Shown here piece after piece: positions 1 to 64,000 of a stretch of 64,000 nucleotides of DNA. The position numbers were made by a program, and so were the translations under genes. The notes below the pieces were generated by a model. The model was not told where the DNA came from. It searched no databases and was given only the letters and a program-made list of their open reading frames with translations. Location of the stretch: positions 62,001 through 126,000 of the forward strand of contig DAHVLJ010000010.1 of assembly GCA_027320425.1 (NCBI GenBank). The letters run 5' to 3'. The stretch is from Nitrososphaerota archaeon. Its GTDB lineage: Archaea > Thermoproteota > Nitrososphaeria > Nitrososphaerales > Gagatemarchaeaceae. Numbering within the stretch: the first letter of the stretch is position 1; every line of letters begins with the position of its first letter.

Positions 1-234
1 AACAAGAGGAAGCAGAAGCTGCTTTCGTTGAAGATCCAGCTGTCAGGGGAGAGGCCGGAGCACGGCCTGCCCAAGCCCTGGACATCTATCCATGTCAAGT
101 ATCTGTTGTCGGGGGTGGACCTGGACATAAAGTACGTCGAAGAGGCCATAACCGACAGCACCGAGAAGTTCTGTAGCGTCGGGGCCACCCTCCAGCCTAC
201 GGCGAAGATCACCCATTCGTACGAGATAGTCTAG
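1..234 (+). CDS. OsmC-like protein, C-terminal part (cut by window start)
   Basis: The frame is open from base 1 to the TAG at 232-234 (77 residues), so the true start lies before the window. The C-terminal motif with KFCSV followed by a beta strand matches the OsmC/Ohr fold, in which a cysteine in the CSV motif takes part in peroxide reduction. Only the second half of the domain is present, so organic-hydroperoxide specificity cannot be judged. The stop codon overlaps the stop of the convergent dehydrogenase within a shared CTAG. Confidence 0.7.
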   Translation, partial: NKRKQKLLSLKIQLSGERPEHGLPKPWTSIHVKYLLSGVDLDIKYVEEAITDSTEKFCSVGATLQPTAKITHSYEIV

Positions 235-1259
235 ACTTTCAGGACTATCTTGCCGAAGTGCCTGCTCCCTTCCATCTTCATCTGAGCCTCTGCGGCTTTC
301 TCGAGTGGAAACACGGAGTCTACGACAGTCTTGAGCTTCCCTCTGTCAAAGAACTTCACCACTTCCGGAAGCTCTCCCATCCCAGCCATGAAGCTACCGT
401 AGATTGTGAGCTCCCTGTTGAACACGTATCTCAGGTCAGTGGAGACTTCGGCTCCGGTGGTCGCCCCGCAGGTGACGAGCCTTCCGCCCTTGTTGAGCGC
501 CTTCAAGCTCCCAGTCCACGTCGCCTTACCGACGTGCTCTACCACCACGTCGACCCCTCTCCTGTCGGTCAACCTCCTGACCTCCGCGAGCACGTCCTGC
601 TTGTAGTGGTCTATCACCTCGTCGGCGCCCAGTTCCTTCGCGCGCTCTGCTTTGTCGGGGTCGCCTGCTGTAGCTATGACCCTCGCACCGAAGAGCTTAG
701 CCACTTGGATAGCGGCCGAGCCCACTCCGGAGTTGGCCGCTAGCACGAGGACCGTCTCCCCCGCGTTGAGGTCAGCCTTGGTCTTCAGCATGTGATAGGC
801 CGTCTCGAACACAAGAGGGAAAGAAGCTGCCTCTTCAAAGGTCATCCCGGGGGGCTTCTTCAGCAGGTGGTCTCTCCTCACACTGACAAGCTCTGCGTAC
901 CCGCCGTCAGGACCATATCCGATGATGGTGTAGTCCTTGCACTGGTCGTCCTTCCCCGCCGCGCATCTGTCACACCTGCCGCACCCCACTCCGGGGTTGA
1001 CGATGACTTCGTCCCCCTTTGAGAACGCTTTCTCTTCTGGGGGGACCCACTCCACGATCCCTGCGATGTCGCTCCCCGAAATGTGGGGCAACTTGATTGG
1101 GACGTTCGGGAGGCCGTTCCGCGCCCACAGGTCCAGATGGTTGAGCGCGCACGCTTTCACCCTTATGACAGCGTCGTCTGGTGTTGGGACAGGGTCAGGC
1201 GCTTCTTCGTACTGAAGGACTTCGGGGCCCCCATGCTTGTGAAACCTGACCGCTTTCAA
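231..1259 (-). CDS. Zinc-containing MDR-family dehydrogenase/quinone or enoyl-CoA reductase
   Basis: 342 residues, the usual length for medium-chain dehydrogenase/reductases. A GroES-like N-terminal domain carries four cysteines at 93, 96, 99 and 107, the structural zinc lobe; the catalytic-zinc cysteine pattern of true alcohol dehydrogenases is replaced by ALNHLDL near residue 40, as in quinone or acryloyl/crotonyl-CoA reductase relatives. The Rossmann motif is at about 174-190 (NSGVGSAAIQVAK). It is expected to be a cytosolic NAD(P)H-dependent oxidoreductase. Archaeal acryloyl-CoA reductases belong to this family, but the substrate cannot be read from sequence. It is transcribed divergently from orc1. 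Confidence 0.8.
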   Translation of the reverse strand: MKAVRFHKHGGPEVLQYEEAPDPVPTPDDAVIRVKACALNHLDLWARNGLPNVPIKLPHISGSDIAGIVEWVPPEEKAFSKGDEVIVNPGVGCGRCDRCAAGKDDQCKDYTIIGYGPDGGYAELVSVRRDHLLKKPPGMTFEEAASFPLVFETAYHMLKTKADLNAGETVLVLAANSGVGSAAIQVAKLFGARVIATAGDPDKAERAKELGADEVIDHYKQDVLAEVRRLTDRRGVDVVVEHVGKATWTGSLKALNKGGRLVTCGATTGAEVSTDLRYVFNRELTIYGSFMAGMGELPEVVKFFDRGKLKTVVDSVFPLEKAAEAQMKMEGSRHFGKIVLKV

Positions 1260-1349
1260 CGCTCCGATCTTTCGCCCGCCCCTTTTCTCCTTTGCGCAAT
1301 ACTTTCGACGAACCCTCTGCCGGCAATCCTTTCTAGTGCATAATCAACG

Positions 1350-1357
1350 TTATAAAC
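1350..1357 (+). promoter_or_regulatory. TATA box of orc1/cdc6
   Basis: TTATAAAC lies about 33 nt before the ATG at 1386, implying a very short leader. The 126-bp gap between the divergent dehydrogenase and orc1 would be the natural place for an origin, but I see no clear ORB-type inverted repeats in it. Confidence 0.6.
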
Positions 1358-1385
1358 CGAAACAGAGTAATCGCCTATCTCTCTC

Positions 1386-2561
1386 ATGACAAGCCCTCGT
1401 TCGGTCTTCAGGGATGAAGCGATATTGTTGCAGGAGTATCTCCCGCACCAGATCCCTCACAGAGAGGCGCAGCTGAAGAAGCTCGAGCTCTACTTCCAGG
1501 GGGTCGCCCAGAACGCGTCGAAGGCGAGCCAGACTGTGATGATAACCGGCCCCGTGGGATCGGGAAAGACCATGATTGCGAAGAAGTTGCTACTGGAGTC
1601 GCTGCCGAAGAAAGCGACCCTTTACGGAAACCTAGTGAAGGCGGTGCACGTCAACTGCAGGATTGACCGGACTCTCCAGGCGATAATGGTGAAAGCCCTG
1701 AAGTCGCTTGGCCAGAATTACCCCACGAGGGGGTACAGCTTCGAGGAGCTCCTTACGGCGCTGGTGGAGGAGCTCAGGAGCAACAGGACGCATCTGATCA
1801 TAGCCTTCGACGAAGTCGACTCCCTGGTCCTGTCTGACCCATCGTCGCTGTATACGATCACCAGGCTCAGAGAGATGGCTCCGGGGAGCCAGGTCCTGTC
1901 CTCATTGCTAATTTCGAAGACTACCGACTATCTGAAGAAGGTAGACCTGAGCACTCTGAGCTCGCTGCAGTGGAACGAGATACAGCTGGAGAGCTACCCG
2001 TCGGAGCAACTGGCCGACATACTGGCCTCACGGGCTGAAGCCTTCAGCGACGGCGCATTGGACGACGACGTCATACAGCTGGCGGCGGACATAGCTGGGA
2101 CCTATGGAGATGCGCGCTACGCCCTCGATCTGGTCTGGAGGGCAGGGAAGCTCGCCGACGACTCGGAGTCTCCCAGGGTCCTCTCCGAGCACATACGGTC
2201 TGCCAAGGCGTCGCTCCCTCCGCAGCTCAGGAAAGAAGAGCTCTCCTACCTTACGACCCATCAGAAGGTCCTGTTGATGGCCATCTCCGCGCTCCTGAAG
2301 AAGGGGGACTCCACCTACGTCACCATAGGGGAAGTGGAGAAGAGCTACTCGGCCCTCTGTGAGGGGAAGGGGATGACCGCATATCGCCACACGCAAGTGT
2401 GGAGCGACGTCAACGAGCTGGCCAGGAAGGGGATCATAGAGGCCCAGCTCTCCGGAAAGGGGATGAGGGGGAGGACAACCATGATCGGGCTTTCCTTGGT
2501 GTCGGCCAAGGAGCTGATGGGGGAGCTCGAAAAGGGGATGGTCGCCGACGTTAGAGCTTGA
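1386..2561 (+). CDS. orc1/cdc6: Orc1/Cdc6 replication initiator
   Basis: 391 residues, typical for archaeal Orc1/Cdc6. It is an AAA+ ATPase: Walker A GPVGSGKT at 55-62, Walker B with DEVD at about 142-145, then a C-terminal winged-helix DNA-binding domain (roughly 290-390). It binds origin repeats and loads MCM. The ATG start sits a few bases after a TATA box-derived transcription start. It is followed after 7 bp by a small winged-helix gene on the same strand, possibly co-transcribed. RfcL, Hel308, MCM, GINS and RfcS all lie within the next 22 kb, so this is a replication-rich neighbourhood. Confidence 0.95.
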   Translation: MTSPRSVFRDEAILLQEYLPHQIPHREAQLKKLELYFQGVAQNASKASQTVMITGPVGSGKTMIAKKLLLESLPKKATLYGNLVKAVHVNCRIDRTLQAIMVKALKSLGQNYPTRGYSFEELLTALVEELRSNRTHLIIAFDEVDSLVLSDPSSLYTITRLREMAPGSQVLSSLLISKTTDYLKKVDLSTLSSLQWNEIQLESYPSEQLADILASRAEAFSDGALDDDVIQLAADIAGTYGDARYALDLVWRAGKLADDSESPRVLSEHIRSAKASLPPQLRKEELSYLTTHQKVLLMAISALLKKGDSTYVTIGEVEKSYSALCEGKGMTAYRHTQVWSDVNELARKGIIEAQLSGKGMRGRTTMIGLSLVSAKELMGELEKGMVADVRA

Positions 2562-2568
2562 GAAGCTG

Positions 2569-2823
2569 ATGTCCTCTTACGGAAGGACCAAGGTCCTTAC
2601 CGTCATGCTGGAGACAGGAGAACTGAACATCTCTGAGATCATGCGCAGGTCGGGGCTCTCGCACAGCGCCACGGCCAAGCACTTGGAGTTTCTGACAGGC
2701 GCAGGCATACTGACAGAAAAGAGGTTCAACAGGATCAGGATATTCAGGATGGACCAGGCGAGCCCCCTCGCAGGGGCCCTCAGTAGGTTCTATGCCGACT
2801 GGAAAGAAGCCGGCGCGTCTTGA
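2569..2823 (+). CDS. Small winged-helix transcriptional regulator
   Basis: 84 residues, essentially one ArsR-like winged helix-turn-helix: recognition helix around LSHSATAKHLEFL (29-41) and wing around LTEKRFNRIRIFRM. No ligand or metal-binding cysteines are visible. It starts 7 bp after orc1 on the same strand, so co-expression with the initiator is likely. The target is unknown; autoregulation or control of orc1 is possible but nothing in the sequence proves it. It ends 12 bp before the convergent RfcL stop. Confidence 0.7.
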   Translation: MSSYGRTKVLTVMLETGELNISEIMRRSGLSHSATAKHLEFLTGAGILTEKRFNRIRIFRMDQASPLAGALSRFYADWKEAGAS

Positions 2824-2835
2824 CGTGACGAAAAG

Positions 2836-4011
2836 CTAGCGGCTGTGGCCCCTGGTCGATTCCTTGGCGAGGAAGAGGTCGTAGTTCTCTCCGAGGTCAA
2901 GTCCCCTCAGCAGATCCCCCCTGAACCTGGCATCGGAACACAGAAGCAAGACGTAAGGCATGTCACGGACAAGAAAGCCTCTCTGGCTGGTCCCGAGCCG
3001 CTTCGCTGCGAGCCCGGCGATCTCCTTCAGCTTCTTCGAGTCGTTCCAGATCCTCACCTGAAGGGGCCAGGGAGCCCCGTCGAGAGTGTATCTCGGACCG
3101 CCGTCCCCCAGCACTCTCCACAGCTCCGACGCGAGCATCGGGTCAAGGTATCTGAGTAGCCTCCAGTCCTTCCCGCGCATCATCCTCCCCATCACGACGT
3201 CCGCCCTGGAGATGACGTCCAGCGCCGCTGCCTTGCGCTCTTCATGCACCCTGGACTTCACGACGGCCGTGAAGATGTCCCTGAGCTTGTCCCTCGGCGG
3301 CCCAGGGTACGACCTCAGCGCCCTGAGCGCCGTCTTCTCGTCAGGCGCGCCGAAGAAAGCGTCTACCGCCTCGGACGACGTCATCTCCTCGTCCTTCTGG
3401 GCCGGTATCCCTGACTGGAGGAAGTTGACCGCGGCCCTCAGGTCCCCGTTGGCCGCCTTCGCCAGCATTGCCAGTTCCGCCTTTTCCACCTGGAGCCCTT
3501 CCATCTTCGCGATGCTTTCGAGCCTCTTCTCGACCACCTCCTGCTCGGGCCTCCTGAACAATATCTTGGTGACTGCCGCGCCGAGCTTCCTGACCTCGTC
3601 CGACTCCGGGTCGTTGGCCGCCATCACCACAGGGTTCTTGCTATTCTTCACCGCGTCCTTGATGAAATCGACGGCGCCGTAGTCAGACCTCCCGGCTAGG
3701 CCGTCTACCTCGTCTAGGAAGATGAGAGACGTGCTCCCGAAGAGGCTGGTGCTCGCGATCGCCTCTCCGATCCTGTTTGCGAGCTTGTCCTTCGTCCTGG
3801 TGTCGCTTGCGTTGAGCTCGATGAGGTTGAGGCCCATCTTCTCGGCGATCAGATGGACCGTCGTGGTCTTCCCGGTGCCCGGCGGGCCCACCAGCAGCGC
3901 AGCCTTACCCCCGGACTTCCACTTCTTCAGCCAGAGCGCTAGCTTCGCCCTCCCCTCGTCGTTGCCCACCATCTCGTCGATGCTCTTCGGCCTGTGCCTC
4001 TCCGACCACAA
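2836..4011 (-). CDS. rfcL: Replication factor C large subunit
   Basis: 391 residues, at the short end for archaeal RfcL. AAA+ clamp loader: WSERHRPKS opening motif, Walker A GPPGTGKT at 42-49, Walker B LIFLDEVDG at 96-104, then the lid and collar domains. It works with RfcS (at 21 kb) to load PCNA. The start is a TTG directly after the UbiA stop (UbiA ends at 4014, RfcL starts at 4011), so the two are translationally close and probably in one operon EndA-UbiA-RfcL. I see no PIP-box at the C terminus by eye. Confidence 0.93.
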   Translation of the reverse strand: MWSERHRPKSIDEMVGNDEGRAKLALWLKKWKSGGKAALLVGPPGTGKTTTVHLIAEKMGLNLIELNASDTRTKDKLANRIGEAIASTSLFGSTSLIFLDEVDGLAGRSDYGAVDFIKDAVKNSKNPVVMAANDPESDEVRKLGAAVTKILFRRPEQEVVEKRLESIAKMEGLQVEKAELAMLAKAANGDLRAAVNFLQSGIPAQKDEEMTSSEAVDAFFGAPDEKTALRALRSYPGPPRDKLRDIFTAVVKSRVHEERKAAALDVISRADVVMGRMMRGKDWRLLRYLDPMLASELWRVLGDGGPRYTLDGAPWPLQVRIWNDSKKLKEIAGLAAKRLGTSQRGFLVRDMPYVLLLCSDARFRGDLLRGLDLGENYDLFLAKESTRGHSR

Positions 4012-4013
4012 CT

Positions 4014-4859
4014 TCAGAGGGCGCCCCCGATGAACACAAGCAGTCCGAGCGTCATTCCCGCCAATGCGATGTTCTTGACCCTGTGCGCGCCCGAAGGGTC
4101 GTGCCTCGCGACGATGGCCGCTGCAAGGAAAAGGAATATCGCGTCTGGGACCACCACGCCGATGGTGTAGATCCCGTTCGCGAGCCCGGTCAGGAGCGGG
4201 ACCCAGCTGGTGAATACGGCGAAGACGAAGAACGCCGCGCCTACCCAGGCGGCAAAGGCTTGGCCTCTGCTCCTGGCTATCGAGTTGATGTCTCTCTTCG
4301 CGTCACCGTCTACGTCGGCCATCCCCTTCACGACCTCCCTCCCTACCCCTGAGAAGAACGCAGTCAGGGCCATCATCAGGAGCAACGACCCGCCGATCGA
4401 ACCCCCCATGACCGCCCCTCCATAGATGAACGGTATCGCCAGGGAGGACGCGACGATCAGGTTGCCTGCGAAGCCTGTCTTCTTCGCCCGGGCATTGTAG
4501 AGCCAGGACAGGAGAGCGTATGCCGCCGCGATCAGGAGCGCCAGGAGGTCAAACGAGAGGGCCGCGAAGGCGAGGCCGACGCCGAGGGTCACGTACGACA
4601 TCGCCGCCGCCTCGGAGGCTGACACTCTGCCGCTTGGTATGGGGCGTCCAGGCTGGTTGACCTTGTCTACTTCGAGGTCGTACCGGTCGTTCACGACCAT
4701 CGAATACGCGCAAATGAAGAAGCCTGTCAGGAAGCCAAGCGTCAGCTGGACGGGAGAGACCGCAGGGGGTTTTGAAACGTAAGCTCCTACCACCACCGCG
4801 AAACCGATCATCGCGCAGTTCACCGGTCTGACGAGTTCCAGTTCGGCGCGGAGGTTCAA
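4014..4859 (-). CDS. UbiA prenyltransferase, geranylgeranylglyceryl phosphate synthase-like (DGGGP synthase)
   Basis: 281 residues with seven to nine predicted membrane segments. The two Asp-rich prenyl-diphosphate/Mg motifs of the family are visible: NDRYDLEVD at 57-65 and DVDGDAKRD at 182-190. In archaea this branch attaches the second geranylgeranyl chain to geranylgeranylglyceryl phosphate, the step after G1P dehydrogenase (38.9 kb) and GGGP synthase. It lies between EndA (6 bp upstream) and RfcL (overlapping by context). UbiA members for quinone or heme O are alternatives, but length and motifs favour the lipid enzyme. Confidence 0.82.
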   Translation of the reverse strand: MNLRAELELVRPVNCAMIGFAVVVGAYVSKPPAVSPVQLTLGFLTGFFICAYSMVVNDRYDLEVDKVNQPGRPIPSGRVSASEAAAMSYVTLGVGLAFAALSFDLLALLIAAAYALLSWLYNARAKKTGFAGNLIVASSLAIPFIYGGAVMGGSIGGSLLLMMALTAFFSGVGREVVKGMADVDGDAKRDINSIARSRGQAFAAWVGAAFFVFAVFTSWVPLLTGLANGIYTIGVVVPDAIFLFLAAAIVARHDPSGAHRVKNIALAGMTLGLLVFIGGAL

Positions 4860-4865
4860 CGGGGG

Positions 4866-5507
4866 TCAGAACCTGGCCCTGCTCACCTTGTAATAGATGA
4901 CCTCTCCTCTTCTCTCGATGACGGCGATTATCGCTTCCTTCCCCATCTTTGCCATTTCTTTCACGGACTTGCTCAGCTCTGCCATCCCTTTCTCTATCCC
5001 CTCATCGAGCGCGAAAACGACGTACTTCGCAGGTTTCTTGGGGTAGTCTCCCCTCTCGTACACCCGCAGGTCTGTCCCGAAACCGAATCCATCTCTGACG
5101 ATGTAACCCCTGCTCTTCAGGTCCCTGTAAATGACGAACTTTGTCCAGGAGTCCCCGGCTCTCGTCTGTGCGAGTTCCGCAAGCCTCTCGAAACCGATGT
5201 CCGCGCCTCCGCGTTCCTTCAGCTCAAGCTTACGCGCATAAAGCAGGTAAAGGGCTTCGTAGTCCCTCAGCACCAGTTCGCCCCCGTCCCTTGACCCGTA
5301 GCCTGACTCCTCGAGCTCCCCGAACCTGTCCTTGTCCGTGATCTTGACCGCACCCTTCTCGAGGACTCCCCGGTAAGGAACCACGGTCTCTTCGGCGGAG
5401 GAAGCGTCCTGCAAGGTCTTCGCGCCCCGACGCCTTCCACTATATTTGAAGATGATTGGGCGGCGCCCGGAAATCCTATAGACGGGTCTGAGTCCGACCA
5501 GGGTCAT
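4866..5507 (-). CDS. endA: tRNA-splicing endonuclease (EndA), catalytic histidine apparently absent
   Basis: About 213 residues from the ATG at 5505-5507. The C-terminal nuclease domain shows the family motifs YIVRDGFGFGTDLRVYERG, then AIIAVIERRGEVIYY. The catalytic Tyr (in RVYERG) and the Lys before AIIAV are present, but the position of the third triad residue, normally His before KYLV, reads KKPAKYVV, so it seems to be proline. It may need a partner subunit, or the His role may be filled elsewhere. The start overlaps the MtnA ATG in a shared CATG; the frame is also open upstream to 5585 and a later GTG at 5384 is possible. Confidence 0.82.
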   Translation of the reverse strand: MTLVGLRPVYRISGRRPIIFKYSGRRRGAKTLQDASSAEETVVPYRGVLEKGAVKITDKDRFGELEESGYGSRDGGELVLRDYEALYLLYARKLELKERGGADIGFERLAELAQTRAGDSWTKFVIYRDLKSRGYIVRDGFGFGTDLRVYERGDYPKKPAKYVVFALDEGIEKGMAELSKSVKEMAKMGKEAIIAVIERRGEVIYYKVSRARF

Positions 5508-6546
5508 GGACGACTTCTTCACTCTGCGTACGGTCACATGGGCAGGAGGGAAGGTGAGGATGATAGACCAGACGGCCCTGCCCACCAGATTCTACTACGT
5601 GACTTACGAGCGCCCGGAACAGGTCGCTGCTGCCATCAAGACCATGGTCGTGAGGGGTGCCCCGGCGATCGGTGTCGCGGCAGCAATGGGGGTCGGTCTC
5701 GCCGCCGTCCGTTCAAGGTCAACCCGGCTCCCTGAATTCACGCGCGAACTCGAGTCCGCCGCATCCCTGCTGCGCTCCACCCGCCCCACCGCGGTGAACC
5801 TCTTCTGGGGGATCGACAGGATCATGGCCAAGGCCCGGTCCGCCGCCTCTGTCAAAAGCGCCCGGGAGGCCATTGTTGACGAGGTAAAGGCGATGGAGGA
5901 AGAAGACGTGGCGGTGAACAGGAAGCTAGGCGCCAACGGCGCCAGTCTCATCAAGGACGGTGACACTGTGCTTACGCAGTGCAACGCGGGAGCGTTGGCG
6001 ACGGTCGGGTACGGGACGGCACTGGGGGTCGTTCGCGCCGCGGTTGAGCAGGGGAAGCTCGTCAAGGTCCTCGTCCCCGAGACGCGGCCCGCCCTTCAGG
6101 GCGCAAGGCTCACCGCTTTCGAGCTTGTGAGGGACAAGATATCATGCACCCTGATCTCCGACACAGCGGTCGGGCTCATGATGAGCAGGGGGAGGGTCGA
6201 CAGGGTGATCGTAGGGGCGGACAGGATCACAAAAGACGGTTATGTGTTCAACAAGATCGGGACATACCAAGAAGCTGTCCTCGCCTCGAGGCACCATATA
6301 CCGTTCTATCCTGCAGCGCCGCGCTCCACCTTCGACCTGCAGAGGGCCCACGAGCAGGTGACCATCGAAGAAAGAGGGGCGGAAGAGGTCGTCAGAATCC
6401 GCGGGAAGAGGATTGCGCCCGAAGGGATTCCTGTAGCGAACCCCGCCTTCGACATGACCCCGTCTGAGCTGGTCACAACGATGATAACCGAAAGGGGACT
6501 GCTGAATCCCCCGTTTGAAGAGAGCATTCCACGACTCATGTCTTAA
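5506..6546 (+). CDS. mtnA: Methylthioribose-1-phosphate isomerase family protein
   Basis: 346 residues, standard for aldolase-type MtnA/eIF2B-like isomerases. The conserved MVVRGAPAIG motif (48-56), TQCNAGAL with the catalytic Cys159, and GADRI with Asp239 are all in place, followed by NKIGTY and the RIAPEGIPVANPAFDMTP region. The enzyme interconverts methylthioribose-1-phosphate and methylthioribulose-1-phosphate in methionine salvage; archaeal relatives can act on ribose-1,5-bisphosphate in the AMP pathway, and the motifs here fit MtnA better. The start is divergent from EndA with overlapping ATGs. Confidence 0.88.
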   Translation: MDDFFTLRTVTWAGGKVRMIDQTALPTRFYYVTYERPEQVAAAIKTMVVRGAPAIGVAAAMGVGLAAVRSRSTRLPEFTRELESAASLLRSTRPTAVNLFWGIDRIMAKARSAASVKSAREAIVDEVKAMEEEDVAVNRKLGANGASLIKDGDTVLTQCNAGALATVGYGTALGVVRAAVEQGKLVKVLVPETRPALQGARLTAFELVRDKISCTLISDTAVGLMMSRGRVDRVIVGADRITKDGYVFNKIGTYQEAVLASRHHIPFYPAAPRSTFDLQRAHEQVTIEERGAEEVVRIRGKRIAPEGIPVANPAFDMTPSELVTTMITERGLLNPPFEESIPRLMS

Positions 6547-6572
6547 TTAGCCGCCCTCTCGCGTGCCGATTC

Positions 6573-6666
6573 GGGCCCGTAGCCTAGCACGGATTAAGGC
6601 GTCAGCCTTCGGAGCTGAAGAGTCGCCAGACCTCGGAGACCATGGGTTCGAATCCCACCGGGCCCG
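6573..6666 (+). tRNA. tRNA-Arg (anticodon TCG) with extra nucleotides, probable noncanonical intron
   Basis: Acceptor GGGCCCG/CGGGCCC with G73, D stem GCCT/AGGC, anticodon stem TCAGC/GCTGA, loop CTTCGGA giving anticodon TCG at 6609-6611, and T loop TTCGAAT. The total is 94 nt. Between the anticodon stem (ends 6618) and the ATGGG before the T loop lie 23 nt instead of 4-5. The anticodon loop itself is uninterrupted. Removing about 17 nt (for example 6626-6642) would bring a G next to TGGG and restore a fully paired T stem, so an intron in the variable/T region is likely. No CCA is encoded. Confidence 0.88.
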
Positions 6667-6788
6667 CTATGAAATAAGCTCAAAATGCGTATCACTTGGA
6701 CAACAGAGTGTCCTATGAGTTTCTCGATAACCCCAGACCGAATCCAAAAAATGGGGGTCGGCGGACGATGCCCACCGACTTGCTCGAT

Positions 6789-7643
6789 TTATCGACGGTA
6801 GACTCCTGGTATGGAGAGCGGGGAGCCGTTGGCGAGCCAAGAGACGGTGAACGAATTCGAGGAAGCCGTCGTGACCGAGACGAGGTTCGTAAGGCTCCCG
6901 TCCGAGTTGACCGAGACCATTGTCATCTGGTCGTAACAGGGAGCGAACGAAGGCGAGGGTCCGCATGCCGGGTAACTGGCGACGGCGTCCTGTAGCGTCG
7001 ACGGACCTGCCGTGGTCGCGAAAGAGGCATGGGTGAAGGTTGCCGAATCGAAGGTGGCCAAGGGGAGGATGGTGAGGTACCCATTTGAGATTGTAGCCGC
7101 ACGCTCCACTACCCATTCGGCAGAGCCGCGCTGGGCCGCGTCGGGACCGTTCACAGGTGCGCTGACTGTTGTCGAGAAGGACTGGCCGTTAGTGTTGTCA
7201 GCGATCGAGAGGGTGAAGCTCCCACCGCCGTTGTAGACGACGCTGGCTGTGATGCTGTCACCAGCCGAGACGGTCATGGAGTGGATGGTCATAGACACGC
7301 GGGGGTACATCTCCCACCAGGCGTAGTAGGTCGCACCGCTTGCACCGTAACTCCCCGAGATGCCTGTCTGTTCCACAGTCCCGGTCGAGTATCCGTCGAT
7401 GCCGACCCAGACGCTGACATCGGTGGGCGACCCGTCGACCGAGGATGGGCCGCTGACCTTGGGGACCGTGAAGGTCCCGGACACGGAAGTGACGCCGGTG
7501 ATGTTCACAGCATAGCCAGACCAGTTGAGGGAGAGGGTGTTGGAGACCCCGTAGTTCGGTACATTGGCAATCTGGGCGGTCGCCGCTGGAACGACTGCGA
7601 GTGCGAGAATTGCTAGGAGTGGAATCATACGAAGGTACTTCAT
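6789..7643 (-). CDS. Secreted glutamic peptidase, G1 (eqolisin) family
   Basis: 284 residues. A signal peptide (MKYLRMIPLL..., hydrophobic to about residue 23, cut after ATAQ-like region) is followed by the NWSGY motif at 40-44, GIDG at 81-84, EQTG with the likely catalytic Gln92, AWWEMYP at 108-114 and SAEWVVE with the likely catalytic Glu176. Gln plus Glu is the G1 catalytic dyad. Family members are acid proteases known mostly from fungi, with bacterial and archaeal relatives. It would act outside the cell on proteins. It is a single gene facing the tRNA, with its own TATA box. Confidence 0.82.
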   Translation of the reverse strand: MKYLRMIPLLAILALAVVPAATAQIANVPNYGVSNTLSLNWSGYAVNITGVTSVSGTFTVPKVSGPSSVDGSPTDVSVWVGIDGYSTGTVEQTGISGSYGASGATYYAWWEMYPRVSMTIHSMTVSAGDSITASVVYNGGGSFTLSIADNTNGQSFSTTVSAPVNGPDAAQRGSAEWVVERAATISNGYLTILPLATFDSATFTHASFATTAGPSTLQDAVASYPACGPSPSFAPCYDQMTMVSVNSDGSLTNLVSVTTASSNSFTVSWLANGSPLSIPGVYRR

Positions 7644-7668
7644 GTTCGGTTTCAGGGGGGTCGGCAGA

Positions 7669-7676
7669 GTTAAATG
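7669..7676 (-). promoter_or_regulatory. TATA box of the G1 peptidase gene
   Basis: CATTTAAC on the minus strand, centred about 29 nt before the ATG at 7641-7643, consistent with a nearly leaderless transcript. Confidence 0.55.
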
Positions 7677-8203
7677 GCTTTTGGAGTCATTTCTCTGTGG
7701 AATAATCTGACGTGAAGTAGAGTCGGATGTTGGTTATCGTGTTACGCCGAACAGCAAGGTGGCTCTGCAAAGGGTATCCAACCCTTGAAGGGGCGATTCC
7801 CGATAGGCACGAACCCATCCGTTAGAATACCCGTTCCGACCCCTTTCCCTATCGGAATGTTAAGCCCTCCAGTTTCGTACAATTCCGTCTGAGGCTCGAT
7901 CGTCCCTTGATCTAACGCAGAGCCGATTCTAGTCAGGATCCTCGATAAACTCCTTCACAATTGGTCTCGGCCCTATGCCTGCTTACCGACCCGTTACAAG
8001 CTTGCCCTCTTCCAGTCTCCAAGGCAGGGCAGATGGTACCCGTCCTCAGCTTCCAGAAGCCTGAGACTCGCCTATCCGACTCCGGTGATTTCGTATCCAT
8101 CCATCTGTCTCTCCGATAGTGATACCAGAAGCCATAACGGCACTGTCTCTAACTCCATTCCGCGGGGAACCACTCGAGAGATGGTGGGGGCACTGACCGA
8201 GTT
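7677..8203. other. Long intergenic stretch; one start-less minus-strand reading frame
   Basis: No gene with a start codon is convincing here. On the minus strand 7742-7954 is a 70-codon open frame ending in TAA that reads like protein (it contains GKGVGTGILTDGF and RPFKGWIPF) but opens right after a stop and has no ATG/GTG near its 5' end; it could be the tail of a decayed gene or chance. I looked for tRNA, RNase P RNA and SRP RNA signatures and found none. Base use is close to the surrounding core. Confidence 0.3.
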
Positions 8204-8212
8204 TTGTATAAG
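8204..8212 (+). promoter_or_regulatory. TATA box of the ChrB-like gene
   Basis: TTGTATAA about 33 nt before the ATG at 8243. Confidence 0.5.
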
Positions 8213-8242
8213 TAGCCCGCCTAGCTAGGTAGCCGAGCTGCT

Positions 8243-8707
8243 ATGAAGTGGGTAACAAGAGAGAAGGCGAAGGTAGACAGAATAGCGTGTCCATGGGTCA
8301 TCAAGAGGTTCGTTGATCGACAGGCGGAGTTCCTGTTCGTCCCCAGGGAGAAGGTCCTTGAGGTGGCAAAGAAGGAGAACGCGATCCCCTTCGACACCCA
8401 GGGTGCCGAGCTGATGCACTACAAGGAGAACGGGGAAGAAAGGGTCAGCTTCGACGCGATCATCAAGAAGTACGGGCTCAAGGACCCAGCGCTCCTGGAG
8501 TTGGCGAAGATAGTCAGGGGAGCTGACGCCAATATCCCGAACGCGCCAAGGGAGTCGCCGGGGCTAGAGGCGGCGGCGCTCGGCTTCAGAGGAGTCGCGA
8601 AGGATGACTTTGAGAACATGAAGCTGCAGTTTCCCTTCTATGACGCCATGTACAGCTACTGCCAGCAGAGGCTGCATGAAGGGCTCAAGCTGGAGCACGC
8701 GGCATAG
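8243..8707 (+). CDS. ChrB C-terminal domain protein (chromate-resistance associated)
   Basis: 154 residues. The opening KWVTREKAKVDRIACPW and the following helix KRFVDRQAEFLFVP match the Chrome_Resist domain, which forms the C-terminal half of bacterial ChrB. The N-terminal ChrB domain is absent. In bacteria ChrB regulates the chromate efflux pump ChrA; no chrA is visible nearby, so a role in chromate resistance is only suggested by family. A beta-propeller gene follows after 26 bp and is probably co-transcribed. Confidence 0.75.
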   Translation: MKWVTREKAKVDRIACPWVIKRFVDRQAEFLFVPREKVLEVAKKENAIPFDTQGAELMHYKENGEERVSFDAIIKKYGLKDPALLELAKIVRGADANIPNAPRESPGLEAAALGFRGVAKDDFENMKLQFPFYDAMYSYCQQRLHEGLKLEHAA

Positions 8708-8733
8708 ACATCTAGAGGGGACCCGTTAGAACA

Positions 8734-9630
8734 ATGCTCCGACAGGTTGCTAGGATTCCCCTTCCTCCCCATGGTGAAGGAGACTATGACCATGCAGACG
8801 TCCACCTCCAGAGTGGCAAGATGTACATCGCCCACACCGCGAACAACACCGTGGAGGTCGTTGACGGGAACAGAATGGCTCACGCCGTCACCATACCTGG
8901 GTGCCCTGAAGCAAGCGGAGTCCTCTGCGCCCAGTCAGAAGGGCTGGTCTTCGCAGCGTCGAGGGGAGAAGGGAAGGTGCTGGTAATCGATGTCGGCACA
9001 GACCGAAAGAAGAGGGAGATATCTGCCGGATCAAGACCGAACGGGCTCGCGTGGGACTCCACCAGGAGACACCTTTTGGTAGCCGACGTCAAAGACAACA
9101 AGGCCAGGTTGTTCGACCCATCGTCAGGGGCAGAGCTCCGGTCGTTGGCTCTGAGAGGGAGGCCAAGGTGGTGCCTGTACGACGGCAAACTAGACGTCTT
9201 CCTCGTGAATGTTCGTGACCCTCCAGGCGTCGCCCTGATCTCCCCTGAAACGATGAGCGAAAAGAGGTTCGTCCCGGTCTCAGTGCCGGGGCCCCATGGT
9301 CTGGAATCTATCGAGGGCGCGGGGCGCGCATTCGTCGCGTGCGACGGCAAGTCTCTGGTTGCGCTGGACTTCCTCAAAGGAAAGGAGATCGCGAGCGTCC
9401 CGCTTTCGGGAGAACCTGATGTGCTCTGGCTGAACCCTGTCATGGGCCACCTATACTGCGCGATTGGAGAGCCGGGAGTTATCGATGTGATTGACACCAG
9501 AACGCTTTCTATCAGCGGGAAGGTCACTACAGAGGAAGGGGCGCACACGTTGACCTTCGACAGTACGACCCAGCGCCTTTACTCGTTGCTACCAAATGCA
9601 AACTGCGTGGCGGCCTATTCCTACGAATAG
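8734..9630 (+). CDS. YncE-like beta-propeller protein
   Basis: 298 residues built from repeated blades of the type VEVVDGNR, VLVIDVGTD, ARLFDPSSG and IDVIDTRTL, characteristic of the YncE/40-residue beta-propeller family. There is no signal peptide or membrane segment, so it seems cytosolic. Family members are used for protein or ligand binding, and the ligand here is unknown. It follows the ChrB-like gene closely, and such pairs may be expressed together. The start is the ATG at 8734. Confidence 0.7.
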   Translation: MLRQVARIPLPPHGEGDYDHADVHLQSGKMYIAHTANNTVEVVDGNRMAHAVTIPGCPEASGVLCAQSEGLVFAASRGEGKVLVIDVGTDRKKREISAGSRPNGLAWDSTRRHLLVADVKDNKARLFDPSSGAELRSLALRGRPRWCLYDGKLDVFLVNVRDPPGVALISPETMSEKRFVPVSVPGPHGLESIEGAGRAFVACDGKSLVALDFLKGKEIASVPLSGEPDVLWLNPVMGHLYCAIGEPGVIDVIDTRTLSISGKVTTEEGAHTLTFDSTTQRLYSLLPNANCVAAYSYE

Positions 9631-9814
9631 TCCGGGCCCGACCCAATCAGTCGTGCGTGCCGGTCACAAGCGACACTGGACACTATTCCTACACGGTTGA
9701 AAGGGTCCTCAGAAAGCAGGACTCAGTTTCCTCGAGGGCATCCCATAGGGCCGCCCTCGCGCACCCGTTCGTCAAAATCTGACGACCTCATCCAGTCCGA
9801 CCGGAGGCCGGGCC

Positions 9815-10459
9815 CTACTCGTCCTGGAAGGGAAAGTCTAGCGCGTTCGTCATTATCCTGCGCTCGGCCGACCTTAGTATCTCGCTAAGGGTCGAGGGCT
9901 TGACTCCCACCAGTCCGCTCAGCCCCGTAAGGCTGATCTTCCTTGGAAACTCAAAGTACCCCCTCGCGATCGCCGTGGCCAGTATCTCCTTCTGCCTCCC
10001 AGTCAGAGCAGGCTTCCTTTCCAGCGGTGCGATGTCCTCTATCTTGGTTTCTATCCCTTCGCTTTCCAGATACGCGAGGATCTGACGGAAGTCGCTCGCC
10101 TTCCTGGTGATGAATCTCCAAGATGCCGGCCGCGTCTCCGAGTTGAGCGGACACTCGAGACAGACGATCGCCGAGTCGTTGGAAGCCCTGCATATCATAG
10201 GCCTATCCATGACCACCAGCAGAGGGCTCGTATCCGAGTCCTTCTCCCCCTCGACCACCTGCCTGACTCCGCTGGTCCTCCGTATCTGTGAGGTCGCTGC
10301 ACGGACGGCCTCCTCTTCGCCTCTGAGCTCAAGAAGGAGCGACATGCCAGTCTTGTTGAACGACTTGCAGTCCACCACTGAGAGTTTCACCCCGTTGTCC
10401 CTCGCGGCCTGTTGCAGCTCGTTCTCGAATCTCACTTCGAGTCCTATCTGTTGAATCAT
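9815..10459 (-). CDS. HTH-10 (bacterio-opsin activator-type) regulator
   Basis: 214 residues. The C-terminal part from about 150 (LTGRQKEILATAIARGYFEFPRKI, then LSGLVGVKPSTLSEILRSAERRI) is the HTH-10 DNA-binding domain typical of archaeal Bat-like regulators. The N-terminal 140 residues resemble the small sensory half of these proteins and contain cysteines at several positions that could bind a ligand or metal; no PAS or GAF domain is evident. Its targets are unknown. It is divergent from the V4R gene and could regulate it. Confidence 0.78.
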   Translation of the reverse strand: MIQQIGLEVRFENELQQAARDNGVKLSVVDCKSFNKTGMSLLLELRGEEEAVRAATSQIRRTSGVRQVVEGEKDSDTSPLLVVMDRPMICRASNDSAIVCLECPLNSETRPASWRFITRKASDFRQILAYLESEGIETKIEDIAPLERKPALTGRQKEILATAIARGYFEFPRKISLTGLSGLVGVKPSTLSEILRSAERRIMTNALDFPFQDE

Positions 10460-10485
10460 GGTTGAACCAGTTAGGGACGAGCGGC

Positions 10486-10494
10486 GTATTTAAC
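10486..10494 (-). promoter_or_regulatory. TATA box of the HTH-10 regulator
   Basis: GTTAAATAC on the minus strand, centred about 30 nt before the ATG at 10457-10459. The element is nearly palindromic and might also serve the divergent V4R gene. Confidence 0.5.
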
Positions 10495-10537
10495 GCGGAA
10501 AGACGATTCCCAGAAGTGGAAATCGTGGGCCCATCCC

Positions 10538-11068
10538 ATGCGCCCTAAGACCTTAGGGGCGCCGCTTAACGCCCTGCCGCTGACAATGCGGTCCATGCCA
10601 AAGACAGGCCAGGCGGCGAAGGACGAAGAGTCATTCTGGCGCGACTATCCAGCAATGGCAGGTTACTTCGCGCCCGGCATAAACCCGTTGCTGAGCTACC
10701 TCGGACTCGGCTCGAAACAGGTCATGCACGGGCTTGGGGAGATGGTGGGGCGTGAGGCTGCTTCCAAGCTCGCTCACCTGTCCCTCGACCAAATGCTGGC
10801 CGAGTTCGGAAGGATCTGGCAGGAGTACAGGATCGGGTCCCTCACCGTCGAGAACCGCGATCCCCTTGTCCTTCAGATCTCCAACTGTGCTGTGTGCGGA
10901 CAGCTGCAGGGGACCGGAGAGATGTTCGAGTGCGCGTTCCACGAAGGGTTCTTCCAGGGCGCGTTGCGGACACGCCTCGGAAGGCCAGTGGTCGTGCGGC
11001 AGGAGACCAACTACCAAGGGGAAGCCGGCACCTGGTGCAGGCGGCTTGCGGTAGACGTCACCGAGTGA
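10538..11068 (+). CDS. V4R (4-vinyl reductase) domain protein
   Basis: Up to 176 residues; ATGs at 10538, 10586 and 10595 are all possible, and the domain does not settle the start. The C-terminal half has the cysteine pattern of V4R small-molecule/metal-binding domains: CAVC at 117-120, Cys132 in ECAFHEGFF, and Cys167. V4R domains bind hydrocarbon or tetrapyrrole-like ligands and are used as sensors or carriers. There is no DNA-binding domain here. Divergence from the HTH-10 regulator suggests the two might form a sensor and regulator pair, which is inference. Confidence 0.68.
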   Translation: MRPKTLGAPLNALPLTMRSMPKTGQAAKDEESFWRDYPAMAGYFAPGINPLLSYLGLGSKQVMHGLGEMVGREAASKLAHLSLDQMLAEFGRIWQEYRIGSLTVENRDPLVLQISNCAVCGQLQGTGEMFECAFHEGFFQGALRTRLGRPVVVRQETNYQGEAGTWCRRLAVDVTE

Positions 11069-11079
11069 CACCCTGAGCT

Positions 11080-11610
11080 TCAGTCACGGAGTCCCGGGCG
11101 AGACGCCTCGTAGACAGACAGCTCTTCAAAGAACCCCCGCTCTGAAATCACGAGGCTCATTGCGAAACCCCTCCTCCGGCACATGTCTTGATAGTCACTT
11201 ACTATCGCCTCGTGGTTCAACAGAAACACGACCGCCCCGTCGTCCTTGACCGTCCTCAGTGCCTCGCTCAGGAAAGATCTAGGGGCTTCGAGCGCTTCGC
11301 CGCCGTCGACTGCGAGATCTCCTGCCCCTTTCCCCGCCAGGTATGGCGGGTTGAATGTGACAAGGTCGAAAAAGCCGTCCCTGAAGCAAGAAGCGCGGTC
11401 TGCGAGAACGAAGTCCGCCGCGTCGGACCAGTCTTTCATGTCGGGTGCGACCAGGTCGGTACCGACGGCGGTGCCGTATCTCTTTGAAAGGGCGGCAAGG
11501 GTCCCTCCGTTTCCCGCTCCGATCTCCAGGCATGCGGCGCCAGTGCGCCCTTCAAGCGCCCTGCGGAGAAGGGCGGAATCCTCCGATGAAATGTAGGGGG
11601 ACCCGCTCAT
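11080..11610 (-). CDS. HemK-type methyltransferase (NPPY family)
   Basis: 176 residues. Class I SAM-dependent methyltransferase: LEIGAGNGG at 28-36 binds SAM, and NPPY at 87-90 is the signature for methylating an amide or amino nitrogen. Short archaeal members like this resemble the Mtq2/HemK2 group that methylates the GGQ glutamine of release factor aRF1 with Trm112. It is the last gene of the GINS-MCM-Hel308 operon and its start overlaps the stop of the preceding 87-residue gene by 4 bp. Confidence 0.8.
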   Translation of the reverse strand: MSGSPYISSEDSALLRRALEGRTGAACLEIGAGNGGTLAALSKRYGTAVGTDLVAPDMKDWSDAADFVLADRASCFRDGFFDLVTFNPPYLAGKGAGDLAVDGGEALEAPRSFLSEALRTVKDDGAVVFLLNHEAIVSDYQDMCRRRGFAMSLVISERGFFEELSVYEASRPGLRD

Positions 11611-11870
11611 TCGGTGATGTCGTCGTCCTTGAACGACTTGTATTCGTCGGGAGTCAGGACCTGGGTGATGTTCTGCGTCGTATAGAAGTAAGCAGGGGTC
11701 CCGTCAGGGGAAAACGCCGGGCTGTTGTCCGGGTTCTGGAGCCTGTAGACCTTCACCATTGCGGGCTTCAGCCCGAGCACCGTCCCGTCGTCAAGGGCGT
11801 AGTAGCTGAACTTCTCCTGGAGCGGCTTGAAGCCCACTAGCTTGCCTTTGGGTTGCGGCGATGGAATCAT
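11607..11870 (-). CDS. Small conserved-looking protein, function unknown
   Basis: 87 residues, soluble, no cysteines, with several aromatic residues and alternating hydrophobics (KFSYYALDDGTVLGLKPAMVKV) suggesting a small beta-rich fold. I do not recognise a family. It sits between the PP-loop protein and the NPPY methyltransferase and overlaps the latter by 4 bp (ATGA type), so translation is probably coupled. That close packing and good codon use make it a real gene. Confidence 0.65.
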   Translation of the reverse strand: MIPSPQPKGKLVGFKPLQEKFSYYALDDGTVLGLKPAMVKVYRLQNPDNSPAFSPDGTPAYFYTTQNITQVLTPDEYKSFKDDDITE

Positions 11871-11892
11871 AGAGACGCTGCCATCTTGGGCG

Positions 11893-12585
11893 TTAAAAGC
11901 GTGAGCCGGCCACCAGCTTCTGCACTCCGGAACTGTATTGGGCCGCCTTCTTGGGAGCGTTTGCCACCCCCTCAGGGACCCCGAGCAAGGTCGCCGCCCG
12001 CCTCAGAACCGCCTTACGAACCCCGGCCGCGATCTTGAAAGAAAGCGGGATTGAATTCGCGAAGTCTACCACCTCGGCGTCCCCGTAGGGGAGCCTGGGC
12101 TCCACCCATCTCGAACATGCCCCCTCGTCCCTTAGCTTCCCCTTGGCGGCGTAGTCCCGAAAGTCCTGCGACATCATCTGTTCGGCTGCACCCGGGCCGC
12201 CGGACCGGGCCGCCTCAGCGTACTTCTGATACCCTCCGAAGAGTTCGTCAGCGAGCTGCCCCAGAAGGATCACCTTCGCCCCCGCTCCGTTCGCCTTCTG
12301 TGACACCAGCGAGTAGAGGCACCAGAGGCTCCTATCCATCAGCGTGGGCTCGAAAGGCAGGGCGACGTTTGCGAGTTCCCCCACGACACGCTCGCTCGTA
12401 AGCTCCGCCCTCGCCAGCTCCACCCCCAGCTGAGATGCCGCCTGCTCAGACCTCTGCGAGTCCAGGGACCCTGGCGCGTACCCTGTGCACGCGACGACCC
12501 GCGCCCGCGGCTTCGCGCAGCGCGCCAAGATTGAGCTGTCGAGTCCGCCCGAAAACGCAACTGCAACCACGTTTTCACCTTCCAC
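11893..12585 (-). CDS. Asparagine-synthetase-like PP-loop ATPase without glutaminase domain
   Basis: 230 residues from the GTG at 12583-12585. The PP-loop SGGLDSS is at 12-18, and LADELFGGYQKYAE and the later EPRLPYGDAEVVDFA region are the synthetase-domain motifs of AsnB. There is no N-terminal class II glutamine amidotransferase domain, so it must use ammonia or an unknown partner. The frame stays open and protein-like for about 25 codons upstream (helical stretch EAAASELARRIDAAVARS) to a CTG at 12661-12663 that overlaps the Hel308 stop, so the real start may be upstream. It is in the Hel308 operon. Confidence 0.75.
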   Translation of the reverse strand: MEGENVVAVAFSGGLDSSILARCAKPRARVVACTGYAPGSLDSQRSEQAASQLGVELARAELTSERVVGELANVALPFEPTLMDRSLWCLYSLVSQKANGAGAKVILLGQLADELFGGYQKYAEAARSGGPGAAEQMMSQDFRDYAAKGKLRDEGACSRWVEPRLPYGDAEVVDFANSIPLSFKIAAGVRKAVLRRAATLLGVPEGVANAPKKAAQYSSGVQKLVAGSRF

Positions 12586-12659
12586 CGACCTAGCTACCGC
12601 CGCGTCTATCCTCCTCGCCAGCTCGGAGGCGGCTGCCTCGAAGCCCGAGGGACCGGTGC

Positions 12660-15600
12660 TCAGTGCCCGGACACCTGCTCCTTGATCTTCCTTGCCACGG
12701 CCGTCCCGACCTTGTCAACCATCGCGAGCTTCTCCGCCGGCGCTTCCTTGATGTCCTCCATGGTCTTGAAGCCCGCAGAGTACAGCGACCGCGCCCTGAC
12801 CCTGCCCACGCCGCTCAGCGCAGTAAGCTCCACTAGCTCCGCGCTCACTCCGCTCGCCACCCTCCTTCTGAGGATGTCAGACTGCCTGACAACGTCAGGC
12901 ATCTTGAACAGCTTGGAGAGCTCCCCGAGCGCGTGAAGCAGCCAGTCTGCGTTGTCGACGGCCCTGTGCATGTCTCCAGGCTCCACCCCCAGTCTCGAGA
13001 GGAGCTGCTCCTCCCGCCATTCGTCTATCCATCCATGAAGCGCCATGACGCTGCGCATGTCCTGGAGCACTCGGTCGTAGTCGGCGAACTCGCGCGTCGT
13101 GTGCTTTTGCAGCATCTCTTGAGAGTGTTCTTCGAGGAAAGCCATGCCGTCTTCATAGTCCTTGGTCCTGAGTGGGAACTTGGGTTCAAAGTCCGGCGTA
13201 GACGCCACCAGGTGGAGCAGCCCGGCGGTGTAGTCTCTCCCTGCCTCTGCGCGCCTGACCGCGTCCCTGAACATGACCGCGGTGACCGGATCTACGTACA
13301 AGACCGAAACCCGCAACCCGAACTCCGTGGCGTAGAACAGCCCTCCATGCGACTCGAGCAGCCTTTCCGAGAGGAGGTAACCGAGAGCCTTCTCTGTCAT
13401 CCTTGACAGTTCCTCAGGGCGGACCTGCATGGCTAGCAGGGTCTTCCTGAACAACCCGTCCAAGTCAGCCTTGGAGAGGCCCCTTCCGGTGGCTATCGTA
13501 GCGAGCGTGTGGGACCGCATCGCGGATTCATCGGAGAGGCGTGACCTTATCGGCTCGGGCGGCTCCTTAGTGTAGTGCTCCAAGAAGTCTGACGCCGGCT
13601 GCGACGGCGGCGGGACCATGACGGTCTCGCCTATGTCGTCATACTGGGGCCTTCCTGCCCTCCCGGCCATCTGTCGGTAGTCAAGGACAGAGATCTCGGT
13701 GTTTCCTCCCCGCTCCGCGTCGTAGCGTGTCATGTCGGCGATCACGACCCTCCTCGCGGGGAGGTTGACGCCTGCGGAGTTGTGGACCACGAAAGATCCA
13801 ACATAGCTCGAGTGCCCTTCCACTTCGAGATTATGGACTGTCCCCGCATATTCCTCGACTTCGATTCCTCTGATCGGCATGTAGTAGTAGTTGGAGTCGA
13901 TGTAGCCCCGATTGAACGTCCGGTTCGCATTCCCCGTTCTTGCCGGAATGCGAAGTACACGGCTCACAAATCTGTCGTGTTGCGCTCCCGATATGGATAC
14001 CGTGTAGAGGTCGTGCCGATGCACTATGCCAAGAGCGTGACTTGACTTCTTGCCTGCCCTGTGGTTGACTTTGATGCAGGGCATGTACCCCATCTTCACT
14101 AGCAATGCGAAGAGCTGCTTCGCGAGCACCCTTGAAGTGGTGTCATATCGTGCGGTCTTTGGACCTGACCTGCTGACGCTTCCGTCTCCCTTCCACATCC
14201 CACGGATGAAGTGGTTCAGTTTGCTGTTCGGCATGAGCATGAATTCGCGTGGGACCCTCTTCTCGGAGGCCCTTTTTCCAAACAACTCTGCAAGCAGGGA
14301 GGCGACCTGCTTCGAGCAGGCGTACACTTTCCTCCTATGCCTCGACTCGTCTTGTATCTTCGGGACAAGGCCCATCCTTTTGAACCAGGCCGTCGTCGCG
14401 GAGGAAAGGTCTGATTCATGCGTACCTAGCGCGAAGTAGATCTGGCCCTGGCCACCGACGAATCCTTCGGCTACATACAGTCCGAATTGCTCGAGGGTCG
14501 CTGGATTCAGTTCGACGTGATTGATTTGCAGTCGCGTCCAGTGCTTCCCAACCGCCCCTGTCTGATTCCCCAGAGGCCCGATGGCGGGCAATGGCAAGCC
14601 CGCAACATCCATTTCGTCCTTGATTCTCGGGAACAGGACCAACTCGCCCGGACTCAGGTTCTTCGCTTCCGTCCACTCGGGCTCAGAATATGCCCACCAA
14701 TGCCTGTTCTCCTTCTTAGAGTGCGTTGACCGGCGGACGCGCGTCACCCTCAGCACTTTGTGTTCGGGGGTCATCCGCATCGGAAGTTGGAACCACGGAG
14801 TCACCCGCAGAAGCGGGCCTTCATACCGTCTTGACGTAGGCCCAATGACCTTCTCGAAGCTCCTCCCATGGGTGAGGACGCGACCACCAGGCGCAATATT
14901 TTGAATCTGAACTGGCGCGGGGTTTCCGAACACTTCTTCGCCGGCCGGCAGGCAGAGCGTCGGGGTCGCTGAGAGAAGCTTGATCGCGCGAGCCTTGTAG
15001 TACTCCTCGACGACCCGCCTGTGTTCTGCCTCGAGCCCCGCGTGATGGAACGCAGAGCCCTTCGCCACGACCTCGGCCAGAAGCTTGCTAAGGCTCGTCT
15101 CCTCCCCTGTCCCAAGGATCCTCCTAGACGCCTCTGCCGCCGCCTTCTTCTCGTCCTGGGTGAGGAACCGCTGAGTCAGCTCTGCCCCTCTTGTCGCGAG
15201 GCTGACCGCCCTTCGCCTCGTGCTCGCGAAGATCAACGACTGCCCGCCCCCCTTTATCGTGTCCATCGCGACGTCGATGGGGGTTCCATAGGTGGACCTG
15301 GGGATGTTCCTCTCTTCTCCGTCGGCGAATATGACCCTCCCGTAGTCGTAGACCCCTTCCCTGAGCGGGACCGGCCTCCAATCCATCTCGACCGGCGTCG
15401 CCCTCAGCCACTCCCCGATCGTCTTGGCGTTGCTTATCGTGGCGGAAAGGGCGAGGAGCTGTGCGTCCAGACCTAGGTGAAGAACCTTGGTCAGGATCAT
15501 CTCGAGCGTCGGCCCCCTGTTGTCGTTCCCGGCGAGGTGCACCTCGTCGGCGATGAAAAGGCCCACCGAGTTGATCCAGGAGACCCTGTGCCTCATCACC

Positions 15601-15977
15601 GAGTCGAACCTTTCATTCGTAAGGACGATGATGTCCGACCTCCCCAGCGACTCTCCGCTCGAATCGTAGTCGCCTGTCGAGATCGCGGTCCTCAAGCCGA
15701 ACTTCGTAAAGTCGGAGAACTCGGCGTACTTCTCCGACGCCAGAGCCCTGAGGGGCGCGAGGTACACGACCTTCCGTCCCTGCTTCCCCTTCAGGTAGGC
15801 GGCCATCAGCGCGAGCAGGGTCTTCCCTGACGCCGTCGGAGAGGACACCACGAGGCTCTTCCCCTCGAGGAGTCCGGCAAGGATCGCCTGCTCCTGGGGA
15901 GGGTAGAGCTCCGATATCCCCTTCCCGAGTATGTATCGGAGGAGCTCGTCAGGGACCTTGGTCTCCTCTAGCCTCAT
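12660..15977 (-). CDS. hel308: Hel308 (Ski2-family) DNA helicase with an intein
   Basis: 1105 residues as translated, about 713 after splicing. Walker A SSPTASGKT at 45-53, DEVH at 144-147, SAT at 178-180, then the motif ending SATPTL at 336-341, where an intein of 392 residues interrupts it. The host resumes at SAGVNLPARR (734 on), followed by QMAGRAGRP and the C-terminal winged-helix, ratchet and helix-hairpin-helix domains. Hel308 unwinds forked DNA with 3' tails at stalled forks. It lies 16 bp downstream of MCM in an operon. Start is the ATG at 15975-15977. Confidence 0.95.
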   Translation of the reverse strand: MRLEETKVPDELLRYILGKGISELYPPQEQAILAGLLEGKSLVVSSPTASGKTLLALMAAYLKGKQGRKVVYLAPLRALASEKYAEFSDFTKFGLRTAISTGDYDSSGESLGRSDIIVLTNERFDSVMRHRVSWINSVGLFIADEVHLAGNDNRGPTLEMILTKVLHLGLDAQLLALSATISNAKTIGEWLRATPVEMDWRPVPLREGVYDYGRVIFADGEERNIPRSTYGTPIDVAMDTIKGGGQSLIFASTRRRAVSLATRGAELTQRFLTQDEKKAAAEASRRILGTGEETSLSKLLAEVVAKGSAFHHAGLEAEHRRVVEEYYKARAIKLLSATPTLCLPAGEEVFGNPAPVQIQNIAPGGRVLTHGRSFEKVIGPTSRRYEGPLLRVTPWFQLPMRMTPEHKVLRVTRVRRSTHSKKENRHWWAYSEPEWTEAKNLSPGELVLFPRIKDEMDVAGLPLPAIGPLGNQTGAVGKHWTRLQINHVELNPATLEQFGLYVAEGFVGGQGQIYFALGTHESDLSSATTAWFKRMGLVPKIQDESRHRRKVYACSKQVASLLAELFGKRASEKRVPREFMLMPNSKLNHFIRGMWKGDGSVSRSGPKTARYDTTSRVLAKQLFALLVKMGYMPCIKVNHRAGKKSSHALGIVHRHDLYTVSISGAQHDRFVSRVLRIPARTGNANRTFNRGYIDSNYYYMPIRGIEVEEYAGTVHNLEVEGHSSYVGSFVVHNSAGVNLPARRVVIADMTRYDAERGGNTEISVLDYRQMAGRAGRPQYDDIGETVMVPPPSQPASDFLEHYTKEPPEPIRSRLSDESAMRSHTLATIATGRGLSKADLDGLFRKTLLAMQVRPEELSRMTEKALGYLLSERLLESHGGLFYATEFGLRVSVLYVDPVTAVMFRDAVRRAEAGRDYTAGLLHLVASTPDFEPKFPLRTKDYEDGMAFLEEHSQEMLQKHTTREFADYDRVLQDMRSVMALHGWIDEWREEQLLSRLGVEPGDMHRAVDNADWLLHALGELSKLFKMPDVVRQSDILRRRVASGVSAELVELTALSGVGRVRARSLYSAGFKTMEDIKEAPAEKLAMVDKVGTAVARKIKEQVSGH
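13779..14954 (-). mobile_element. Intein in Hel308 with LAGLIDADG endonuclease domain
   Basis: Residues 342-733 of the precursor (392). It begins with Cys342 (CLPAGEEVFGN), has the block B TPEH motif at 403-406, and ends with VEGHSSYVGSFVVHN, Asn733; the next host residue is Ser734. The endonuclease shows two LAGLIDADG helices, around 498-508 (GLYVAEGFVG) and 590-600 (IRGMWKGDGS), the second ending in the expected acidic GDG. Both splicing ends look intact. It interrupts the helicase core between ATPTL and AGVNLPA, a strongly conserved site. Confidence 0.93.
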
Positions 15978-15993
15978 GAGTAAACCTCCCGGC

Positions 15994-18042
15994 CTAGCTG
16001 CCTAACCTGCGGATGAAACCTGGCTTGGATTCGTAGACCATCCCTTCCCTGAACATGGTCCTGATCATCTTCTCCGCGTCCTCGTCGGAGAACTTCGCCT
16101 TCACAAGCTCGTCTTTGAACGCCTTCCGCTCGACCGGCTTCTTCTCAGCTCCCTCCATCCCCTTGAGTATGTCCAGCGCAGAGCGGAGGTTCTTCGTCTC
16201 GCCCGCAGGCTTTCCTAGCTGGATGCCGAAGTCTGTCTTCTTGGTGGTCGCGTCGGTAAGGATGTCTTCGACCATCCTGTTCATCAGAGCGATGGCTGCC
16301 AGCGCATCCTCCTCCGTAACTTCGTCCCTGAGCAGTATCCTCGCTCTGGCAGTGGAGACCCTGATCAGCGCCTCCAGTGTCCTTGGAGTGGGAGGGATCG
16401 AGTCCTCCGCGTTGCTCGCCCTCCTCAGTTCAAGATAGAACTCCCTGATCCTCTCCATCGCCCCCTTCGTCAGGGTGGGAGAGACCCTCTTGGCAAAGGT
16501 CAGGTACTTCTTGAGCAGGGCGAACTCGATCGGCGGCGGGGTCGTGTACGACCGACGCGCATGGACCGCGAGGATGTGGCTGGCCAGTCGCTCGTCTTCC
16601 GCCGGGGACGGCTGGTCCCTGAACACGAATATGATGTCGAACCTGGTCAGAAGCGGGATCGGGAGCGTCCCGATGTTCTCGATGAGGTTCTGGAACGGGT
16701 TGTACCTCCCCAAGACGGGGTTGCATGCCGCGAGTATCGAAGTCCTGGCGTTGAGCGTGGCGTAGATCCCTCCTTTTGCGATGGTGACTGTCTGCTGTTC
16801 CATCATTTCGTGGAGGGCGGTCCTGTCTTCGGGCTTCATCTTCTCGAACTCGTCGATGGCCGCGATGCCGAGGTCGGCCAGCACCACCACGCCCGCTTCG
16901 AGCATCAGGACGTTCTTCTCCCGTATGACCGCCGCCGACAACCCCGCCGCCGTGGTCCCCCTCCCTGACGCGTAGAGTCCCCTGGGTGCGACCTGCGACG
17001 CGAACTTCAGCATCTCAGACTTACCAGTCCCGGGGTCGCCGACAAAGAGCACGTTGATGTCCCCTCTCAGCTTGGTCCCGTCGGGGAGCAAGGTGGCGCT
17101 CCCCCCGGCCAGGAGGAGCAGGATCGCCTCCTTCTCCGCCTGATGTCCGAGGATCACCGGCGCGATCGAGCTTACGAGCCGCTCGTACGCGTCAGGCGAA
17201 GCCGCGATCTTTCTGATCAGCTCTTCGTCTTCCTTGCTGAGGAGCACCTGGTCTGGCTCCTTCCCCTTGACCTCGACATGGTTGCAGTCGATCTGTGACC
17301 TGAACAGCCTCGTCCTTACCTGGCCCAGGGTGTAGTCTGGGACGGCTCTCACCACTCCGGTGAGTATCACCCTGTCGCCAGGCCTGGCCATGTTCACGAT
17401 GTCCCCTTCCACGTTAACGTCAAAGAACTGAGGGAGCTGGCCCGGCGGTAGCTCTTCAGGGAGCTCCTGGACCCTCACGACCTGGAAGTCGATGAACCTC
17501 GAGTGCCTTCTGTCAAGTTCGAAGTTCCGTATCTCCCCGCAGAGTTCGCACTTCGGCGGTCGCTTGAGCTGAAGGTCGTCCTGCTCCTCATAGGTGACGT
17601 GGCCGCTGGGGCAGACCCACGCCGCTTCCGTCATCATCGGCCTGAGCTCTGACGTCCTGACGACCATCCCAGAGATAGCGAGCATATGGTCGATGTACGA
17701 CGTGTCGACCCTCCTCAGGGGGACGAGGTCGGTCAGCCCGCGGAGCCTCACGGTGAGCTCGCGCTTCACCCTGTCCGCGTAGAGGGCGTTCTCGCTGCGC
17801 ATCGTCTCGAATGCAGCTATCTTGAACGAGGCCAGGGAGGAGTCGGGCTCGAGCAGGATCCTGTTGGCGAGGTCGTTGTTGTATCTCAAAAGATCGGCGA
17901 AGTCGACCACAAGGGACTTGCCCTCATTGGAGATGAGCTGTGATATCTTTCCCCTGTAGACGGGGTTCCCTGACCTGTCCGTCACCGACTTCAGGAAGTC
18001 CTCGAACTGTTCGGAAAGCTTGCCGCTGGTCAGTGTCGCCAA
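15994..18042 (-). CDS. mcm: MCM replicative helicase
   Basis: 682 residues. The N-terminal domain carries a zinc site (Cys144, His148, Cys165, Cys168), then the AAA+ core with Walker A GDPGTGKS at 335-342, Walker B and the IDEFEKM motif, the arginine-finger region LLTRFDIIF, and a C-terminal winged helix. It is the hexameric helicase that unwinds DNA at the fork with GINS and GAN. The start is a TTG immediately after the GINS stop (TAA then TTG, zero spacing), so translation is coupled. No intein is present, unlike Hel308 and RfcS. Confidence 0.95.
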   Translation of the reverse strand: MATLTSGKLSEQFEDFLKSVTDRSGNPVYRGKISQLISNEGKSLVVDFADLLRYNNDLANRILLEPDSSLASFKIAAFETMRSENALYADRVKRELTVRLRGLTDLVPLRRVDTSYIDHMLAISGMVVRTSELRPMMTEAAWVCPSGHVTYEEQDDLQLKRPPKCELCGEIRNFELDRRHSRFIDFQVVRVQELPEELPPGQLPQFFDVNVEGDIVNMARPGDRVILTGVVRAVPDYTLGQVRTRLFRSQIDCNHVEVKGKEPDQVLLSKEDEELIRKIAASPDAYERLVSSIAPVILGHQAEKEAILLLLAGGSATLLPDGTKLRGDINVLFVGDPGTGKSEMLKFASQVAPRGLYASGRGTTAAGLSAAVIREKNVLMLEAGVVVLADLGIAAIDEFEKMKPEDRTALHEMMEQQTVTIAKGGIYATLNARTSILAACNPVLGRYNPFQNLIENIGTLPIPLLTRFDIIFVFRDQPSPAEDERLASHILAVHARRSYTTPPPIEFALLKKYLTFAKRVSPTLTKGAMERIREFYLELRRASNAEDSIPPTPRTLEALIRVSTARARILLRDEVTEEDALAAIALMNRMVEDILTDATTKKTDFGIQLGKPAGETKNLRSALDILKGMEGAEKKPVERKAFKDELVKAKFSDEDAEKMIRTMFREGMVYESKPGFIRRLGS

Positions 18043-18606
18043 TTACTTCGCTCCCCCCAGGAGCGCTGCTTTCCACTCTTTCGAGAACGACTGTGATATG
18101 GCGAAGAACGAGTTCTCTTCCGGCGTCAGCTTGTCGGCGAGGGTCGACGCCGGCGCGGACGAGCCTGACAGTGAAAGGAGTTTGCTCAGGCGTATGCCTA
18201 CAAGGTCGTAGCATACTCCCCTCAGCCGCTCCATGTCTTCCCTTCTGACCTTCCCTTCTGTCACCCCAGTCGACAGAGCCCCGAGCCTCCGTCTCATCCG
18301 GACGTAGAAGTCAGGCGGGAGCCCAGAAAGCTGGAGGGGGCCCATCATCTTTTCCCTGCTAAGGGCGCTAAAGATCTCATTCTCGAACGGGGTCTCCGCG
18401 ACCTCGGCCATCCCCTGGGCAGCCAGCTCGTCTATGACCCATCTTGGCAGGTCTACAGTCTCTCCCTCTGAGAGCTTTTCGATATGGAAATCGCCGACGT
18501 CAAGGTTTTCGATTGAAGACCTCATCCTGGCCCTGGACGTCCCCAGAAGGTACTCCCTCTCCCTGCGTTCGAGCATCTGCCTTAGGGCGATTTGCTCTTC
18601 AGACAA
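18043..18606 (-). CDS. GINS complex subunit
   Basis: About 187 residues from the TTG at 18604-18606, chosen because a TATA box lies about 28 nt upstream; the open frame continues to 18825 but that part is basic and not GINS-like, and another TTG is at 18615. The sequence has the alpha-helical A domain (ALRQMLERREREYLL) then the beta B-domain region DFHIEKLSEGETVDLPRWVIDEL followed by more helices. GINS joins MCM and GAN at the fork. Which subunit type (Gins15/51 or 23) cannot be decided by eye. It heads the operon with MCM and Hel308. Confidence 0.78.
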   Translation of the reverse strand: MSEEQIALRQMLERREREYLLGTSRARMRSSIENLDVGDFHIEKLSEGETVDLPRWVIDELAAQGMAEVAETPFENEIFSALSREKMMGPLQLSGLPPDFYVRMRRRLGALSTGVTEGKVRREDMERLRGVCYDLVGIRLSKLLSLSGSSAPASTLADKLTPEENSFFAISQSFSKEWKAALLGGAK

Positions 18607-18630
18607 AGCAGACAAAGACGGCCTGTGGCG

Positions 18631-18638
18631 ATAATAAA
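18631..18638 (-). promoter_or_regulatory. TATA box of the GINS-MCM-Hel308 operon
   Basis: TTTATTAT on the minus strand lies about 28 nt before the TTG at 18606 and supports that start over the longer frame. Confidence 0.6.
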
Positions 18639-19220
18639 CATTGGGCGCTCTGCAGTCCATCCGCAGGTGCGTCGTAAGGCGTCCAATCCGGGATGGTCTC
18701 TGGCGTGTCCATGGACTCCTGAGGGTGCCATGTTCCCGAGGTTTCTTGGTCTGACGGATGTGAGGGGCCCGAACGAGCCGAACAAGGCAGTCTCCGACGA
18801 ACCGCAGAGGGCAGCCCTCAAACACGAGAGCGTCAGGCTGCCGACGACCGTCCCAATCGTGGGATGTTACTTTGCGCTCTTTGTCGAATCAGAGACCGGG
18901 AGAGCCTACAGGTTCCCCAGACGACGAACACCCCTGCCTGGCTCGTGACATCGGTTTCGCAGTCAGGGAGGCGGAGGAGTTCAGCCAGACGACTTTCCGG
19001 GCAGAGCTTCCCCGTGTGGAAGCGCTCGCCCGACCGGGCCCAGGCTGACGAGGGGCTGTCTTCCCTTCAGGGCGGGCCCCTGCACTGAAATGTCCTCTCG
19101 AGGGAGTGGCTGGCGAGTCAGGCGCGGACCATCTGAAGCGTCCTCGTCAGGAAATGGTTGCCCCTGGCCTCTTCGATGCACGCGGTTGCCCTCCAGGCTG
19201 CGTTTAGGCAGGCGCGCGGA
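18639..19220. other. Intergenic region with two weak overlapping plus-strand frames
   Basis: Between the GINS promoter and the permease promoter I see no certain gene. A plus-strand frame from the ATG at 18730 to about 18948 (72 codons) and a second frame from a TTG near 18890 to about 19047 (acidic, with ARDIGFAVREAEEFSQ) overlap each other; codon use in both is core-like but neither has a TATA box or recognisable family. They may be remnants of one frameshifted gene. Nothing structured is obvious. Confidence 0.3.
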
Positions 19221-19228
19221 TTTATATA
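19221..19228 (+). promoter_or_regulatory. TATA box of the amino acid permease gene
   Basis: TTTATATA, the best TATA match in the window, 34-41 nt before the GTG start at 19262, so a leader of roughly 10 nt is expected. Confidence 0.7.
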
Positions 19229-19261
19229 ACATAGAGGAGATAGGCGGGGAGAAGAAGCAGA

Positions 19262-20941
19262 GTGTCCGAAGCCACCGAACAATCCAGTGACCGGAAACTA
19301 AGACGAGCGCTGTCGACTACCGACCTTCTGATGCTGAGTTTAGGCGGGATCATAGGGTCTGGTTGGCTCTTCGCAGCGGCGGGCGCATCGATACTCGCGG
19401 GTCCCGCGGCAATATTGTCATGGATCATCGGAGGGCTGATTGTATTGACCATAGCGCTGGTGTACGCAGAACTGGGCGGGATGATTCCAAGGTCTGGTGC
19501 TATCGTAAGGTACGGGGCTTATTCCCATGGCAGTTTCGCAGGCTATGTGTTTGGATGGGCGTACTTCCTTTCGGCCGTTTCCGTACCACCCATCGAAGCC
19601 GAAGCGGTGATAACATACGCAGGGACGTACATCAACGGCCTGGTTTCCCCCAGCGGGGTACTGACGGGAGAAGGAATCATACTTGCGATGCTGTTGACCG
19701 CTATCTTCTTCGTCTTGAACTACGTTGGAATCAAGGTGATGGGGAAGGCGAACACCGGAATCACGTGGTGGAAACTGATAATCCCTGCGGCCACTGTGGT
19801 CGCACTGTTCATCGCGGGATTCAACGCGTCGAACTTCGCACTGTCGACCGGGTTCATTCCGTATGGATGGCCCGCTGTCTTCTCCTCGATTTCGCTGGCG
19901 GGGATAGTCTTCTCATACCTTGGCTTTAGGCAGGCTCTGGACTACGGAGGCGAGGCCAAGAACCCCCAGAGATCTGTGCCCATCGCGACGATACTCTCAG
20001 TTCTGATCGGCATGGCGCTTTACACGCTACTGCAGGTCGTGTTCATAGGCCACGTCACATGGCCCACAGGGGTCGCTCCGGGTGACTGGGCGTCTCTCTC
20101 AGGTCCGATAGTGACGGCTCCGTTCGCCACGGCCGCGTCTGCGGCCGGATTGGTCGCGCTTACATACATCCTATATGCTGACGCGTACATCTCACCCTCT
20201 GGTACCCTTAACGTCTACCTAGGGACGTCGCAGAGAACTCTCTACGGCCTTGCGACTCTGAAGACGCTGCCAAAGTCTCTGACGAAGATACACGAGAGGT
20301 TCAGGATACCTGTCCTTCCGCTCGTGATATCGACGCTCGTAGGGTTCATCTTCTTCGCGCCTTTCCCGAGTTGGTACAAACTCGTAGGGTTCATCTCCAG
20401 CTCGACGGTGTTCACCTATATCGTAGGCGGTTCCGCGTTGACGACGTTTAGGAAGCACGCGGCCGATCTCAAGAGGCCCTTCAGGCTTGCGGGCTCGAGC
20501 GTGATAGCGCCTATCTCCTTCATCGGGGCTTCACTCATAGTCTACTGGTCGGGTTGGCCCGTCGTGGGCTATGTGGCCGCGGCGATTTTCCTGGGTCTCT
20601 TGGTCTACGTCGTCTTGGCGGCAGCTAACAGGAAAGACACGGTCAACATCTTCACAGCACAGGCCCTAAAGGCCGGAGCTTGGGTTCCAGTCTACATCGT
20701 GGTGCTCGTCGTGCTATCCTACCTGGGCGAGGCTGACTACGGGGGAATCGGGGTCATCAACTTCCCCATAGACTTCGTTATCGTCATCATCATCGGCCTG
20801 GTCTTCTACGTCTGGTCCGTGAAGGCAGGCTACAGGACGGCGGAGATAGAGCAGATGGCAACCCTAGGGACTCAGTTCGTGGCGAGCGAAACCCCCGAAG
20901 GCTCTCCTGCGAGTCAGAAGAGCAGCGAAAAAACCGCCTGA
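19262..20941 (+). CDS. APC-family amino acid permease
   Basis: 559 residues with about 12-14 membrane segments. The first segment has SLGGIIGSGWLFA, the consensus substrate/Na-binding region of the amino acid-polyamine-organocation superfamily, followed by GAIVRYGAYSHG. It imports amino acids or related amines by ion symport or exchange; the substrate cannot be predicted. The hydrophilic C-terminal tail (about 40 residues, rich in Glu, Ser) is cytosolic. Start is the GTG at 19262. It stands alone, with its own strong promoter. Confidence 0.88.
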   Translation: MSEATEQSSDRKLRRALSTTDLLMLSLGGIIGSGWLFAAAGASILAGPAAILSWIIGGLIVLTIALVYAELGGMIPRSGAIVRYGAYSHGSFAGYVFGWAYFLSAVSVPPIEAEAVITYAGTYINGLVSPSGVLTGEGIILAMLLTAIFFVLNYVGIKVMGKANTGITWWKLIIPAATVVALFIAGFNASNFALSTGFIPYGWPAVFSSISLAGIVFSYLGFRQALDYGGEAKNPQRSVPIATILSVLIGMALYTLLQVVFIGHVTWPTGVAPGDWASLSGPIVTAPFATAASAAGLVALTYILYADAYISPSGTLNVYLGTSQRTLYGLATLKTLPKSLTKIHERFRIPVLPLVISTLVGFIFFAPFPSWYKLVGFISSSTVFTYIVGGSALTTFRKHAADLKRPFRLAGSSVIAPISFIGASLIVYWSGWPVVGYVAAAIFLGLLVYVVLAAANRKDTVNIFTAQALKAGAWVPVYIVVLVVLSYLGEADYGGIGVINFPIDFVIVIIIGLVFYVWSVKAGYRTAEIEQMATLGTQFVASETPEGSPASQKSSEKTA

Positions 20942-21125
20942 GGCGCACAGGAAATCCTCAGGGACGCCGGGCGTGCTATAGTCAGGGCAAGTTTAGGACG
21001 CCTCGCTGACCTCACAGCGACAGGTCCACACACCCCCGGGGGCGCGCTTCCGTTTTGCGTGGAACGAATAAATACGGAGAAACAAACTAGTTTAGGCAGA
21101 GACCCAATCCTGGTGCCTTGACATC

Positions 21126-23432
21126 TTGCCAATAGAAGACCTGATGTGGGTCGAGAAATACAGGCCGGCACGGCTCGACGACGTAGCAGGACAGGAGTCC
21201 ATCAGAAAGAGGCTCGAGGCCCTACTGCAAAAGAAGGAGCAACTCCCTCACCTCCTCTTCGCGGGACCGCCTGGGTCGGGAAAGACGACCACCGCGCTAC
21301 TGGTTGCTAAAGAGATCCTTGGGGATCAGTGGCGGGATTACACCCTGGTTCTGAACGCCTCGGATGAGAGAGGCATCGACGTGGTAAGGGAGAGGATTAA
21401 GACCTTCGCAAGGTACGCCGACAAGAGAGAGGGGGTCCCCTTCAGGCTGGTCATCCTGGACGAGTCTGACGAGATGTGTCTCAACCCAGACACGAAGATA
21501 CTCGTCGGGACGCTCGACGACCTCCGAGAGGCATCTCTTCGTGAGCTGTTGGAGAGTAAAGGCAGGAAGAGGTTCAGGCTTCCTTCTTTCGGAGAGAAAG
21601 GGCTCAGGCTTGAGGACGACTGGGGAAGAATAGTGCCTTCTGGGCGCGCAGAACTCTACAAAGTAACCTTCGACGACGGAAGGACCGTGGAAGCGTCATC
21701 TGAGCACCCTTTCTTCCAAGTCCAGGGCAGGGTGGTCAAGACCATAAGAACAAAGGAGTTGTCCAAAGGCTCCACGGTGGCAGAATTTTCCGATAGGATT
21801 TTGAGATGCTATGGATGCTCGACGCCATTCTACAGGGCAAACCCATGGGAGGGCTACGAGCACCACTTCTGTTCCACGAGTTGCAGAAACGAATATTTCG
21901 GAACGCTTTCAACTCAAAGGCCCCCCGAGGAGAGAACCCGAATCCGCGCGCTGGCGGCAAGGGGCATGAAAGAAAAGGGGGTCTACGAGTCTCCGGACTA
22001 TCGCCGAAAAAGGTCTGAAACCGCACACAGGCTCATCCGAGAAGGCAGGATACCAGACCCTCGTACCTGGAAGAAGTTCGCGAAGGGTCAAGGCGCATGG
22101 ATGGGCAAGAAGCTCCCGCTCGAGCACAGGAAGTCCATCTCGGACGGTGACAGGAGATACTTCGCAGAGCATCCAGAGGTCAAGGAAGAAATCTCTCGAC
22201 ATGTCAGGACCGCCCTGCTTGACCCAACAGGCCCGTATCAGCGGCTGGTTCGGTCAGGATTCTTCAAGGAAGCCAGTAAGCGTGCAAGCGCTGCATCACT
22301 GGCATCTTGGAGCAAGAAGGGCTTCAGGAGCAAGACTGAGGAAAAGATGGCGGCTCTGCTAGATTCGTGGGGACTCGAATACGCCCGGGAACGGGTTATC
22401 CTGCCGGCCCCTAGTGGGGAGAAGTACCCGCTCGCCGTCGACTTCATGGTAGGCAATGTTGCAATCTTCGTTAACGGTTGTTGGTGGCACGTCTGCAATA
22501 GATGCGGGGTTGAACCCAGATATGAAAAGCAGAAGCGAAACATGGTCAAAGACGAGAGGCATTACAGGGAACTCGAGCGGCTCGGTTACCGCGTCGTCGT
22601 GGTTTGGGAGCACGAGTTGAATGATCCGTTAATCGTGTCGAAAGACGTCGTCCCAAGAATCTTCCACATGGTGGGAGTCTCGGGAGGGCATCCTCCGAAG
22701 GTCAGACATGCGAGGGTAGCGTCGATCGAGAAGATAGGGATGTCCGACGTGCTTAACGTAAACGTAGACGGGAACAGGAACTTCATTTTGGCAAATGGCG
22801 TACTCACCCATAACACCAGTGACGGCCAGACGGCCCTTCGAAGGATAATGGAGGAGAACTCCAAGCACACGAGGTTCATCCTGGTCTGCAACTACTCTTC
22901 CGGGATCATCGAGCCGCTCCAGAGCAGGTGCGCCATATTCAGGTTCCAGAGGCTGGACGAGGCGTCGGTAACCCAGCACCTGGAGGAGATCGCCAAGAAG
23001 GAGAAGCTCAAGCATTCGGGGGACGCCGTGTTCGGGGAGATCTACGACGCTACCCAGGGGGACCTTAGGCAGGCGATCAACCTCCTCCAGGCGGCATCGG
23101 CCACGGGGGAGGTCACGATAGATGCGGTGAAGTCGGTCTCGGGAGCGGCGGCGAAAGCGAGGGTCTTCGAAATAGTCAAAGCGGCGCTGGAAGGGGACTT
23201 CGAGGCCGCAAGGACGAAGATGATCGAGCTGACGAGGGTCTACGGCATCCCTGAGAGGGACTTTCTCAAGTACGCTAACGAGTCGCTGGGGTCGCTGAAG
23301 GTCCCTGACATGGCGAAGGCGATCTCCATCCTCGCCGAATACGACTTCCGCCTTGTCCAGGGCGCGCAACCTGAGCTCCAGCTGACGGCGATGCTCGCCC
23401 AGCTTTCCTCTCTCAAAGGCGGCAGGGACTAG
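21126..23432 (+). CDS. rfcS: Replication factor C small subunit with an intein
   Basis: 768 residues as translated; 322 after removal of a 446-residue intein, the normal length for RfcS. WVEKYRPARLDD opening, Walker A GPPGSGKT at 47-54, Walker B LVILDESDEM at 108-117 where the intein inserts, then TSDGQTALRRIMEE (564 on) and the SRC motif (LQSRCAIF) with arginine finger. It forms the RFC complex with RfcL and loads PCNA. The start is a TTG at 21126 or the ATG at 21144. HisS follows after 2 bp, so they form an operon. Confidence 0.95.
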   Translation: MPIEDLMWVEKYRPARLDDVAGQESIRKRLEALLQKKEQLPHLLFAGPPGSGKTTTALLVAKEILGDQWRDYTLVLNASDERGIDVVRERIKTFARYADKREGVPFRLVILDESDEMCLNPDTKILVGTLDDLREASLRELLESKGRKRFRLPSFGEKGLRLEDDWGRIVPSGRAELYKVTFDDGRTVEASSEHPFFQVQGRVVKTIRTKELSKGSTVAEFSDRILRCYGCSTPFYRANPWEGYEHHFCSTSCRNEYFGTLSTQRPPEERTRIRALAARGMKEKGVYESPDYRRKRSETAHRLIREGRIPDPRTWKKFAKGQGAWMGKKLPLEHRKSISDGDRRYFAEHPEVKEEISRHVRTALLDPTGPYQRLVRSGFFKEASKRASAASLASWSKKGFRSKTEEKMAALLDSWGLEYARERVILPAPSGEKYPLAVDFMVGNVAIFVNGCWWHVCNRCGVEPRYEKQKRNMVKDERHYRELERLGYRVVVVWEHELNDPLIVSKDVVPRIFHMVGVSGGHPPKVRHARVASIEKIGMSDVLNVNVDGNRNFILANGVLTHNTSDGQTALRRIMEENSKHTRFILVCNYSSGIIEPLQSRCAIFRFQRLDEASVTQHLEEIAKKEKLKHSGDAVFGEIYDATQGDLRQAINLLQAASATGEVTIDAVKSVSGAAAKARVFEIVKAALEGDFEAARTKMIELTRVYGIPERDFLKYANESLGSLKVPDMAKAISILAEYDFRLVQGAQPELQLTAMLAQLSSLKGGRD
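21477..22814 (+). mobile_element. Intein in RfcS with Vsr-like endonuclease, NUMOD3 and zinc-finger segments
   Basis: Precursor residues 118-563 (446). Splicing ends: Cys118 (CLNPDTKILVG), block B SSEHPFF at 191-197, and VDGNRNFILANGVLTHN ending at Asn563, next host residue Thr564. Between them there is no LAGLIDADG. Instead: a CxxC...CxxxC zinc site (Cys228, 231, 249, 253), a NUMOD3-like repeat (GKKLPLEHRKSISDGD, 327-342), and a domain like very-short-patch repair (Vsr) endonucleases: Glu about 405-406, AVDFMV with Asp439, FVNGCWWH with His455, KDERH, then VVVWEHEL (491-498). Confidence 0.9.
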
Positions 23433-23434
23433 CG

Positions 23435-24706
23435 ATGGAGCTCAACGTCCCGAGGGGCATAGACGACGTCGACCCGGAGAGGTTCGAGGCGCAGGCGAGA
23501 GTCAGGGCGGCTTTCGAGTCTGTCGCGCGGGCGTACAACTTCCAGCTCATGGAGCCCGCGTCCCTCGAGCACCTCAGCATCCTAAGGGCGAAGAGCGGGA
23601 CAGCCGTCGACCAGGAGATCTACTCCTTCAAGGACAAAGGGGGGCGCGACATCGGACTCCGCTTCGACATGACGGTGGGGATCACCCGCTACGTCTGCTC
23701 CCGAAAGGACCTCAGGCTCCCTGCTAAGTTGGCAGCTTCCGGGGGGATCTGGAGGTACGACGAACCTCAGTACGGCAGGTATCGCTGGTCCAACCAGTGG
23801 GACCTGGAGGTCTTCGGGCCTCCGTCGGTCGAAGCAGACGCCGAAGTCATCGACGCGGGCGCCGCAATCCTCAGGCGGCTCGGCCTGACAGAGACGGTCA
23901 TCAAGGTAGGGGACAGGAGGGTGGTAGAGGAGTTCATCCGGAAGCAACTGAACATCAGCGAGGACGCGCGGGTCGTGGAGCTGATGAGGGCCCTGGATAA
24001 GGTCGAGAAGAAGTCTCCTTCCGAGCTCAAGGAGGAGTATGTCGCGAAGGGGTTCGACGAGCGCCAGGTCGACAGGCTGTTGGAGTTCGGGAAGCTGAGA
24101 GGCACGCCTGACGCGGTCCTCGGGAGGCTCTCCGAGCTGTCCCTCTCGACCATGAAGGAGCTGGGCACGCTTGGCGACCTCCTTGATTCGAGGAACCTCA
24201 AGAACGTAGAGTACAACATGAGCATAGTCAGAGGGATTGACTACTACACGGGCATAGTCTTCGAGGCGGCCGACGTCCGCAACCCGAGGCTCGGGTCGCT
24301 CTTCGGAGGGGGGAGGTACGACGCCCTGCCCAAGATGTTCGGGCGCCCGGACCTCTCCGCCACCGGAGCCGCAGGGGGGATAGAGCGCACGGCGATGTCC
24401 CTAGCCCGGGGGACGTCCGCACCTAGGAAGCTCGTTTACGTCGCCATCCCTGGGGAGTCCACCCTGGGTGCCGCCCTGAAGGCCGCGAGCGCGTTGAGGG
24501 AGCAAGGGATATCGGCGGATGTGCCGCTGGTGCTGAAGCCTCTGTCGAAGCAGATGGAAGACGCGAGCAAGATGGGCGCCAGCTGGGTAATGATAGTGGG
24601 GGAACGGGAGCTGAAGTCGAAGGCTGTGACCCTTCGGGACATGAACTCCCGCAAAGAGGAACTGCTGTCCCTTGAGGACGCCATCGGGCGAATCGAGAAA
24701 GCGTGA
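23435..24706 (+). CDS. hisS: Histidyl-tRNA synthetase
   Basis: 423 residues, normal for HisRS. Class II core: motif 2 region LRFDMTVGITRYV, the histidine-binding stretch VRGIDYYTGIVFEA (HisA-type motif), GGGRYDAL, then GAAGGIERT as motif 3, and a C-terminal anticodon-binding domain from about 330. It charges tRNA-His in the cytosol. It begins 2 bp after the RfcS stop with an ATG, implying co-transcription with the clamp loader. Confidence 0.95.
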   Translation: MELNVPRGIDDVDPERFEAQARVRAAFESVARAYNFQLMEPASLEHLSILRAKSGTAVDQEIYSFKDKGGRDIGLRFDMTVGITRYVCSRKDLRLPAKLAASGGIWRYDEPQYGRYRWSNQWDLEVFGPPSVEADAEVIDAGAAILRRLGLTETVIKVGDRRVVEEFIRKQLNISEDARVVELMRALDKVEKKSPSELKEEYVAKGFDERQVDRLLEFGKLRGTPDAVLGRLSELSLSTMKELGTLGDLLDSRNLKNVEYNMSIVRGIDYYTGIVFEAADVRNPRLGSLFGGGRYDALPKMFGRPDLSATGAAGGIERTAMSLARGTSAPRKLVYVAIPGESTLGAALKAASALREQGISADVPLVLKPLSKQMEDASKMGASWVMIVGERELKSKAVTLRDMNSRKEELLSLEDAIGRIEKA

Positions 24707-24758
24707 CGACAGACAGGCACAACGTTTAATCGAAGGGACTCCGTCGTGCGCGCACGGC

Positions 24759-24989
24759 ATGGAAAGAGCGATAGTGCTTGTGAACCTGAGCCCCGGCACC
24801 GAGGAACAGAGCGTATCCGCTCTGAGGGGGATGGCAGGCATAAAGTCCGTCTACCAGCTTTACGGCCTCTATGACCTCCTGATCATGGTCGAGGGGGCGG
24901 ACGACCAGGCCGTGAAATCGATCATCGCAGACAACCTGCGGTCGAAGCCCGGCGTCGTGTCTACGATAACGATGAAGATACTATCTTAG
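24759..24989 (+). CDS. Stand-alone RAM (Lrp/AsnC ligand-binding) domain protein
   Basis: 76 residues from the ATG at 24759, chosen because a TATA box (GTTTAATC, 24724-24731) lies about 32 nt upstream; the frame is open back into hisS but that part is not conserved in style. MERAIVLVNLSPGTE then GIKSVYQLYGLYDLLIMVEG is the beta-alpha-beta-beta-alpha-beta RAM fold that senses amino acids in Lrp regulators. There is no HTH, so it may act as a co-regulator or sensor subunit joining Lrp oligomers. Confidence 0.82.
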   Translation: MERAIVLVNLSPGTEEQSVSALRGMAGIKSVYQLYGLYDLLIMVEGADDQAVKSIIADNLRSKPGVVSTITMKILS

Positions 24990-25028
24990 GAGTCAACGTT
25001 TTAACCCCAGAAAGCGGGGACGCCGCTG

Positions 25029-26027
25029 TTGCCGCCCAAGGTGCTCGTTACGGGGGCAGCGGGGCAGATCGGCTCTGAGCTCGTCGGGGTCCTGAGAGAC
25101 AGGTACGGAGCGGGAAACGTCGTCGCCACTGACAAGGCGGTGACCAGAGCCCAGGTCTCGGCCGGCATCATCGAGCCGCTTGACGTGATGCACCTTTCGT
25201 CAGTGGAAAGGGCGATCAGGTCACATCACGTCGACACCGTCTTCCATCTTGCCGCCATCCTCTCCGCTGCAGGAGAGTCCAACTCAGACCTTGCTTGGGA
25301 CGTCAACATGGACGGTCTGAAGAACGTCCTCGACGCGTCTTCCAGGCTGGGGGTCGACAGGGTCTTCTGGCCCAGCTCCATCGGCGTCTTCGGACCAGAC
25401 GCGCCCAAGGACAGAGCGCCGCAGGGGGCCGCGCTTAACCCGTCGACGATGTACGGGATAACCAAGGTCGCCGGGGAGCTCTTGTGCGCCTACTACTCGC
25501 AAAAGCACCGAGTCGACGTGAGGAGCGTCCGGTTCCCTGGGCTGATAAGCAGCGAGGCCAAGCCTGGAGGGGGGACGACTGACTACGCCGTCGAGATATT
25601 CTATTCGGCCATCCAGAGCGGCGAGTACACCTGCTTCCTTTCAAAAGGCACCACTCTCCCGATGATGTACATGCCTGACGCCTTGAGGGCGGCGACCACG
25701 ATCATGGAAGCAGACCCCGAGAAGATCCGGATCCGGACGAGCTACAACATAGGAGCCATGAGCTTCTCTGCGGGGGAGCTGGAGGCGGAGATCAGTAAGC
25801 ACATGCCCGGCTTCCGTGTGAAGTACATCCCCGATTCCCGACAGGCCATCGCGGACACCTGGCCCAGGTCGATCGACGACGCCCCTGCTAGGAAGGACTG
25901 GGGGTGGAGAGAAAAATATGGGATCGGCGCCATGACCTCAGACATGCTGGATAAACTGGAGACGAAGTTGAAAGCGGGGCAAAAGACGTTTAACACCACC
26001 GGCAGCCCGGCGAGACGGAACGTTTGA
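25029..26027 (+). CDS. L-threonine 3-dehydrogenase, GalE-like SDR type
   Basis: 332 residues. Extended SDR fold: VTGAAGQIGSELV at 7-19 binds NAD, and YGITKVAGE (YxxxK) is the catalytic pair. The stretch RFPGLISSEAKPGGGTTDYAVE is characteristic of the GalE-like threonine dehydrogenases. It oxidises threonine to 2-amino-3-oxobutyrate. The next gene, overlapping by 4 bp, is the CoA ligase that cleaves that product, which strongly supports the assignment. TTG start at 25029, TATA box GTTTTAAC at 24999-25006. Confidence 0.88.
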   Translation: MPPKVLVTGAAGQIGSELVGVLRDRYGAGNVVATDKAVTRAQVSAGIIEPLDVMHLSSVERAIRSHHVDTVFHLAAILSAAGESNSDLAWDVNMDGLKNVLDASSRLGVDRVFWPSSIGVFGPDAPKDRAPQGAALNPSTMYGITKVAGELLCAYYSQKHRVDVRSVRFPGLISSEAKPGGGTTDYAVEIFYSAIQSGEYTCFLSKGTTLPMMYMPDALRAATTIMEADPEKIRIRTSYNIGAMSFSAGELEAEISKHMPGFRVKYIPDSRQAIADTWPRSIDDAPARKDWGWREKYGIGAMTSDMLDKLETKLKAGQKTFNTTGSPARRNV

Positions 26028-27235
26028 GGGACCCCAGCTCCTTCCTGAGGGCCGAATATGACGACCTGGTAAAGCAGGAACTCGACTGGAGGCTCAGGGT
26101 GCTCGGAGGCGCCAGCACCCCCTGGTGCACCGTCGATGGAAGAAGGGTGCTGATGTTCTGCTCGAACAACTACCTCGGACTGAGCAACCATCCGAAGCTG
26201 AAGGAGGCGGCGATTGAAGCGACGAAGACGCACGGGGTCGGCTCGGGCTCGGTCAGGCCCATAGCCGGGAACATGGACCTCCACGTCGAGCTGGAGAGGA
26301 GGCTCGCGCGGTTCAAGCGGGCAGAGGCGTCTCTTGTCTACCAGACCGGGTTCGCCGCGAATGCAGGCCTGATACCTCAGCTCGCCGGAAAGGGGGACCT
26401 GATAGTGAGCGACGAGCTGAACCACGGAAGCATCATCGACGGCGTCCGGCTCTCGCCCGCTGAGAGAAGGGTCTACAGGCACGGAGACGCCGACGACCTG
26501 TCGAGGGTGCTTGACGAGGCGGAGCGGGCGTCCCCTCGGTTCAGGCGAATCCTGGTCATAACCGACGGGGTCTTTTCCATGGACGGCGACGTAGCTCCCC
26601 TCGACAAGGTCGCCGCGCTCGGCGCGGAGCATGGGGCCATGGTCTACGTCGACGACGCGCACGGAGAGGGGGTCCTCGGGGAGGGCGGCAGGGGGATAGT
26701 CTCGCATTACGGACTTTCACGAGAGAAGGTCCAGGTCGAGATGGGGACCTTCTCCAAGGCGTTCGGCGTCGTGGGCGGCCACGTGTCCGGCTCTCAGGAC
26801 CTGGTGAGCTTCGCCTACAACAAGTCTAGGACCTGGCTCCTCAGCGGCTCTCATCCTCCCGCGGTGGTCGCAGCCTGCACGGCAGCTGTGGGCGTCCTTG
26901 AAGACGAGCCAGCGCACGTCCAGAGGCTGTGGGAAAACACCCGCTACTTCAAGAAGGCGATGGCCGACCTCGGCTTCGACATCGGGAAGAGCGAGACTCC
27001 CATCACGCCCGTCATGGTGGGGGAGAGCGGGGCGGCAAAGAGACTGAGCGCCAGGCTCTTTGAAATCGGGGTCTTCGCCCTGCCGATAGTGTACCCGATG
27101 GTGGCCCAGGGGAAGGCGAGGATCAGGACGATAATGAACGCGGCGCTCACCAGGGAGGACCTGGACTTCGCCATCGGCGCCTTCGAGAAGGCCGGGAAAG
27201 AGCTCGGGCTCCTGGCAGCGAAGCGGCCCCACTGA
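26024..27235 (+). CDS. kbl: 2-amino-3-ketobutyrate CoA ligase (glycine C-acetyltransferase)
   Basis: 403 residues, alpha-oxoamine synthase family of PLP enzymes. Visible motifs: FCSNNYLGLSNHP, GSGSVRPIAGN, DDAHGEGVLG and the PLP lysine in GTFSKAFGVVGG (about 243). It splits 2-amino-3-oxobutyrate with CoA to glycine and acetyl-CoA. TTG start overlaps the TDH TGA (TTGA), a coupled pair that degrades threonine. AONS (BioF) is the close paralogue, but the neighbour makes KBL the better call. Confidence 0.9.
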   Translation: MRDPSSFLRAEYDDLVKQELDWRLRVLGGASTPWCTVDGRRVLMFCSNNYLGLSNHPKLKEAAIEATKTHGVGSGSVRPIAGNMDLHVELERRLARFKRAEASLVYQTGFAANAGLIPQLAGKGDLIVSDELNHGSIIDGVRLSPAERRVYRHGDADDLSRVLDEAERASPRFRRILVITDGVFSMDGDVAPLDKVAALGAEHGAMVYVDDAHGEGVLGEGGRGIVSHYGLSREKVQVEMGTFSKAFGVVGGHVSGSQDLVSFAYNKSRTWLLSGSHPPAVVAACTAAVGVLEDEPAHVQRLWENTRYFKKAMADLGFDIGKSETPITPVMVGESGAAKRLSARLFEIGVFALPIVYPMVAQGKARIRTIMNAALTREDLDFAIGAFEKAGKELGLLAAKRPH

Positions 27236-27274
27236 CTCGCATAGGTTAAGAGCCGTCGACCAGAGGATGAAGCC

Positions 27275-27697
27275 ATGACCTTCCGGTACCTCCCCGACGT
27301 CGCGCTCGCCGACATCGCCTTCGAGGCCGAGTCTGACACCATCGGGGGGATGTTCGAGTCGTGCGCCCTGGCCATTACCGACATCATGGTAAACCCGCTG
27401 ACTCTCAGGGCGAGATCGAGCAGAGAGTTCGCCTTCGGCCCGGCTGACCTGGACCGTCTCCTCTACGACTTCCTCACAGAGCTGATCATCGCCAAGGACG
27501 TCGATTCGCTCCTGTTCAAGGAGTTCTCCGTGCAGGTCGACACCAAGGGAGGGACCCTCAAGGCGTCCGCGAAGGGAGAGCCCATCGACCGGGAGCGCCA
27601 CGAGCTGAGGAACGACGTCAAAGCCGTGACCATGCACATGTTCGGGGTGAAGAACGTAGGAGGCAAGTGGAAGGCGACCGTCGTCCTCGACATCTAG
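27275..27697 (+). CDS. Archease
   Basis: 140 residues. FRYLPDVALADIAFEAES, then the acidic helices and EFSVQVDTKGGTLKASAKGEPID, ending in TMHMFGVKN, are the archease signature, including the metal-binding acidic residues. It helps RtcB by promoting guanylate transfer and multiple turnover. RtcB follows 57 bp downstream on the same strand. TATA box GGTTAAGA at 27244-27251, 27 nt before the ATG. Confidence 0.9.
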   Translation: MTFRYLPDVALADIAFEAESDTIGGMFESCALAITDIMVNPLTLRARSSREFAFGPADLDRLLYDFLTELIIAKDVDSLLFKEFSVQVDTKGGTLKASAKGEPIDRERHELRNDVKAVTMHMFGVKNVGGKWKATVVLDI

Positions 27698-27754
27698 CCG
27701 TCGGGCTGCAAACCCTTAAAGGCGCAAAGCCAGGTCAGCCTCAAAGGGGTCCGC

Positions 27755-29212
27755 GTGGCACAGGCGAGCTCGTTCAAGCAGATTTCAGACGTTTCGTGGG
27801 AGATACCGACTTCATACAAGGCCGGCATGAACGTCCCGGCCAAGATCTACGCCACCCGCAAGCTCCTCGAAGGGATGGACTCCGGGGTCATCGAGCAGGT
27901 CACCAACGTCGCGTGCCTCCCGGGGATAGTAAGGCAGGCCTACGCCATGGCTGACGCCCACTGGGGGTACGGATTTCCCATCGGTGGGGTCGCCGCGTTC
28001 GACCTTGAGAAGGGGGTAATCTCTCCCGGCGGGATAGGCTTCGACATCAACTGCGGGATGAGGCTCATCAGGACGAATCTCCGCTACCCCGAGGTCAAGC
28101 CAAAAATCAAGGAGCTGGTGGATCTGATCTTCAGGCTGGTCCCTGCCGGGGTGGGGGTCAAGGGGTTCCTGAAGGTGAGCGAGCCTCAGTTCGACGAGAT
28201 AATGAAGTACGGGGTGAAGTGGTGCGCGGAGAACGGCCAGGCCTGGGAGGACGACCCGTCGCACGTCGAGGAGGGGGGATACATCAAGGGGGCAGACCCC
28301 ACAAAGGTCAGCCGCCAGGCCCGGAGCAGGGGCATCGACCAGCTCGGGACGCTGGGCTCGGGGAACCACTATCTCGAGATACAGGTCGTGGACCCCTCGA
28401 GACACTTCGACTCCAGCCTCGCGAAGCATTTCGGGATAGTTGACGAGGACCAGGTCACGGTGATGGTGCACTGCGGGAGCAGGGGGTTCGGCCACCAGAT
28501 AGGGAGCGACTACCTGAGGGTCTTCGACGGCGCGATGAAGAAGTACGGCCTTGAGGTCAGAGACAGGGAACTGGCATGCGCCCCGTTCTCGTCCAAGGAG
28601 GGGAAGGACTACTACGGCGCCATGGTCTGCGCGGCTAACATGGCATTCACCAACAGACAGATCATCGTTCAGCGGGTGAGGGAGGCCTTCTCCAAGGTGT
28701 TCCACAAGGACGCCGAGTCGCTCGACATGCACCTGATCTACGACGTGTGCCACAACGTCGCCAAGGTAGAGAACCATTCCTACGGAGGAGCCAGGTCGGA
28801 CGTGCTGGTCCACCGCAAGGGGGCCACCAGGAGCTTCGGGCCGGGGCACGCAGACATCCCCGCACCATACAGGGCGGTAGGCCAGCCGGTCATCATCGGA
28901 GGTTCGATGGAGACGGGGTCCTACCTCCTCGTCGGGACCTCAAAGGCCATGGAGGAGACGTTCGGGTCCACCGCCCACGGCTCGGGACGGACCATGTCCA
29001 GGACCGCGGCCAAGAGGGAGGTGCGGGGTGCGGAACTCCAGAAGAAGATGCTTGACCGAGGGATCTATGTGAAAGCCGCGACGATGGACGGGCTCGCCGA
29101 GGAAGCCGGGATGGCGTACAAGGACATATCCGAGGTGGTGGAGACCATGGACAGAGCGGGCATATCGAAGAAGGTCGTGGCGCTGAGGCCGGTCGGGAAC
29201 ATCAAAGGGTGA
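27755..29212 (+). CDS. rtcB: RtcB RNA ligase
   Basis: 485 residues, normal for RtcB. Conserved metal and GMP-binding motifs: GGIGFDINCGMRL (Cys and Asp ligands), HCGSRGFGHQ (His), YDVCHNVAKVE (His), the region GSMETGSYLLVGT and HGSGRTMSR with the guanylated His region. It joins tRNA exon halves with 2',3'-cyclic phosphate ends after EndA cleavage. GTG start at 27755. There is no intein. Works with archease just upstream and EndA at 5 kb. Confidence 0.95.
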   Translation: MAQASSFKQISDVSWEIPTSYKAGMNVPAKIYATRKLLEGMDSGVIEQVTNVACLPGIVRQAYAMADAHWGYGFPIGGVAAFDLEKGVISPGGIGFDINCGMRLIRTNLRYPEVKPKIKELVDLIFRLVPAGVGVKGFLKVSEPQFDEIMKYGVKWCAENGQAWEDDPSHVEEGGYIKGADPTKVSRQARSRGIDQLGTLGSGNHYLEIQVVDPSRHFDSSLAKHFGIVDEDQVTVMVHCGSRGFGHQIGSDYLRVFDGAMKKYGLEVRDRELACAPFSSKEGKDYYGAMVCAANMAFTNRQIIVQRVREAFSKVFHKDAESLDMHLIYDVCHNVAKVENHSYGGARSDVLVHRKGATRSFGPGHADIPAPYRAVGQPVIIGGSMETGSYLLVGTSKAMEETFGSTAHGSGRTMSRTAAKREVRGAELQKKMLDRGIYVKAATMDGLAEEAGMAYKDISEVVETMDRAGISKKVVALRPVGNIKG

Positions 29213-29249
29213 GCCGCGTACGCCGGCACTAAGTTTCCCCACAGACCCG

Positions 29250-29633
29250 ATGGGGGTCCTGGTCTACATCCTAGGGCTCGTGGTCCTCTGGATGGTCGTG
29301 TCCATACCGGTGTACTTCGCCGGCAAGCTGGTCAAGAAAGGGAACGCGACGTTCGGAGAGGCCATGGGCGCGACCCTCGGCGGGGTGGTCGTCTATTACG
29401 TGGTCTTCTTCGTCGCTTCGTTCGCCCTCGCGGCGGTCAACCTCCCGTCCGCGGAGGTCCTCGCTCTCTTGCTCGGTTTCCTGGCCTGGCTAGCGGTCTT
29501 CCGGGGCTCGTTTCACACGTCGTGGCTCGGAGCCGTGGGGATCGTCGTCCTGGCGTGGCTGATACTGATGGCCATCGACTTCGTCCTCGTAGCCGCGTTC
29601 GGGGTCAGGTTCCCCGACTTCTTCCCGTTCTGA
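29250..29633 (+). CDS. Small four-helix membrane protein, function unknown
   Basis: 127 residues with four hydrophobic segments (about 3-22, 38-62, 67-85, 92-116) and a short basic loop KLVKKGN after the first. No family recognised and no catalytic motifs. It follows RtcB after 37 bp on the same strand and ends one base before the convergent PAC2 gene stop, so it may ride on the RtcB transcript. Codon use is core-like. Confidence 0.7.
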   Translation: MGVLVYILGLVVLWMVVSIPVYFAGKLVKKGNATFGEAMGATLGGVVVYYVVFFVASFALAAVNLPSAEVLALLLGFLAWLAVFRGSFHTSWLGAVGIVVLAWLILMAIDFVLVAAFGVRFPDFFPF

Positions 29634-29634
29634 T

Positions 29635-30414
29635 TCAGCCGAAGTAGGCGGGCCTCTGCTCCCGCTCCGACTGGGGCGCAGCCTCCCTTGACTGGTCGGC
29701 CATCGCCTGGAGCTGGCTGATCACCTTCTGGGTCTCCGCCGCCTTCTCTTCCAGCTTGGACGTGTCCAGCCGCAACCCTATCACCTTCGAGAGCGTCTCG
29801 AGCACCGCCTTAGAGGCCCCTGCGTCTACAACATACCCTGACGTTTCACCAAGGAGGCAGGCCCCTTCGAGCCCCCTCAGCGCCGCCACTCCGATCAGCA
29901 GCCCGTTCATCCCGCTGATCCCTCCGTCCTTCATCAGCGTGACCCCTTCTTCTGAGAGCGACTCGACCATCCTCTTCGATGTCCCGGACCCGAAGACCTT
30001 CGGAGACTTCGAGAAAGACCCGGTGATATACGCAGCCAGGGTGTAGACCTTCGTGACGCCGCATTTCTTGGCGAACCTCACTACCGCGTCCGAAAGCTCG
30101 TATTCCCCCTCGGATGAAGTCGGCTGGGCGTCGGCGGTGAAGACGAAGACTCCCCTGCCTTCCTTCGCCTGGGCGAAGTACAGCTCCCCCCTCGGCGGGT
30201 CCACCGTCCCGTCCTCTTTGACGCTCACTTGGGGTGGGAAGGTCGAGCTCGAGTATTCCGCGACCTTCTTCAGGTCCAAGGAGCTGACGAGGTGGTCAGC
30301 CGCGAGCTTCCCTACATAGCCGCTCCCGGGAAGGCCGCATATCAGGACCGGGTCGTGCGCATCGGGGACCTCGATGACGTTCTCAGTGACAAGAGCCGCC
30401 TTGGGCTTGCTCAA
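29635..30414 (-). CDS. PAC2-family proteasome-assembly chaperone homologue
   Basis: 259 residues. The opening PVLICGLPGSGYVGKLAADHL and later GISGMNGLLIGVAALRGLEGACLLGETSGYVVD are the PAC2/COG2047 signature (a purine nucleoside phosphorylase-like fold). Eukaryotic PAC2 helps build the proteasome alpha ring; archaeal members have an assumed but less certain role. A C-terminal helix of about 45 residues with QSREAAPQSEREQ follows. The TTG start overlaps the PDCD5 TGA by 4 bp (TTGA). Confidence 0.83.
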   Translation of the reverse strand: MSKPKAALVTENVIEVPDAHDPVLICGLPGSGYVGKLAADHLVSSLDLKKVAEYSSSTFPPQVSVKEDGTVDPPRGELYFAQAKEGRGVFVFTADAQPTSSEGEYELSDAVVRFAKKCGVTKVYTLAAYITGSFSKSPKVFGSGTSKRMVESLSEEGVTLMKDGGISGMNGLLIGVAALRGLEGACLLGETSGYVVDAGASKAVLETLSKVIGLRLDTSKLEEKAAETQKVISQLQAMADQSREAAPQSEREQRPAYFG

Positions 30415-30788
30415 CTTTCCTCCTTCCTCCTGAACCTCTCGCTCAGGTCCACCAGCTTCCCCTGGTCCATGACCTTTATCGACGTCTTTAGCCGGAACCT
30501 CAACCCAAGCTGGCGGAAGATAGAAAGGAGCTCTCCCCCGGCGATCTTCTCGGCAAGCCTCCCGTCCCTTATCATCCCTGCCAGCTCCTTCACCAGCCTC
30601 TCGGTCTCGTTAGGATAGAAAGAGTATGCTGCATCGAGCACTTCGTCCCCCCTGTCGTATAGCGCGCCTTCGACCACCTGCCTGTCCGTCTTCTCGGCCT
30701 GAGGGGGTTGGGCCGAAGCCTTCAGCTTCCGCCTGAGCGCCTCCATCTTCCTCTGCTCGAGGAGCTTAAGGTCCACGTCCTCTTCCAT
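30411..30788 (-). CDS. PDCD5/TFAR19-family DNA-binding protein
   Basis: 125 residues from the ATG at 30786-30788; the frame is open further upstream to 31115 but the TATA box (TTTTATGC, 30813-30820) and the protein style set this start. The pattern of a charged N-terminal helix (EQRKMEALRRKLKAS), an extended linker and a C-terminal three-helix bundle (AGMIRDGRLAEKI to FRRKEES) matches archaeal PDCD5 homologues. These bind DNA non-specifically; the cellular role is unclear. Forms an operon with PAC2. Confidence 0.85.
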   Translation of the reverse strand: MEEDVDLKLLEQRKMEALRRKLKASAQPPQAEKTDRQVVEGALYDRGDEVLDAAYSFYPNETERLVKELAGMIRDGRLAEKIAGGELLSIFRQLGLRFRLKTSIKVMDQGKLVDLSERFRRKEES

Positions 30789-30930
30789 TCTTTCCCGCAC
30801 CGATTCCGGTCTGCATAAAACGCTTGCTGACGATGTTCGGGCCCCGTCCGTTCGATGGTACTTGCGTGTAGGGTGATGGGATGTCCGAGTCCCAGCACGC
30901 GTATCTTCCCTGCGGGGGTAGAACGAGGGG

Positions 30931-32037
30931 TTGCCCGACCGTGAGCCGTCCCTCGACGCTGCCCAGCGAAACCTGCTCGACCTGCTGAGGACGAAGGGGC
31001 TCAGCATAAGGAACCTCGACGAAGGGAAGAGGGAGGAGATCCGCGAGCTGATGGACCTCCTGCACAACCGTGAGGGGCTTTCACTCAACGACGTCGCGAA
31101 GCTCCTTGGGAACAAGACGAGCGGCTACACCTCCTGGCTGTGCAGGCAGCTTGGGGTGAAGCGGAGGCCTTTCGAGGAGGCGAGGCTCAAGGGGATCAGG
31201 GAGAAGCGGAGGAAGTACGAGAGGAGGCCGTTCGACGGGACAGACGAGGACAAGGCGTACATCCTGGGACTGAGGCACGGCGACCTCTCCGCGTACAGAC
31301 CATTCGGGGGTGCGGTGAGGGTCTCGACGAGCACAACACATCCCGCGATGGCCCTTCTCTTCCACTCCCTGTTTGATGCCTATGGCCATGTTTACCAAAG
31401 CTCCCGGTACAAGAAAGACACCGGGACATACGAGTGGAATCTCTGTACTATCCTCGATACCAGTTTCGATTTCTTGCTTGAGTCGTTCCCGGCGAAGTCT
31501 GACTGGATTCTGTCGAGTCCATCAATTACGCTGGCCTATCTGGCAGGGCTCTTCGATGCCGAGGGAAGCCTCGGGATCTACCCAGCAAAGCTGGCCACAT
31601 CACTCAACGTGATCTACTATAACACCAACTTGGAACTAATGTGGTTTGTTTGCGCCGCTATCAGGAGATTGGGGTTCCGACCGCTTGAACCTTACCTCGA
31701 CAAAAAGAAGGGGTTCCGCTCGCCCGGATATCACATCGAAATGAAAAAGGACTATTGGCGTGTCCTGCTCGCCCGATTCCAGGAGTGCCAGGCGTTTCTG
31801 AGCGAACTCCCTCTGCGTCACTCTGAGAAGGTCGACAAGAAGGCCCTGGCCCTCAGCCTGGAGCTGGGAGGACTTTGGGCCGACGCTGGTCCAAGGGTCG
31901 CATCAATCAGATTAAGCATCAAAGTTGCGCGTGATGCGTTCGTCAATGAAGCAGAACGGAATTTCCTAGAAAAACGGAAGTTCAGAGGTAAGGCCGAGTT
32001 GCACAGTGCACAGACCTCCGGAACTATGGCTGTGTGA
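30931..32037 (+). CDS. Free-standing LAGLIDADG homing endonuclease with N-terminal HTH
   Basis: 368 residues. The N-terminal 75 residues hold a helix-turn-helix (EGLSLNDVAKLLGNKTSGYTSWLCRQLG). Two endonuclease helices follow: AYILGLRHGDLS at about 108-119 and AYLAGLFDAEGSLGI at about 202-216, the second with the classical acidic residue. It would cut a long site in double-stranded DNA. It is not inside an intron or intein that I can see, so it is a free-standing mobile gene, wedged between PDCD5 and ferredoxin. Its stop overlaps the convergent ferredoxin gene by 14 bp. Confidence 0.83.
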   Translation: MPDREPSLDAAQRNLLDLLRTKGLSIRNLDEGKREEIRELMDLLHNREGLSLNDVAKLLGNKTSGYTSWLCRQLGVKRRPFEEARLKGIREKRRKYERRPFDGTDEDKAYILGLRHGDLSAYRPFGGAVRVSTSTTHPAMALLFHSLFDAYGHVYQSSRYKKDTGTYEWNLCTILDTSFDFLLESFPAKSDWILSSPSITLAYLAGLFDAEGSLGIYPAKLATSLNVIYYNTNLELMWFVCAAIRRLGFRPLEPYLDKKKGFRSPGYHIEMKKDYWRVLLARFQECQAFLSELPLRHSEKVDKKALALSLELGGLWADAGPRVASIRLSIKVARDAFVNEAERNFLEKRKFRGKAELHSAQTSGTMAV

Positions 32038-32452
32038 TCTTAATGCTTTGGGTCGGGCAGCTAGTCTCACATGCCATACAGAAGATGCAGTCCATCTCCC
32101 TTATCGGCTCTGACTTGTCGCTCCTGAACGCGTTAAACTCTTCGCTCCCCGCCTCTAGGACCTTGTCCTTGCCCGTCCCTGCTTGGCCGGAGTTCAGCGC
32201 CCACTCGAAGACGAAGACCGGGCAGACATCCATGCAGACCCCGTCAGCTACGCACGACTCCCAATCTACCGCCACCTGGCTCCCGTGTATGCCATTCGCG
32301 GTCGGGTATGGTTTCCCTTCGGCATCCATCCTGCTGACGCCGGCCGCCCTGACCTTGTGCCCGTTGTGCTCGCCAGTGACAGGAAACTGGTCGGGCTTCG
32401 ACAGGAAGTTCGGGTCGATCGGTGCTGATTTGTAGCCTACTTCACGAGTCAT
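32024..32452 (-). CDS. Zinc-containing ferredoxin
   Basis: 142 residues. N-terminal extension with GEHNGHKV and GIHGSQVAVD, the histidines and aspartate that bind zinc in Sulfolobus-type ferredoxins; then CVADGVCMDVCPVFVFEW, in which Asp replaces one cysteine as in a 3Fe-4S or labile cluster, and CIFCMACETSCPTQSIKI, a full 4Fe-4S motif. It is the probable electron acceptor of 2-oxoacid oxidoreductases. A TATA box (CCTTATAACC, 32481-32490, minus) lies about 33 nt before the ATG start. Confidence 0.93.
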   Translation of the reverse strand: MTREVGYKSAPIDPNFLSKPDQFPVTGEHNGHKVRAAGVSRMDAEGKPYPTANGIHGSQVAVDWESCVADGVCMDVCPVFVFEWALNSGQAGTGKDKVLEAGSEEFNAFRSDKSEPIREMDCIFCMACETSCPTQSIKITQP

Positions 32453-32490
32453 GTCTGTCGAAAGGTCGTCCCGTTGAGGTGGTTATAAGG

Positions 32491-33183
32491 TTAGTCGTGA
32501 CTTTTCAGGGCTTCAAAGTTTCCATCTGTTCCGAGCCTGTAGACCGTCACCGGTTTGAAAGTGAAGATCCCTACTTCTGCGACCCCCGGCGTCGCTTTCA
32601 CCTTCTCCTCCATCGACCGCGGGTCGCTGACGGGCTCGAACAGGGTGTCGAGTATGATGTTGCCGTTCTCTGTGTAGTATGGGTATCCTTTCGGGAGGAG
32701 CCTCTCCTCCGGGACCCCTCCCAGCAGTGAGAGTTTCATCTTGGCGCTCTCCCTCGCGATCGGGAAGACCTCGACGGGGACCCTCGCTCCGTTGTCGCAG
32801 AGCCTGCGGACGAACTTGCTCTCAGCAGCGACTATCGCAGTGCGCTTGGCGCTCCCCATGACCACCTTCTCCTTCAGCAGTGCCCCCCCTCCTCCTTTGA
32901 CCAGGTTCAGGTTCGCGTCCACCTGGTCCGCCCCGTCGATGACCAGGTCCACGCTTCCCCTGAATGGGACCAGCTCTATTCCGCACCTCGAGGCCACGAG
33001 CTCGATCTGAGTGGACGTCGGGACCCCTCTGAGGGACTTCGCCTTCGCCAGTACGAGAGGGGAAAGTTCCTCAAGCAGAGCCGCAACGGTGGACCCGCTC
33101 CCCAGCCCGAGCGTGGTCCCAGGGGATATCGACTTCGCGAGCTCCTTGGCCACCCCTTTCAGAGCGTCCCTGAGCTTGTCCAT
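32491..33183 (-). CDS. rpiA: Ribose-5-phosphate isomerase A
   Basis: 230 residues, normal length. LGLGSGSTVAALLEEL at 25-40, DLVIDGADQVD with the catalytic acid pair, VKGGGGALLKEKVV with the lysine, and the C-terminal IFTFKPVTVYRLG are RpiA hallmarks. It interconverts ribose-5- and ribulose-5-phosphate to supply pentoses for nucleotides. The ATG directly follows the TGA of the preceding coiled-coil gene with no spacing, so they are coupled. Confidence 0.95.
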   Translation of the reverse strand: MDKLRDALKGVAKELAKSISPGTTLGLGSGSTVAALLEELSPLVLAKAKSLRGVPTSTQIELVASRCGIELVPFRGSVDLVIDGADQVDANLNLVKGGGGALLKEKVVMGSAKRTAIVAAESKFVRRLCDNGARVPVEVFPIARESAKMKLSLLGGVPEERLLPKGYPYYTENGNIILDTLFEPVSDPRSMEEKVKATPGVAEVGIFTFKPVTVYRLGTDGNFEALKSHD

Positions 33184-33849
33184 TCAGCTTTCCTGCTGCT
33201 TCTTTTCTATGTCTATCTGTTCTAGCCGTGTCAGCGCGTCCATGACTTCGTCCCTTATCTCCTTCACCCTCTTCTCGGACTCGCTCATCTCCGCCTTCGC
33301 CTTGCGCTCTACCACGCGTTCGAGATCGGTAGCCCTCTCTACCTTGGGGGCAGCCGCCTCTTTCTTGACGGGCTGGGGCGCTGCAGGGCCGAGCCTCTGT
33401 TTCGCCACGTCAAGTCGGGTCTCTATGTTCTGAATCTTGCTTTCGAACAGCGTCATCAGTTCGCTCCTCAGCCCCTCGAGCTCGCCCACTTCCACTATCA
33501 GTTCGACGTCCTTTAGTTTGGCCTGGAGGTCCTTGATCTGGTCGCTGTATCTCTTGGAGATCATCTCCCTCTCTTCGCGGGTGATCCTCCCTTCGTTCTC
33601 CGCTTCGTAGAGCTTCATCATAGCCGATGACAGCAGGTCTCTTTCCACCATGACGGTCCTCATCTCCCTCTTCGACTTCTCGAGGTCCGCCGTAGTGACG
33701 GTCATCTCCTTGGAGACTGACCCCGGTTCCGCCCGGGCCACCACGACTCTTTCCGTCTTGGGCCGAGTGTAGAAGACGGCATAGGCGGCCGCCCCACCAA
33801 GGCCTAGACCAACGATCCCTGCGAGAGCAATGGTCAGGATGTCGACCAA
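33184..33849 (-). CDS. Membrane-anchored coiled-coil protein, function unknown
   Basis: 221 residues. One N-terminal membrane helix (about 5-27, glycine and alanine rich, followed by TRPKTERV) and then a long charged region with heptad-like pattern from about 50 to 210, with an Ala/Pro-rich linker at 150-170. The topology suggests the coil is in the cytosol. No family recognised; proteins of this plan are used in envelope or division scaffolds. TTG start at 33847-33849; a TATA box (TTTTATAC, about 33883-33890) is upstream. Operon with RpiA. Confidence 0.7.
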   Translation of the reverse strand: MVDILTIALAGIVGLGLGGAAAYAVFYTRPKTERVVVARAEPGSVSKEMTVTTADLEKSKREMRTVMVERDLLSSAMMKLYEAENEGRITREEREMISKRYSDQIKDLQAKLKDVELIVEVGELEGLRSELMTLFESKIQNIETRLDVAKQRLGPAAPQPVKKEAAAPKVERATDLERVVERKAKAEMSESEKRVKEIRDEVMDALTRLEQIDIEKKQQES

Positions 33850-33938
33850 GTGGTTTTTCCTTGCATGTGCTCTTGCTTCTTCAGTATAAAAGTAGATTCA
33901 GCGGTTGGCAATCGGCGTCCGGCCGGCGAACCTTCCGC

Positions 33939-34169
33939 CTATGAAGGCGGCGGAGAGATCATGATTATGTTGTCTCCCCTTACTATGAGCGTCCCTAGCG
34001 AGTTCGACTTTCCGTCCTCTGCCACCTCTTCAGCCTTTTCCAGTGCGAGGTTCATGTGCTGGTCGAAGCCCTGCAGGTTCCCTCGGATCACTTTACCTCC
34101 CTTCAGTTTGATGAGGACGACCTTTCCCATGCTCGTCTCGAGCTCCTTTACTGCCATGTCGACTGACAA
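33939..34169 (-). CDS. Sm-like archaeal protein (SmAP/LSm)
   Basis: 76 residues. Sm1 motif (KVVLIKLKGGKVIRGNLQGFDQHMNLAL, with the conserved Asp and Asn of the RNA-binding site) and Sm2 (GTLIVRGDNIIMI) are complete. It forms heptameric rings that bind U-rich RNA. Start is a TTG at 34167-34169 or the ATG four codons later. It shares a short bidirectional promoter region with the PUA gene. Confidence 0.93.
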   Translation of the reverse strand: MSVDMAVKELETSMGKVVLIKLKGGKVIRGNLQGFDQHMNLALEKAEEVAEDGKSNSLGTLIVRGDNIIMISPPPS

Positions 34170-34200
34170 TCGAAACGCTCAAGGCGGCCATCCGAATTCA

Positions 34201-34210
34201 TTTATTTAAG
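34201..34210. promoter_or_regulatory. Shared TATA region between SmAP and PUA genes
   Basis: TTTATTTAAG is TATA-like on both strands. It lies 27 nt before the PUA gene TTG start (34232) and about 36 nt before the SmAP start (34169), so one element may serve both. Confidence 0.55.
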
Positions 34211-34231
34211 CAGTCATACCTGCGACATCGT

Positions 34232-34711
34232 TTGAAGAAATGGGTCCTGTCAAGGCGTGACTCGATCGAAATCATCCAAAAGCTCGAGTCTTCTCTGGGG
34301 CTCACCCTCAATCTGCCGAAATCTGCCCAGGCCAAGTGCGCAGAGCCCGAAGAGGGGGTAGTCTTCGTAAACCTCGAGGCCCTCGAGTTCATCCAGGTGG
34401 GGGACGTCTTCATTCCCTACCTCGGCTCGCCTGACACGCTGGCCCTGTTCCCTTCCGCGGTGGTCGACGAGGGGGCGATCAGGTTCCTCCTCAACGGGGC
34501 CGACGTCATGAGGCCCGGGATACGTACGCTGGAAGACTGGGGCGCCGCAGGGAGGTTGGTGGTCGTGAAGGAAGAGAAGAAGGGACGGGCTATCGCCGTG
34601 GGGGCTTCCATGGTCTCGGGCGCGGAGGCAGCCACGATGTCGAAGGGGGGATGCATCAAGAACGCGCACCACGTGGGGGACAGGTACTGGAACGCCCACA
34701 AGGCCATCTGA
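34232..34711 (+). CDS. PUA-domain RNA-binding protein
   Basis: 159 residues. An N-terminal domain with KLESSLGLTLN is followed by a PUA domain from about 75 (FPSAVVDEGAIRFLLNGADVMRPGIRTLED to the end). The order resembles the archaeal MCTS1/COG2016 family, which is linked to translation initiation and reinitiation. It contacts tRNA or the ribosome in relatives. TTG start, supported by the TATA region at 34201. It is a single gene. Confidence 0.83.
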   Translation: MKKWVLSRRDSIEIIQKLESSLGLTLNLPKSAQAKCAEPEEGVVFVNLEALEFIQVGDVFIPYLGSPDTLALFPSAVVDEGAIRFLLNGADVMRPGIRTLEDWGAAGRLVVVKEEKKGRAIAVGASMVSGAEAATMSKGGCIKNAHHVGDRYWNAHKAI

Positions 34712-34873
34712 GCCCCAATAGTTTCGGACTACCCTCTCCTTATATGCCAAGAACGAATTTTCAGATTTCTGAACTATTCTCTACAACTCGGTCTAACTAA
34801 TTCGAAGGCGTGATAGAATTGCTGGGCCTCACGATGCTTAATAATAGCTGGAGAGCAGGAGAAACAACCTCAA

Positions 34874-35170
34874 TTGGCTGGTGTCATTCAGGAAAGGAAG
34901 CTCGAGGGACAGAACAAGGAGATCCTGCTGAAGGCTCTCGCCCTTCGGAGCATCGAAGACCTCCCGAAGATCCAGGAAGACGTCACTAACAAGACGATCG
35001 TGATACTGAAGGTGACCCCGCTCGCCCAGAAGAGCCTCGAAGAGCTGAAGTCCTCAGTGGAGCAGCTCTACGAGTTCGCCACCTCGGTGGGAGGCGACAT
35101 AGCAAGGCTCGGGGACGAGAGGGTCGTGATAACCCCTCCAGGCGTCAGAATCTGGCGCGGGCTGCAATAG
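34874..35170 (+). CDS. Archaeal SepF-like cell-division protein
   Basis: 98 residues. LRSIEDLPKIQEDVTNKTIVILKVTPLAQKSLEELKSSV then YEFATSVGGDIARLGDERVVITPPGVRIW is the SepF (DUF552) fold: a beta-alpha-beta core that dimerises and binds FtsZ. No N-terminal amphipathic membrane helix is obvious. In archaea SepF anchors FtsZ to the membrane; in some Nitrososphaeria-type lineages it coexists with Cdv proteins. TTG start; TATA box CTTAATAATA at 34838-34847 lies about 32 nt upstream. No FtsZ gene is in the window. Confidence 0.82.
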   Translation: MAGVIQERKLEGQNKEILLKALALRSIEDLPKIQEDVTNKTIVILKVTPLAQKSLEELKSSVEQLYEFATSVGGDIARLGDERVVITPPGVRIWRGLQ

Positions 35171-35225
35171 GCTCCAGAGCCTCGGTTCTTCCACCTAACG
35201 GTCCGGCGCGTTCACTTAAGTCGGC

Positions 35226-36011
35226 TCACCTGACGTTCAGGTGTCCCGTTGCGAACGGCTTCATCACCACGTCCCATGGCGACACCACCCCCTCTTCGCA
35301 GAGGATGGCGCCTCCCTGGGTCCTCACGACCAGCTTGGCTGCCTCCTTGAGCGGAAGGCCGCCGTCCACTTCGATTGGCTCCACCGGACCGGCCTCGAGC
35401 ACAGTCCCCTCGAGGATTGCGCTCGGCGTCTGTTTGGCCTCTTTCAGCTTCCTCGGGCTGAATATATTGCTCACCAGTTCTCTGTCAGACAGGAACGCCT
35501 TCGTCCCATGTATGAAGACCCTCCGTATCCTTCGCTCCAGCATCAGCCTGAGCGCTTCCCTGACCCGGGTATGCTTGTCCACTTCGACCACCTTCGACGC
35601 GACCTCGCGGACCGTGAGGTCTGAGCCTATGGCCCCTGCTTCGTACAGCCCGAGCATGTCGGACAGGCCTACCATGGCGAACATGCCTTCGCTCGTGACC
35701 GAAGTGAACCCAAACCTCCCTTCCTGGAACGCAAGTAACAGGTCGCGGATGCTCTGCTCGGCCTTCAGAGAGGTCATCCAGATGGCGCTCCGCTCGCTGG
35801 GGCCGAAGAGCACCTTGTATCCTTCCTTCGGCTCCGCCTTTTGGAGAGTTGTGAGTATCGAATACCCTCCCACGAAAGCGGTCTTGTTGCCCATTTTGAG
35901 AGGCTTCATGTCCTCGACAAGGACCATGGCGGCCTCCACCGAATGGAAGCGGAGCAGCGACGCCGCGTATATGAGCGGGGATCTCCTGTCGACGGCGGGT
36001 GTAGACTTCAC
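35226..36011 (-). CDS. CBS-domain protein
   Basis: 261 residues from the GTG at 36009-36011. Two paired CBS modules are suggested by LTVREVASKVVEVDKHTRVREALRLMLERRIRRVFI and the later PIEVDGGLPLKEAAKLVVRTQGGAILCEEG. CBS pairs bind adenosine nucleotides and act as energy sensors. The frame is protein-like for about 22 codons upstream (including LGSPTLDEAFPTLF), and a TATA box (GTTTAAATT, 36109-36117, minus) implies the transcript starts near 36086; the only in-frame candidate there is CTG at 36075-36077. No other domain is seen. Confidence 0.75.
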   Translation of the reverse strand: MKSTPAVDRRSPLIYAASLLRFHSVEAAMVLVEDMKPLKMGNKTAFVGGYSILTTLQKAEPKEGYKVLFGPSERSAIWMTSLKAEQSIRDLLLAFQEGRFGFTSVTSEGMFAMVGLSDMLGLYEAGAIGSDLTVREVASKVVEVDKHTRVREALRLMLERRIRRVFIHGTKAFLSDRELVSNIFSPRKLKEAKQTPSAILEGTVLEAGPVEPIEVDGGLPLKEAAKLVVRTQGGAILCEEGVVSPWDVVMKPFATGHLNVR

Positions 36012-36165
36012 GAAAAGAGTCGGGAACGCCTCGTCCAGGGTGGGGCTTCCGAGGCTGATGTCTTTTGCGAGCTTCAGCTGATCTTCGTCTGTGTTTTTGC
36101 GCCTGCTGAATTTAAACTGCGCGAAGCGGGGTCTGGCTCAGCGCGGGCTGCGGACTTCTTCGGGT

Positions 36166-38079
36166 CTAGTATACTCTGATTGCTTCCTGTACAGCCGGGT
36201 GGATCGCAGGGATCCTGTATATCCTCTGCAGCGCGTACGCGAGGTTCTCCGTCTTCCTCTTTTCCCCGTGATTGACGAGGACGAGCTGGAGCTTCGGCCT
36301 GACTTTGCCCACGAAACGCACGATCTGGTTGTAGTCGCTGTGGCCGCTGAATCCTTCGACCTTCTGGACTGACGCCTTGACGTCGACTATCTTGATCTTC
36401 CCGTCCATCCCCATCAAGCTCGCCTGGCTGCCTCCGTCCAGCACCCTGCGGCCGATGGAGCCCTGCACCTGATATGAGACGAAGAGGATCTTGTTCTTCT
36501 CCGACGGAGCGAGGTGTTCGAAATAGTCTAGGACCGGCCCTCCTTCGAGCATCCCCGACGTCGCCATGATTATCGCGGGGCCCTCCCTGTACGCCTCTTC
36601 CCTGTCGCTGGGGTGCTCGACCTCAGTGAAGTACTCCGACTTGAAGGGATTGACCCCCTCTTCCAGTATCTTCGTCCGGAGCTCCCTGGAAAGGTAGTCC
36701 GCATACGAGACATGTATCGCCGTCGCCTCTGAGATCATCCCCTCGGTGAAGACTGGCGCTTCCGCGAGAACCTTGTTCCTCATGTACTGGTCGATGACGA
36801 TCAGTATCTCCTGGGCCCTCCCGACTGCTGGGATCGGGATCAGCACCTTCCCACCGTTCTTCAGTGTCCCGTTGATGGAGTTGACGAAGTTCATCTCCAC
36901 CTCTTCGCGGACGGGCATGATGTCCTCCTTGTTTCCATAGGTGCTCTCAGTGATCAGCGTCTCTACCCTGGGGTAGTTCCAGGTGGCCGAGTCGAATAGC
37001 GCGGTCCTACCGTACTTGTAGTCCCCGGTGTAGACGATGTTGTGGGCTCCGTCCCCGATGTGCAGGTGCACCGTGGCCGAGCCGAGGATGTGCCCCGCGT
37101 TGTTGAATACAAGCTTGATGTCAGGGGAGATGTCCGTCACCATGCCGTAGGGGAGTGTTATGGTGTGCTGTATCTCGTCCCGTATGTCCTTCTGGTCGTA
37201 GATTAGCCTCCCGCCCTCTATCTGGGCTATCTTGACGAAGTCGTTCTGCAGCATGGTCATGAGCGGGAGAGTGGGCTCGGTGCAATAGACAGGGCCGTCA
37301 TATCCGTACTTGTACATGGCCGGGAGGAACCCCTGGTGGTCGAGGTGCGCGTGGCTGATGACGATTGCGTCAAGGTCGTTCGGCGAGATGTCCGCCCAGT
37401 CGAGCCGCGGATAGGCGTCCCAGGTGTTCCGGGAGCCCGGATGTATCCCACAGTCCAGGAGCACCTTGCTCTCGGCGGTCTCCACGAGGACGCTCGACCT
37501 GCCTACTTCCTGGAACGCTCCCAGGGTCTTGATTGTCACGTGCTCCTCGGCAGCGATGCGCGGCCTGAATATCGCCTCGCCGAGTTCCCTGTAGAACTTC
37601 TCCCTCGCTTCGCTGCCTGCCTTCAGCGCGAAATAGACGTTCTGTATCGCGGTCGATTTTATGTGCGGCGCCTTCCTCACCTTCACCTTCCACCCTGTCT
37701 GCTCCATCACCGCGCCAAGGTCGAAGCCTGCCTCTTGGGTCAGGAGCCTGGGGTTCTCCGCCTCCACGGTGATCTCTCCGAGGGCGTCGTCGAAGAAGTA
37801 GTTTGATGCCCCGGCCTCGGGAAGAAGCATCCTCTCGAGTATCTGCCTGGCGTCGCTCTCCTGCTTCCTGATCGACTTCTCGGTCCTCGTCACTACCCTC
37901 TTCTTCAGCGAGTTGACGATCTCGGAGATCACGTAGCTGTTCTTGTGCAGATAGGCGGGGTTCTTCGTGTAGAGAGCTATCCTGGGCCCTTCATACTCGA
38001 TCCTTGTGATCTGAGCCTCCGCTGGGATGTTGTTCAGAATAGCGCTCATGAGGCTTACGCCGTTGGCTTTCTGTTCCAA
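36166..38079 (-). CDS. fttA: FttA (aCPSF1), beta-CASP termination ribonuclease
   Basis: 637 residues, full length. N-terminal KH domains (about 1-150), then a metallo-beta-lactamase domain with SHAHLDHQG (HxHxDH metal motif), AGHILGSA, and a beta-CASP domain with TSGMLEGGP and the C-terminal SGHSDY and VNHGE motifs. It cuts nascent RNA and terminates transcription in archaea. TTG start at 38077-38079, 2 bp after the PsmB stop, so the two are probably one operon. Confidence 0.95.
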   Translation of the reverse strand: MEQKANGVSLMSAILNNIPAEAQITRIEYEGPRIALYTKNPAYLHKNSYVISEIVNSLKKRVVTRTEKSIRKQESDARQILERMLLPEAGASNYFFDDALGEITVEAENPRLLTQEAGFDLGAVMEQTGWKVKVRKAPHIKSTAIQNVYFALKAGSEAREKFYRELGEAIFRPRIAAEEHVTIKTLGAFQEVGRSSVLVETAESKVLLDCGIHPGSRNTWDAYPRLDWADISPNDLDAIVISHAHLDHQGFLPAMYKYGYDGPVYCTEPTLPLMTMLQNDFVKIAQIEGGRLIYDQKDIRDEIQHTITLPYGMVTDISPDIKLVFNNAGHILGSATVHLHIGDGAHNIVYTGDYKYGRTALFDSATWNYPRVETLITESTYGNKEDIMPVREEVEMNFVNSINGTLKNGGKVLIPIPAVGRAQEILIVIDQYMRNKVLAEAPVFTEGMISEATAIHVSYADYLSRELRTKILEEGVNPFKSEYFTEVEHPSDREEAYREGPAIIMATSGMLEGGPVLDYFEHLAPSEKNKILFVSYQVQGSIGRRVLDGGSQASLMGMDGKIKIVDVKASVQKVEGFSGHSDYNQIVRFVGKVRPKLQLVLVNHGEKRKTENLAYALQRIYRIPAIHPAVQEAIRVY

Positions 38080-38081
38080 GA

Positions 38082-38780
38082 CTAATTGTTAGTTGCAAAC
38101 TGGGCAAGGAGCCGGTCCTTCTCCGCCTCGGTCAGCTCCCTGAATCCTTCCTCGTCGAGGATGGCGACGTCGAAGTGGTCCCCGGTCGCCACGTTCCTCC
38201 TCGTTGCCGAGATAATCGCCTTCGCAGCAAGCGGATATGCCTTGGCCGTGGTCATCCCCTCCTTGAACTCTGCCTCCAGGATCCCGTAGGCCACCGGCGA
38301 CCCGCTCCCCGTCGCTATGAACTTCTCTTGGTTTATGGACCCGAAGAAGTCGACGTTGAAGAGCCACCCTCCTGTCTTGTCCACCCCCCCTACGAGGACG
38401 TCCGCGATGTACGGATAGTATCTTGAAGAGAAGAGCATGTTTGAGACTACCTGGGCTGCCGCCTTTACGGACATCATGCGTCCCTTCTCCATCCGATACA
38501 GGTTGCAATAGTACCTCAGAGTGTCTACGACGTTCTGGGCGTCAGCGACCCCCCCTGATATCGTCATGGCGATGTTCTCATCCACCTTCAGGAGCTTCTT
38601 TCCCCTCTTGTGGGCTATGAACCCGCCCGCCGTCACCCTGGTGTCTGTAGCCAGGACGACCCCGTCGGAGCATACCAGGCCCACGGTGGTCGTACCGTGA
38701 TACATGGCCGCCCCCGCGGTCTTTCTTCTTTCTTCGCTGAAATCTCTCGACATGCCCACAAACCTTCCTAGAACGGACAT
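38082..38780 (-). CDS. psmB: Proteasome beta subunit, active form
   Basis: 232 residues. A 29-residue propeptide ends at YHG, followed by Thr30 as the nucleophile (TTTVGLVC), with the expected Asp17 (LATDTR) and Lys33 (RGKK) of the mature numbering all present. It will be cleaved autocatalytically and form the peptidase chamber with alpha rings. TATA box GATTAAATAA (38801-38810, minus) 25 nt before the ATG. Followed by FttA. A second, inactive-looking beta subunit is at 43.6 kb. Confidence 0.95.
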   Translation of the reverse strand: MSVLGRFVGMSRDFSEERRKTAGAAMYHGTTTVGLVCSDGVVLATDTRVTAGGFIAHKRGKKLLKVDENIAMTISGGVADAQNVVDTLRYYCNLYRMEKGRMMSVKAAAQVVSNMLFSSRYYPYIADVLVGGVDKTGGWLFNVDFFGSINQEKFIATGSGSPVAYGILEAEFKEGMTTAKAYPLAAKAIISATRRNVATGDHFDVAILDEEGFRELTEAEKDRLLAQFATNN

Positions 38781-38862
38781 GGGCCGCGCGCTCCCGTTAG
38801 TTATTTAATCTTTCCAAGGTGTAACGCCTCCGACGGCCCGTCTCAGTGGCGATTCGCAGTGG

Positions 38863-38871
38863 CCTTAAATC
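38863..38871 (+). promoter_or_regulatory. TATA box of the G1P dehydrogenase gene
   Basis: CCTTAAATC is 27 nt before the GTG at 38894, and lies inside the longer open frame, so it argues for the internal GTG as the true start. Confidence 0.6.
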
Positions 38872-38893
38872 ACGTCAGAGCGCTCGCCGCATC

Positions 38894-39934
38894 GTGGACC
38901 CTGTATACCACTTGATGGAGCTCCCGACCAAGGTCCTCATCGGGGATGGGGTCATCGCAAAGCTCGGAGACTTTGTCAAGGAGTCAGCTTCCAGGGGAAG
39001 GGTCGTCATCTCATCCGGTGCCAACGTCGCCACCCGGGTGAGGGAAGCGGTCGATTCCGCCCTCGGCCCCGGTGCCACCTGGGTAGAGGTGGCCGCGGCC
39101 GACACGGACAACGTCCAGAGGGTGATGTCAGCCGCGGCAGGCTCAGGGTGCATCATCGGGGTCGGCGGAGGAAAGAGCGTCGACGTGGGGAAGCTAGCCG
39201 CGTTCAGGCTTGGGCTCCCATTCTACTCCGTCCCGACGAGCGCGTCGCACGACGGCATATCGAGCCCGTTCGCGTCGCTCAAGGGGCTGGACAGGCCATA
39301 TTCTGTCATGGCGAAGCCGCCGCTGGGGATCCTGGCTGACATCGGGGTGATAGCCTCCGCTCCCAAGAGACTGCTGGCTGCAGGATGCGGCGACCTGGTC
39401 TCAAAGCTCACGGCAGTCAAGGACTGGCAGCTGGCGCACCGTGTCACCGGCGAGTACTACGGGAGCTATTCGGCGAGCCTCGCGCTCATGAGCGCGGACG
39501 TCGTCCTGGGCAGCTCAGGGACTCTCCGGAAGTTCGGGAAGGAGGGCGTGAGGAACCTTGTAGAAGCGTTGATCAGCACAGGGGTAGCGGCCGGGATCGC
39601 CGGAAGCTCGAGGCCCTGCTCAGGTTCGGAGCACCTCTTCAGCCACTACCTGGACATGGTGGCCCCGGACGCGGGGCTGCACGGAGAGAAGTGCGGCATC
39701 GGGACGATCATGATGGCCAAGCTTCACGGGATAGACTGGAGGAAGGTCAGGTCCTCCCTCAAGAACGTGGGGGCTCCGGTAGCGGCTTCCGAGATCGGAG
39801 TTGACGACTCGAAGGTCATCGACGCGCTGATGAAGGCAAGCTCCATACGTCCTGACAGGTATACGATCCTGTCCAGGAAGAAGCTCGGCCGGAAGAGCGC
39901 TGAAACGCTTGCGCGGTCGACAGGCGTTATCTAG
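38894..39934 (+). CDS. egsA: sn-glycerol-1-phosphate dehydrogenase
   Basis: 346 residues from the GTG at 38894 (the frame is open from 38846). GVGGGKSVDVGK binds NAD(P), and the metal ligands are visible: Asp in CGDLVSK, His in SGSEHLFSHYLDM and His in LHGEKCGIG. It reduces dihydroxyacetone phosphate to glycerol-1-phosphate, the archaeal ether-lipid backbone, upstream of the UbiA enzyme at 4 kb. The product-defining stereochemistry is inferred from family. The stop shares a CTAG with the convergent FKBP gene. Confidence 0.93.
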   Translation: MDPVYHLMELPTKVLIGDGVIAKLGDFVKESASRGRVVISSGANVATRVREAVDSALGPGATWVEVAAADTDNVQRVMSAAAGSGCIIGVGGGKSVDVGKLAAFRLGLPFYSVPTSASHDGISSPFASLKGLDRPYSVMAKPPLGILADIGVIASAPKRLLAAGCGDLVSKLTAVKDWQLAHRVTGEYYGSYSASLALMSADVVLGSSGTLRKFGKEGVRNLVEALISTGVAAGIAGSSRPCSGSEHLFSHYLDMVAPDAGLHGEKCGIGTIMMAKLHGIDWRKVRSSLKNVGAPVAASEIGVDDSKVIDALMKASSIRPDRYTILSRKKLGRKSAETLARSTGVI

Positions 39935-40713
39935 GCTGTCTTGGCCGGGGCCGCAGCCTTCTTCCTTCGCGGCTTAGGTGCCTCCGTCGCAGGCGCCTCT
40001 CCCTTTGGCTCTTCTTTCTTCGGCGTCGCTTTCTCGTTGGAGAACTTCTCCGTGAACGTCAGCGCCGTCGCAGACGGGACGAACTTGAAGACATCGTTGG
40101 CGATCCCTCTCTTGATTATCTGGAGCCCTTCCACCAGGAACAGGTCCTCCGGTATGCTCACCGTCAGCGCTCCGCCAGACATCTCGAAGGTCGCCTTGTT
40201 CCCTTCTCCCGCGAGCCTCCGGTCGATGAGCGCTCTGACCTTGTCTTCATCCGAGTCGACCTGTTTTAGCACTTCGAAGTCGTAGATGATGGACTTGCCT
40301 GCGAGCCTGTGGTTGAAGTCCACCTGAGCCCTGCCGGACCCGATGAACCTGATGATCCCGACCCGATTGTCTACTTCTACCGAGTCTCCCACGGTGAGCT
40401 CGTGTTCCCTCTCTCCAAACTTCCTGAGCGGTATCATTCGGAGCTGCGTGGGGTCTCTGTTCCCGAAGGCCTTCTCCGGGGAGAGCTCGATCTCCTTCTT
40501 GTCTCCTACAGACAGCTTCGCGACCTCAGCGTCTAGCCCCGAGATGAGCCACCCTTCCCCCACCGCGACGAGCCTTGGCTCGTACTTCCTCGCGTCCTCG
40601 TAGATCTTCAGCCTCTTGGCCTCCGATTCCAGAGTGGATTCTATCCCCTCTCCCGTGTCCTTCACACGCGCGGTGTAGTTGGCGAATATCAGGGCGCCCT
40701 TCTCGAACGTCAT
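39931..40713 (-). CDS. FKBP-type peptidyl-prolyl isomerase with IF domain and basic tail
   Basis: 260 residues. The FKBP core opens with GALIFANYTARVKDTGEGIE and includes LISGLDAEVAKLSVGDKKEIELSPEKAFGNRD, with the IF insertion (HELTVGDSVEVDNRVGIIRF...VDFNHRLAGK). The final 40 residues are rich in Lys, Pro and Ala, which may bind nucleic acid or ribosomes. It is a long archaeal FKBP (the 26-29 kDa class) with chaperone activity. TATA box CTTTAAAC (40739-40746, minus) lies 29 nt before the ATG. Confidence 0.92.
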   Translation of the reverse strand: MTFEKGALIFANYTARVKDTGEGIESTLESEAKRLKIYEDARKYEPRLVAVGEGWLISGLDAEVAKLSVGDKKEIELSPEKAFGNRDPTQLRMIPLRKFGEREHELTVGDSVEVDNRVGIIRFIGSGRAQVDFNHRLAGKSIIYDFEVLKQVDSDEDKVRALIDRRLAGEGNKATFEMSGGALTVSIPEDLFLVEGLQIIKRGIANDVFKFVPSATALTFTEKFSNEKATPKKEEPKGEAPATEAPKPRRKKAAAPAKTA

Positions 40714-40750
40714 AGGTTTCGACCGGCGACAGTCTTGGGTTTAAAGACTT

Positions 40751-41854
40751 TCAGTTGCGGAAGACCGCGAGGGTCTCTGATATCGCTTCCATGGTCGTCT
40801 TCACGTACCCTTCGTTGATCTGGCCCATGCACCCCACCCTGAACACCTTTCCGGCGAAGGGGCCGAATCCGCCCGCGATGACCACCCCCTTGTCGTGGGC
40901 CAGCGCCTTCCTGAACTTGGCGTCGTCCACTCCCTGGGGGTAGTATGAAGCGATGACGGTCTTTGAGCGGACCGACTTCTCAGCCACAAAGCTGAGCCCC
41001 ATCGCCGCCAGGCCGTCGTATATCTTGGCGGACATGCGGTCGTGCCTGGTTACCCGCGCAGAGAACCCCTCTTCGAGGAGCTCGCTCAGGGCCTCGTCCA
41101 GGGCGTAGATGAGAGGCAGCGCCGGGGTGAACGGCGTCTCTCCTCTTGCCCCGTATTCGACGTACCTTGGTATCTCGAAGTACCTTGTCTTCGGGGGAGA
41201 CGTCTTCAGGAAATCCAGCGCTCTGTTGCTGACCGAAAGCAGCGAGAGTCCGGGCGGTGCGGCGATGCACTTCTGGCTCCCTGTGATGCACATGTCGACT
41301 CCCCAGCGGTCCACCGGTATGGCGTACCCCCCGAGGCTGGATATCGCGTCGATGACCGACAGCGCTCCGTGGTCCCTCGCCAGCTTGGACGCCTCCTCCA
41401 CGTAAGGAGCCGCGACTCCGGTGCTGGTCTCGTTGTGGACGAGAAAGAGCGCCTTGAACGTGCCTTGCTTCTCCATCGCGGTCCTGAGTTGGTCAAGGCT
41501 CGGTACCTTTCCGAACTCGGACGCGACCCTGATCGCCTTCCCTCCTGCTAGCTCGACCGTCTCTGCGAGCCTATTGCTGAACTCGCCGAAGACTGGGACG
41601 ACGGCTACGTCGCCCGGCCTTATCAGGTTCCAGACTGCCGCTTCGACTCCGCCTGTCCCGGACGAGGAGAAGATCACCACTTCCCCCTCTGTCTGGAAGA
41701 AGTGCTTCGTCTTCGCAAGGACTCCCTTGTAGAGCTCCCTGAACGCGTCGCCCCGGTGGTTGATGACAGGACCTAACATTGCGTGCATAACCCGGTCGGA
41801 GACGTTCGTCGGGCCAGGCAGCATTATGAGCTTCTGCTTATCCATGGGCGCCAC
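40751..41854 (-). CDS. Alanine/serine-glyoxylate aminotransferase family protein
   Basis: 367 residues, class V PLP aminotransferase. LMLPGPTNVSDRVMHAM near the start, then ISSLGGYAIPVDRWGVDMCITGSQKCIAAPPG with the PLP-binding Lys in SQKC (about 195). Members interconvert alanine, serine, glyoxylate, pyruvate and hydroxypyruvate; the exact substrate is open. It starts inside the NadM gene (17-bp overlap), so the two share a transcript from the NadM promoter. Start is the ATG at 41852-41854. Confidence 0.87.
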   Translation of the reverse strand: MAPMDKQKLIMLPGPTNVSDRVMHAMLGPVINHRGDAFRELYKGVLAKTKHFFQTEGEVVIFSSSGTGGVEAAVWNLIRPGDVAVVPVFGEFSNRLAETVELAGGKAIRVASEFGKVPSLDQLRTAMEKQGTFKALFLVHNETSTGVAAPYVEEASKLARDHGALSVIDAISSLGGYAIPVDRWGVDMCITGSQKCIAAPPGLSLLSVSNRALDFLKTSPPKTRYFEIPRYVEYGARGETPFTPALPLIYALDEALSELLEEGFSARVTRHDRMSAKIYDGLAAMGLSFVAEKSVRSKTVIASYYPQGVDDAKFRKALAHDKGVVIAGGFGPFAGKVFRVGCMGQINEGYVKTTMEAISETLAVFRN

Positions 41855-42374
41855 CCGTCAAGTCCTTCCGCATAAGTGCTCTCACCCTTTCGACCCCCCC
41901 GAACCTCTTCACCAGCTTTGCGACCTGCGGCGGGACGAGGCTCTCCCAGTCCTTGCGTTCAAGGATCCTGTCTCTGACGTTTGTGGCCGAGTACCGGCTC
42001 CTGTCGAGGTAGGGCACCGCGCTCACCTCGAACCCGTCTTCCTTGAACAGGAGATATGTGAGCGCGTCGTTGGTGAAGACGACGTCGAACTTGGGCACCA
42101 TGGACTCGAGGGTCGCCACCCAGAGCGCATGGGAGTCGGCGTCGGGGATCGGCATGGCCATCCACTTCGACGGGTCGACCTTGTTGCCGTCGAGGGCGCT
42201 CTTGATCATCTCGATCCTTTCTCCCGCAGTAAACGGGTTGTCTCTTTCGTGACTGCGCTGTGCCGACCCTACGACCACGTAGACGTAGTCTGAGTGCCGC
42301 AGCGCGTGTCTGACCGCCTCGAGGTGTCCAAGATGGAATGGCTGGAAGCGACCCACCAGCAGGCCAACCCGCAT
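41838..42374 (-). CDS. nadM: Nicotinamide-nucleotide adenylyltransferase
   Basis: 178 residues. GRFQPFHLGH at 8-17 is the nucleotidyltransferase HxGH motif, and RYSATNVRDRI is the C-terminal ISSxxxR-like motif of archaeal NadM. It makes NAD from NMN and ATP. TATA box (about 42404-42413, minus, TTTTAAATAG) lies 32 nt before the ATG, divergent from RtcA. The 3' end overlaps the aminotransferase gene. Confidence 0.93.
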   Translation of the reverse strand: MRVGLLVGRFQPFHLGHLEAVRHALRHSDYVYVVVGSAQRSHERDNPFTAGERIEMIKSALDGNKVDPSKWMAMPIPDADSHALWVATLESMVPKFDVVFTNDALTYLLFKEDGFEVSAVPYLDRSRYSATNVRDRILERKDWESLVPPQVAKLVKRFGGVERVRALMRKDLTGGAHG

Positions 42375-42429
42375 CCGAATCTCGATTCGTCGCCACGACT
42401 TGGCCTATTTAAAACAGCAAGCGACAGCG

Positions 42430-42437
42430 GTTTATCC
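42430..42437 (+). promoter_or_regulatory. TATA box of rtcA
   Basis: GTTTATCC is centred about 26 nt before the GTG at 42460. It falls inside the upstream open frame and so supports that GTG as the start. Confidence 0.6.
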
Positions 42438-42459
42438 ATATCGGATTCCAGTCCGAGCC

Positions 42460-43500
42460 GTGGAGGGCATCGAGGTAGACGGGTCGCAGGGCGAAGGCGG
42501 GGGCCAGATACTCAGGACCGCTGTGGCCTTCGCGGTCGTAAAGCGCGTCCCTGTGCGCGTGGTCAAGATCAGGGCGGGAAGAGAGGTCCCCGGCCTCAAG
42601 AGGCAGCACCTGTCGGCCCTCAAGGTCCTCTCCTCCGTGTTCGGTGGCCGGCTGGAAGGCGCTGAAGAAGGGTCCACGGAGGTCAGCTTCGTCCCGGGGC
42701 GTCCGGCCGTCGCCTCGCTTTCAGTCGATATGGGGACCGCCGCCAGCATAACGCTCGTCCTTCAGGCCGTCGTCCCTGCGGTCGCCCTGAGCGGGACCGA
42801 CGTCAGCATCGGGCTCACAGGTGGCACGGACGTCCCGTGGAGCCCCACGTTCGACTACTTCAGCCGCGTCGCCCTGGAAGGGTACAAGGCGATCGGCATC
42901 GACGCCCTGGCAAGCGCCAGCCGCAGGGGGTACTATCCGAAAGGCGGCGGCCAGGCGTCGGCAGAGATACGCAAATGCGGGGCGCCGACGCCTCTCGGGC
43001 TCGCCGACCCTCCGCCATCCCTGACGGCCACCGTGGTGAGCCGATGTGGTTCGCTCCCAAGGAGCGTCGCTACGAGGCAGGCCAGGGCAGCAACCGACCT
43101 TCTCGAGATGTCTGGGATCAAGGTTGGTGGGACCGAGGTCAAGGAAGAGCCCTCCAGTTCACCGGGGACTTCGGTGCTCGTGTACAGCCTCGGGACGGGA
43201 CATATGATCGGGACTGACGCCATCGGGGAAAGGGGGAAACCTGCGGAGGACGTTGGGGCCGAAGCCGCCGCAAGGTTCGTCTCTACGGTGAAATCAGGAG
43301 CGACAGTCGACGCCAACCTTTCAGATATGATCCTCCCTCTCCTCTCGCTCGCCTCTGCGCCTTCTACGGTCAGGGTGCCGGAGGTGACTCCCCACCTCGA
43401 GTCGGGCATGCTCATCGCAGAGCAGTTCACGTCCTGCAGATGGAAGGCTGAGAGGCAAGGAAACAGCTCGCTCGTCACGGTCCACCCGGCTGGGACCTGA
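42460..43500 (+). CDS. rtcA: RNA 3'-terminal phosphate cyclase
   Basis: 346 residues from the GTG at 42460 (VEGIEVDGSQGEGGGQILRT). The family motifs GSQGEGGGQILR, GGTDVPWSPTFDYF and the catalytic His region VTPHLESGMLIAEQF near 323 are present. RtcA converts RNA 3' phosphates to 2',3'-cyclic phosphates through an adenylylated His, forming a substrate for RtcB. The upstream open frame from 42400 lies over the promoter and is not taken as coding. Confidence 0.92.
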   Translation: MEGIEVDGSQGEGGGQILRTAVAFAVVKRVPVRVVKIRAGREVPGLKRQHLSALKVLSSVFGGRLEGAEEGSTEVSFVPGRPAVASLSVDMGTAASITLVLQAVVPAVALSGTDVSIGLTGGTDVPWSPTFDYFSRVALEGYKAIGIDALASASRRGYYPKGGGQASAEIRKCGAPTPLGLADPPPSLTATVVSRCGSLPRSVATRQARAATDLLEMSGIKVGGTEVKEEPSSSPGTSVLVYSLGTGHMIGTDAIGERGKPAEDVGAEAAARFVSTVKSGATVDANLSDMILPLLSLASAPSTVRVPEVTPHLESGMLIAEQFTSCRWKAERQGNSSLVTVHPAGT

Positions 43501-43557
43501 CGGCTGAAAAGACACAATGTCTAAAAGGGCGAGACTTCGCGCCGGCCTAGAAACCTG

Positions 43558-44157
43558 ATGTCGATCGAACAGTACATGCCTGGAGCCACCGCCGTCGGGA
43601 TCGCATACAAGGACGGCGTGGTGCTCGGGGCGGAGAGGCGGATCACGATGGGAAACTTCGTGCGCAGCAAGTCTGGCAAGAAGGTCTTCCGCGTCACGGG
43701 AACGGTGGGCGCCGTCTGCGCCGGAATGGTCTCCGACATGCAGAACCTCGTGAAAGAGGTCGGGGTCTATGCGAAGCTCAGGGAGCTCGAGTCTAGGAAG
43801 GCCATGAAACCGAACTCAGTGGCGAAGCTGATGTCGACCCTGATGTTCCAGAACAGGTACGCGCCGTTGCTAACCCAGGTGATACTCGGAGGCGTGGGCG
43901 AGAAACCGATAGTCTACGTCCTCGACCCTCTTGGCAGCGTCATATCCGACCAGTATGCGACCGTGGGCACAGGCGAGGAGACCGCGATCGGAGTGGTCGA
44001 AGCAGGTTACAGCCCGAACATGACGCAGAAGGAGGCGCGCGATCTGGCGGTCGCGGCGATAAAGGCAGCTGTCGCCAGAGACGCGATGAGCGGGAACGGC
44101 ATCGACATCCTGACCATAGACAAGACAGGCATCAAGGAAGAAGGCGTCAGCCTGTAA
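43558..44157 (+). CDS. Proteasome beta-type subunit lacking the catalytic threonine
   Basis: 199 residues with a short 9-residue leader. Aligned to PsmB the mature N terminus reads ATAVGIAYKDGVVLGAERR, so Thr1 is replaced by Ala10 and the Asp17 position is Glu, while the Lys33 position (GKK) is kept. The rest of the fold (GTGEETAIGVVEAGY, DLAVAAIKAAVARD) is a normal beta subunit. It is expected to be a structural, non-cleaving partner of PsmB, as seen with second beta subunits in Sulfolobus. CTAAAAGG at 43521-43528 is a TATA candidate. Confidence 0.9.
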   Translation: MSIEQYMPGATAVGIAYKDGVVLGAERRITMGNFVRSKSGKKVFRVTGTVGAVCAGMVSDMQNLVKEVGVYAKLRELESRKAMKPNSVAKLMSTLMFQNRYAPLLTQVILGGVGEKPIVYVLDPLGSVISDQYATVGTGEETAIGVVEAGYSPNMTQKEARDLAVAAIKAAVARDAMSGNGIDILTIDKTGIKEEGVSL

Positions 44158-44174
44158 GCCGGCGGTCAGCCGTC

Positions 44175-44321
44175 TTACTCAGGCACGCTCTCTGAGATCA
44201 GTTTTCCGCTTTCCAGCTTTACGAAAAGATACCTGTTGTCTGCAAAGACCAAGGTCAGTTCGTTCTCCTTCTCTTCGACAGTCAGCAGCGCCTTCCCGAC
44301 GATTCCGTCAAATTTCGCCAT
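44175..44321 (-). CDS. Tiny acidic protein, 48 residues, function unknown
   Basis: Open frame from ATG at 44319-44321 to TAA at 44175-44177. The protein MAKFDGIVGKALLT... has alternating hydrophobic strands (ELTLVFADNRYLFVKLES) typical of a small beta sheet. Codon use matches the core. It is convergent with the inactive beta-subunit gene (17 bp between stops) and lies 44 bp after the RHH gene on the same strand, so they may be one transcript. I do not recognise a family. Confidence 0.5.
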   Translation of the reverse strand: MAKFDGIVGKALLTVEEKENELTLVFADNRYLFVKLESGKLISESVPE

Positions 44322-44365
44322 TGTTGTAGGATGCCCTCAAGACTTCGTATTTCTGTCTTGCCGGC

Positions 44366-44542
44366 TCAACCGTCCAGGCGTCCGGCGAGCCTATCGTCCT
44401 CTTCCGCTGTCTCTCCCACGGGGGCCCCTGTGGATTCCTTCACCAAATCCCTGACCACCTGGTCGAGGCTCCTGCTCCTGTGCTTGGATTTCAGGCGCTT
44501 CAGCGCTCTGTGCGTCTCGTCATGCACCTTGACGGTCTTCAA
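44366..44542 (-). CDS. Ribbon-helix-helix protein, 58 residues
   Basis: Open frame from TTG at 44540-44542 to TGA at 44366-44368. It begins LKTVKVHDETHRALKRLKSKHRSRSLDQVV, the classical beta strand followed by two helices of ribbon-helix-helix DNA-binding proteins, then an acidic tail (GETAEEDDRLAG). RHH proteins are common as antitoxins and autoregulators. It may regulate its small neighbour at 44175. It sits at the left edge of the accessory island. Confidence 0.6.
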   Translation of the reverse strand: MKTVKVHDETHRALKRLKSKHRSRSLDQVVRDLVKESTGAPVGETAEEDDRLAGRLDG

Positions 44543-44613
44543 ACCACAACTCTCATTTTTGACTCAGTATCGTCGCGAGATCATCATCTGCTCGGAAGAT
44601 TACTCCGAGCTAT

Positions 44614-44643
44614 GACTGGGACGGCGTTCATAATACGTATACG
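44614..44643 (+). repeat. Dispersed repeat, copy 1
   Basis: Starts GACTGGGACGGCGTT and ends in TAATACGTATACG. Its first 15 bases match the minus-strand copy at 49269-49283 exactly. Confidence 0.7.
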
Positions 44644-44740
44644 CTGTTGTATCTACTGTATGGTTAGAGTAGGTCGTCTCATTGTGGAATCGCTTTTGTG
44701 GGTCCGTTGGTCTTTCGCCGTCTGTCATCTTTCTCGCCCT

Positions 44741-44771
44741 GACTGGGACGGCTTTCCTAATATGCTATGCG
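44741..44771 (+). repeat. Dispersed repeat, copy 2
   Basis: GACTGGGACGG followed by CTTTCC and TAATATGCTATGCG. Same orientation as copy 1, 127 bp on, with no gene between them. Confidence 0.65.
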
Positions 44772-44827
44772 GATATGCTAGGAATGCTCCTCATCAGTCG
44801 TATTCAGTTGTCTAGGCGAAGGATAAA

Positions 44828-45310
44828 TTGCGAGATGAGAGTCCCCAAGGCGTCTTGTCAGACTTAGCGTCCAAAGGATCAGAACCCGTGTTCGTATATC
44901 CTTACCATCACAACAACCGCATTGCGCTTATGGTCGCCATATTTCTGGGGTTTGTTACTGTTTATGGAGTCGTCTCCGAGACGCTGGATGCCATCGGCTT
45001 AGCTTGGTTTGTGGTCCTCACAGGGTATTTCTTCGTCCTTTTCATCCGTCCTAGGTTCCACTCAGTAAATAGAGGTCTTTTCTACGACGACCACGCTGAG
45101 CTTACGGGAAGAAACGATAGTGCTGTCTTCAGATATGCCGACATGGCTCAAGTGTTGATGGTCAAGAAACTCTCGTTCTTCGACCCATACACCAGAATGC
45201 ACATCCAACTCAAGGGAAAAGACGGGCCTCTCATAATTTTCGAGAATCCGCGGAACCGCACGCTTAAGACTGATCTGTATACTTGGCTTTTGTCTAAGGT
45301 CTCTCCCTGA
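44828..45310 (+). CDS. Membrane protein with PH-like C-terminal domain, unknown
   Basis: 160 residues from a TTG at 44828. Two adjacent membrane helices (about 32-52 and 57-75) are followed by a roughly 85-residue soluble part rich in beta strands (YADMAQVLMVKKLSFFDPYTRMHIQLKGKDGPLIIFENP), which looks like a bacterial PH domain. Base use is more AT-rich than the core genes. The TGA stop lies inside repeat copy 3. No near neighbour in function; part of the island. Confidence 0.6.
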   Translation: MRDESPQGVLSDLASKGSEPVFVYPYHHNNRIALMVAIFLGFVTVYGVVSETLDAIGLAWFVVLTGYFFVLFIRPRFHSVNRGLFYDDHAELTGRNDSAVFRYADMAQVLMVKKLSFFDPYTRMHIQLKGKDGPLIIFENPRNRTLKTDLYTWLLSKVSP

Positions 45311-45339
45311 CTGGGACGGGGTTTGTAATACGTATTACG
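45309..45339 (+). repeat. Dispersed repeat, copy 3, with palindromic end
   Basis: GACTGGGACGGGGTTTG then TAATACGTATTA, a perfect 12-bp palindrome, and CG. Overlaps the stop codon of the membrane protein gene. Confidence 0.7.
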
Positions 45340-45384
45340 CCACGTGACTGCGTTCGAACAAGCCGGATGAGAAGCGCGGTTCGG

Positions 45385-45684
45385 CTATTCCTTTGTCTCG
45401 ACGGCCACCGCATTACTATCTGCATACTTCAGGCGCATGGCGAGCAGAGGGGCATACTCCTTGGAGTCGTACCAGGCCTGCAACGCTTTCATGTCCGGAA
45501 ACTTGATGATGATGAGTGTGCGGGGCTTCCATCGTCCCTCGAAGACTTTTACGTCATTGCTGGCGACTAGAAACTCTCCACCATACTTCTCGAGTATCTG
45601 GAAAAAGTTCTCGGCCTCCTTCGCATGCTGGGTTTCATCGTGCCACTCAACATCTGCAATCGCATAAGCAGGCATGTGGCTCAT
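45385..45684 (-). CDS. DUF1330 protein
   Basis: About 99 residues from the ATG at 45682-45684 (MSHMPAYAIADVEWHD...); the ATG three codons further is also possible. The pattern YAIADVEWHD, LEKYGGEFLVASNDVKVFEGRWKPRTLIIIKFPDMKALQAWYDSKEY is the DUF1330 dimeric alpha/beta-barrel fold. The function is not established. Repeat copy 4 lies just upstream of the start and includes an AT-rich stretch (TGCATATTACG) that could be the TATA box. Confidence 0.83.
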   Translation of the reverse strand: MSHMPAYAIADVEWHDETQHAKEAENFFQILEKYGGEFLVASNDVKVFEGRWKPRTLIIIKFPDMKALQAWYDSKEYAPLLAMRLKYADSNAVAVETKE

Positions 45685-45712
45685 ACGGATGGGGTTCGTA
45701 ATATGCAATGCG
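45685..45712 (+). repeat. Dispersed repeat, copy 4 (diverged)
   Basis: 20 of 28 positions match the end of copy 3 (GGGGTTCGTAATATGCAATGCG); the GACT head is lost. It lies in the promoter of the DUF1330 gene. Confidence 0.5.
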
Positions 45713-45918
45713 GAACATTGAAAATCTTACATCTTCTTTAGTGCGATGCGACGTGCTGCCTCTGTGGCATTAAGGAAAGCTCCGTAGGATAAGGTGAGTC
45801 TAGCCCGGAAGGCAACCAGCGCGAGTCGTAGGCTCGGTTGAGTGTGGTCATCATAATCTCTCTTCTCAACGTGCTTACGCCTTAAAGCCTTATGTGACGG
45901 AGGCAGTCAACAACGACC
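45713..45918. other. Intergenic region with possible structured stretch
   Basis: No open frame. The segment around 45790-45845 has several short complementary GC runs and could fold, but it has none of the conserved motifs of tRNA, RNase P RNA or SRP RNA. No clear TATA box for the following gene. Confidence 0.25.
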
Positions 45919-46443
45919 GTGAGCAAACTGGCCTTTGCCGGATTGTTCATCTTTAGCTTGATTTCGTACTTTGCCCTTCAGGGTCTATGGCAAATGATAG
46001 CGTCAGGGACCCAGCCATACACCCAACCTTACGGTGCTTACTTTGGGCAAAACACTCAGGCATGCACCAATTGGGGAAACTGTTCTACTGTATACATCGA
46101 GTTCGGGTTGGCTCTTCTGTCGCCTATCGCTCTCGTCAGTTACACTGGATACAGGGTATACGACTCTAGCAAGGCGTGTCCTAGTTGCGGTGCAAGGTGG
46201 AAGCTTCGTTGGGAGAGGGTATCGTCCGTGCCGACAGGACGTACCCGCGTCAGTACGGATTATGTTATCACACAGCACCGAGAGATAGTCAATGATAGCA
46301 CAGACCGAATGGTGAGGGACAGCACTGATGCAGTTGACCGTCACTACGCCGAATACGCCGTCTACTACAATCGGGTGTGCAAAGCCTGCAATGCGGTGGC
46401 AAAGTCAAAGTCTGAAATCACAGAAAGCAGGACTTGGAGTTAG
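45919..46443 (+). CDS. Membrane protein with a zinc ribbon, unknown
   Basis: 174 residues from the GTG at 45919. Membrane helices at about 5-28 and 60-78 flank a Cys-containing external loop; then a cytosolic part begins with CPSCGARW and ends with CKACNAV, a two-knuckle zinc ribbon split by about 70 residues of polar sequence rich in Asp, Thr and Arg. Family not recognised. Base use is AT-richer than the core. Member of the island. Confidence 0.6.
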   Translation: MSKLAFAGLFIFSLISYFALQGLWQMIASGTQPYTQPYGAYFGQNTQACTNWGNCSTVYIEFGLALLSPIALVSYTGYRVYDSSKACPSCGARWKLRWERVSSVPTGRTRVSTDYVITQHREIVNDSTDRMVRDSTDAVDRHYAEYAVYYNRVCKACNAVAKSKSEITESRTWS

Positions 46444-46663
46444 AGGCATACACCACCGCAGCGGCCTTGCGATGCGTGCGGCCCCGAATCCCTGCACTCA
46501 TCACTGAATGGGCTATTCTCCGCCGCCTGCGACGCCGTGGGCGGCTTCAGATGATGGGTTTGACGTCCTTGCAGGTGTCGTGTTTCCCCTCCAAGTTGCA
46601 CCTGGGGCAGTTGGCCCGAAAGTAATGGCGTTCCTAGAGGGCGAGGAGGAAGCGTGAACCTGG
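46444..46663. other. Non-coding or decayed segment
   Basis: No gene-length frame. On the minus strand a short stretch ending near 46553 reads RANCPRCNLEGKHDTCKDV, a zinc-knuckle-like piece with a stop codon shortly upstream, suggesting the remnant of a zinc-ribbon gene. Confidence 0.3.
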
Positions 46664-46936
46664 ATGAAGTTCCTTGGCCTCCAGCTTCCAACTCGTCAGC
46701 GGTTTGAGCGTGTGATGCGCCAGGCCCGTTGCCCTAAGGACGGAGAGAAGCTGGATGTTGATATGTCGAGCGTCCGGCCACTTGAAGACGCTGTCAAGGA
46801 TGGCATCCCATTCCTGTTCCGCATGTCCACTAGGTCGTGGAAGAAGCAAAGGGCCAGGGCGTGGCGTCGTGATCGACCTTCACAACTCCCACCAGGCTTT
46901 CGTCGCTTTGGCAATAGCAAGAGTCTGGCTAACTAG
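46664..46936 (+). CDS. Hypothetical protein, doubtful
   Basis: 90 residues from the ATG at 46664. The middle (RQARCPKDGEKLDVDMSSVRPLEDAVKDGIPFLFRM) is protein-like; the last 30 residues are Arg-rich and low in order. One CPKDG motif, no partner cysteines. Its end overlaps the start of the convergent minus-strand frame at 46880, and only one of the two may be real. No family recognised, no TATA box. Confidence 0.35.
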   Translation: MKFLGLQLPTRQRFERVMRQARCPKDGEKLDVDMSSVRPLEDAVKDGIPFLFRMSTRSWKKQRARAWRRDRPSQLPPGFRRFGNSKSLAN

Positions 46937-47131
46937 TGCTAAGATGTCTTTCTCATTCTTACCCCTGAACTCCGGATGGAGGTCGAGATCTATTTCGAGG
47001 TCGAGTGGCAGATACCCTAGCGACTTTGCTACACGCCAGTCCTGCTCCCCGATTCTCGTTCGGAGTGGTGAGGCACGCAAAGTCCCTACGACTCTTTTCC
47101 ATGAGATTCGCGTTTTGGAGTCGGCCTTCAT
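46880..47131 (-). CDS. Hypothetical small protein, doubtful
   Basis: 83 residues from the ATG at 47129-47131 on the minus strand. The second half (YLPLDLEIDLDLHPEFRGKNEKDILALVSQTLAIAKATKAWW) has the amphipathic pattern of a real protein, with an acidic strand followed by a long helix. The first half is basic. No motif is recognised. It overlaps the tail of the 46664 plus-strand frame. Confidence 0.4.
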   Translation of the reverse strand: MKADSKTRISWKRVVGTLRASPLRTRIGEQDWRVAKSLGYLPLDLEIDLDLHPEFRGKNEKDILALVSQTLAIAKATKAWWEL

Positions 47132-47276
47132 GGTTCCCTTGAAGTGCTTTGATGGCGAGAATTGATTGATTCCCCTGTATGAAGTTCCACGTGAAATTTC
47201 ACTTTCAATCTCTTGTATGCTGACTAGGAAGACGACCTCATCTTTGCTGGTCGCTCTAATCTCGATGCGTCCCCAC

Positions 47277-47813
47277 CTAGAATGACCAGAAGCTCTTCTT
47301 CTTGGGCGCGCGTCTTCTCTTCTGAGGTTTTGGTGAGGAGGCGAGCTTGGTCTTGATTTGTTCGGGGTTTAGCACCTTCGCAAGCGCGTTCACATATTGC
47401 AGTTTTGATGGTTGGACGACATCGTTTGAGAACCATCCCTTTTCCACTTTGGGTTTCAGTTTGATGAAATTGTCCTTGGCGAGTCTCTTTAGTTGATTCG
47501 TGCCCAAAGTCTTCAGGATGCGCTTGCTGGTTTCCTCTTGGGACTCTGGCATCCCCAGCGCCTCTCTTGCCTGTTTCAGATTCAGCTTCTGCATCGACCT
47601 GTTGCATTTCGGATGCAGGAGTATGGCGTTCTTGAAATTGAGCTTCCCTCCTCTAGCGAAGGCCGTATTGTGGCCAATGTCGAAGTCGAATGGGTCTACT
47701 TTTTCATTGCAGAGCCTACAGATGCCCTTGTCCCGACTGTAGACAAGGCGCTTCAGTGCGGCGGTCGGCTTTGTCCTCCTTTCTTCGTCAGAGAACAATG
47801 TTTGCTGGTTCAT
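47277..47813 (-). CDS. HNH endonuclease
   Basis: 178 residues from the ATG at 47811-47813 (the frame runs on to 47939 but GGCTTAAGCC at 47831-47840 is a TATA candidate and fits this start). HNH domain at 24-74: CRLC (Cys32, Cys35), DIGHN with His48, and ILLHPKCN with His67 and Cys70, the zinc-finger type of HNH fold. The C-terminal 90 residues are basic and include KAKRRR-like runs that could bind DNA. Similar proteins occur in phage, introns and restriction or defence loci; the island context favours the mobile type. Confidence 0.8.
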   Translation of the reverse strand: MNQQTLFSDEERRTKPTAALKRLVYSRDKGICRLCNEKVDPFDFDIGHNTAFARGGKLNFKNAILLHPKCNRSMQKLNLKQAREALGMPESQEETSKRILKTLGTNQLKRLAKDNFIKLKPKVEKGWFSNDVVQPSKLQYVNALAKVLNPEQIKTKLASSPKPQKRRRAPKKKSFWSF

Positions 47814-47990
47814 GGCTCTACCAAACACGTGGCTTAAGCCTTGCGTGTCTCGTTTGTCGGGTCCGAGGAGGGGTTCTGAAAGGGCTTGGGAAAACATCCT
47901 TACGATGTGTCCCCAGCAGGGGAGCGCCGGGCGAAGCACGGCGCGCCAGCTTACGCTCGGCGCAACAAGTTCGGTCGCTAGGCCGAAAAG

Positions 47991-48575
47991 TCAAGTCTGT
48001 ATTCTAAGCCAGTCTCTGATTAGGAGTTTGAATCTGTCGATGTCGTCGTCGCTGAGATCTGCGCTGTGGGCTACGACTCCTCTAAGGGAGTTGAGCTCAG
48101 ATAGTATCTTTTGCATGGCCTTCTGGCTTCGAATGGTGTCCGCAAAGTCGGTCCAGTTGGCGTCCAATATGACAATTAATTCTCCAAAAGTCGTGTAGGC
48201 AAGTGGGTCAGTTGATCTGATTGCCATCGGCGTGTCTTTCTCCCTTTCTTGGCGATCTCTCACTTCATCTTTGACCTTCGTTGGCACCTTCGTATCCCAC
48301 CATGTGGCTCCATGTTTTTCGACCATTCGTTCCAAGATTAACGCCCGAATAGTGTTTTCGATGCAATAGTACAGTACGTAGAAGTCAGCCATCTTCTGAC
48401 CTCTTGCAAGGAGTTCCGATTCGAATAGGTCTGTATCAACAACCTCTTCGCTCTTGATTGAAGTGGAGCGGCCGATGTTTATTCCCGACTTTTCGAGCTT
48501 GAGAAGCTCCTTTTCGAGCGTAAGGTTGTTCATCCCGAACAACTTCAGGCGGTTCAGGATCTCTTGATTACTCAT
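47991..48575 (-). CDS. Swt1-type HEPN domain protein
   Basis: 194 residues. The region 63-192 (MADFYVLYYCIENTIRALILERM...WWDTKVPTKVKDEVRDR...DPLAYTTFGELIVIL...LRGVVAHSADLSDDD) matches the Swt1-like HEPN domain. The HEPN ribonuclease motif R-x4-H is intact at Arg165 and His170 (RGVVAH), so RNase activity is plausible. The ATG overlaps the stop of the DUF5343 gene by 8 bp (ATGAGTAA), so the two are coupled. It would be the toxin or effector of the pair. Confidence 0.8.
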   Translation of the reverse strand: MSNQEILNRLKLFGMNNLTLEKELLKLEKSGINIGRSTSIKSEEVVDTDLFESELLARGQKMADFYVLYYCIENTIRALILERMVEKHGATWWDTKVPTKVKDEVRDRQEREKDTPMAIRSTDPLAYTTFGELIVILDANWTDFADTIRSQKAMQKILSELNSLRGVVAHSADLSDDDIDRFKLLIRDWLRIQT

Positions 48576-49176
48576 TCAAGATGTTCTCTTTGAGGCTCTT
48601 GAATATCGCGTTGAAGACTTCAATGTCGGTGGTAGCGGGAAGGTTTAGGACTACTGTATAGGATAATCCAAGTCGGGCCGGACTGCTTGCGGCCTCCTTT
48701 GGTTCCTCAGGTTCTTTGACTTTTGCCTCTTTCTTCGTTGGTTCGGCCTCAAAGTCGGCCAGACCACAAAGTGCGGAAAAGGTACCAACGATAGCTTCAA
48801 GCGCTTGCGACTCATCTGCTAGGCCATGGACGCGTTTTACCGTTGCAGTTAGTTCTTGCTTGTTCAGTCGCCAGGCGTATTCCTTCGCTTGAAATATTGT
48901 GGGATAAGATGCTCGGATTCTTTTCGCCATGATTGTTTTGGCGAGGGTCCCCCCTTCTCGGTAATCCTTGTAGTCTTGAGTTGGAACGTTTGCGTCGTCG
49001 ATGAACCCCAAGCGTTTCAGGAAAGGGGGATACGCTTGGTCACTAGAAGACTTGAACCCCAAGACGGTGTTAACAAAGTCGCGGTTGAATTTGGGTGGAG
49101 GTGATGCCTCTATGATCTTTGCAAAAAGGGACGAGAGTTTTCCGTATGCCATGACGTACGGCGGGTTTTCAGCCAT
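48568..49176 (-). CDS. DUF5343 protein, partner of the HEPN gene
   Basis: 202 residues from the ATG at 49174-49176, 27 nt after a TATA box; the frame also has an ATG at 49188. The N-terminal 150 residues (PPYVMAYGKLSSLFAKIIEA, FKSSSDQAYPPFLKRLGFIDDANVPTQDYKDYR, IVGTFSALCGLADF) are the DUF5343 signature; helical and possibly winged-helix, so it may bind DNA. A Lys/Glu linker precedes a C-terminal strand-rich segment. It is likely the regulatory or neutralising partner of the Swt1-HEPN protein, an inference. Confidence 0.78.
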   Translation of the reverse strand: MAENPPYVMAYGKLSSLFAKIIEASPPPKFNRDFVNTVLGFKSSSDQAYPPFLKRLGFIDDANVPTQDYKDYREGGTLAKTIMAKRIRASYPTIFQAKEYAWRLNKQELTATVKRVHGLADESQALEAIVGTFSALCGLADFEAEPTKKEAKVKEPEEPKEAASSPARLGLSYTVVLNLPATTDIEVFNAIFKSLKENILNE

Positions 49177-49198
49177 AGGGAGAACCATTGGCGGGCTG

Positions 49199-49206
49199 AT
49201 TATAAA
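49199..49206 (-). promoter_or_regulatory. TATA box of the DUF5343-HEPN operon
   Basis: TTTATAAT on the minus strand, 27 nt before the ATG at 49176, which it supports over the ATG at 49188. Confidence 0.65.
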
Positions 49207-49268
49207 GGACTAAGGCGGAGGTTGAGTGGGATGATGACCTCGCGACGAAGCGGAAACCAGATGAAGAT

Positions 49269-49283
49269 AACGCCGTCCCAGTC
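49269..49283 (-). repeat. Dispersed repeat, copy 5, inverted
   Basis: On the minus strand GACTGGGACGGCGTT, identical to the first 15 bases of copy 1 and inverted relative to copies 1-4. Between the integrase and the DUF5343 gene. Confidence 0.65.
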
Positions 49284-49315
49284 TGACCAAAAATAGTGAA
49301 AGCAGAAGCGCGGGC

Positions 49316-50482
49316 TTAGTGTGCTCGTGCCTCTGCCAGTTGTGTTTTGAGGAGGTTGATTGTTTCCTGAAGCGTCTTGATGGTTTCGAGAAGTGCGTCC
49401 ACGTCTTTGTTTGCTTCCTTTGGTGCGTCCGGTTCGTGGATGTCTGATATGCTGAGGTAGGGCGCTAGGTATCGGTCGTATTCTTCTGCGAGGCCGGAAT
49501 AGTCCTCTAGTGCGTAGGCTTCCGCGTGGTGTCCGAGGCTTGGTTTGTCTCCCATGAGGTAGTCCCACGAGTTTACTGGCATTGCTGTCTTGCTGGCTAT
49601 TGTCGCGAACCGCTTCCGTAGGTAGTGTGAGGTTAGTCTGATCCCGAATTGGCTCATTCCGAGTTGTCTTATCTCGCGCCATTGGGTTTCGAAGTTCGGG
49701 AAGGGCGACGTTCTTCCGAGGGCTTTCGCATAGGCCCGTAGGTAGTCGGCTAGTGGTCTCGGTATGATGCTGATATGGGCGTAACGCGCTTTGGTGTTCT
49801 GGCTGGCTATGTGGATGAAAGTGTACTTCCTGTGGTCCGTCCAGTCGGACACTGGGGTCAGTGAGCATAGGGCCGCTACTCGCTCTCCTGCGTATGCTTG
49901 GAAGTCGATTATTGCTCGGAGTTCGTCCCGAGGCAGGGCTTGATAGATCGCCTTCAGCACTTCTGGGCTAATCTTCTTCGTTCGCTCTGTGGGTTCTGGC
50001 GTAGGAAGGGAGACTGTTAGCGGGCAGTGACTGGCTTTGAAAATCCCCTTTAGCGTCGCTGCTTTGTTGTATCTCCCTTTGCTCGGTGGGATCAGGGCGA
50101 ACGCCAGTGGTTGCTCGTCTGTCTGGTAGTTGTCGGCTCTATGTTCTGCACGAGTTCGTTCTATCAGTCTCGTTACCGAGTCCGATTCTATGGGGAGTCC
50201 GAGATATTCGAGGAACGCTCTTGGCGCAGAGCACGAGACTATCTGACTTGTTCTCGATACCTTTCCTGCGTTCCCTCTTCTCGCAGCAATATGGGACAGA
50301 TAACGCTTGATTGCTGGGTCGTCTCTTAGAATGGGGTTTAGCAGTTGGTTCGCTCCCCAACGGGTGATGTTCCCTCGTTGTCTGCCCTTGGCTAGTTGTT
50401 CCTGAGTAAATCTGTGTCTTGTTGGCTTAATGGCGAACGTGTCTACCCCTGTACGCGGCTCTACGCCGCGCTTACGTTCACC
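49316..50482 (-). pseudogene. Tyrosine recombinase/integrase, open frame without a visible start codon
   Basis: The C-terminal 214 residues (from the GTG at 49960) hold the catalytic domain: Arg in AGERVAAL, Lys in NTKARY, HYLR as the HxxR box, then LGHHAEAY and a Tyr near DRYLAPY. Upstream the same frame stays open and protein-like for 174 further codons (including QLLNPILRDDPAIKRYLSHIAARRG and LEYLGLPIESDSVTRLIERT, an N-terminal DNA-binding domain) to a TGA at 50483-50485. No ATG, GTG or TTG lies in the first 170 codons. The gene may be cut at an attachment site, like SSV-type integrases, or lack its 5' end. Confidence 0.75.
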
Positions 50483-50520
50483 TCATCGTCGGTGCGGTCG
50501 ACGATTTCCCAGATTTTAGG

Positions 50521-50528
50521 CTTTATTT
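50521..50528 (+). promoter_or_regulatory. TATA box of the CoA transferase gene
   Basis: CTTTATTT, 26 nt before the GTG at 50550. It marks the right edge of the accessory island, right beside the cut integrase frame. Confidence 0.6.
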
Positions 50529-50549
50529 GCGCCATCCCGAGCAGCCGGC

Positions 50550-51692
50550 GTGGGCTTCCTCGACGGTGTCAGGGTGGTGGACGCGACCCGCCTCCTCCCC
50601 GGAGGCTTCTGCACGATGCTCCTTTCGGACATGGGAGCCGAGGTGATCAAGGTCGAGCAGCCGCGCCTAGGGGACTACATGCGGTCTACCCCTCCGACCA
50701 AGAACGGCAGGAGCCCGATACACGCAAGCGTCAACCGGAACAAGCTGAGCATAGGCATCGACCTGAAGTCCAGCGACGGCAAGAAGGTGATGGAGCGGCT
50801 CCTGAAGACGGCGGACGTCTTCATCGAAGGTTTCAGGCCAGGCGCGATGTCTAGGCTCGGGTTTTCCTTCGAGGCCGTCAGGAAACTCAACCCGAAGATA
50901 GTCTACTGCTCGATCTCCGCCTACGGGCAGTCGGAGAAGCTGAGCTCGATGCCAGGGCACGACATCAACTTCCAGGCGATGGCAGGGACCATGGGCTACT
51001 CTTCCCGTTCCGAGGTCCCCCAGCTACAGCTCGGGGACATGACTTCCGGGACGTACGCGGCGCTCGCCATAGCCGGAGCCCTCGTCAAGAGGAAGAACGC
51101 TGTCCGGATCGACGTCCCGATAGTGGGCTCTCTGATCTCTTGGATGGTCATCCCTGCGGCCGCGTATCTGGCGACGGGGCACCCTCCGAAGGAAGGGCAC
51201 AGCCTCGTCTTCGGCTCGACTCCGTATTACAACGTCTACGCGACTTCGGACGGCAAGTATGTCGCTGTGGCTGCGATAGAGGACGAGTTCTGGAGGAACC
51301 TGGTGGTCGCCCTCGGCGTCCCCGAGCTTGAGAGCCTGCGTTTCGGATCTCCTGAAGAGAGGGCGCACGTGACGGACGAGCTCAAGAGGGTCTTCGCGAC
51401 GAAGACCAGGGACCAGTGGGCTGACATCTTGATGCACAAGGACACGTGTGCGACGCCCGTCCTGTCAGTCGAGGAAGCGCTCACGAGCCGCTGGGCGAAG
51501 GAGATGGGAATGCTTGCGAAGATCGGCGACGATACCGTGGTCAACGAGCCGGCGAGGTCGACCCCCCCGATGCGCTCTAGGCGCTTCACGAAGGCGCCTG
51601 AGCTCGGAGAGGACACCCGTGCATTGATGAAGTCGCTCGGCTATTCCAGCGCAGAGACACTGAGGCTCCGGAAGAAAGGCTCGGTCGAGTGA
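50550..51692 (+). CDS. CaiB/BaiF family (class III) CoA transferase
   Basis: 380 residues from a GTG. LDGVRVVDATRLLPGGFCTMLLSDMGAEVIKVEQP and NRNKLSIGIDLK are the family opening, and the catalytic Asp163 is in LGDMTSG. The enzyme moves CoA between organic acids, or acts as an alpha-methylacyl-CoA racemase in a sister subgroup. The beta-oxidation genes that follow support a role in activating a fatty or branched acid. It ends one base before the convergent thiolase stop. Confidence 0.88.
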   Translation: MGFLDGVRVVDATRLLPGGFCTMLLSDMGAEVIKVEQPRLGDYMRSTPPTKNGRSPIHASVNRNKLSIGIDLKSSDGKKVMERLLKTADVFIEGFRPGAMSRLGFSFEAVRKLNPKIVYCSISAYGQSEKLSSMPGHDINFQAMAGTMGYSSRSEVPQLQLGDMTSGTYAALAIAGALVKRKNAVRIDVPIVGSLISWMVIPAAAYLATGHPPKEGHSLVFGSTPYYNVYATSDGKYVAVAAIEDEFWRNLVVALGVPELESLRFGSPEERAHVTDELKRVFATKTRDQWADILMHKDTCATPVLSVEEALTSRWAKEMGMLAKIGDDTVVNEPARSTPPMRSRRFTKAPELGEDTRALMKSLGYSSAETLRLRKKGSVE

Positions 51693-51693
51693 C

Positions 51694-52887
51694 CTAGGCC
51701 CGCTGCAGGACCACGGCGAACCCCTGCCCTCCTCCGACGCAGAGCGTCGCGACGCCGTACTCCTTCCTTGTCTCCTGGAGCTCCCTGGAAAGGGTCCCGA
51801 TCAGCCTCGCCCCCGACGCACCGAGAGGGTGCCCAAGCGCGATGGCACCTCCGTGTATGTTCACCTTCCCCGGGTCGAGGCCGAGCTCCCGGATTGCGTA
51901 AAGCACGACCACGGCGAATGCCTCGTTGATCTCCCACAGGTCGATGTCGTCGGCCTTGAGACCGGCTTTAGCGAGCGCCTTCTGCGACGCGGGGACCGGC
52001 CCCTTGCCCATGACGCTGGGGTCCACTCCGGCCCAGCCCATGGAGACCACTTTCGCCAGAGGCTTCGCGCCGTACTCGTTCAGCTTCTCCTTCGATGCGA
52101 GCGCAACCAGGGTCGCCCCCGCGTTCAGGGGGGATGAGTTCCCCGCTGTGATCAGACCACCTGACTTGAAAGAAGGCTGAAGCCCCGCGAGCTGCTCGAG
52201 GGTCGTGTCCCTCCTTATGCTCTGGTCCACATCTATGACCTTCTCCTCTCCCGAAACCTCGACCTTCATGTCCATCAGCTCGCCCCTGAACCACCCTTCG
52301 CCGACCGACTTCGCGGCCTTCAAGTGCGATTCGACTGAGAACCTGTCCATCTCTTCCCTTCCGAACTTCTCCTGCTCAGCCAGCTTCTCCGCTGTGAGCC
52401 CCATGGAATAGCCTGTGTTCATCTGGTACTTCATGTACTCGGGGCGGGTGAGCAGCCTGGTGTTGGGCGCGAGGGCCGGGTTGTTCGCGATGGGGACGTG
52501 GGTGAGGTGCTCCATCCCCCCGGCGAGGACGATCTCTGAGTTCCCTGTCATTATCTCCATAGCCCCCTCGGCGCTCGCATTCATCGAAGACGCGCATGCC
52601 CTGTCCATGGCCAACGCGGGGACAGACACCGGGAGCCCTGCCAAGAGGACAGGGTGCCTCCCTCCGTAGAGCCAGTTCTCTCCCGTCTGGAACGCACACC
52701 CAGTGACGACGTCTCCGATCTCCTCGGGCTTGAACCTCGTCCTTTCCAGGACCTTCCGTATCAGCCCCGCCAGCGCCTGGTCCATCCTGAGCGAGTTGTA
52801 GACGTCCCTTTCAGGCTGAGAGGGCCTGGACCTCGAAAACGGTATGCGGAGGTAGTCGGCGACGTAGGCTTCCTTTAACTCGGGCAT
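51694..52887 (-). CDS. Acetyl-CoA C-acyltransferase (thiolase)
   Basis: 397 residues, degradative thiolase type. Catalytic Cys98 in DRACASSM, the NEAF motif, His in [10 protein letters not shown] and Cys in LCVGGGQG are all present. It cleaves 3-ketoacyl-CoA with CoA to acetyl-CoA and a shortened acyl-CoA. It lies 4 bp after the dehydrogenase-hydratase fusion gene on the same strand, the usual FadA-FadB arrangement. Start is the ATG at 52885-52887. Confidence 0.93.
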
Positions 52888-52891
52888 CCGC

Positions 52892-54880
52892 TCACCTGCC
52901 CTTGAACTCCGGCTTCCTCTTCCCCAGAAAAGCCGAGATCCCTTCCTTCAGGTCTTCTGTCGCGAAGAGTATCCCGGCGGCCATGGCCTCCATCTCGAGC
53001 CCTTCGTCCATGGATGCCTCGCTCCCCTTATTGATCAGGGACTTCGCCAGCATCGCGGCGACGGGGGCTTGGTTGGAAGCCAGCTCCCCTGCAAGCTTCA
53101 CCGCGAACTCATCGGGGTCTCCCTGGGCGAGCTGGTTTACGATCCCTATCTCGTGGGCCCGCTTCCCCTTGATCCTCTGACTTGTGAGTATCAAGAAAGA
53201 AGCCTGTGATACTCCGAGGAGCCTGGGAAGCCTCTGGCTCCCTGACCAGGCAGGGACCAGCCCCCGGCTCAGCTCGGGGAACCCGACCTCGACGTCTTCA
53301 GCGGCGACCCTGACGTCGCATGAAAGGGCAAGCTCCAGCCCGCCGCCGAGCGCATATCCCTTCATCACGGCTATGGTGATCTTCGGCATCTCGGACAGCT
53401 TCCTCAGCGTCCTGGCTCCCTTCCTGGCGAAGTCCATGAAGGCAGCCGGGGTGCCGAAGAACTGGGACAGATCGGCTCCGGCGCAGAACACGGGTCCCGC
53501 TCCAGTGACCACCACTGCCCTCACTTCGCGGTCTGCGGTAAGTTCCGCTACGATGGAGTCTAGCCGGTCGAGCACCTGGGCGCTTATGAGGTTCAGCTTC
53601 GGCCTGCTGATGGTGACCCTCGCCACTCCCCCTGCGAGCTTCTCCAGCTTGACGACCTCTTCACCTGACGCCGCCGTCTGGTCCTTCGGCGCCTGTTTGG
53701 CCGGCGCGTCCTCCGCCTTTGCAAGCCTCCCGTCCACCGCGTCCCTAAGCTTGCCTTCGGCTATGGCCCTCGCCGGCGCGAAGACCGCGCAGTCGAACTT
53801 GGATGCGAGCTCTTCGAGCTTCGACTTCACCTCTGCGTTGCTGAGGTCCTTGGCGACCGTTATGGGGCCGAAGGGCCTGTTCATCCCTAGCACCACCCCC
53901 TTCTCGATGTCCTCGGGGGAGGCGACCCCTTCCTCTATCAGCTTGACTGACTCGTTGATCTCGAGCGCGAAGATGTCCATGATCGAAACCTTGTCGGTAG
54001 GGTCGACCTTCGGTATGTCCGCCCTCCCTGTCGACCAGTCATAGAATCCGCGCCCTGTCTTCTTCCCCAACCGGCCCTCCTTGACCATCGAAGCGAACGT
54101 CTTCCCCTTCCCATACTCCGGCGAGAGAGCCTTCGAGAAGTAAGCGAGGGAGTCGGCGCCTATGTCTACCCCCACGAAGTCGAGCAGCTCGTAGGGCCCC
54201 ATCGGGAGTCCCTGGCTCTTCGCGAAGCTGTCGATCTGGGGAGGGGTCGCGACCTGTCTGTCCAGCAGCAGACAGAAGAAGAGAGTGTCTGCCGCGTTGA
54301 TCCTGTTCACGATGAACCCGGGGCTGTCCTTCTGGACCCTTACCGGGGTCCTGCCGAGGGCCCCGCATACCTCCACTACCTCGCGGGCCACTTCAGGGTG
54401 AGTCTGTTCCCCCGGTATCACCTCGACTAGCTTCATCACCATGGGGGGGTTGAAGAAATGCATCCCCACCACCCTTTCGGGGCGCGAAGTCGCCGCAGCA
54501 AGGTCGGTTATCTTGATGTTGGAGGTGTTCGATGCAAGGATCGCGTCCCTGGGGGCAAGAGAGTCGATCTCCTTGAACACAGACTTCTTGAGTTCCAGCG
54601 ACTCTGGAACCGCTTCCACGACCAGTCCGGCTCCGGACATCGCCGCGCCCATGTCACCTGTGAAGCTCATCCTCGCAAAGGCCGAGTCCGCCTGTTCCCT
54701 GGTCAGCTTCCCCCTCTCGACCATCTTCGCAAGGCTCGCCGAGACCCTCGCCTTCGCTTTCTCTATGGCCTGGGGGAACTTGTCCATCAGTGTGACCTGA
54801 AACCCGCTCACGGCGAAGAGCTCTGCTATGCCGTGCCCCATGTCTCCTGCGCCGACTACCGCTATCTTGCGATTCTCCAT
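52892..54880 (-). CDS. 3-hydroxyacyl-CoA dehydrogenase / enoyl-CoA hydratase fusion
   Basis: 662 residues from the ATG at 54878-54880. The N-terminal dehydrogenase (VVGAGDMGHGIAE at about 7-19; TGRGFYDWS and a second 3HCDH domain to about 400) is followed by a crotonase-type hydratase (from about 440; FCAGADLSQFFG for the oxyanion hole). The order is as in Sulfolobales crotonyl-CoA hydratase fusions, and unlike bacterial FadB. It catalyses two steps of beta-oxidation, or the same steps of the hydroxybutyrate part of CO2 fixation. The open frame extends to 55024 over the divergent acyl-CoA dehydrogenase start. GAGAATTAAG (54911-54920) is the TATA box. Confidence 0.92.
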   Translation of the reverse strand: MENRKIAVVGAGDMGHGIAELFAVSGFQVTLMDKFPQAIEKAKARVSASLAKMVERGKLTREQADSAFARMSFTGDMGAAMSGAGLVVEAVPESLELKKSVFKEIDSLAPRDAILASNTSNIKITDLAAATSRPERVVGMHFFNPPMVMKLVEVIPGEQTHPEVAREVVEVCGALGRTPVRVQKDSPGFIVNRINAADTLFFCLLLDRQVATPPQIDSFAKSQGLPMGPYELLDFVGVDIGADSLAYFSKALSPEYGKGKTFASMVKEGRLGKKTGRGFYDWSTGRADIPKVDPTDKVSIMDIFALEINESVKLIEEGVASPEDIEKGVVLGMNRPFGPITVAKDLSNAEVKSKLEELASKFDCAVFAPARAIAEGKLRDAVDGRLAKAEDAPAKQAPKDQTAASGEEVVKLEKLAGGVARVTISRPKLNLISAQVLDRLDSIVAELTADREVRAVVVTGAGPVFCAGADLSQFFGTPAAFMDFARKGARTLRKLSEMPKITIAVMKGYALGGGLELALSCDVRVAAEDVEVGFPELSRGLVPAWSGSQRLPRLLGVSQASFLILTSQRIKGKRAHEIGIVNQLAQGDPDEFAVKLAGELASNQAPVAAMLAKSLINKGSEASMDEGLEMEAMAAGILFATEDLKEGISAFLGKRKPEFKGR

Positions 54881-54974
54881 CGCTATCTGCGACCCGCCGG
54901 CCCCACCCCTCTTAATTCTCTTTCCACCGGAAACGATGGTCGATTTCAACCCAGTCTGCTTATGAGGGATTTCG

Positions 54975-54982
54975 TCTAAATA
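54975..54982 (+). promoter_or_regulatory. TATA box of the acyl-CoA dehydrogenase gene
   Basis: TCTAAATA, 27 nt before the ATG at 55006, in the short divergent region with the fusion gene. Confidence 0.6.
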
Positions 54983-55005
54983 CTCCCTCGCTTTGCCGCG
55001 GCCCC

Positions 55006-56199
55006 ATGAGCACCCTCTCGCCAACGTCCTCTGACTACGTGATATCGGTGTCCGAAGAGCAGGAGGCGTTCCGGCTTGCCGTCAGGGAGTTCGCCGAGAA
55101 GGAGCTCGCCCCGGTCACTCAGAAGATCGACAGAGAGAACCAGATGGACATGCGCCTCGTCAAAAGGGCGGCCGAGCTGGGGCTATTCGGCGTGCCGTTC
55201 CCCGAGGAGTACGGCGGCGGAGGCGGTGACGACCTTTCGCTTGTTATAGCCACTGAAGAGATCGCCAGGTTCTCGGCGGCCTTTTCCGCCGTGGTCGGAG
55301 CGACCTACCTGGTCTCGACCCCCTTGTTCCTGTTCGGGACCGAGGAGCAGAAGAGGAAGTATCTGGTCCCCATAGCGAAGGGCGAAAAGATAGCCGCCCA
55401 CGCCATGACAGAGCCCGGGACGGGCTCAGACGTGTCTGCGATCACGACGAACGCGAAGAAAGTGGGCGACAGGTACGTGATCAACGGCAAGAAGATGTTC
55501 ATCACCAACGGAGACAAAGCGGACACGTTCCTGATCTTCGCGAGGACGAGTCCTAAGGAGGACGCGAAGCGGCACCATGGAATCACAGCCTTCGTCGCCG
55601 AGAAGGGGATGCCAGGGCTGAAAGTGGGCCAGAGGACAGACGTCATCGGGCTGAGGGGTGACCAGCCGGTAGAGCTCGTGTTCGAGAACCTCGAGGTCCC
55701 CGAGGCGAACATCGTCGGAGAGGTCGGGAGGGGCGTGAGGATAGCGCTGACGTGTTATGACCATGGGCGGGTAGGCGTCGCGGCCCAGGGGACCGGGATC
55801 GCCCAGGCGGCGCTCGAGGCCGCTCTGAACTACTCTACCCAGAGGCAGACGTTCGACAACTATCTCTTGAGCTACCAGCAGGTCCAGTTCAAGATCGCCG
55901 AAATGGCCGCAGCCGTCCACACCGCACGGTTGCTGACCTACTGGGCGGCGACCCTCACGAAGAAGGGGAAAGACTTCATCAAGGCGTCGTCCATCGCGAA
56001 GATAACCGCAACGGAGGCGGCAGAGAAGAACGCCCACATGGCCATGCTCATCATGGGCGCATACGGCGTCTCGACGGACAGCCAGGTGGAGAGGATGCTC
56101 AGGGACTCGCAGATAATCAAGACCTACGAGGGGACCAACGACATCCAGAGGCTGACCATCATGAAAGAAGTCGCGAAAGAGATGGGAGTCGTCGGCTAG
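55006..56199 (+). CDS. Acyl-CoA dehydrogenase
   Basis: 397 residues. FAD and substrate motifs AMTEPGTGSDVSAI and FITNGDKAD, the helical region FDNYLLSYQQVQFKIAEM, and the catalytic Glu in TYEGTNDIQRL near the C terminus. It oxidises acyl-CoA to trans-enoyl-CoA, passing electrons to an ETF (no ETF genes are in the window). It is divergent from the dehydrogenase/hydratase fusion and is followed by thiolase 2, so the cluster covers a full round of beta-oxidation. Confidence 0.94.
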   Translation: MSTLSPTSSDYVISVSEEQEAFRLAVREFAEKELAPVTQKIDRENQMDMRLVKRAAELGLFGVPFPEEYGGGGGDDLSLVIATEEIARFSAAFSAVVGATYLVSTPLFLFGTEEQKRKYLVPIAKGEKIAAHAMTEPGTGSDVSAITTNAKKVGDRYVINGKKMFITNGDKADTFLIFARTSPKEDAKRHHGITAFVAEKGMPGLKVGQRTDVIGLRGDQPVELVFENLEVPEANIVGEVGRGVRIALTCYDHGRVGVAAQGTGIAQAALEAALNYSTQRQTFDNYLLSYQQVQFKIAEMAAAVHTARLLTYWAATLTKKGKDFIKASSIAKITATEAAEKNAHMAMLIMGAYGVSTDSQVERMLRDSQIIKTYEGTNDIQRLTIMKEVAKEMGVVG

Positions 56200-56243
56200 G
56201 CCCGGGAATTGAAGCACAAGCTGGTCTTTCTCGGGGCTTACAG

Positions 56244-57404
56244 TTGAGCCGCGTAGCAATCGTAGGCATAGGGCATAGCAGGTTCGGAAGAAGGACTGAC
56301 GTCAATCTTGGCGAGCTCGCTTTCGAATCGATCAAGCAGGCCATCGACGACGCTGGGGTGGACAAGAAAGACATCGGGAACGTCGTGGTGGGCTCGGCCG
56401 GGATCTGGTATGAAGAGTCGCTCCCAGCCGTAGTGGTAGACGAGTACGCCGGACTCAGCGGCGCCGGTACAATGCGGGTGGAGGCCGCATGCGCGAGCGG
56501 GAGCGCGGCGGTGAAAGCCGCATACAACAGCATCGCCAGCGGTGAGACTGACGTAGCGATGGCCGTGGGGGTGGAGAAGATGACCGAGGTGGACACCTCG
56601 ACTTCAGTGGAGCTCATAGGGAGGGCGGGCTCATACACATGGGAGTTCGAAAACTATGGCATGACGTTTCCGGCGTACTACGCCATGTACGCCGTCTCCC
56701 ACATGAACAGGTTCGGCACCACCGAAGAGGACCTCTCCCGGGTGTCGGTGAAGGCGCACCACTACGGCGCGCTCAACCCGCTCGCCCAGTTCCAGAAGGA
56801 GATCTCCCTGGAGAAGGCGCTGGGGTCCCAAGTCGTGTCCTGGCCGCTCAAGCTCTACGACGCCTGTCCTCTTTCAGACGGCTCCGCCTCGGTCGTTCTT
56901 GCCTCAGAAGAGACAGCCAAGAAGCTCACGGACACGCCGATATGGATCAAAGGCGTGGGGTACTCATCCGACACCGCGAACCTGAGCAGGAGAGACGACT
57001 ACGTCGGCTTGCGCGCCGCGGTGACGGCGGCGAAGAAGGCTTACGCCATGGCGGGGGTCGGACCAGGAGACATAGACGTCGCCACAGCCCACGACTGCTT
57101 CACCATCGCCGAGCTGATGGCATACGAGGACCTTGGCTTCTGCAAGAAGGGGGAGGCGGCGAAGATGATCAGGGACGGCCAGACGGAGATAGGGGGGAAG
57201 ATCCCTGTGAACCTGGACGGCGGCCTCAAGGCGAAGGGGCACCCCATAGGCGCGACCGGCGTTTCGATGGCGGTAGAGATCACCAAGCAGCTGAGAGGCG
57301 AAGCTGGGAGGCGGCAGGCGCCGATCAAGAACGGGGTCGGGCTGGTCCATAACATCGGGGGGACGGGTCACTATGCCTACGTCACCGTGCTTTCGAGGGA
57401 CTGA
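56244..57404 (+). CDS. Thiolase (SCP-x / acetoacetyl-CoA type)
   Basis: 386 residues from a TTG. Cys83 in EAACASGSAA is the nucleophile, and HDCF and GHPIGATG complete the active site. This subgroup is usually paired with a DUF35 protein, which here follows after 1 bp. Its role may be 3-ketoacyl-CoA cleavage or, as in the methanogen thiolase/HMG-CoA synthase/DUF35 complex, acetoacetyl-CoA synthesis for isoprenoids. HMG-CoA synthase is not next to it here. Confidence 0.9.
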   Translation: MSRVAIVGIGHSRFGRRTDVNLGELAFESIKQAIDDAGVDKKDIGNVVVGSAGIWYEESLPAVVVDEYAGLSGAGTMRVEAACASGSAAVKAAYNSIASGETDVAMAVGVEKMTEVDTSTSVELIGRAGSYTWEFENYGMTFPAYYAMYAVSHMNRFGTTEEDLSRVSVKAHHYGALNPLAQFQKEISLEKALGSQVVSWPLKLYDACPLSDGSASVVLASEETAKKLTDTPIWIKGVGYSSDTANLSRRDDYVGLRAAVTAAKKAYAMAGVGPGDIDVATAHDCFTIAELMAYEDLGFCKKGEAAKMIRDGQTEIGGKIPVNLDGGLKAKGHPIGATGVSMAVEITKQLRGEAGRRQAPIKNGVGLVHNIGGTGHYAYVTVLSRD

Positions 57405-57405
57405 T

Positions 57406-57837
57406 ATGTCGGAGCCACCGCAGCTTCATTCAAGGCGGACGCTGAACCTGCGCTTCGACATACCGATATCCAAGACGAAGGAGTTCTGGGACGCGCTGAA
57501 GCGCGGGAAGCTGGTGACGACGAAGTGCTCGAAGTGCGGGAACATCACTTTCCCTCCCCAGGCTGACTGTCCAAGGTGCATGAGCAGCGAAACTGAATGG
57601 GTGGAGCTGGGGACTGAAGCGACCCTGGTGACTTTCACCCATGTCCGGGTGACCCCAGCGAGCTTCGAAGGGAAGGGGCCGTACACCATAGCGATAGCCG
57701 AGCTGAAGGACGGCCTGAAGGTCCTGGCCTGGCTCGAAGGGGTCGATGCCGAGAAGGCGAAGCCAGGGTTGAAAGTCCGCGTGGAAGCCCGGGCCAGCGG
57801 AGACGGGAACCCCTACTACGTGTTTGTCCCGGCCTAG
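57406..57837 (+). CDS. DUF35 (OB-fold, zinc ribbon) thiolase partner
   Basis: 143 residues from the ATG at 57406. An N-terminal helix (TKEFWDALKRGK) leads into a zinc ribbon (Cys41, Cys44, Cys55, Cys58) and an OB-fold (LVTFTHVRVTPASFEGKGPYTIAIAEL). DUF35 proteins clamp CoA substrates between thiolase and partner enzymes. The ATG is one base after the thiolase stop. The TAG overlaps the convergent SCP2 stop in a CTAG. Part of the lipid cluster. Confidence 0.92.
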   Translation: MSEPPQLHSRRTLNLRFDIPISKTKEFWDALKRGKLVTTKCSKCGNITFPPQADCPRCMSSETEWVELGTEATLVTFTHVRVTPASFEGKGPYTIAIAELKDGLKVLAWLEGVDAEKAKPGLKVRVEARASGDGNPYYVFVPA

Positions 57838-58211
57838 AATTCCTTGGGGACGTCTCGCATTATCTCGGCGACCCTGATGAACCTGTCTTTGTACATCAGG
57901 ACCTTTGTCAGGGACCCTTTGAACTTGAGCTGCCCCTTCAACACCGCCGACTGGATGTCGACCTCTCCCTTCGCCACCTTGGACCACGAATCGTAGCTCC
58001 CGTCGAAGGAGAACTCCCCTGAGGCGACGGGGGGGACCTTCTGGAAGGTCGTTGCGCCGTTTTCAACGGTCATCACGTAGCTCTCGCCTGAGTCTGTCAC
58101 GTTGAAGGCTATGCTCGTCTTCAGGCTCTTCGTGGCCTCCGACCACTTCTGGTCCTGTGAAAGAGCCGCCTGGACCTGCATGACATACTCCTCGCTCATG
58201 AACTTCGCCAT
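57834..58211 (-). CDS. SCP2 sterol-carrier domain protein
   Basis: 125 residues, a single SCP2 domain: the helical N-terminus, TSIAFNVTDSGESYVMTVENGATTF, and DIQSAVLKGQLKFKGSL. It is a soluble lipid- or acyl-CoA-binding protein, so its place beside the thiolases fits beta-oxidation. It overlaps the Pop5-like gene by 16 bp, so it shares that RNA-processing operon on the minus strand. Start is the ATG at 58209-58211. Confidence 0.88.
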   Translation of the reverse strand: MAKFMSEEYVMQVQAALSQDQKWSEATKSLKTSIAFNVTDSGESYVMTVENGATTFQKVPPVASGEFSFDGSYDSWSKVAKGEVDIQSAVLKGQLKFKGSLTKVLMYKDRFIRVAEIMRDVPKEF

Positions 58212-58489
58212 TGCACGCTCGCCTCGGCCGCTCTCTTTTTGAGGTTACCTACGGCGCCGGAGGTCAGGACAGGGACGAGCCTGGCTCCCTTGAAGACGAC
58301 CCCGTCGCGCATCTCCCGGAGCAGGAGGGCGACGTCGCCGGTGGTCTTCACTATCAGAGCGCGCGGGTTCCCCTGGACGGCTATGACCTTGGCTCTTCCG
58401 AACCTCTGGCTGAAGAACTCCTCGAACTCCTTCGCGCTTTCAGAGACGTCAGACGCCGACTCGAGGAGCACGTACCTCTTAGACGACAC
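58196..58489 (-). CDS. Pop5-like RNase P subunit (Rnp2)
   Basis: 97 residues from a GTG at 58487-58489. KRYVLLESASDVSESAKEFEEFFSQRFGRAKVIAVQGN...ALIVKTTGDVALLLREM...VPVLTSGAVGNLKKRA matches the short alpha-beta sandwich of archaeal Pop5/Rpp14, which supports catalysis of RNase P RNA. Identity is low, so this rests on pattern and on its place between the COG1325 RNA-binding gene and SCP2, each overlapping by about 11-16 bp. Confidence 0.62.
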   Translation of the reverse strand: MSSKRYVLLESASDVSESAKEFEEFFSQRFGRAKVIAVQGNPRALIVKTTGDVALLLREMRDGVVFKGARLVPVLTSGAVGNLKKRAAEASVQWRSS

Positions 58490-58919
58490 CGCTCTCCTCC
58501 AGGAGACGCCTGTAGAACTGCGGTCCCCCTGACCGCATCTGGAACTTCCTCGGTTTCACTTTGACGCGGAGCGCGTCTCCTCCCCCAAGGACCAGCCTGC
58601 CGAGGACCAGCCGCTGCTTGTCGAACCTGAGGAAGAGGGCCGCATGCTCGTCCACGAACTTTTCCATGTCCGCGCCGAGGACGCCCTTCAGCTCCTTGGG
58701 GAGGGATGAAAAGATCCTCTTCACTGCCCGCTCCGCCTCTTCGCCCGTCAGGTGCAGCTTCATGCTGACGATGGCATTGCCGAAGTGCCCGTCTAGCCTC
58801 TCTTCGACCGGCGCCCTGTCCGACCCCAGCAGGTCCGCGACCGCCCTCACAAGCTTCCCGGGGTCTTCGGTGGCGTGGACGAAGAGATCCACCTCAACGG
58901 ACTGGATCTCGCTTTTCAT
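58479..58919 (-). CDS. RNA-binding protein, exosome-associated family (COG1325)
   Basis: 146 residues. Opening SVEVDLFVHATEDPGKLVRAVADLLG and LDGHFGNAIVSMKLHLTGEEAERAVKRIFSSLP match the archaeal RNA-binding exosome-subunit family (DUF54-type). It is usually found near RNase P and exosome genes, as here, where Pop5-like follows with an 11-bp overlap. The start is the ATG at 58917-58919. It is the first gene of the minus-strand operon. Confidence 0.82.
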   Translation of the reverse strand: MKSEIQSVEVDLFVHATEDPGKLVRAVADLLGSDRAPVEERLDGHFGNAIVSMKLHLTGEEAERAVKRIFSSLPKELKGVLGADMEKFVDEHAALFLRFDKQRLVLGRLVLGGGDALRVKVKPRKFQMRSGGPQFYRRLLEESGVV

Positions 58920-58974
58920 GGACGACCGCCTCGAAGGGGAGGCTTGTTCGAGAGTTAACCATAACTAGAAGGGG

Positions 58975-59511
58975 GTGTCGGCGTCCTTCGTGCCGAAGAA
59001 GATAACGGTAGAGGACATACTCTCTGACGAGCTCAAGCGGGAGATGAACATGGATACCGACACCTTTGCGGTCATCGACGACTGGGACTCAGTGATGAAC
59101 AGCGTGTACCAGCTCCCAATCGAATACGCAGGCTACACCAACAGGGTGTCTGAAATGAAGCTCCTCAGGGAGATGATCGACACGCTCGCATCCGCTGACT
59201 TCGACCATGTGAAGCGGAGCGAGAGCAGAAGGAAGCAGATGGCGCAGTTCACGAAGACGCTCAGCATGTACTACAACGTCGTCTTCACCAAAGGCAAGCG
59301 GAAGATCGGCTACGGCGCGCTCATCCACTTCCCGAAGCTGAAGCCCGACCCTGACAGGAGTGGAGGCATCGTGCTCGCGGCCAAGATAGTGGTCGAGGGG
59401 GACAAGCCCAAGGCGACGTTCGAGAGGGGAAAGTTCAGCGACTTCCTGGTGGAGGTAAAACCATACGTCAACCTTCTCGGGGACCTCTATCGTCAGACGC
59501 GAAAGATGTAG
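58975..59511 (+). CDS. Hypothetical protein, archaeal, unknown function
   Basis: 178 residues from a GTG at 58975. KKITVEDILSDELKREMNMDTDTFAVIDDWDSVMNSVYQL then a helical middle (KSRSEMKLLREMIDTLASADFDHVKRSESRRKQMAQF-type) and a strand-rich end (GIVLAAKIVVEGDKPKATFERGKFSDFL). No motif recognised; the central basic stretch may bind nucleic acid. It precedes Kae1 by 6 bp on the same strand, so it is probably in the KEOPS operon. Confidence 0.68.
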   Translation: MSASFVPKKITVEDILSDELKREMNMDTDTFAVIDDWDSVMNSVYQLPIEYAGYTNRVSEMKLLREMIDTLASADFDHVKRSESRRKQMAQFTKTLSMYYNVVFTKGKRKIGYGALIHFPKLKPDPDRSGGIVLAAKIVVEGDKPKATFERGKFSDFLVEVKPYVNLLGDLYRQTRKM

Positions 59512-59517
59512 GCCGCC

Positions 59518-60510
59518 TTGAAGAAACACATCCTAGGAGTGGAAAGCACAGCCCATACCTTCTCAGTTTCCGTGGTATCCTCGGACGGCGAGATTCTCTC
59601 CAACACGAAATCGATCTACAAGCCCCCTGAGGGGAGCGGGATACACCCGTTCGAGGCCTCGCAGAGCCACATCGCCTCTGCGCCTTCTGTCCTCTCGCAG
59701 GCGCTGACGCTCTCCGGCCTGCAGCTGAAAGACGTCTCCGCGGTCGCCTTCGCCAAGGGGCCCGGACTTGGGCCGTGCCTCAGAGTAGGGGCGGTCGTCG
59801 CCAGGACCCTGGCTTCGTCTCTAGGGATCCCTCTGGTCCCCGTCAACCACGCTGTCGGTCACATCGAACTGGGGTGCCTCCTCACGGGTTCGAAAGACCC
59901 CGTGGTCCTGCTGGTTTCCGGGGGGCACACCATGATCATCGCCTACGCCGGGAAGCGATGGCGCATACTCGGAGAGTCCCTCGACCTGACCCTCGGCCAG
60001 CTCCTCGACCAGTTCGGAAGGCACCACGGCCTCTCGTCTCCATGTGGGCGGGCCATCGAAGAGGCCGCAGCAGGCTCGAACAGCTATCTCAGGCTCCCCT
60101 ACGTCGTGAAGGGGAACGACGTCTCCTTCTCGGGGCTCCTGACGGCGTCCAAGCAGATGCTCGACAGCGGAAAGCCGTTCACAGACGTGTCTTATTCGAT
60201 ACAGGAGACGGCGTTCGCGATGGTCACCGAAGTGACCGAAAGGGCCCTTGCTTTCACGGGGAAGAGCGAAGTGATGATCGTGGGAGGCGTGGCGGCGAAC
60301 AGGCGGCTCTCTTCGATGATGTCGACGATGGCCGAGAGGCACTCCGCCAAGCTGACCGCATCGCCACTCGAGTACAGCGGCGACTGCGGCGCCCAAATCG
60401 CGTGGACCGGATGGCTGGCATACAACAGCGGCATCACCGTGCCTGTGGCTGATTCTGAAGTGACACAGTCGTGGAGGCTTGACGGCGTCGACATCCTCTG
60501 GCGAAGCTGA
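59518..60510 (+). CDS. kae1: KEOPS subunit Kae1 (tRNA threonylcarbamoyltransferase)
   Basis: 330 residues from a TTG. ASKHA fold with HAVGHIE (His111, His115, the metal ligands), GPGLGPCLRVG and LLVSGGHTM, and GGVAANRRL near the end. It transfers the threonylcarbamoyl group to A37 of ANN-decoding tRNAs. Bud32 starts 32 bp before its stop, and Pcc1 lies 2.6 kb on, so several KEOPS subunits are together; Kae1 and Bud32 are separate genes, not fused. Confidence 0.94.
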   Translation: MKKHILGVESTAHTFSVSVVSSDGEILSNTKSIYKPPEGSGIHPFEASQSHIASAPSVLSQALTLSGLQLKDVSAVAFAKGPGLGPCLRVGAVVARTLASSLGIPLVPVNHAVGHIELGCLLTGSKDPVVLLVSGGHTMIIAYAGKRWRILGESLDLTLGQLLDQFGRHHGLSSPCGRAIEEAAAGSNSYLRLPYVVKGNDVSFSGLLTASKQMLDSGKPFTDVSYSIQETAFAMVTEVTERALAFTGKSEVMIVGGVAANRRLSSMMSTMAERHSAKLTASPLEYSGDCGAQIAWTGWLAYNSGITVPVADSEVTQSWRLDGVDILWRS

Positions 60511-61153
60511 CGTCCCGGGGTCGGGTCTCCTCTACAGGGGCGCGGAGGCCGACATAGTCCGGGGGGAGTGGCAGGGGCTCGACGCGGTGTACAAGGTGAG
60601 GAAGCCGCTTGCCTACAGGCTGCCCGTCCTGGACGACGCCATCAGAAGGCAGCGGACCGTCAGGGAGGCGGAGATGCTGCACCTCGCGAAGAAGGCTGGG
60701 GTCCCGGCACCATTCCTGTATGACGTGGACGTCCGGTCGTCCACCCTGGTGATGGAGTACATCGAGGGGACGAGGCTCAGGGACCTGACGGGTGCCATGG
60801 GGGAAGACGAGGCTGCGCAGGCCTTCCAGGAATTTGGGGAGGCAACCGCCAGGCTGCACAGGGCGGGGATAGTCCACGGGGACCTAACCACGGCGAACGT
60901 CGTCGTCAGGGACAGGGGGCTCGTCTTCATCGACTTCGGCCTTGCCTTCCGGACGACGAGGCTTGAAGACCAGGCGGTTGACCTCAGGCTGATCAAGGAG
61001 ACCTTGGTAGGCGCCCATCCGGAGGTCTCTCGCTTGGCGCTGGAGGAGCTCTTCCGCGGATATTCGAAGGCATCTGGCGCGGTGAAGCTGAGAGCCGTCC
61101 AGAGGCAGCTCAGGAGCATCGAGCGCCGGGGGAGGTATGCCCGGGTCACATGA
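60479..61153 (+). CDS. bud32: KEOPS subunit Bud32 kinase/ATPase
   Basis: 224 residues. Small protein-kinase-like ATPase: VRGEWQGLDAVYKVRKP for the N-lobe Lys40 region, LVMEYIEGTRL hinge, HGDLTTANV at 133-141 and DFG at 152-154. It activates Kae1 and binds the tRNA end. The TTG start lies inside the Kae1 gene (32-bp overlap), so translation is coupled. The first 15 residues may be non-conserved, so a slightly later start is possible. Confidence 0.92.
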   Translation: MTASTSSGEADVPGSGLLYRGAEADIVRGEWQGLDAVYKVRKPLAYRLPVLDDAIRRQRTVREAEMLHLAKKAGVPAPFLYDVDVRSSTLVMEYIEGTRLRDLTGAMGEDEAAQAFQEFGEATARLHRAGIVHGDLTTANVVVRDRGLVFIDFGLAFRTTRLEDQAVDLRLIKETLVGAHPEVSRLALEELFRGYSKASGAVKLRAVQRQLRSIERRGRYARVT

Positions 61154-61173
61154 GATGTCCGGGAGCCGGGCAA

Positions 61174-61181
61174 CGTTTATC
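61174..61181 (+). promoter_or_regulatory. TATA box of rps15
   Basis: CGTTTATC, centred about 40 nt before the S15 ATG at 61218, so a leader of about 14 nt is expected. Confidence 0.5.
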
Positions 61182-61217
61182 AGCCTAATCGGAAGGACTC
61201 GCCTGAACCGTTTCACC

Positions 61218-61667
61218 ATGGCGCGCATACACTCCCACAGGCACGGCAAGTCGCACCAGACCAGGCCGACCAGCAAAAGCAACCCCAGCTGGGTGACCAC
61301 GTCCCCGGAGGAGGCGAAGACGGCCGCGCTGAAGCTCGCAAAAGAGGGGGTCACCCCGAGCAAGATAGGCCAGTCGCTGAGGGATGACTACGGCGTACCT
61401 CTGGTGAAGCCTCTGTTGGGGAAGCCGCTTGTGAAGATACTCTCTGAAGGGAAGGCAGCCCCCAAGGTCCCACAGGACCTGCAGGACCTGATCGACAGAG
61501 CTCAGCGCGTGCAAAGGCACTTGGGGACGCACAAGAGCGACAGAAAGAACGTCCATTCTCTGGAGCTGGTGGAAGCTAAGATCTACAGGCTGTCGAAGTA
61601 CTACAAGAAGAAAGGCATACTTTCGAGCGACTTCAAGTACACCGCCGTGGTCGCCCAGCTGGCCTAG
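61218..61667 (+). CDS. rps15: Ribosomal protein S15 (uS15)
   Basis: 149 residues from the ATG at 61218 (MARIHSHRHGKSHQTRP), the standard archaeal S15 start. The archaeal N-terminal extension is followed by the uS15 fold: SKIGQSLRDDYGVP, DLIDRAQRVQRHLGTHKSDRKNVHSLE, and the final helices. It binds 16S rRNA. Longer frames to 61137 are not conserved. It sits between Bud32 and the RecJ-like gene. Confidence 0.96.
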   Translation: MARIHSHRHGKSHQTRPTSKSNPSWVTTSPEEAKTAALKLAKEGVTPSKIGQSLRDDYGVPLVKPLLGKPLVKILSEGKAAPKVPQDLQDLIDRAQRVQRHLGTHKSDRKNVHSLELVEAKIYRLSKYYKKKGILSSDFKYTAVVAQLA

Positions 61668-61735
61668 CAGAGGGGAAGTTCCTGGCCGACCTGGAAGGCC
61701 TTGCCCAGAGATACAGAAGCATCATCCCGGGGATT

Positions 61736-63088
61736 ATGCAGGTCGTCCGCGGAGGCAAGCGCATCCTCGTCGTGACTCACATAGACGCGGACGGACTGTG
61801 CAGCGGCTCTGTCGTATTCGCATCATTGATGCGGAAAGGGGCGAACGTGAACCTGCGGACCGTCCCCGACCTGGACCCGGCCACCATCAAGGACCTCTCG
61901 TCCCAGAACTACGACTTCTACGTCTTCGTCGACCTCGCCTCGACCCTGGTGACTGAGCTGGAAGCCGCCCTGGCGGGAAGATATCTGGTCATAGACCACC
62001 ACGAGATCTCCGAGGCGGACATGAACAATCCTTCGGTGGTCAACGCATGGAGATACGGCTACGACGGCGGGAAAGAGGCGTGTTCTTCCGCAATGGCGTA
62101 CTTCTTCGCCGCCTCCCTCGACCCGGCGAACAGCGACCTGGCTCCGCTGGCCGTGGTAGGGGCGCTGGCCGACAGGCAGGACTCCGGTCCAGGGAGGTCG
62201 CTGACGGGGCTGAACAGGTCGGCGCTCGAGGACTCCCAAGGAAGGGGGCTCCTCACAGCTACCAGCGACCTTGCCTTCACGGGGCGCGAGACCAGACCCA
62301 TCCACGAAGCGATCGCGCTGACCTCCGTCCCCTTCCTCAAGGGGATGACCGGGAGCAAGGACGCGGTCCTTTCGATCCTGCACCAGTCTGGGTTCGAGCT
62401 GAAAGACGGAGGAGTCTGGAGGACTGTTTCGTCCTTGTCCCAAGACGAGAAGAGAAGACTGGTCGAGGTCCTGGCGGGGTCGCTCGGCGCCCAGGAGGGA
62501 GCGACCGAGGCGCTGACAAGCCTCTTCGGCGAGGTGTACACCCTGCAGTTTGAGGACCCCTTCACCCCCCTGAGGGACGCCAGAGAATTCGGCACTCTGC
62601 TGAACTCATGCGGACGGATGGGGGCTGCCAGCGTTGGGATCTCAATCTGCCTCGGTGACAGGTCCCGGGCGCTCAAGGACGCAATGAGGATTCTGTCTGA
62701 GTATCGCCAGGGGATCAACAAAGCACTGGAGGCCGTCAACTCTGACCCGACCAGAACGGAGCAGCATGACAGGGTCATCGTGATCAAGGGAGAGGGGGCG
62801 GTGGACGAGAGGCTCCTGGGCCCGGTGATCTCCATACTCACCTCGTCACCCCCGTTCAAAGACAAAGTGGTGGTAGGCAGCGCCGCCAGCAAGGGAGGCT
62901 TCCTCAAAATCTCCTCTAGGGTGGGCGACTCTTTCGACGGGCAGGTCAACCTAGGATTGATCATGCGCGAGGCAGCACAGGAGGTGGACGGCGTGGGGGG
63001 TGGACACGCGATGGCCGCGGGGGCCAGAATCCCGGCGTCCAGTTCGGAGGCGTTCTCAAAGTCTGTCGTCGGGAAGGTCCTAGGATGA
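61736..63088 (+). CDS. RecJ-like DHH nuclease (GAN-type)
   Basis: 450 residues from the ATG at 61736. DHH domain: VTHIDADGLCSG at 13-24 and VIDHHE with Asp87-His88-His89, then DHHA1 with GGGHAMAAGARI near the C terminus. Archaeal members are Cdc45-like and pair with GINS at the fork, and trim RNA or DNA. The frame is protein-like for 18 codons upstream (LADLEGLAQRYRSIIPG) back to CTG codons at 61682 and 61691, but no ATG, GTG or TTG; the start may be upstream. Pcc1 overlaps the stop by 4 bp. Confidence 0.85.
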   Translation: MQVVRGGKRILVVTHIDADGLCSGSVVFASLMRKGANVNLRTVPDLDPATIKDLSSQNYDFYVFVDLASTLVTELEAALAGRYLVIDHHEISEADMNNPSVVNAWRYGYDGGKEACSSAMAYFFAASLDPANSDLAPLAVVGALADRQDSGPGRSLTGLNRSALEDSQGRGLLTATSDLAFTGRETRPIHEAIALTSVPFLKGMTGSKDAVLSILHQSGFELKDGGVWRTVSSLSQDEKRRLVEVLAGSLGAQEGATEALTSLFGEVYTLQFEDPFTPLRDAREFGTLLNSCGRMGAASVGISICLGDRSRALKDAMRILSEYRQGINKALEAVNSDPTRTEQHDRVIVIKGEGAVDERLLGPVISILTSSPPFKDKVVVGSAASKGGFLKISSRVGDSFDGQVNLGLIMREAAQEVDGVGGGHAMAAGARIPASSSEAFSKSVVGKVLG

Positions 63089-63363
63089 AGCCCCGCGCCG
63101 AGCTTGTGATTTCATGCGGTGACGCCGAGGCGGTCAGAGCTCTGATGTCAGTCCTTGCGCCTGACAACGAAGGGGGGCCTAGAGGACTCGGCATAACCGC
63201 CTCGGCGAAGGGGGACGACCTGGTGATCCAGGTGGCGGCAGACTCTCCCACGACCCTCGTCTCCACCTGCCTCGCCTTTCTGAGGGACGTCTCTCTGTTC
63301 CGGGAAGTATGGCTTATATCGACTTGTGCACAGAGCAATAAAGAGCCGCACAAGCCTCTCTGA
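63085..63363 (+). CDS. pcc1: KEOPS subunit Pcc1
   Basis: 92 residues. Opening KPRAELVISCGDAEAVRALMSVLAPDNEG is the Pcc1 dimerisation fold, and the short beta-alpha-beta body fits. It dimerises KEOPS through Kae1. The ATG overlaps the RecJ-like stop (ATGA), which ties replication-linked and tRNA-modification genes into one transcript. Confidence 0.85.
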   Translation: MKPRAELVISCGDAEAVRALMSVLAPDNEGGPRGLGITASAKGDDLVIQVAADSPTTLVSTCLAFLRDVSLFREVWLISTCAQSNKEPHKPL

Positions 63364-63422
63364 CCTCCCCGAAGGCTTCTGAATTCCATTCGTATCACCC
63401 AAAACAATGAGATAGGGGAGGG

Positions 63423-63833
63423 CTACTTGCTCCCCTTCTCGACCTTCGGCAGAGGCAGCTTGAACTTCGCAGCCACCTTTGCGGCCTGCTCCGGGAAGTG
63501 CTGGATGCTCCACGTCGGGGCGCTCTTGCCCTTGCAGTACCGCAGTTGTCCGGCCATGGTGTCGTCAGTCAGTTCGGGGAGCACCTTTCCGTCCTTGCCG
63601 ACGACGAATGCCTTCTCAGCAACATGGGCATAGGAACCCTTGGTGGCGGGCTTGACCTTCTGGGCTAGTTCTTCGACTTCGGATGGGAGGAGTTTGCCAC
63701 CGTTGGCTGAGACGACTTCGTAGATGACCTGCTGGCCGTCCTTGCGCTTGGGTTCCGGCTGCTTGGTTTTCTTCGGAGATTTCGAGGCTTTACCTGCAAC
63801 CTCGGAGGTTGATTTCGTCTGTCCGTTGCTCAC
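63423..63833 (-). CDS. Hypothetical lysine-rich protein
   Basis: 136 residues from a GTG at 63831-63833. The first 35 residues are low in complexity, rich in Lys, Ser and Pro, and probably disordered; the rest (VIYEVVSANGGKLLPSEVEELAQKV, HVAEKAFVVGKDGKVLPELTDDTM) resembles a small winged-helix or SAP-like module that could bind DNA. No family recognised. It ends 59 bp after the Pcc1 stop (convergent). CCTAAGAGCTAAG (about 63855-63865) is a weak TATA candidate. Confidence 0.6.
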   Translation of the reverse strand: MSNGQTKSTSEVAGKASKSPKKTKQPEPKRKDGQQVIYEVVSANGGKLLPSEVEELAQKVKPATKGSYAHVAEKAFVVGKDGKVLPELTDDTMAGQLRYCKGKSAPTWSIQHFPEQAAKVAAKFKLPLPKVEKGSK

Positions 63834-64000
63834 TGGTCAGATGTGCTTCGTCAAGACTTAGCTCTTAGGGACGAATTCCTCTTTGGTACGCGTATTTGCC
63901 CTCCCCCGCCAGAATCAGTTGGCTGACGACGGGACCAATCGGGGGGCTGGCTCGTAACGAGGATTCTTAAACGCCTAACCCAGAAGAATAGTGAGTTTGG
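63834..64000. other. Terminal region with a probable start of the next gene
   Basis: Promoter of the minus-strand hypothetical gene on the left; then TCTTAAAC at 63965-63972 is a plus-strand TATA box, and a GTG at 63991 about 23 nt on may be the next gene's start, cut by the window end. Nothing else seen. Confidence 0.35.

Follow-up and report, generated by a model that had tools for sequence, protein, structure and literature searches.

An intein in an archaeal rfcS gene with a predicted Vsr-type homing endonuclease

An uninterrupted intein inside rfcS

The window, the stretch of 64,000 nucleotides that was analyzed, contains the gene rfcS, encoding the small subunit of replication factor C, as an open reading frame of 768 amino acids with a TTG start codon at 21126–23432 on the plus strand. 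The NCBIfam model NF001679 (PRK00440) covers the RfcS sequence in two pieces, which join at profile position 115/116. Between them lies an intein, inserted a few residues past the Walker B motif (LVILDESDEM^TSDGQTALRR). The parts of the gene are as follows.

21126..21476, plus strand: N-extein of rfcS, with the P-loop and Walker B, ending in LDESDEM (NF001679 positions 4–115)
21477..22814, plus strand: whole intein, 446 aa, from Cys1 to His445-Asn446, followed by Thr (+1) (PF14890, TIGR01445, TIGR01443, AlphaFold model, Foldseek)
21477..21788, plus strand: N-terminal splicing half, with block A (CLNPDT) and block B (ASSEHPFF, S74-x-x-H77) (TIGR01445)
22677..22814, plus strand: C-terminal splicing half, with blocks F and G (ANGVLTHN) (TIGR01443)
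22815..23432, plus strand: C-extein of rfcS, beginning with TSDGQTALRR (NF001679 positions 116–317)

The original prediction, made from the sequence alone, placed intact splicing ends at Cys118, Asn563 and Thr564 of the open reading frame. These coordinates are exact, with Cys118 at 21477, Asn563 at 22812–22814 and Thr564 next to it, and all of its residue numbers and motifs proved correct. The Pfam model Intein_splicing (PF14890) matches the intein above its cut-off (E=1.9e-10), and both the N-terminal and the C-terminal NCBIfam intein models match the insert (TIGR01445, E=6.6e-6, and TIGR01443). The insert combines the features of a contiguous class-1 intein: Cys1, a block B of the form [T/S]xxH, a His-Asn end, Thr at +1, and an in-frame position within a conserved gene. 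A split intein of the fractured-gene type was ruled out, as this intein and the five relatives described below each lie in one open reading frame without an internal stop.

The input for an AlphaFold2 model comprised the protein from the window, a single archaeal relative and sequences of viral origin. The mean pLDDT of the model is 73. Values mostly exceed 90 in the splicing domain and 85–90 in the splicing parts and the Vsr core, whereas residues ~121–282, in the middle of the intein, are poorly modeled, with low pLDDT. Foldseek searches revealed that the splicing parts of the model adopt a predicted Hint fold resembling many solved inteins, including 1dq3, 2cw7 and 1mi8, and that the nuclease part separately matches Vsr and I-Bth0305I. 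The structure prediction proposed as a check of the original reading thus agrees with it in both parts.

The insert between the splicing halves

The original prediction described the region between the splicing halves as a Vsr-like endonuclease with a zinc finger and NUMOD3, in the place of LAGLIDADG. The following elements were located, with residue numbers counted from Cys1 of the intein.

21807..21884, plus strand: FCS/MYM-type zinc finger, C111-x2-C114-x17-C132-x3-C136 (zf-FCS PF06467, E=6e-5, above cut-off)
22098..22157, plus strand: NUMOD3-like segment, W-x-GKKL-xx-EH-xxxIS-x-G, a probable DNA-contact module (hhalign to NUMOD3 repeats)
22323..22676, plus strand: Vsr-type endonuclease domain, residues 283–400 (TIGR00632, phrog_13076, 1vsr profile, Foldseek 1cw0/1vsr/3r3p)
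22338..22340, plus strand: E288, predicted active-site Glu (invariant in the six inteins and in alignment A5 of inteins and Vsr domains)
22440..22442, plus strand: D322, predicted catalytic metal-binding Asp (invariant in the six; pairs with the PDF Asp of E. coli Vsr in the alignment)
22479..22613, plus strand: C335, C340, C343 and H379, predicted zinc ligands of the Vsr domain (invariant in the six)
22488..22490, plus strand: H338 of GCWWH, predicted catalytic His (invariant in the six; pairs with the GCFWH His of E. coli Vsr in the alignment)
22551..22553, plus strand: D359, the fourth residue of the E-D-x-H-D set (invariant in the six; pairs with the VERD Asp of E. coli Vsr in the alignment)

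The NCBIfam vsr model (TIGR00632) matches residues 285–380 with E=5.4e-10 and 39.6 bits, below the cut-off of 97.85 for true Vsr proteins, and the Pfam Vsr model (PF03852) gives 14.9 bits, below its cut-off of 27. The nuclease part also matches the phage endonuclease family phrog_13076 (1.5e-11). In the PDB, E. coli Vsr is found with E=1.4e-5 by the single sequence and with 2.4e-9 (1vsr) by a profile of six intein sequences, which also picks up the structure of I-Bth0305I (3r3p, E=2e-4). With the predicted model as query, Foldseek retrieved the E. coli Vsr structures 1cw0 and 1vsr, together with I-Bth0305I (3r3p_B, TM 0.76 over the target).

The motifs on which the original prediction relied are AVDFMV (residues 320–325), FVNGCWWH (331–338) and WEHEL (377–381). 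Its expectation that the catalytic positions would line up with Vsr was borne out, as E288, D322, H338 and D359 fall on the Glu, Asp, His and Asp of the E. coli enzyme. We take these four residues to be those denoted by the letters of the EDxHD motif, and the predicted zinc ligands C335, C340, C343 and H379 correspond in position to the structural zinc site in the crystal structure of Vsr. Models of LAGLIDADG or HNH nucleases were absent from the intein among the Pfam and NCBIfam matches up to E=5, while the Vsr match is present, in agreement with the claim of a Vsr-like endonuclease instead of LAGLIDADG.

The two putative DNA-contact modules fared differently. The CxxC/CxxxC zinc finger is supported by the match to PF06467 and by the invariance of C111, C114, C132 and C136 in the six inteins. 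As for NUMOD3, the resemblance of the motif GKKLPLEHRKSIS stands, as does a short profile–profile match of 92% to the NUMOD3 repeats found in free-standing nucleases of archaea (hhalign, 91.8%, aligned over just 18 columns), but the NUMOD3 Pfam model PF07460 has no match at the intein, with E values up to 10, in the six intein-bearing genomes. We therefore speak of a NUMOD3-like segment, of which residues 210–224 are GKKLPLEHRKSISDG.

Relatives and empty alleles

The search for other RfcS inteins with the same insert, also proposed with the original prediction, yielded five further full-length inteins, 47–53% identical to that of the window and all at the identical rfcS position. They are in frame and carry the same modules. 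One host, G011, belongs to the family of the window's archaeon; two, G103 (L046, JASHOD010000103.1) and G108, represent another family of the same order; and the remaining two, G427 and G400, belong to the same phylum beyond the order, so that the hosts overall span several classes. C1, S74, H77, H445 and N446 of the splicing domain are invariant in the six-intein alignment, as are the cysteines of the zinc finger and the active-site and zinc-ligand residues of the Vsr domain, and WEHEL is intact throughout. The Vsr part is about as well conserved as the N-terminal splicing part (mean identity 50% vs 52%). This conservation in five other inteins, the matches to PF14890 and PF06467 above their cut-offs, and the matches to TIGR00632 and to Vsr in the PDB argue that the architecture is not a product of chance. 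Taken together, the sequence profiles, the predicted fold and the active-site set kept in six inteins uphold the central claim of a Vsr-type nuclease in a contiguous archaeal intein. In the metagenome-assembled genome G011, two contigs, C127 (L079) and C134 (L024), each carry an intein end, with slightly different RfcS C-exteins, which suggests a strain mixture at the rfcS locus.

Most members of the window's family have an uninterrupted rfcS. RfcS scored above the model cut-off in 36 of the 46 family genomes, and the intein is found in only three of the 46, two of them near-identical organisms; genomes G000 and G026 (99.94% over 11.3 kb) were counted as one case because they are nearly the same genome. 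Full-length inteins occur in 5 of 400 genomes of the sampled order and 3 of 398 of the sampled phylum, the latter count including the window's genome. For the class of G400 the figure is 1 of 257, and for the family of G103 it is 2 of 9. The RfcS tree places the window's protein within a group of empty ones, the nearest of which (L055) is 85% identical. The identity between inteins hardly follows the distance between hosts: it is 56% for G103 and G108, whose exteins are 74% identical, and 49% for G000 and G400, with exteins at 45%. The GC3 of the intein is 0.65, compared with 0.74 and 0.85 in the two exteins. The sporadic presence, the identity pattern and the GC3 fit a gain by transfer or homing.

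These observations bear on the view that the intein is ancestral in the rfcS lineage, was inherited vertically with many independent precise losses, and is now immobile. The intein tree is broadly compatible with that view: its conflict with the host grouping is not significant (AU p=0.23 with f1 held together), and f9 and the pair G427/G400 group by host. But the window's copy sits deep within empty alleles, so that many precise deletions would be needed, and the identity pattern and the GC3 difference from the exteins also speak against it. We regard purely vertical descent as unlikely. Since the six-intein tree shows no significant conflict with the hosts, the lineage may also be old, with losses and now and then a gain. 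That distant archaea carry relatives at this very position suggests a mobile element that uses its Vsr nuclease for self-copying, and from the identical insertion points, set against the many empty alleles, we infer that it homes into the site just after Walker B.

Viral, plasmid and neighboring genomes

Viral and plasmid sequences were also searched. The 18 splicing-domain matches on viral contigs, judged via representatives, were rejected as HNH-type inteins of phage portal-like genes rather than Vsr inteins, and one viral-contig match, L019, is a free-standing NUMOD3-type nuclease. A scan of the viral contigs with a three-intein alignment returned no relative, tblastn against 50,697 phage records gave no match to the intein, and the plasmid search found only ordinary Vsr. 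The top viral fold match, SP15_022 of Bacillus phage SP-15, was likewise set aside as an HNH-type intein in a terminase-like gene. L019 and a second viral-contig protein, L117, are phage NUMOD3 nucleases whose Vsr-like domain has GSFWH or GEYPH and lacks the zinc cysteines that the archaeal intein type carries.

Several free-standing nucleases of the window's archaeal family are chromosomal. In L027 (G010), L029 (G003), L040 (G011) and L043 (G035), a Vsr domain is combined with NUMOD3 motifs or with several zinc fingers; the Vsr part of L043, a protein of 524 aa, follows three CxxC-type fingers, and L040 shares its genome with an rfcS Vsr intein. Stand-alone Vsr-type genes of ~150–200 aa (L025, L026, L028, L030–L035, L041, L042 and L044) are common in the archaeal family.

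Other inteins were seen in the same and neighboring genomes. A second intein (591 aa) accompanies the Vsr intein in the rfcS of G427 (L096), where it interrupts the P-loop (GPPGTGK^C). It contains LAGLIDADG-like repeats, so this gene holds two inteins with unrelated nucleases. In L077 (G013) and L078 (G017), of the same family, the rfcS intein occupies a third site, before SDERG; around the intein of L078 the frame is disturbed, with the N-extein in another frame and a short NSDERGIDTVRE repeat. Large inteins also lie at the GHVDHGK site of an aIF2 gamma-like translation GTPase in close relatives (L037 in G027, L038 in G021 and L039 in G039).

Proposed activity and origin

Our analyses make it very probable that the archaeal rfcS contains a contiguous class-1 homing intein with an in-frame endonuclease of the Vsr/EDxHD group. 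Judging from the intact motifs and the predicted fold, the two splicing halves would fold as a Hint domain, and the intein would be excised from the precursor by Cys1/Asn446/Thr+1 chemistry, restoring RfcS. Recognition of a long DNA site across the empty rfcS junction is probably the task of the zinc finger and the linker region, with the excised intein or the precursor as the putative DNA-binding form. The Vsr domain of the intein would cut the junction with E288, D322, H338 and D359, either by a double-strand break or by a nick of the kind that Vsr makes at mismatches, and may do so as a dimer, like the related I-Bth0305I. Repair templated by the occupied allele would then copy the intein into the empty rfcS. 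In favor of this reading, empty rfcS alleles keep 64–78 of the 90 bases around the junction.

Nucleases have decayed in many inteins, and the insert might accordingly be an inactive, Vsr-like relic within an intein that still splices, kept because splicing is harmless or regulates RfcS. The variation of the presumed target flanks between species at the DNA level would suit such a relic. The state of the nuclease argues otherwise: each of the six inteins retains the full active-site set of four, the zinc ligands and WEHEL, and the nuclease part is no less conserved than the splicing part. A relic is quite improbable on these grounds.

The phylogeny of Vsr domains bears on the source of the nuclease. 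The six inteins group together (98/100) on a long stem with unstarred neighbors, a placement compatible with a source among either repair Vsr or homing nucleases; nearest to them, on an unstarred branch, lies archaeal repair-type Vsr. Together with the zinc-ligand positions, kept as in repair Vsr, this placement could be taken to mean that the module still serves host mismatch repair and is merely housed in an intein, but like homing nucleases it is joined with a zinc finger and a NUMOD3-like segment, it occupies the usual nuclease position of inteins, and is absent from nearly all close relatives; a continuing role in host repair is very hard to credit. That a hidden LAGLIDADG or HNH domain does the cutting, the Vsr resemblance being coincidental, has a next to negligible probability, as the weak match to phrog_1271, a phage family named "HNH endonuclease" (E=8e-4), covers only residues 107–146, which are the zinc finger, whereas Pfam and NCBIfam searches up to E=5 return no such domain and both sequence and fold back Vsr. 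Returning to a Vsr-type homing nuclease, we tentatively suggest, with more doubt than conviction, that it was recruited inside the archaea from a zinc-ligand repair-type Vsr rather than from the phage EDxHD group. It might then represent a second, independent conversion of Vsr to homing, and the resident homing engine of an rfcS-specific intein lineage across the archaeal phylum.

The nucleases described from inteins are mostly LAGLIDADG and sometimes HNH enzymes, and the EDxHD/Vsr homing group is known from introns of phages, from free-standing genes and from genes next to split inteins. To our knowledge, the group has been tied to inteins only through such separate genes, and a single-chain Vsr intein would therefore show the fused state that the fractured genes imply. 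The intein toolbox would gain a nuclease type that combines a zinc finger with a compact catalytic domain and is archaeal rather than phage. Homing is directly testable here, because close relatives carry the empty site.

Comparison with known systems

Reviews and surveys of inteins name LAGLIDADG as the commonest nuclease and also HNH, GIY-YIG and His-Cys, but not Vsr (PMC7765530, PMC5784728, PMC5050341). Our literature search, which covered sources other than the founding 2009 and 2011 papers and the intein databases, found no published single-chain intein with a Vsr/EDxHD nuclease, and the newness of the present one is provisional to that extent. A DUF559/EDxHD gene of Thermosynechococcus is listed among cyanobacterial intein-containing genes (PMC9403480). 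It too places EDxHD in an intein context, but it is cyanobacterial, and the paper does not state that the nuclease is the intein's own domain.

Within rfcS, the archaeal LAGLIDADG inteins (at the P-loop in G427, before DERG in G013 and G017) share the gene and the kind of splicing domain with the Vsr intein, but differ from it in the insertion point and have an unrelated nuclease; three NCBIfam models of intein-bearing RfcS also have an intein at the P-loop. The free-standing nucleases L027, L029 and L040 of the same archaeal family combine NUMOD3 motifs with a Vsr domain, but they lie outside any intein and occupy a separate place in the Vsr-domain tree.

In the fractured-gene systems, the nuclease is reportedly a free-standing gene between two intein halves, mainly in phages. 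These systems also unite a Vsr-related nuclease with an intein, whereas in rfcS the halves and the nuclease form one uninterrupted polypeptide. The occurrence of Vsr-related nuclease genes beside split inteins in fractured genes is given here as PMC12350094 cites it from Dassa et al. 2009.

The rfcS nuclease resembles E. coli Vsr (1cw0/1vsr) in its predicted fold, the aligned Glu, Asp, His and Asp, the GC[FW]WH motif and the equivalent zinc-ligand positions. It differs in scoring below the curated Vsr cut-offs, in being embedded in an intein, and in its expected target, a long site and not a T:G mismatch. I-Bth0305I (Taylor et al. 2011, as described in PMC3943268) is an EDxHD homing endonuclease from a group I intron of Bacillus thuringiensis phage 0305phi8-36, and according to the same source it dimerizes on a long target. 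The two have in common a Vsr-like catalytic fold, predicted here for the intein, a presumed Glu-Asp-His-Asp site, and the joining of the nuclease to DNA-contact modules. While I-Bth0305I is an intron-encoded phage protein, the rfcS nuclease lies in frame inside a contiguous intein of an archaeal chromosome, and the separate FCS-type zinc finger and the Vsr-like pattern of zinc ligands belong to the intein.
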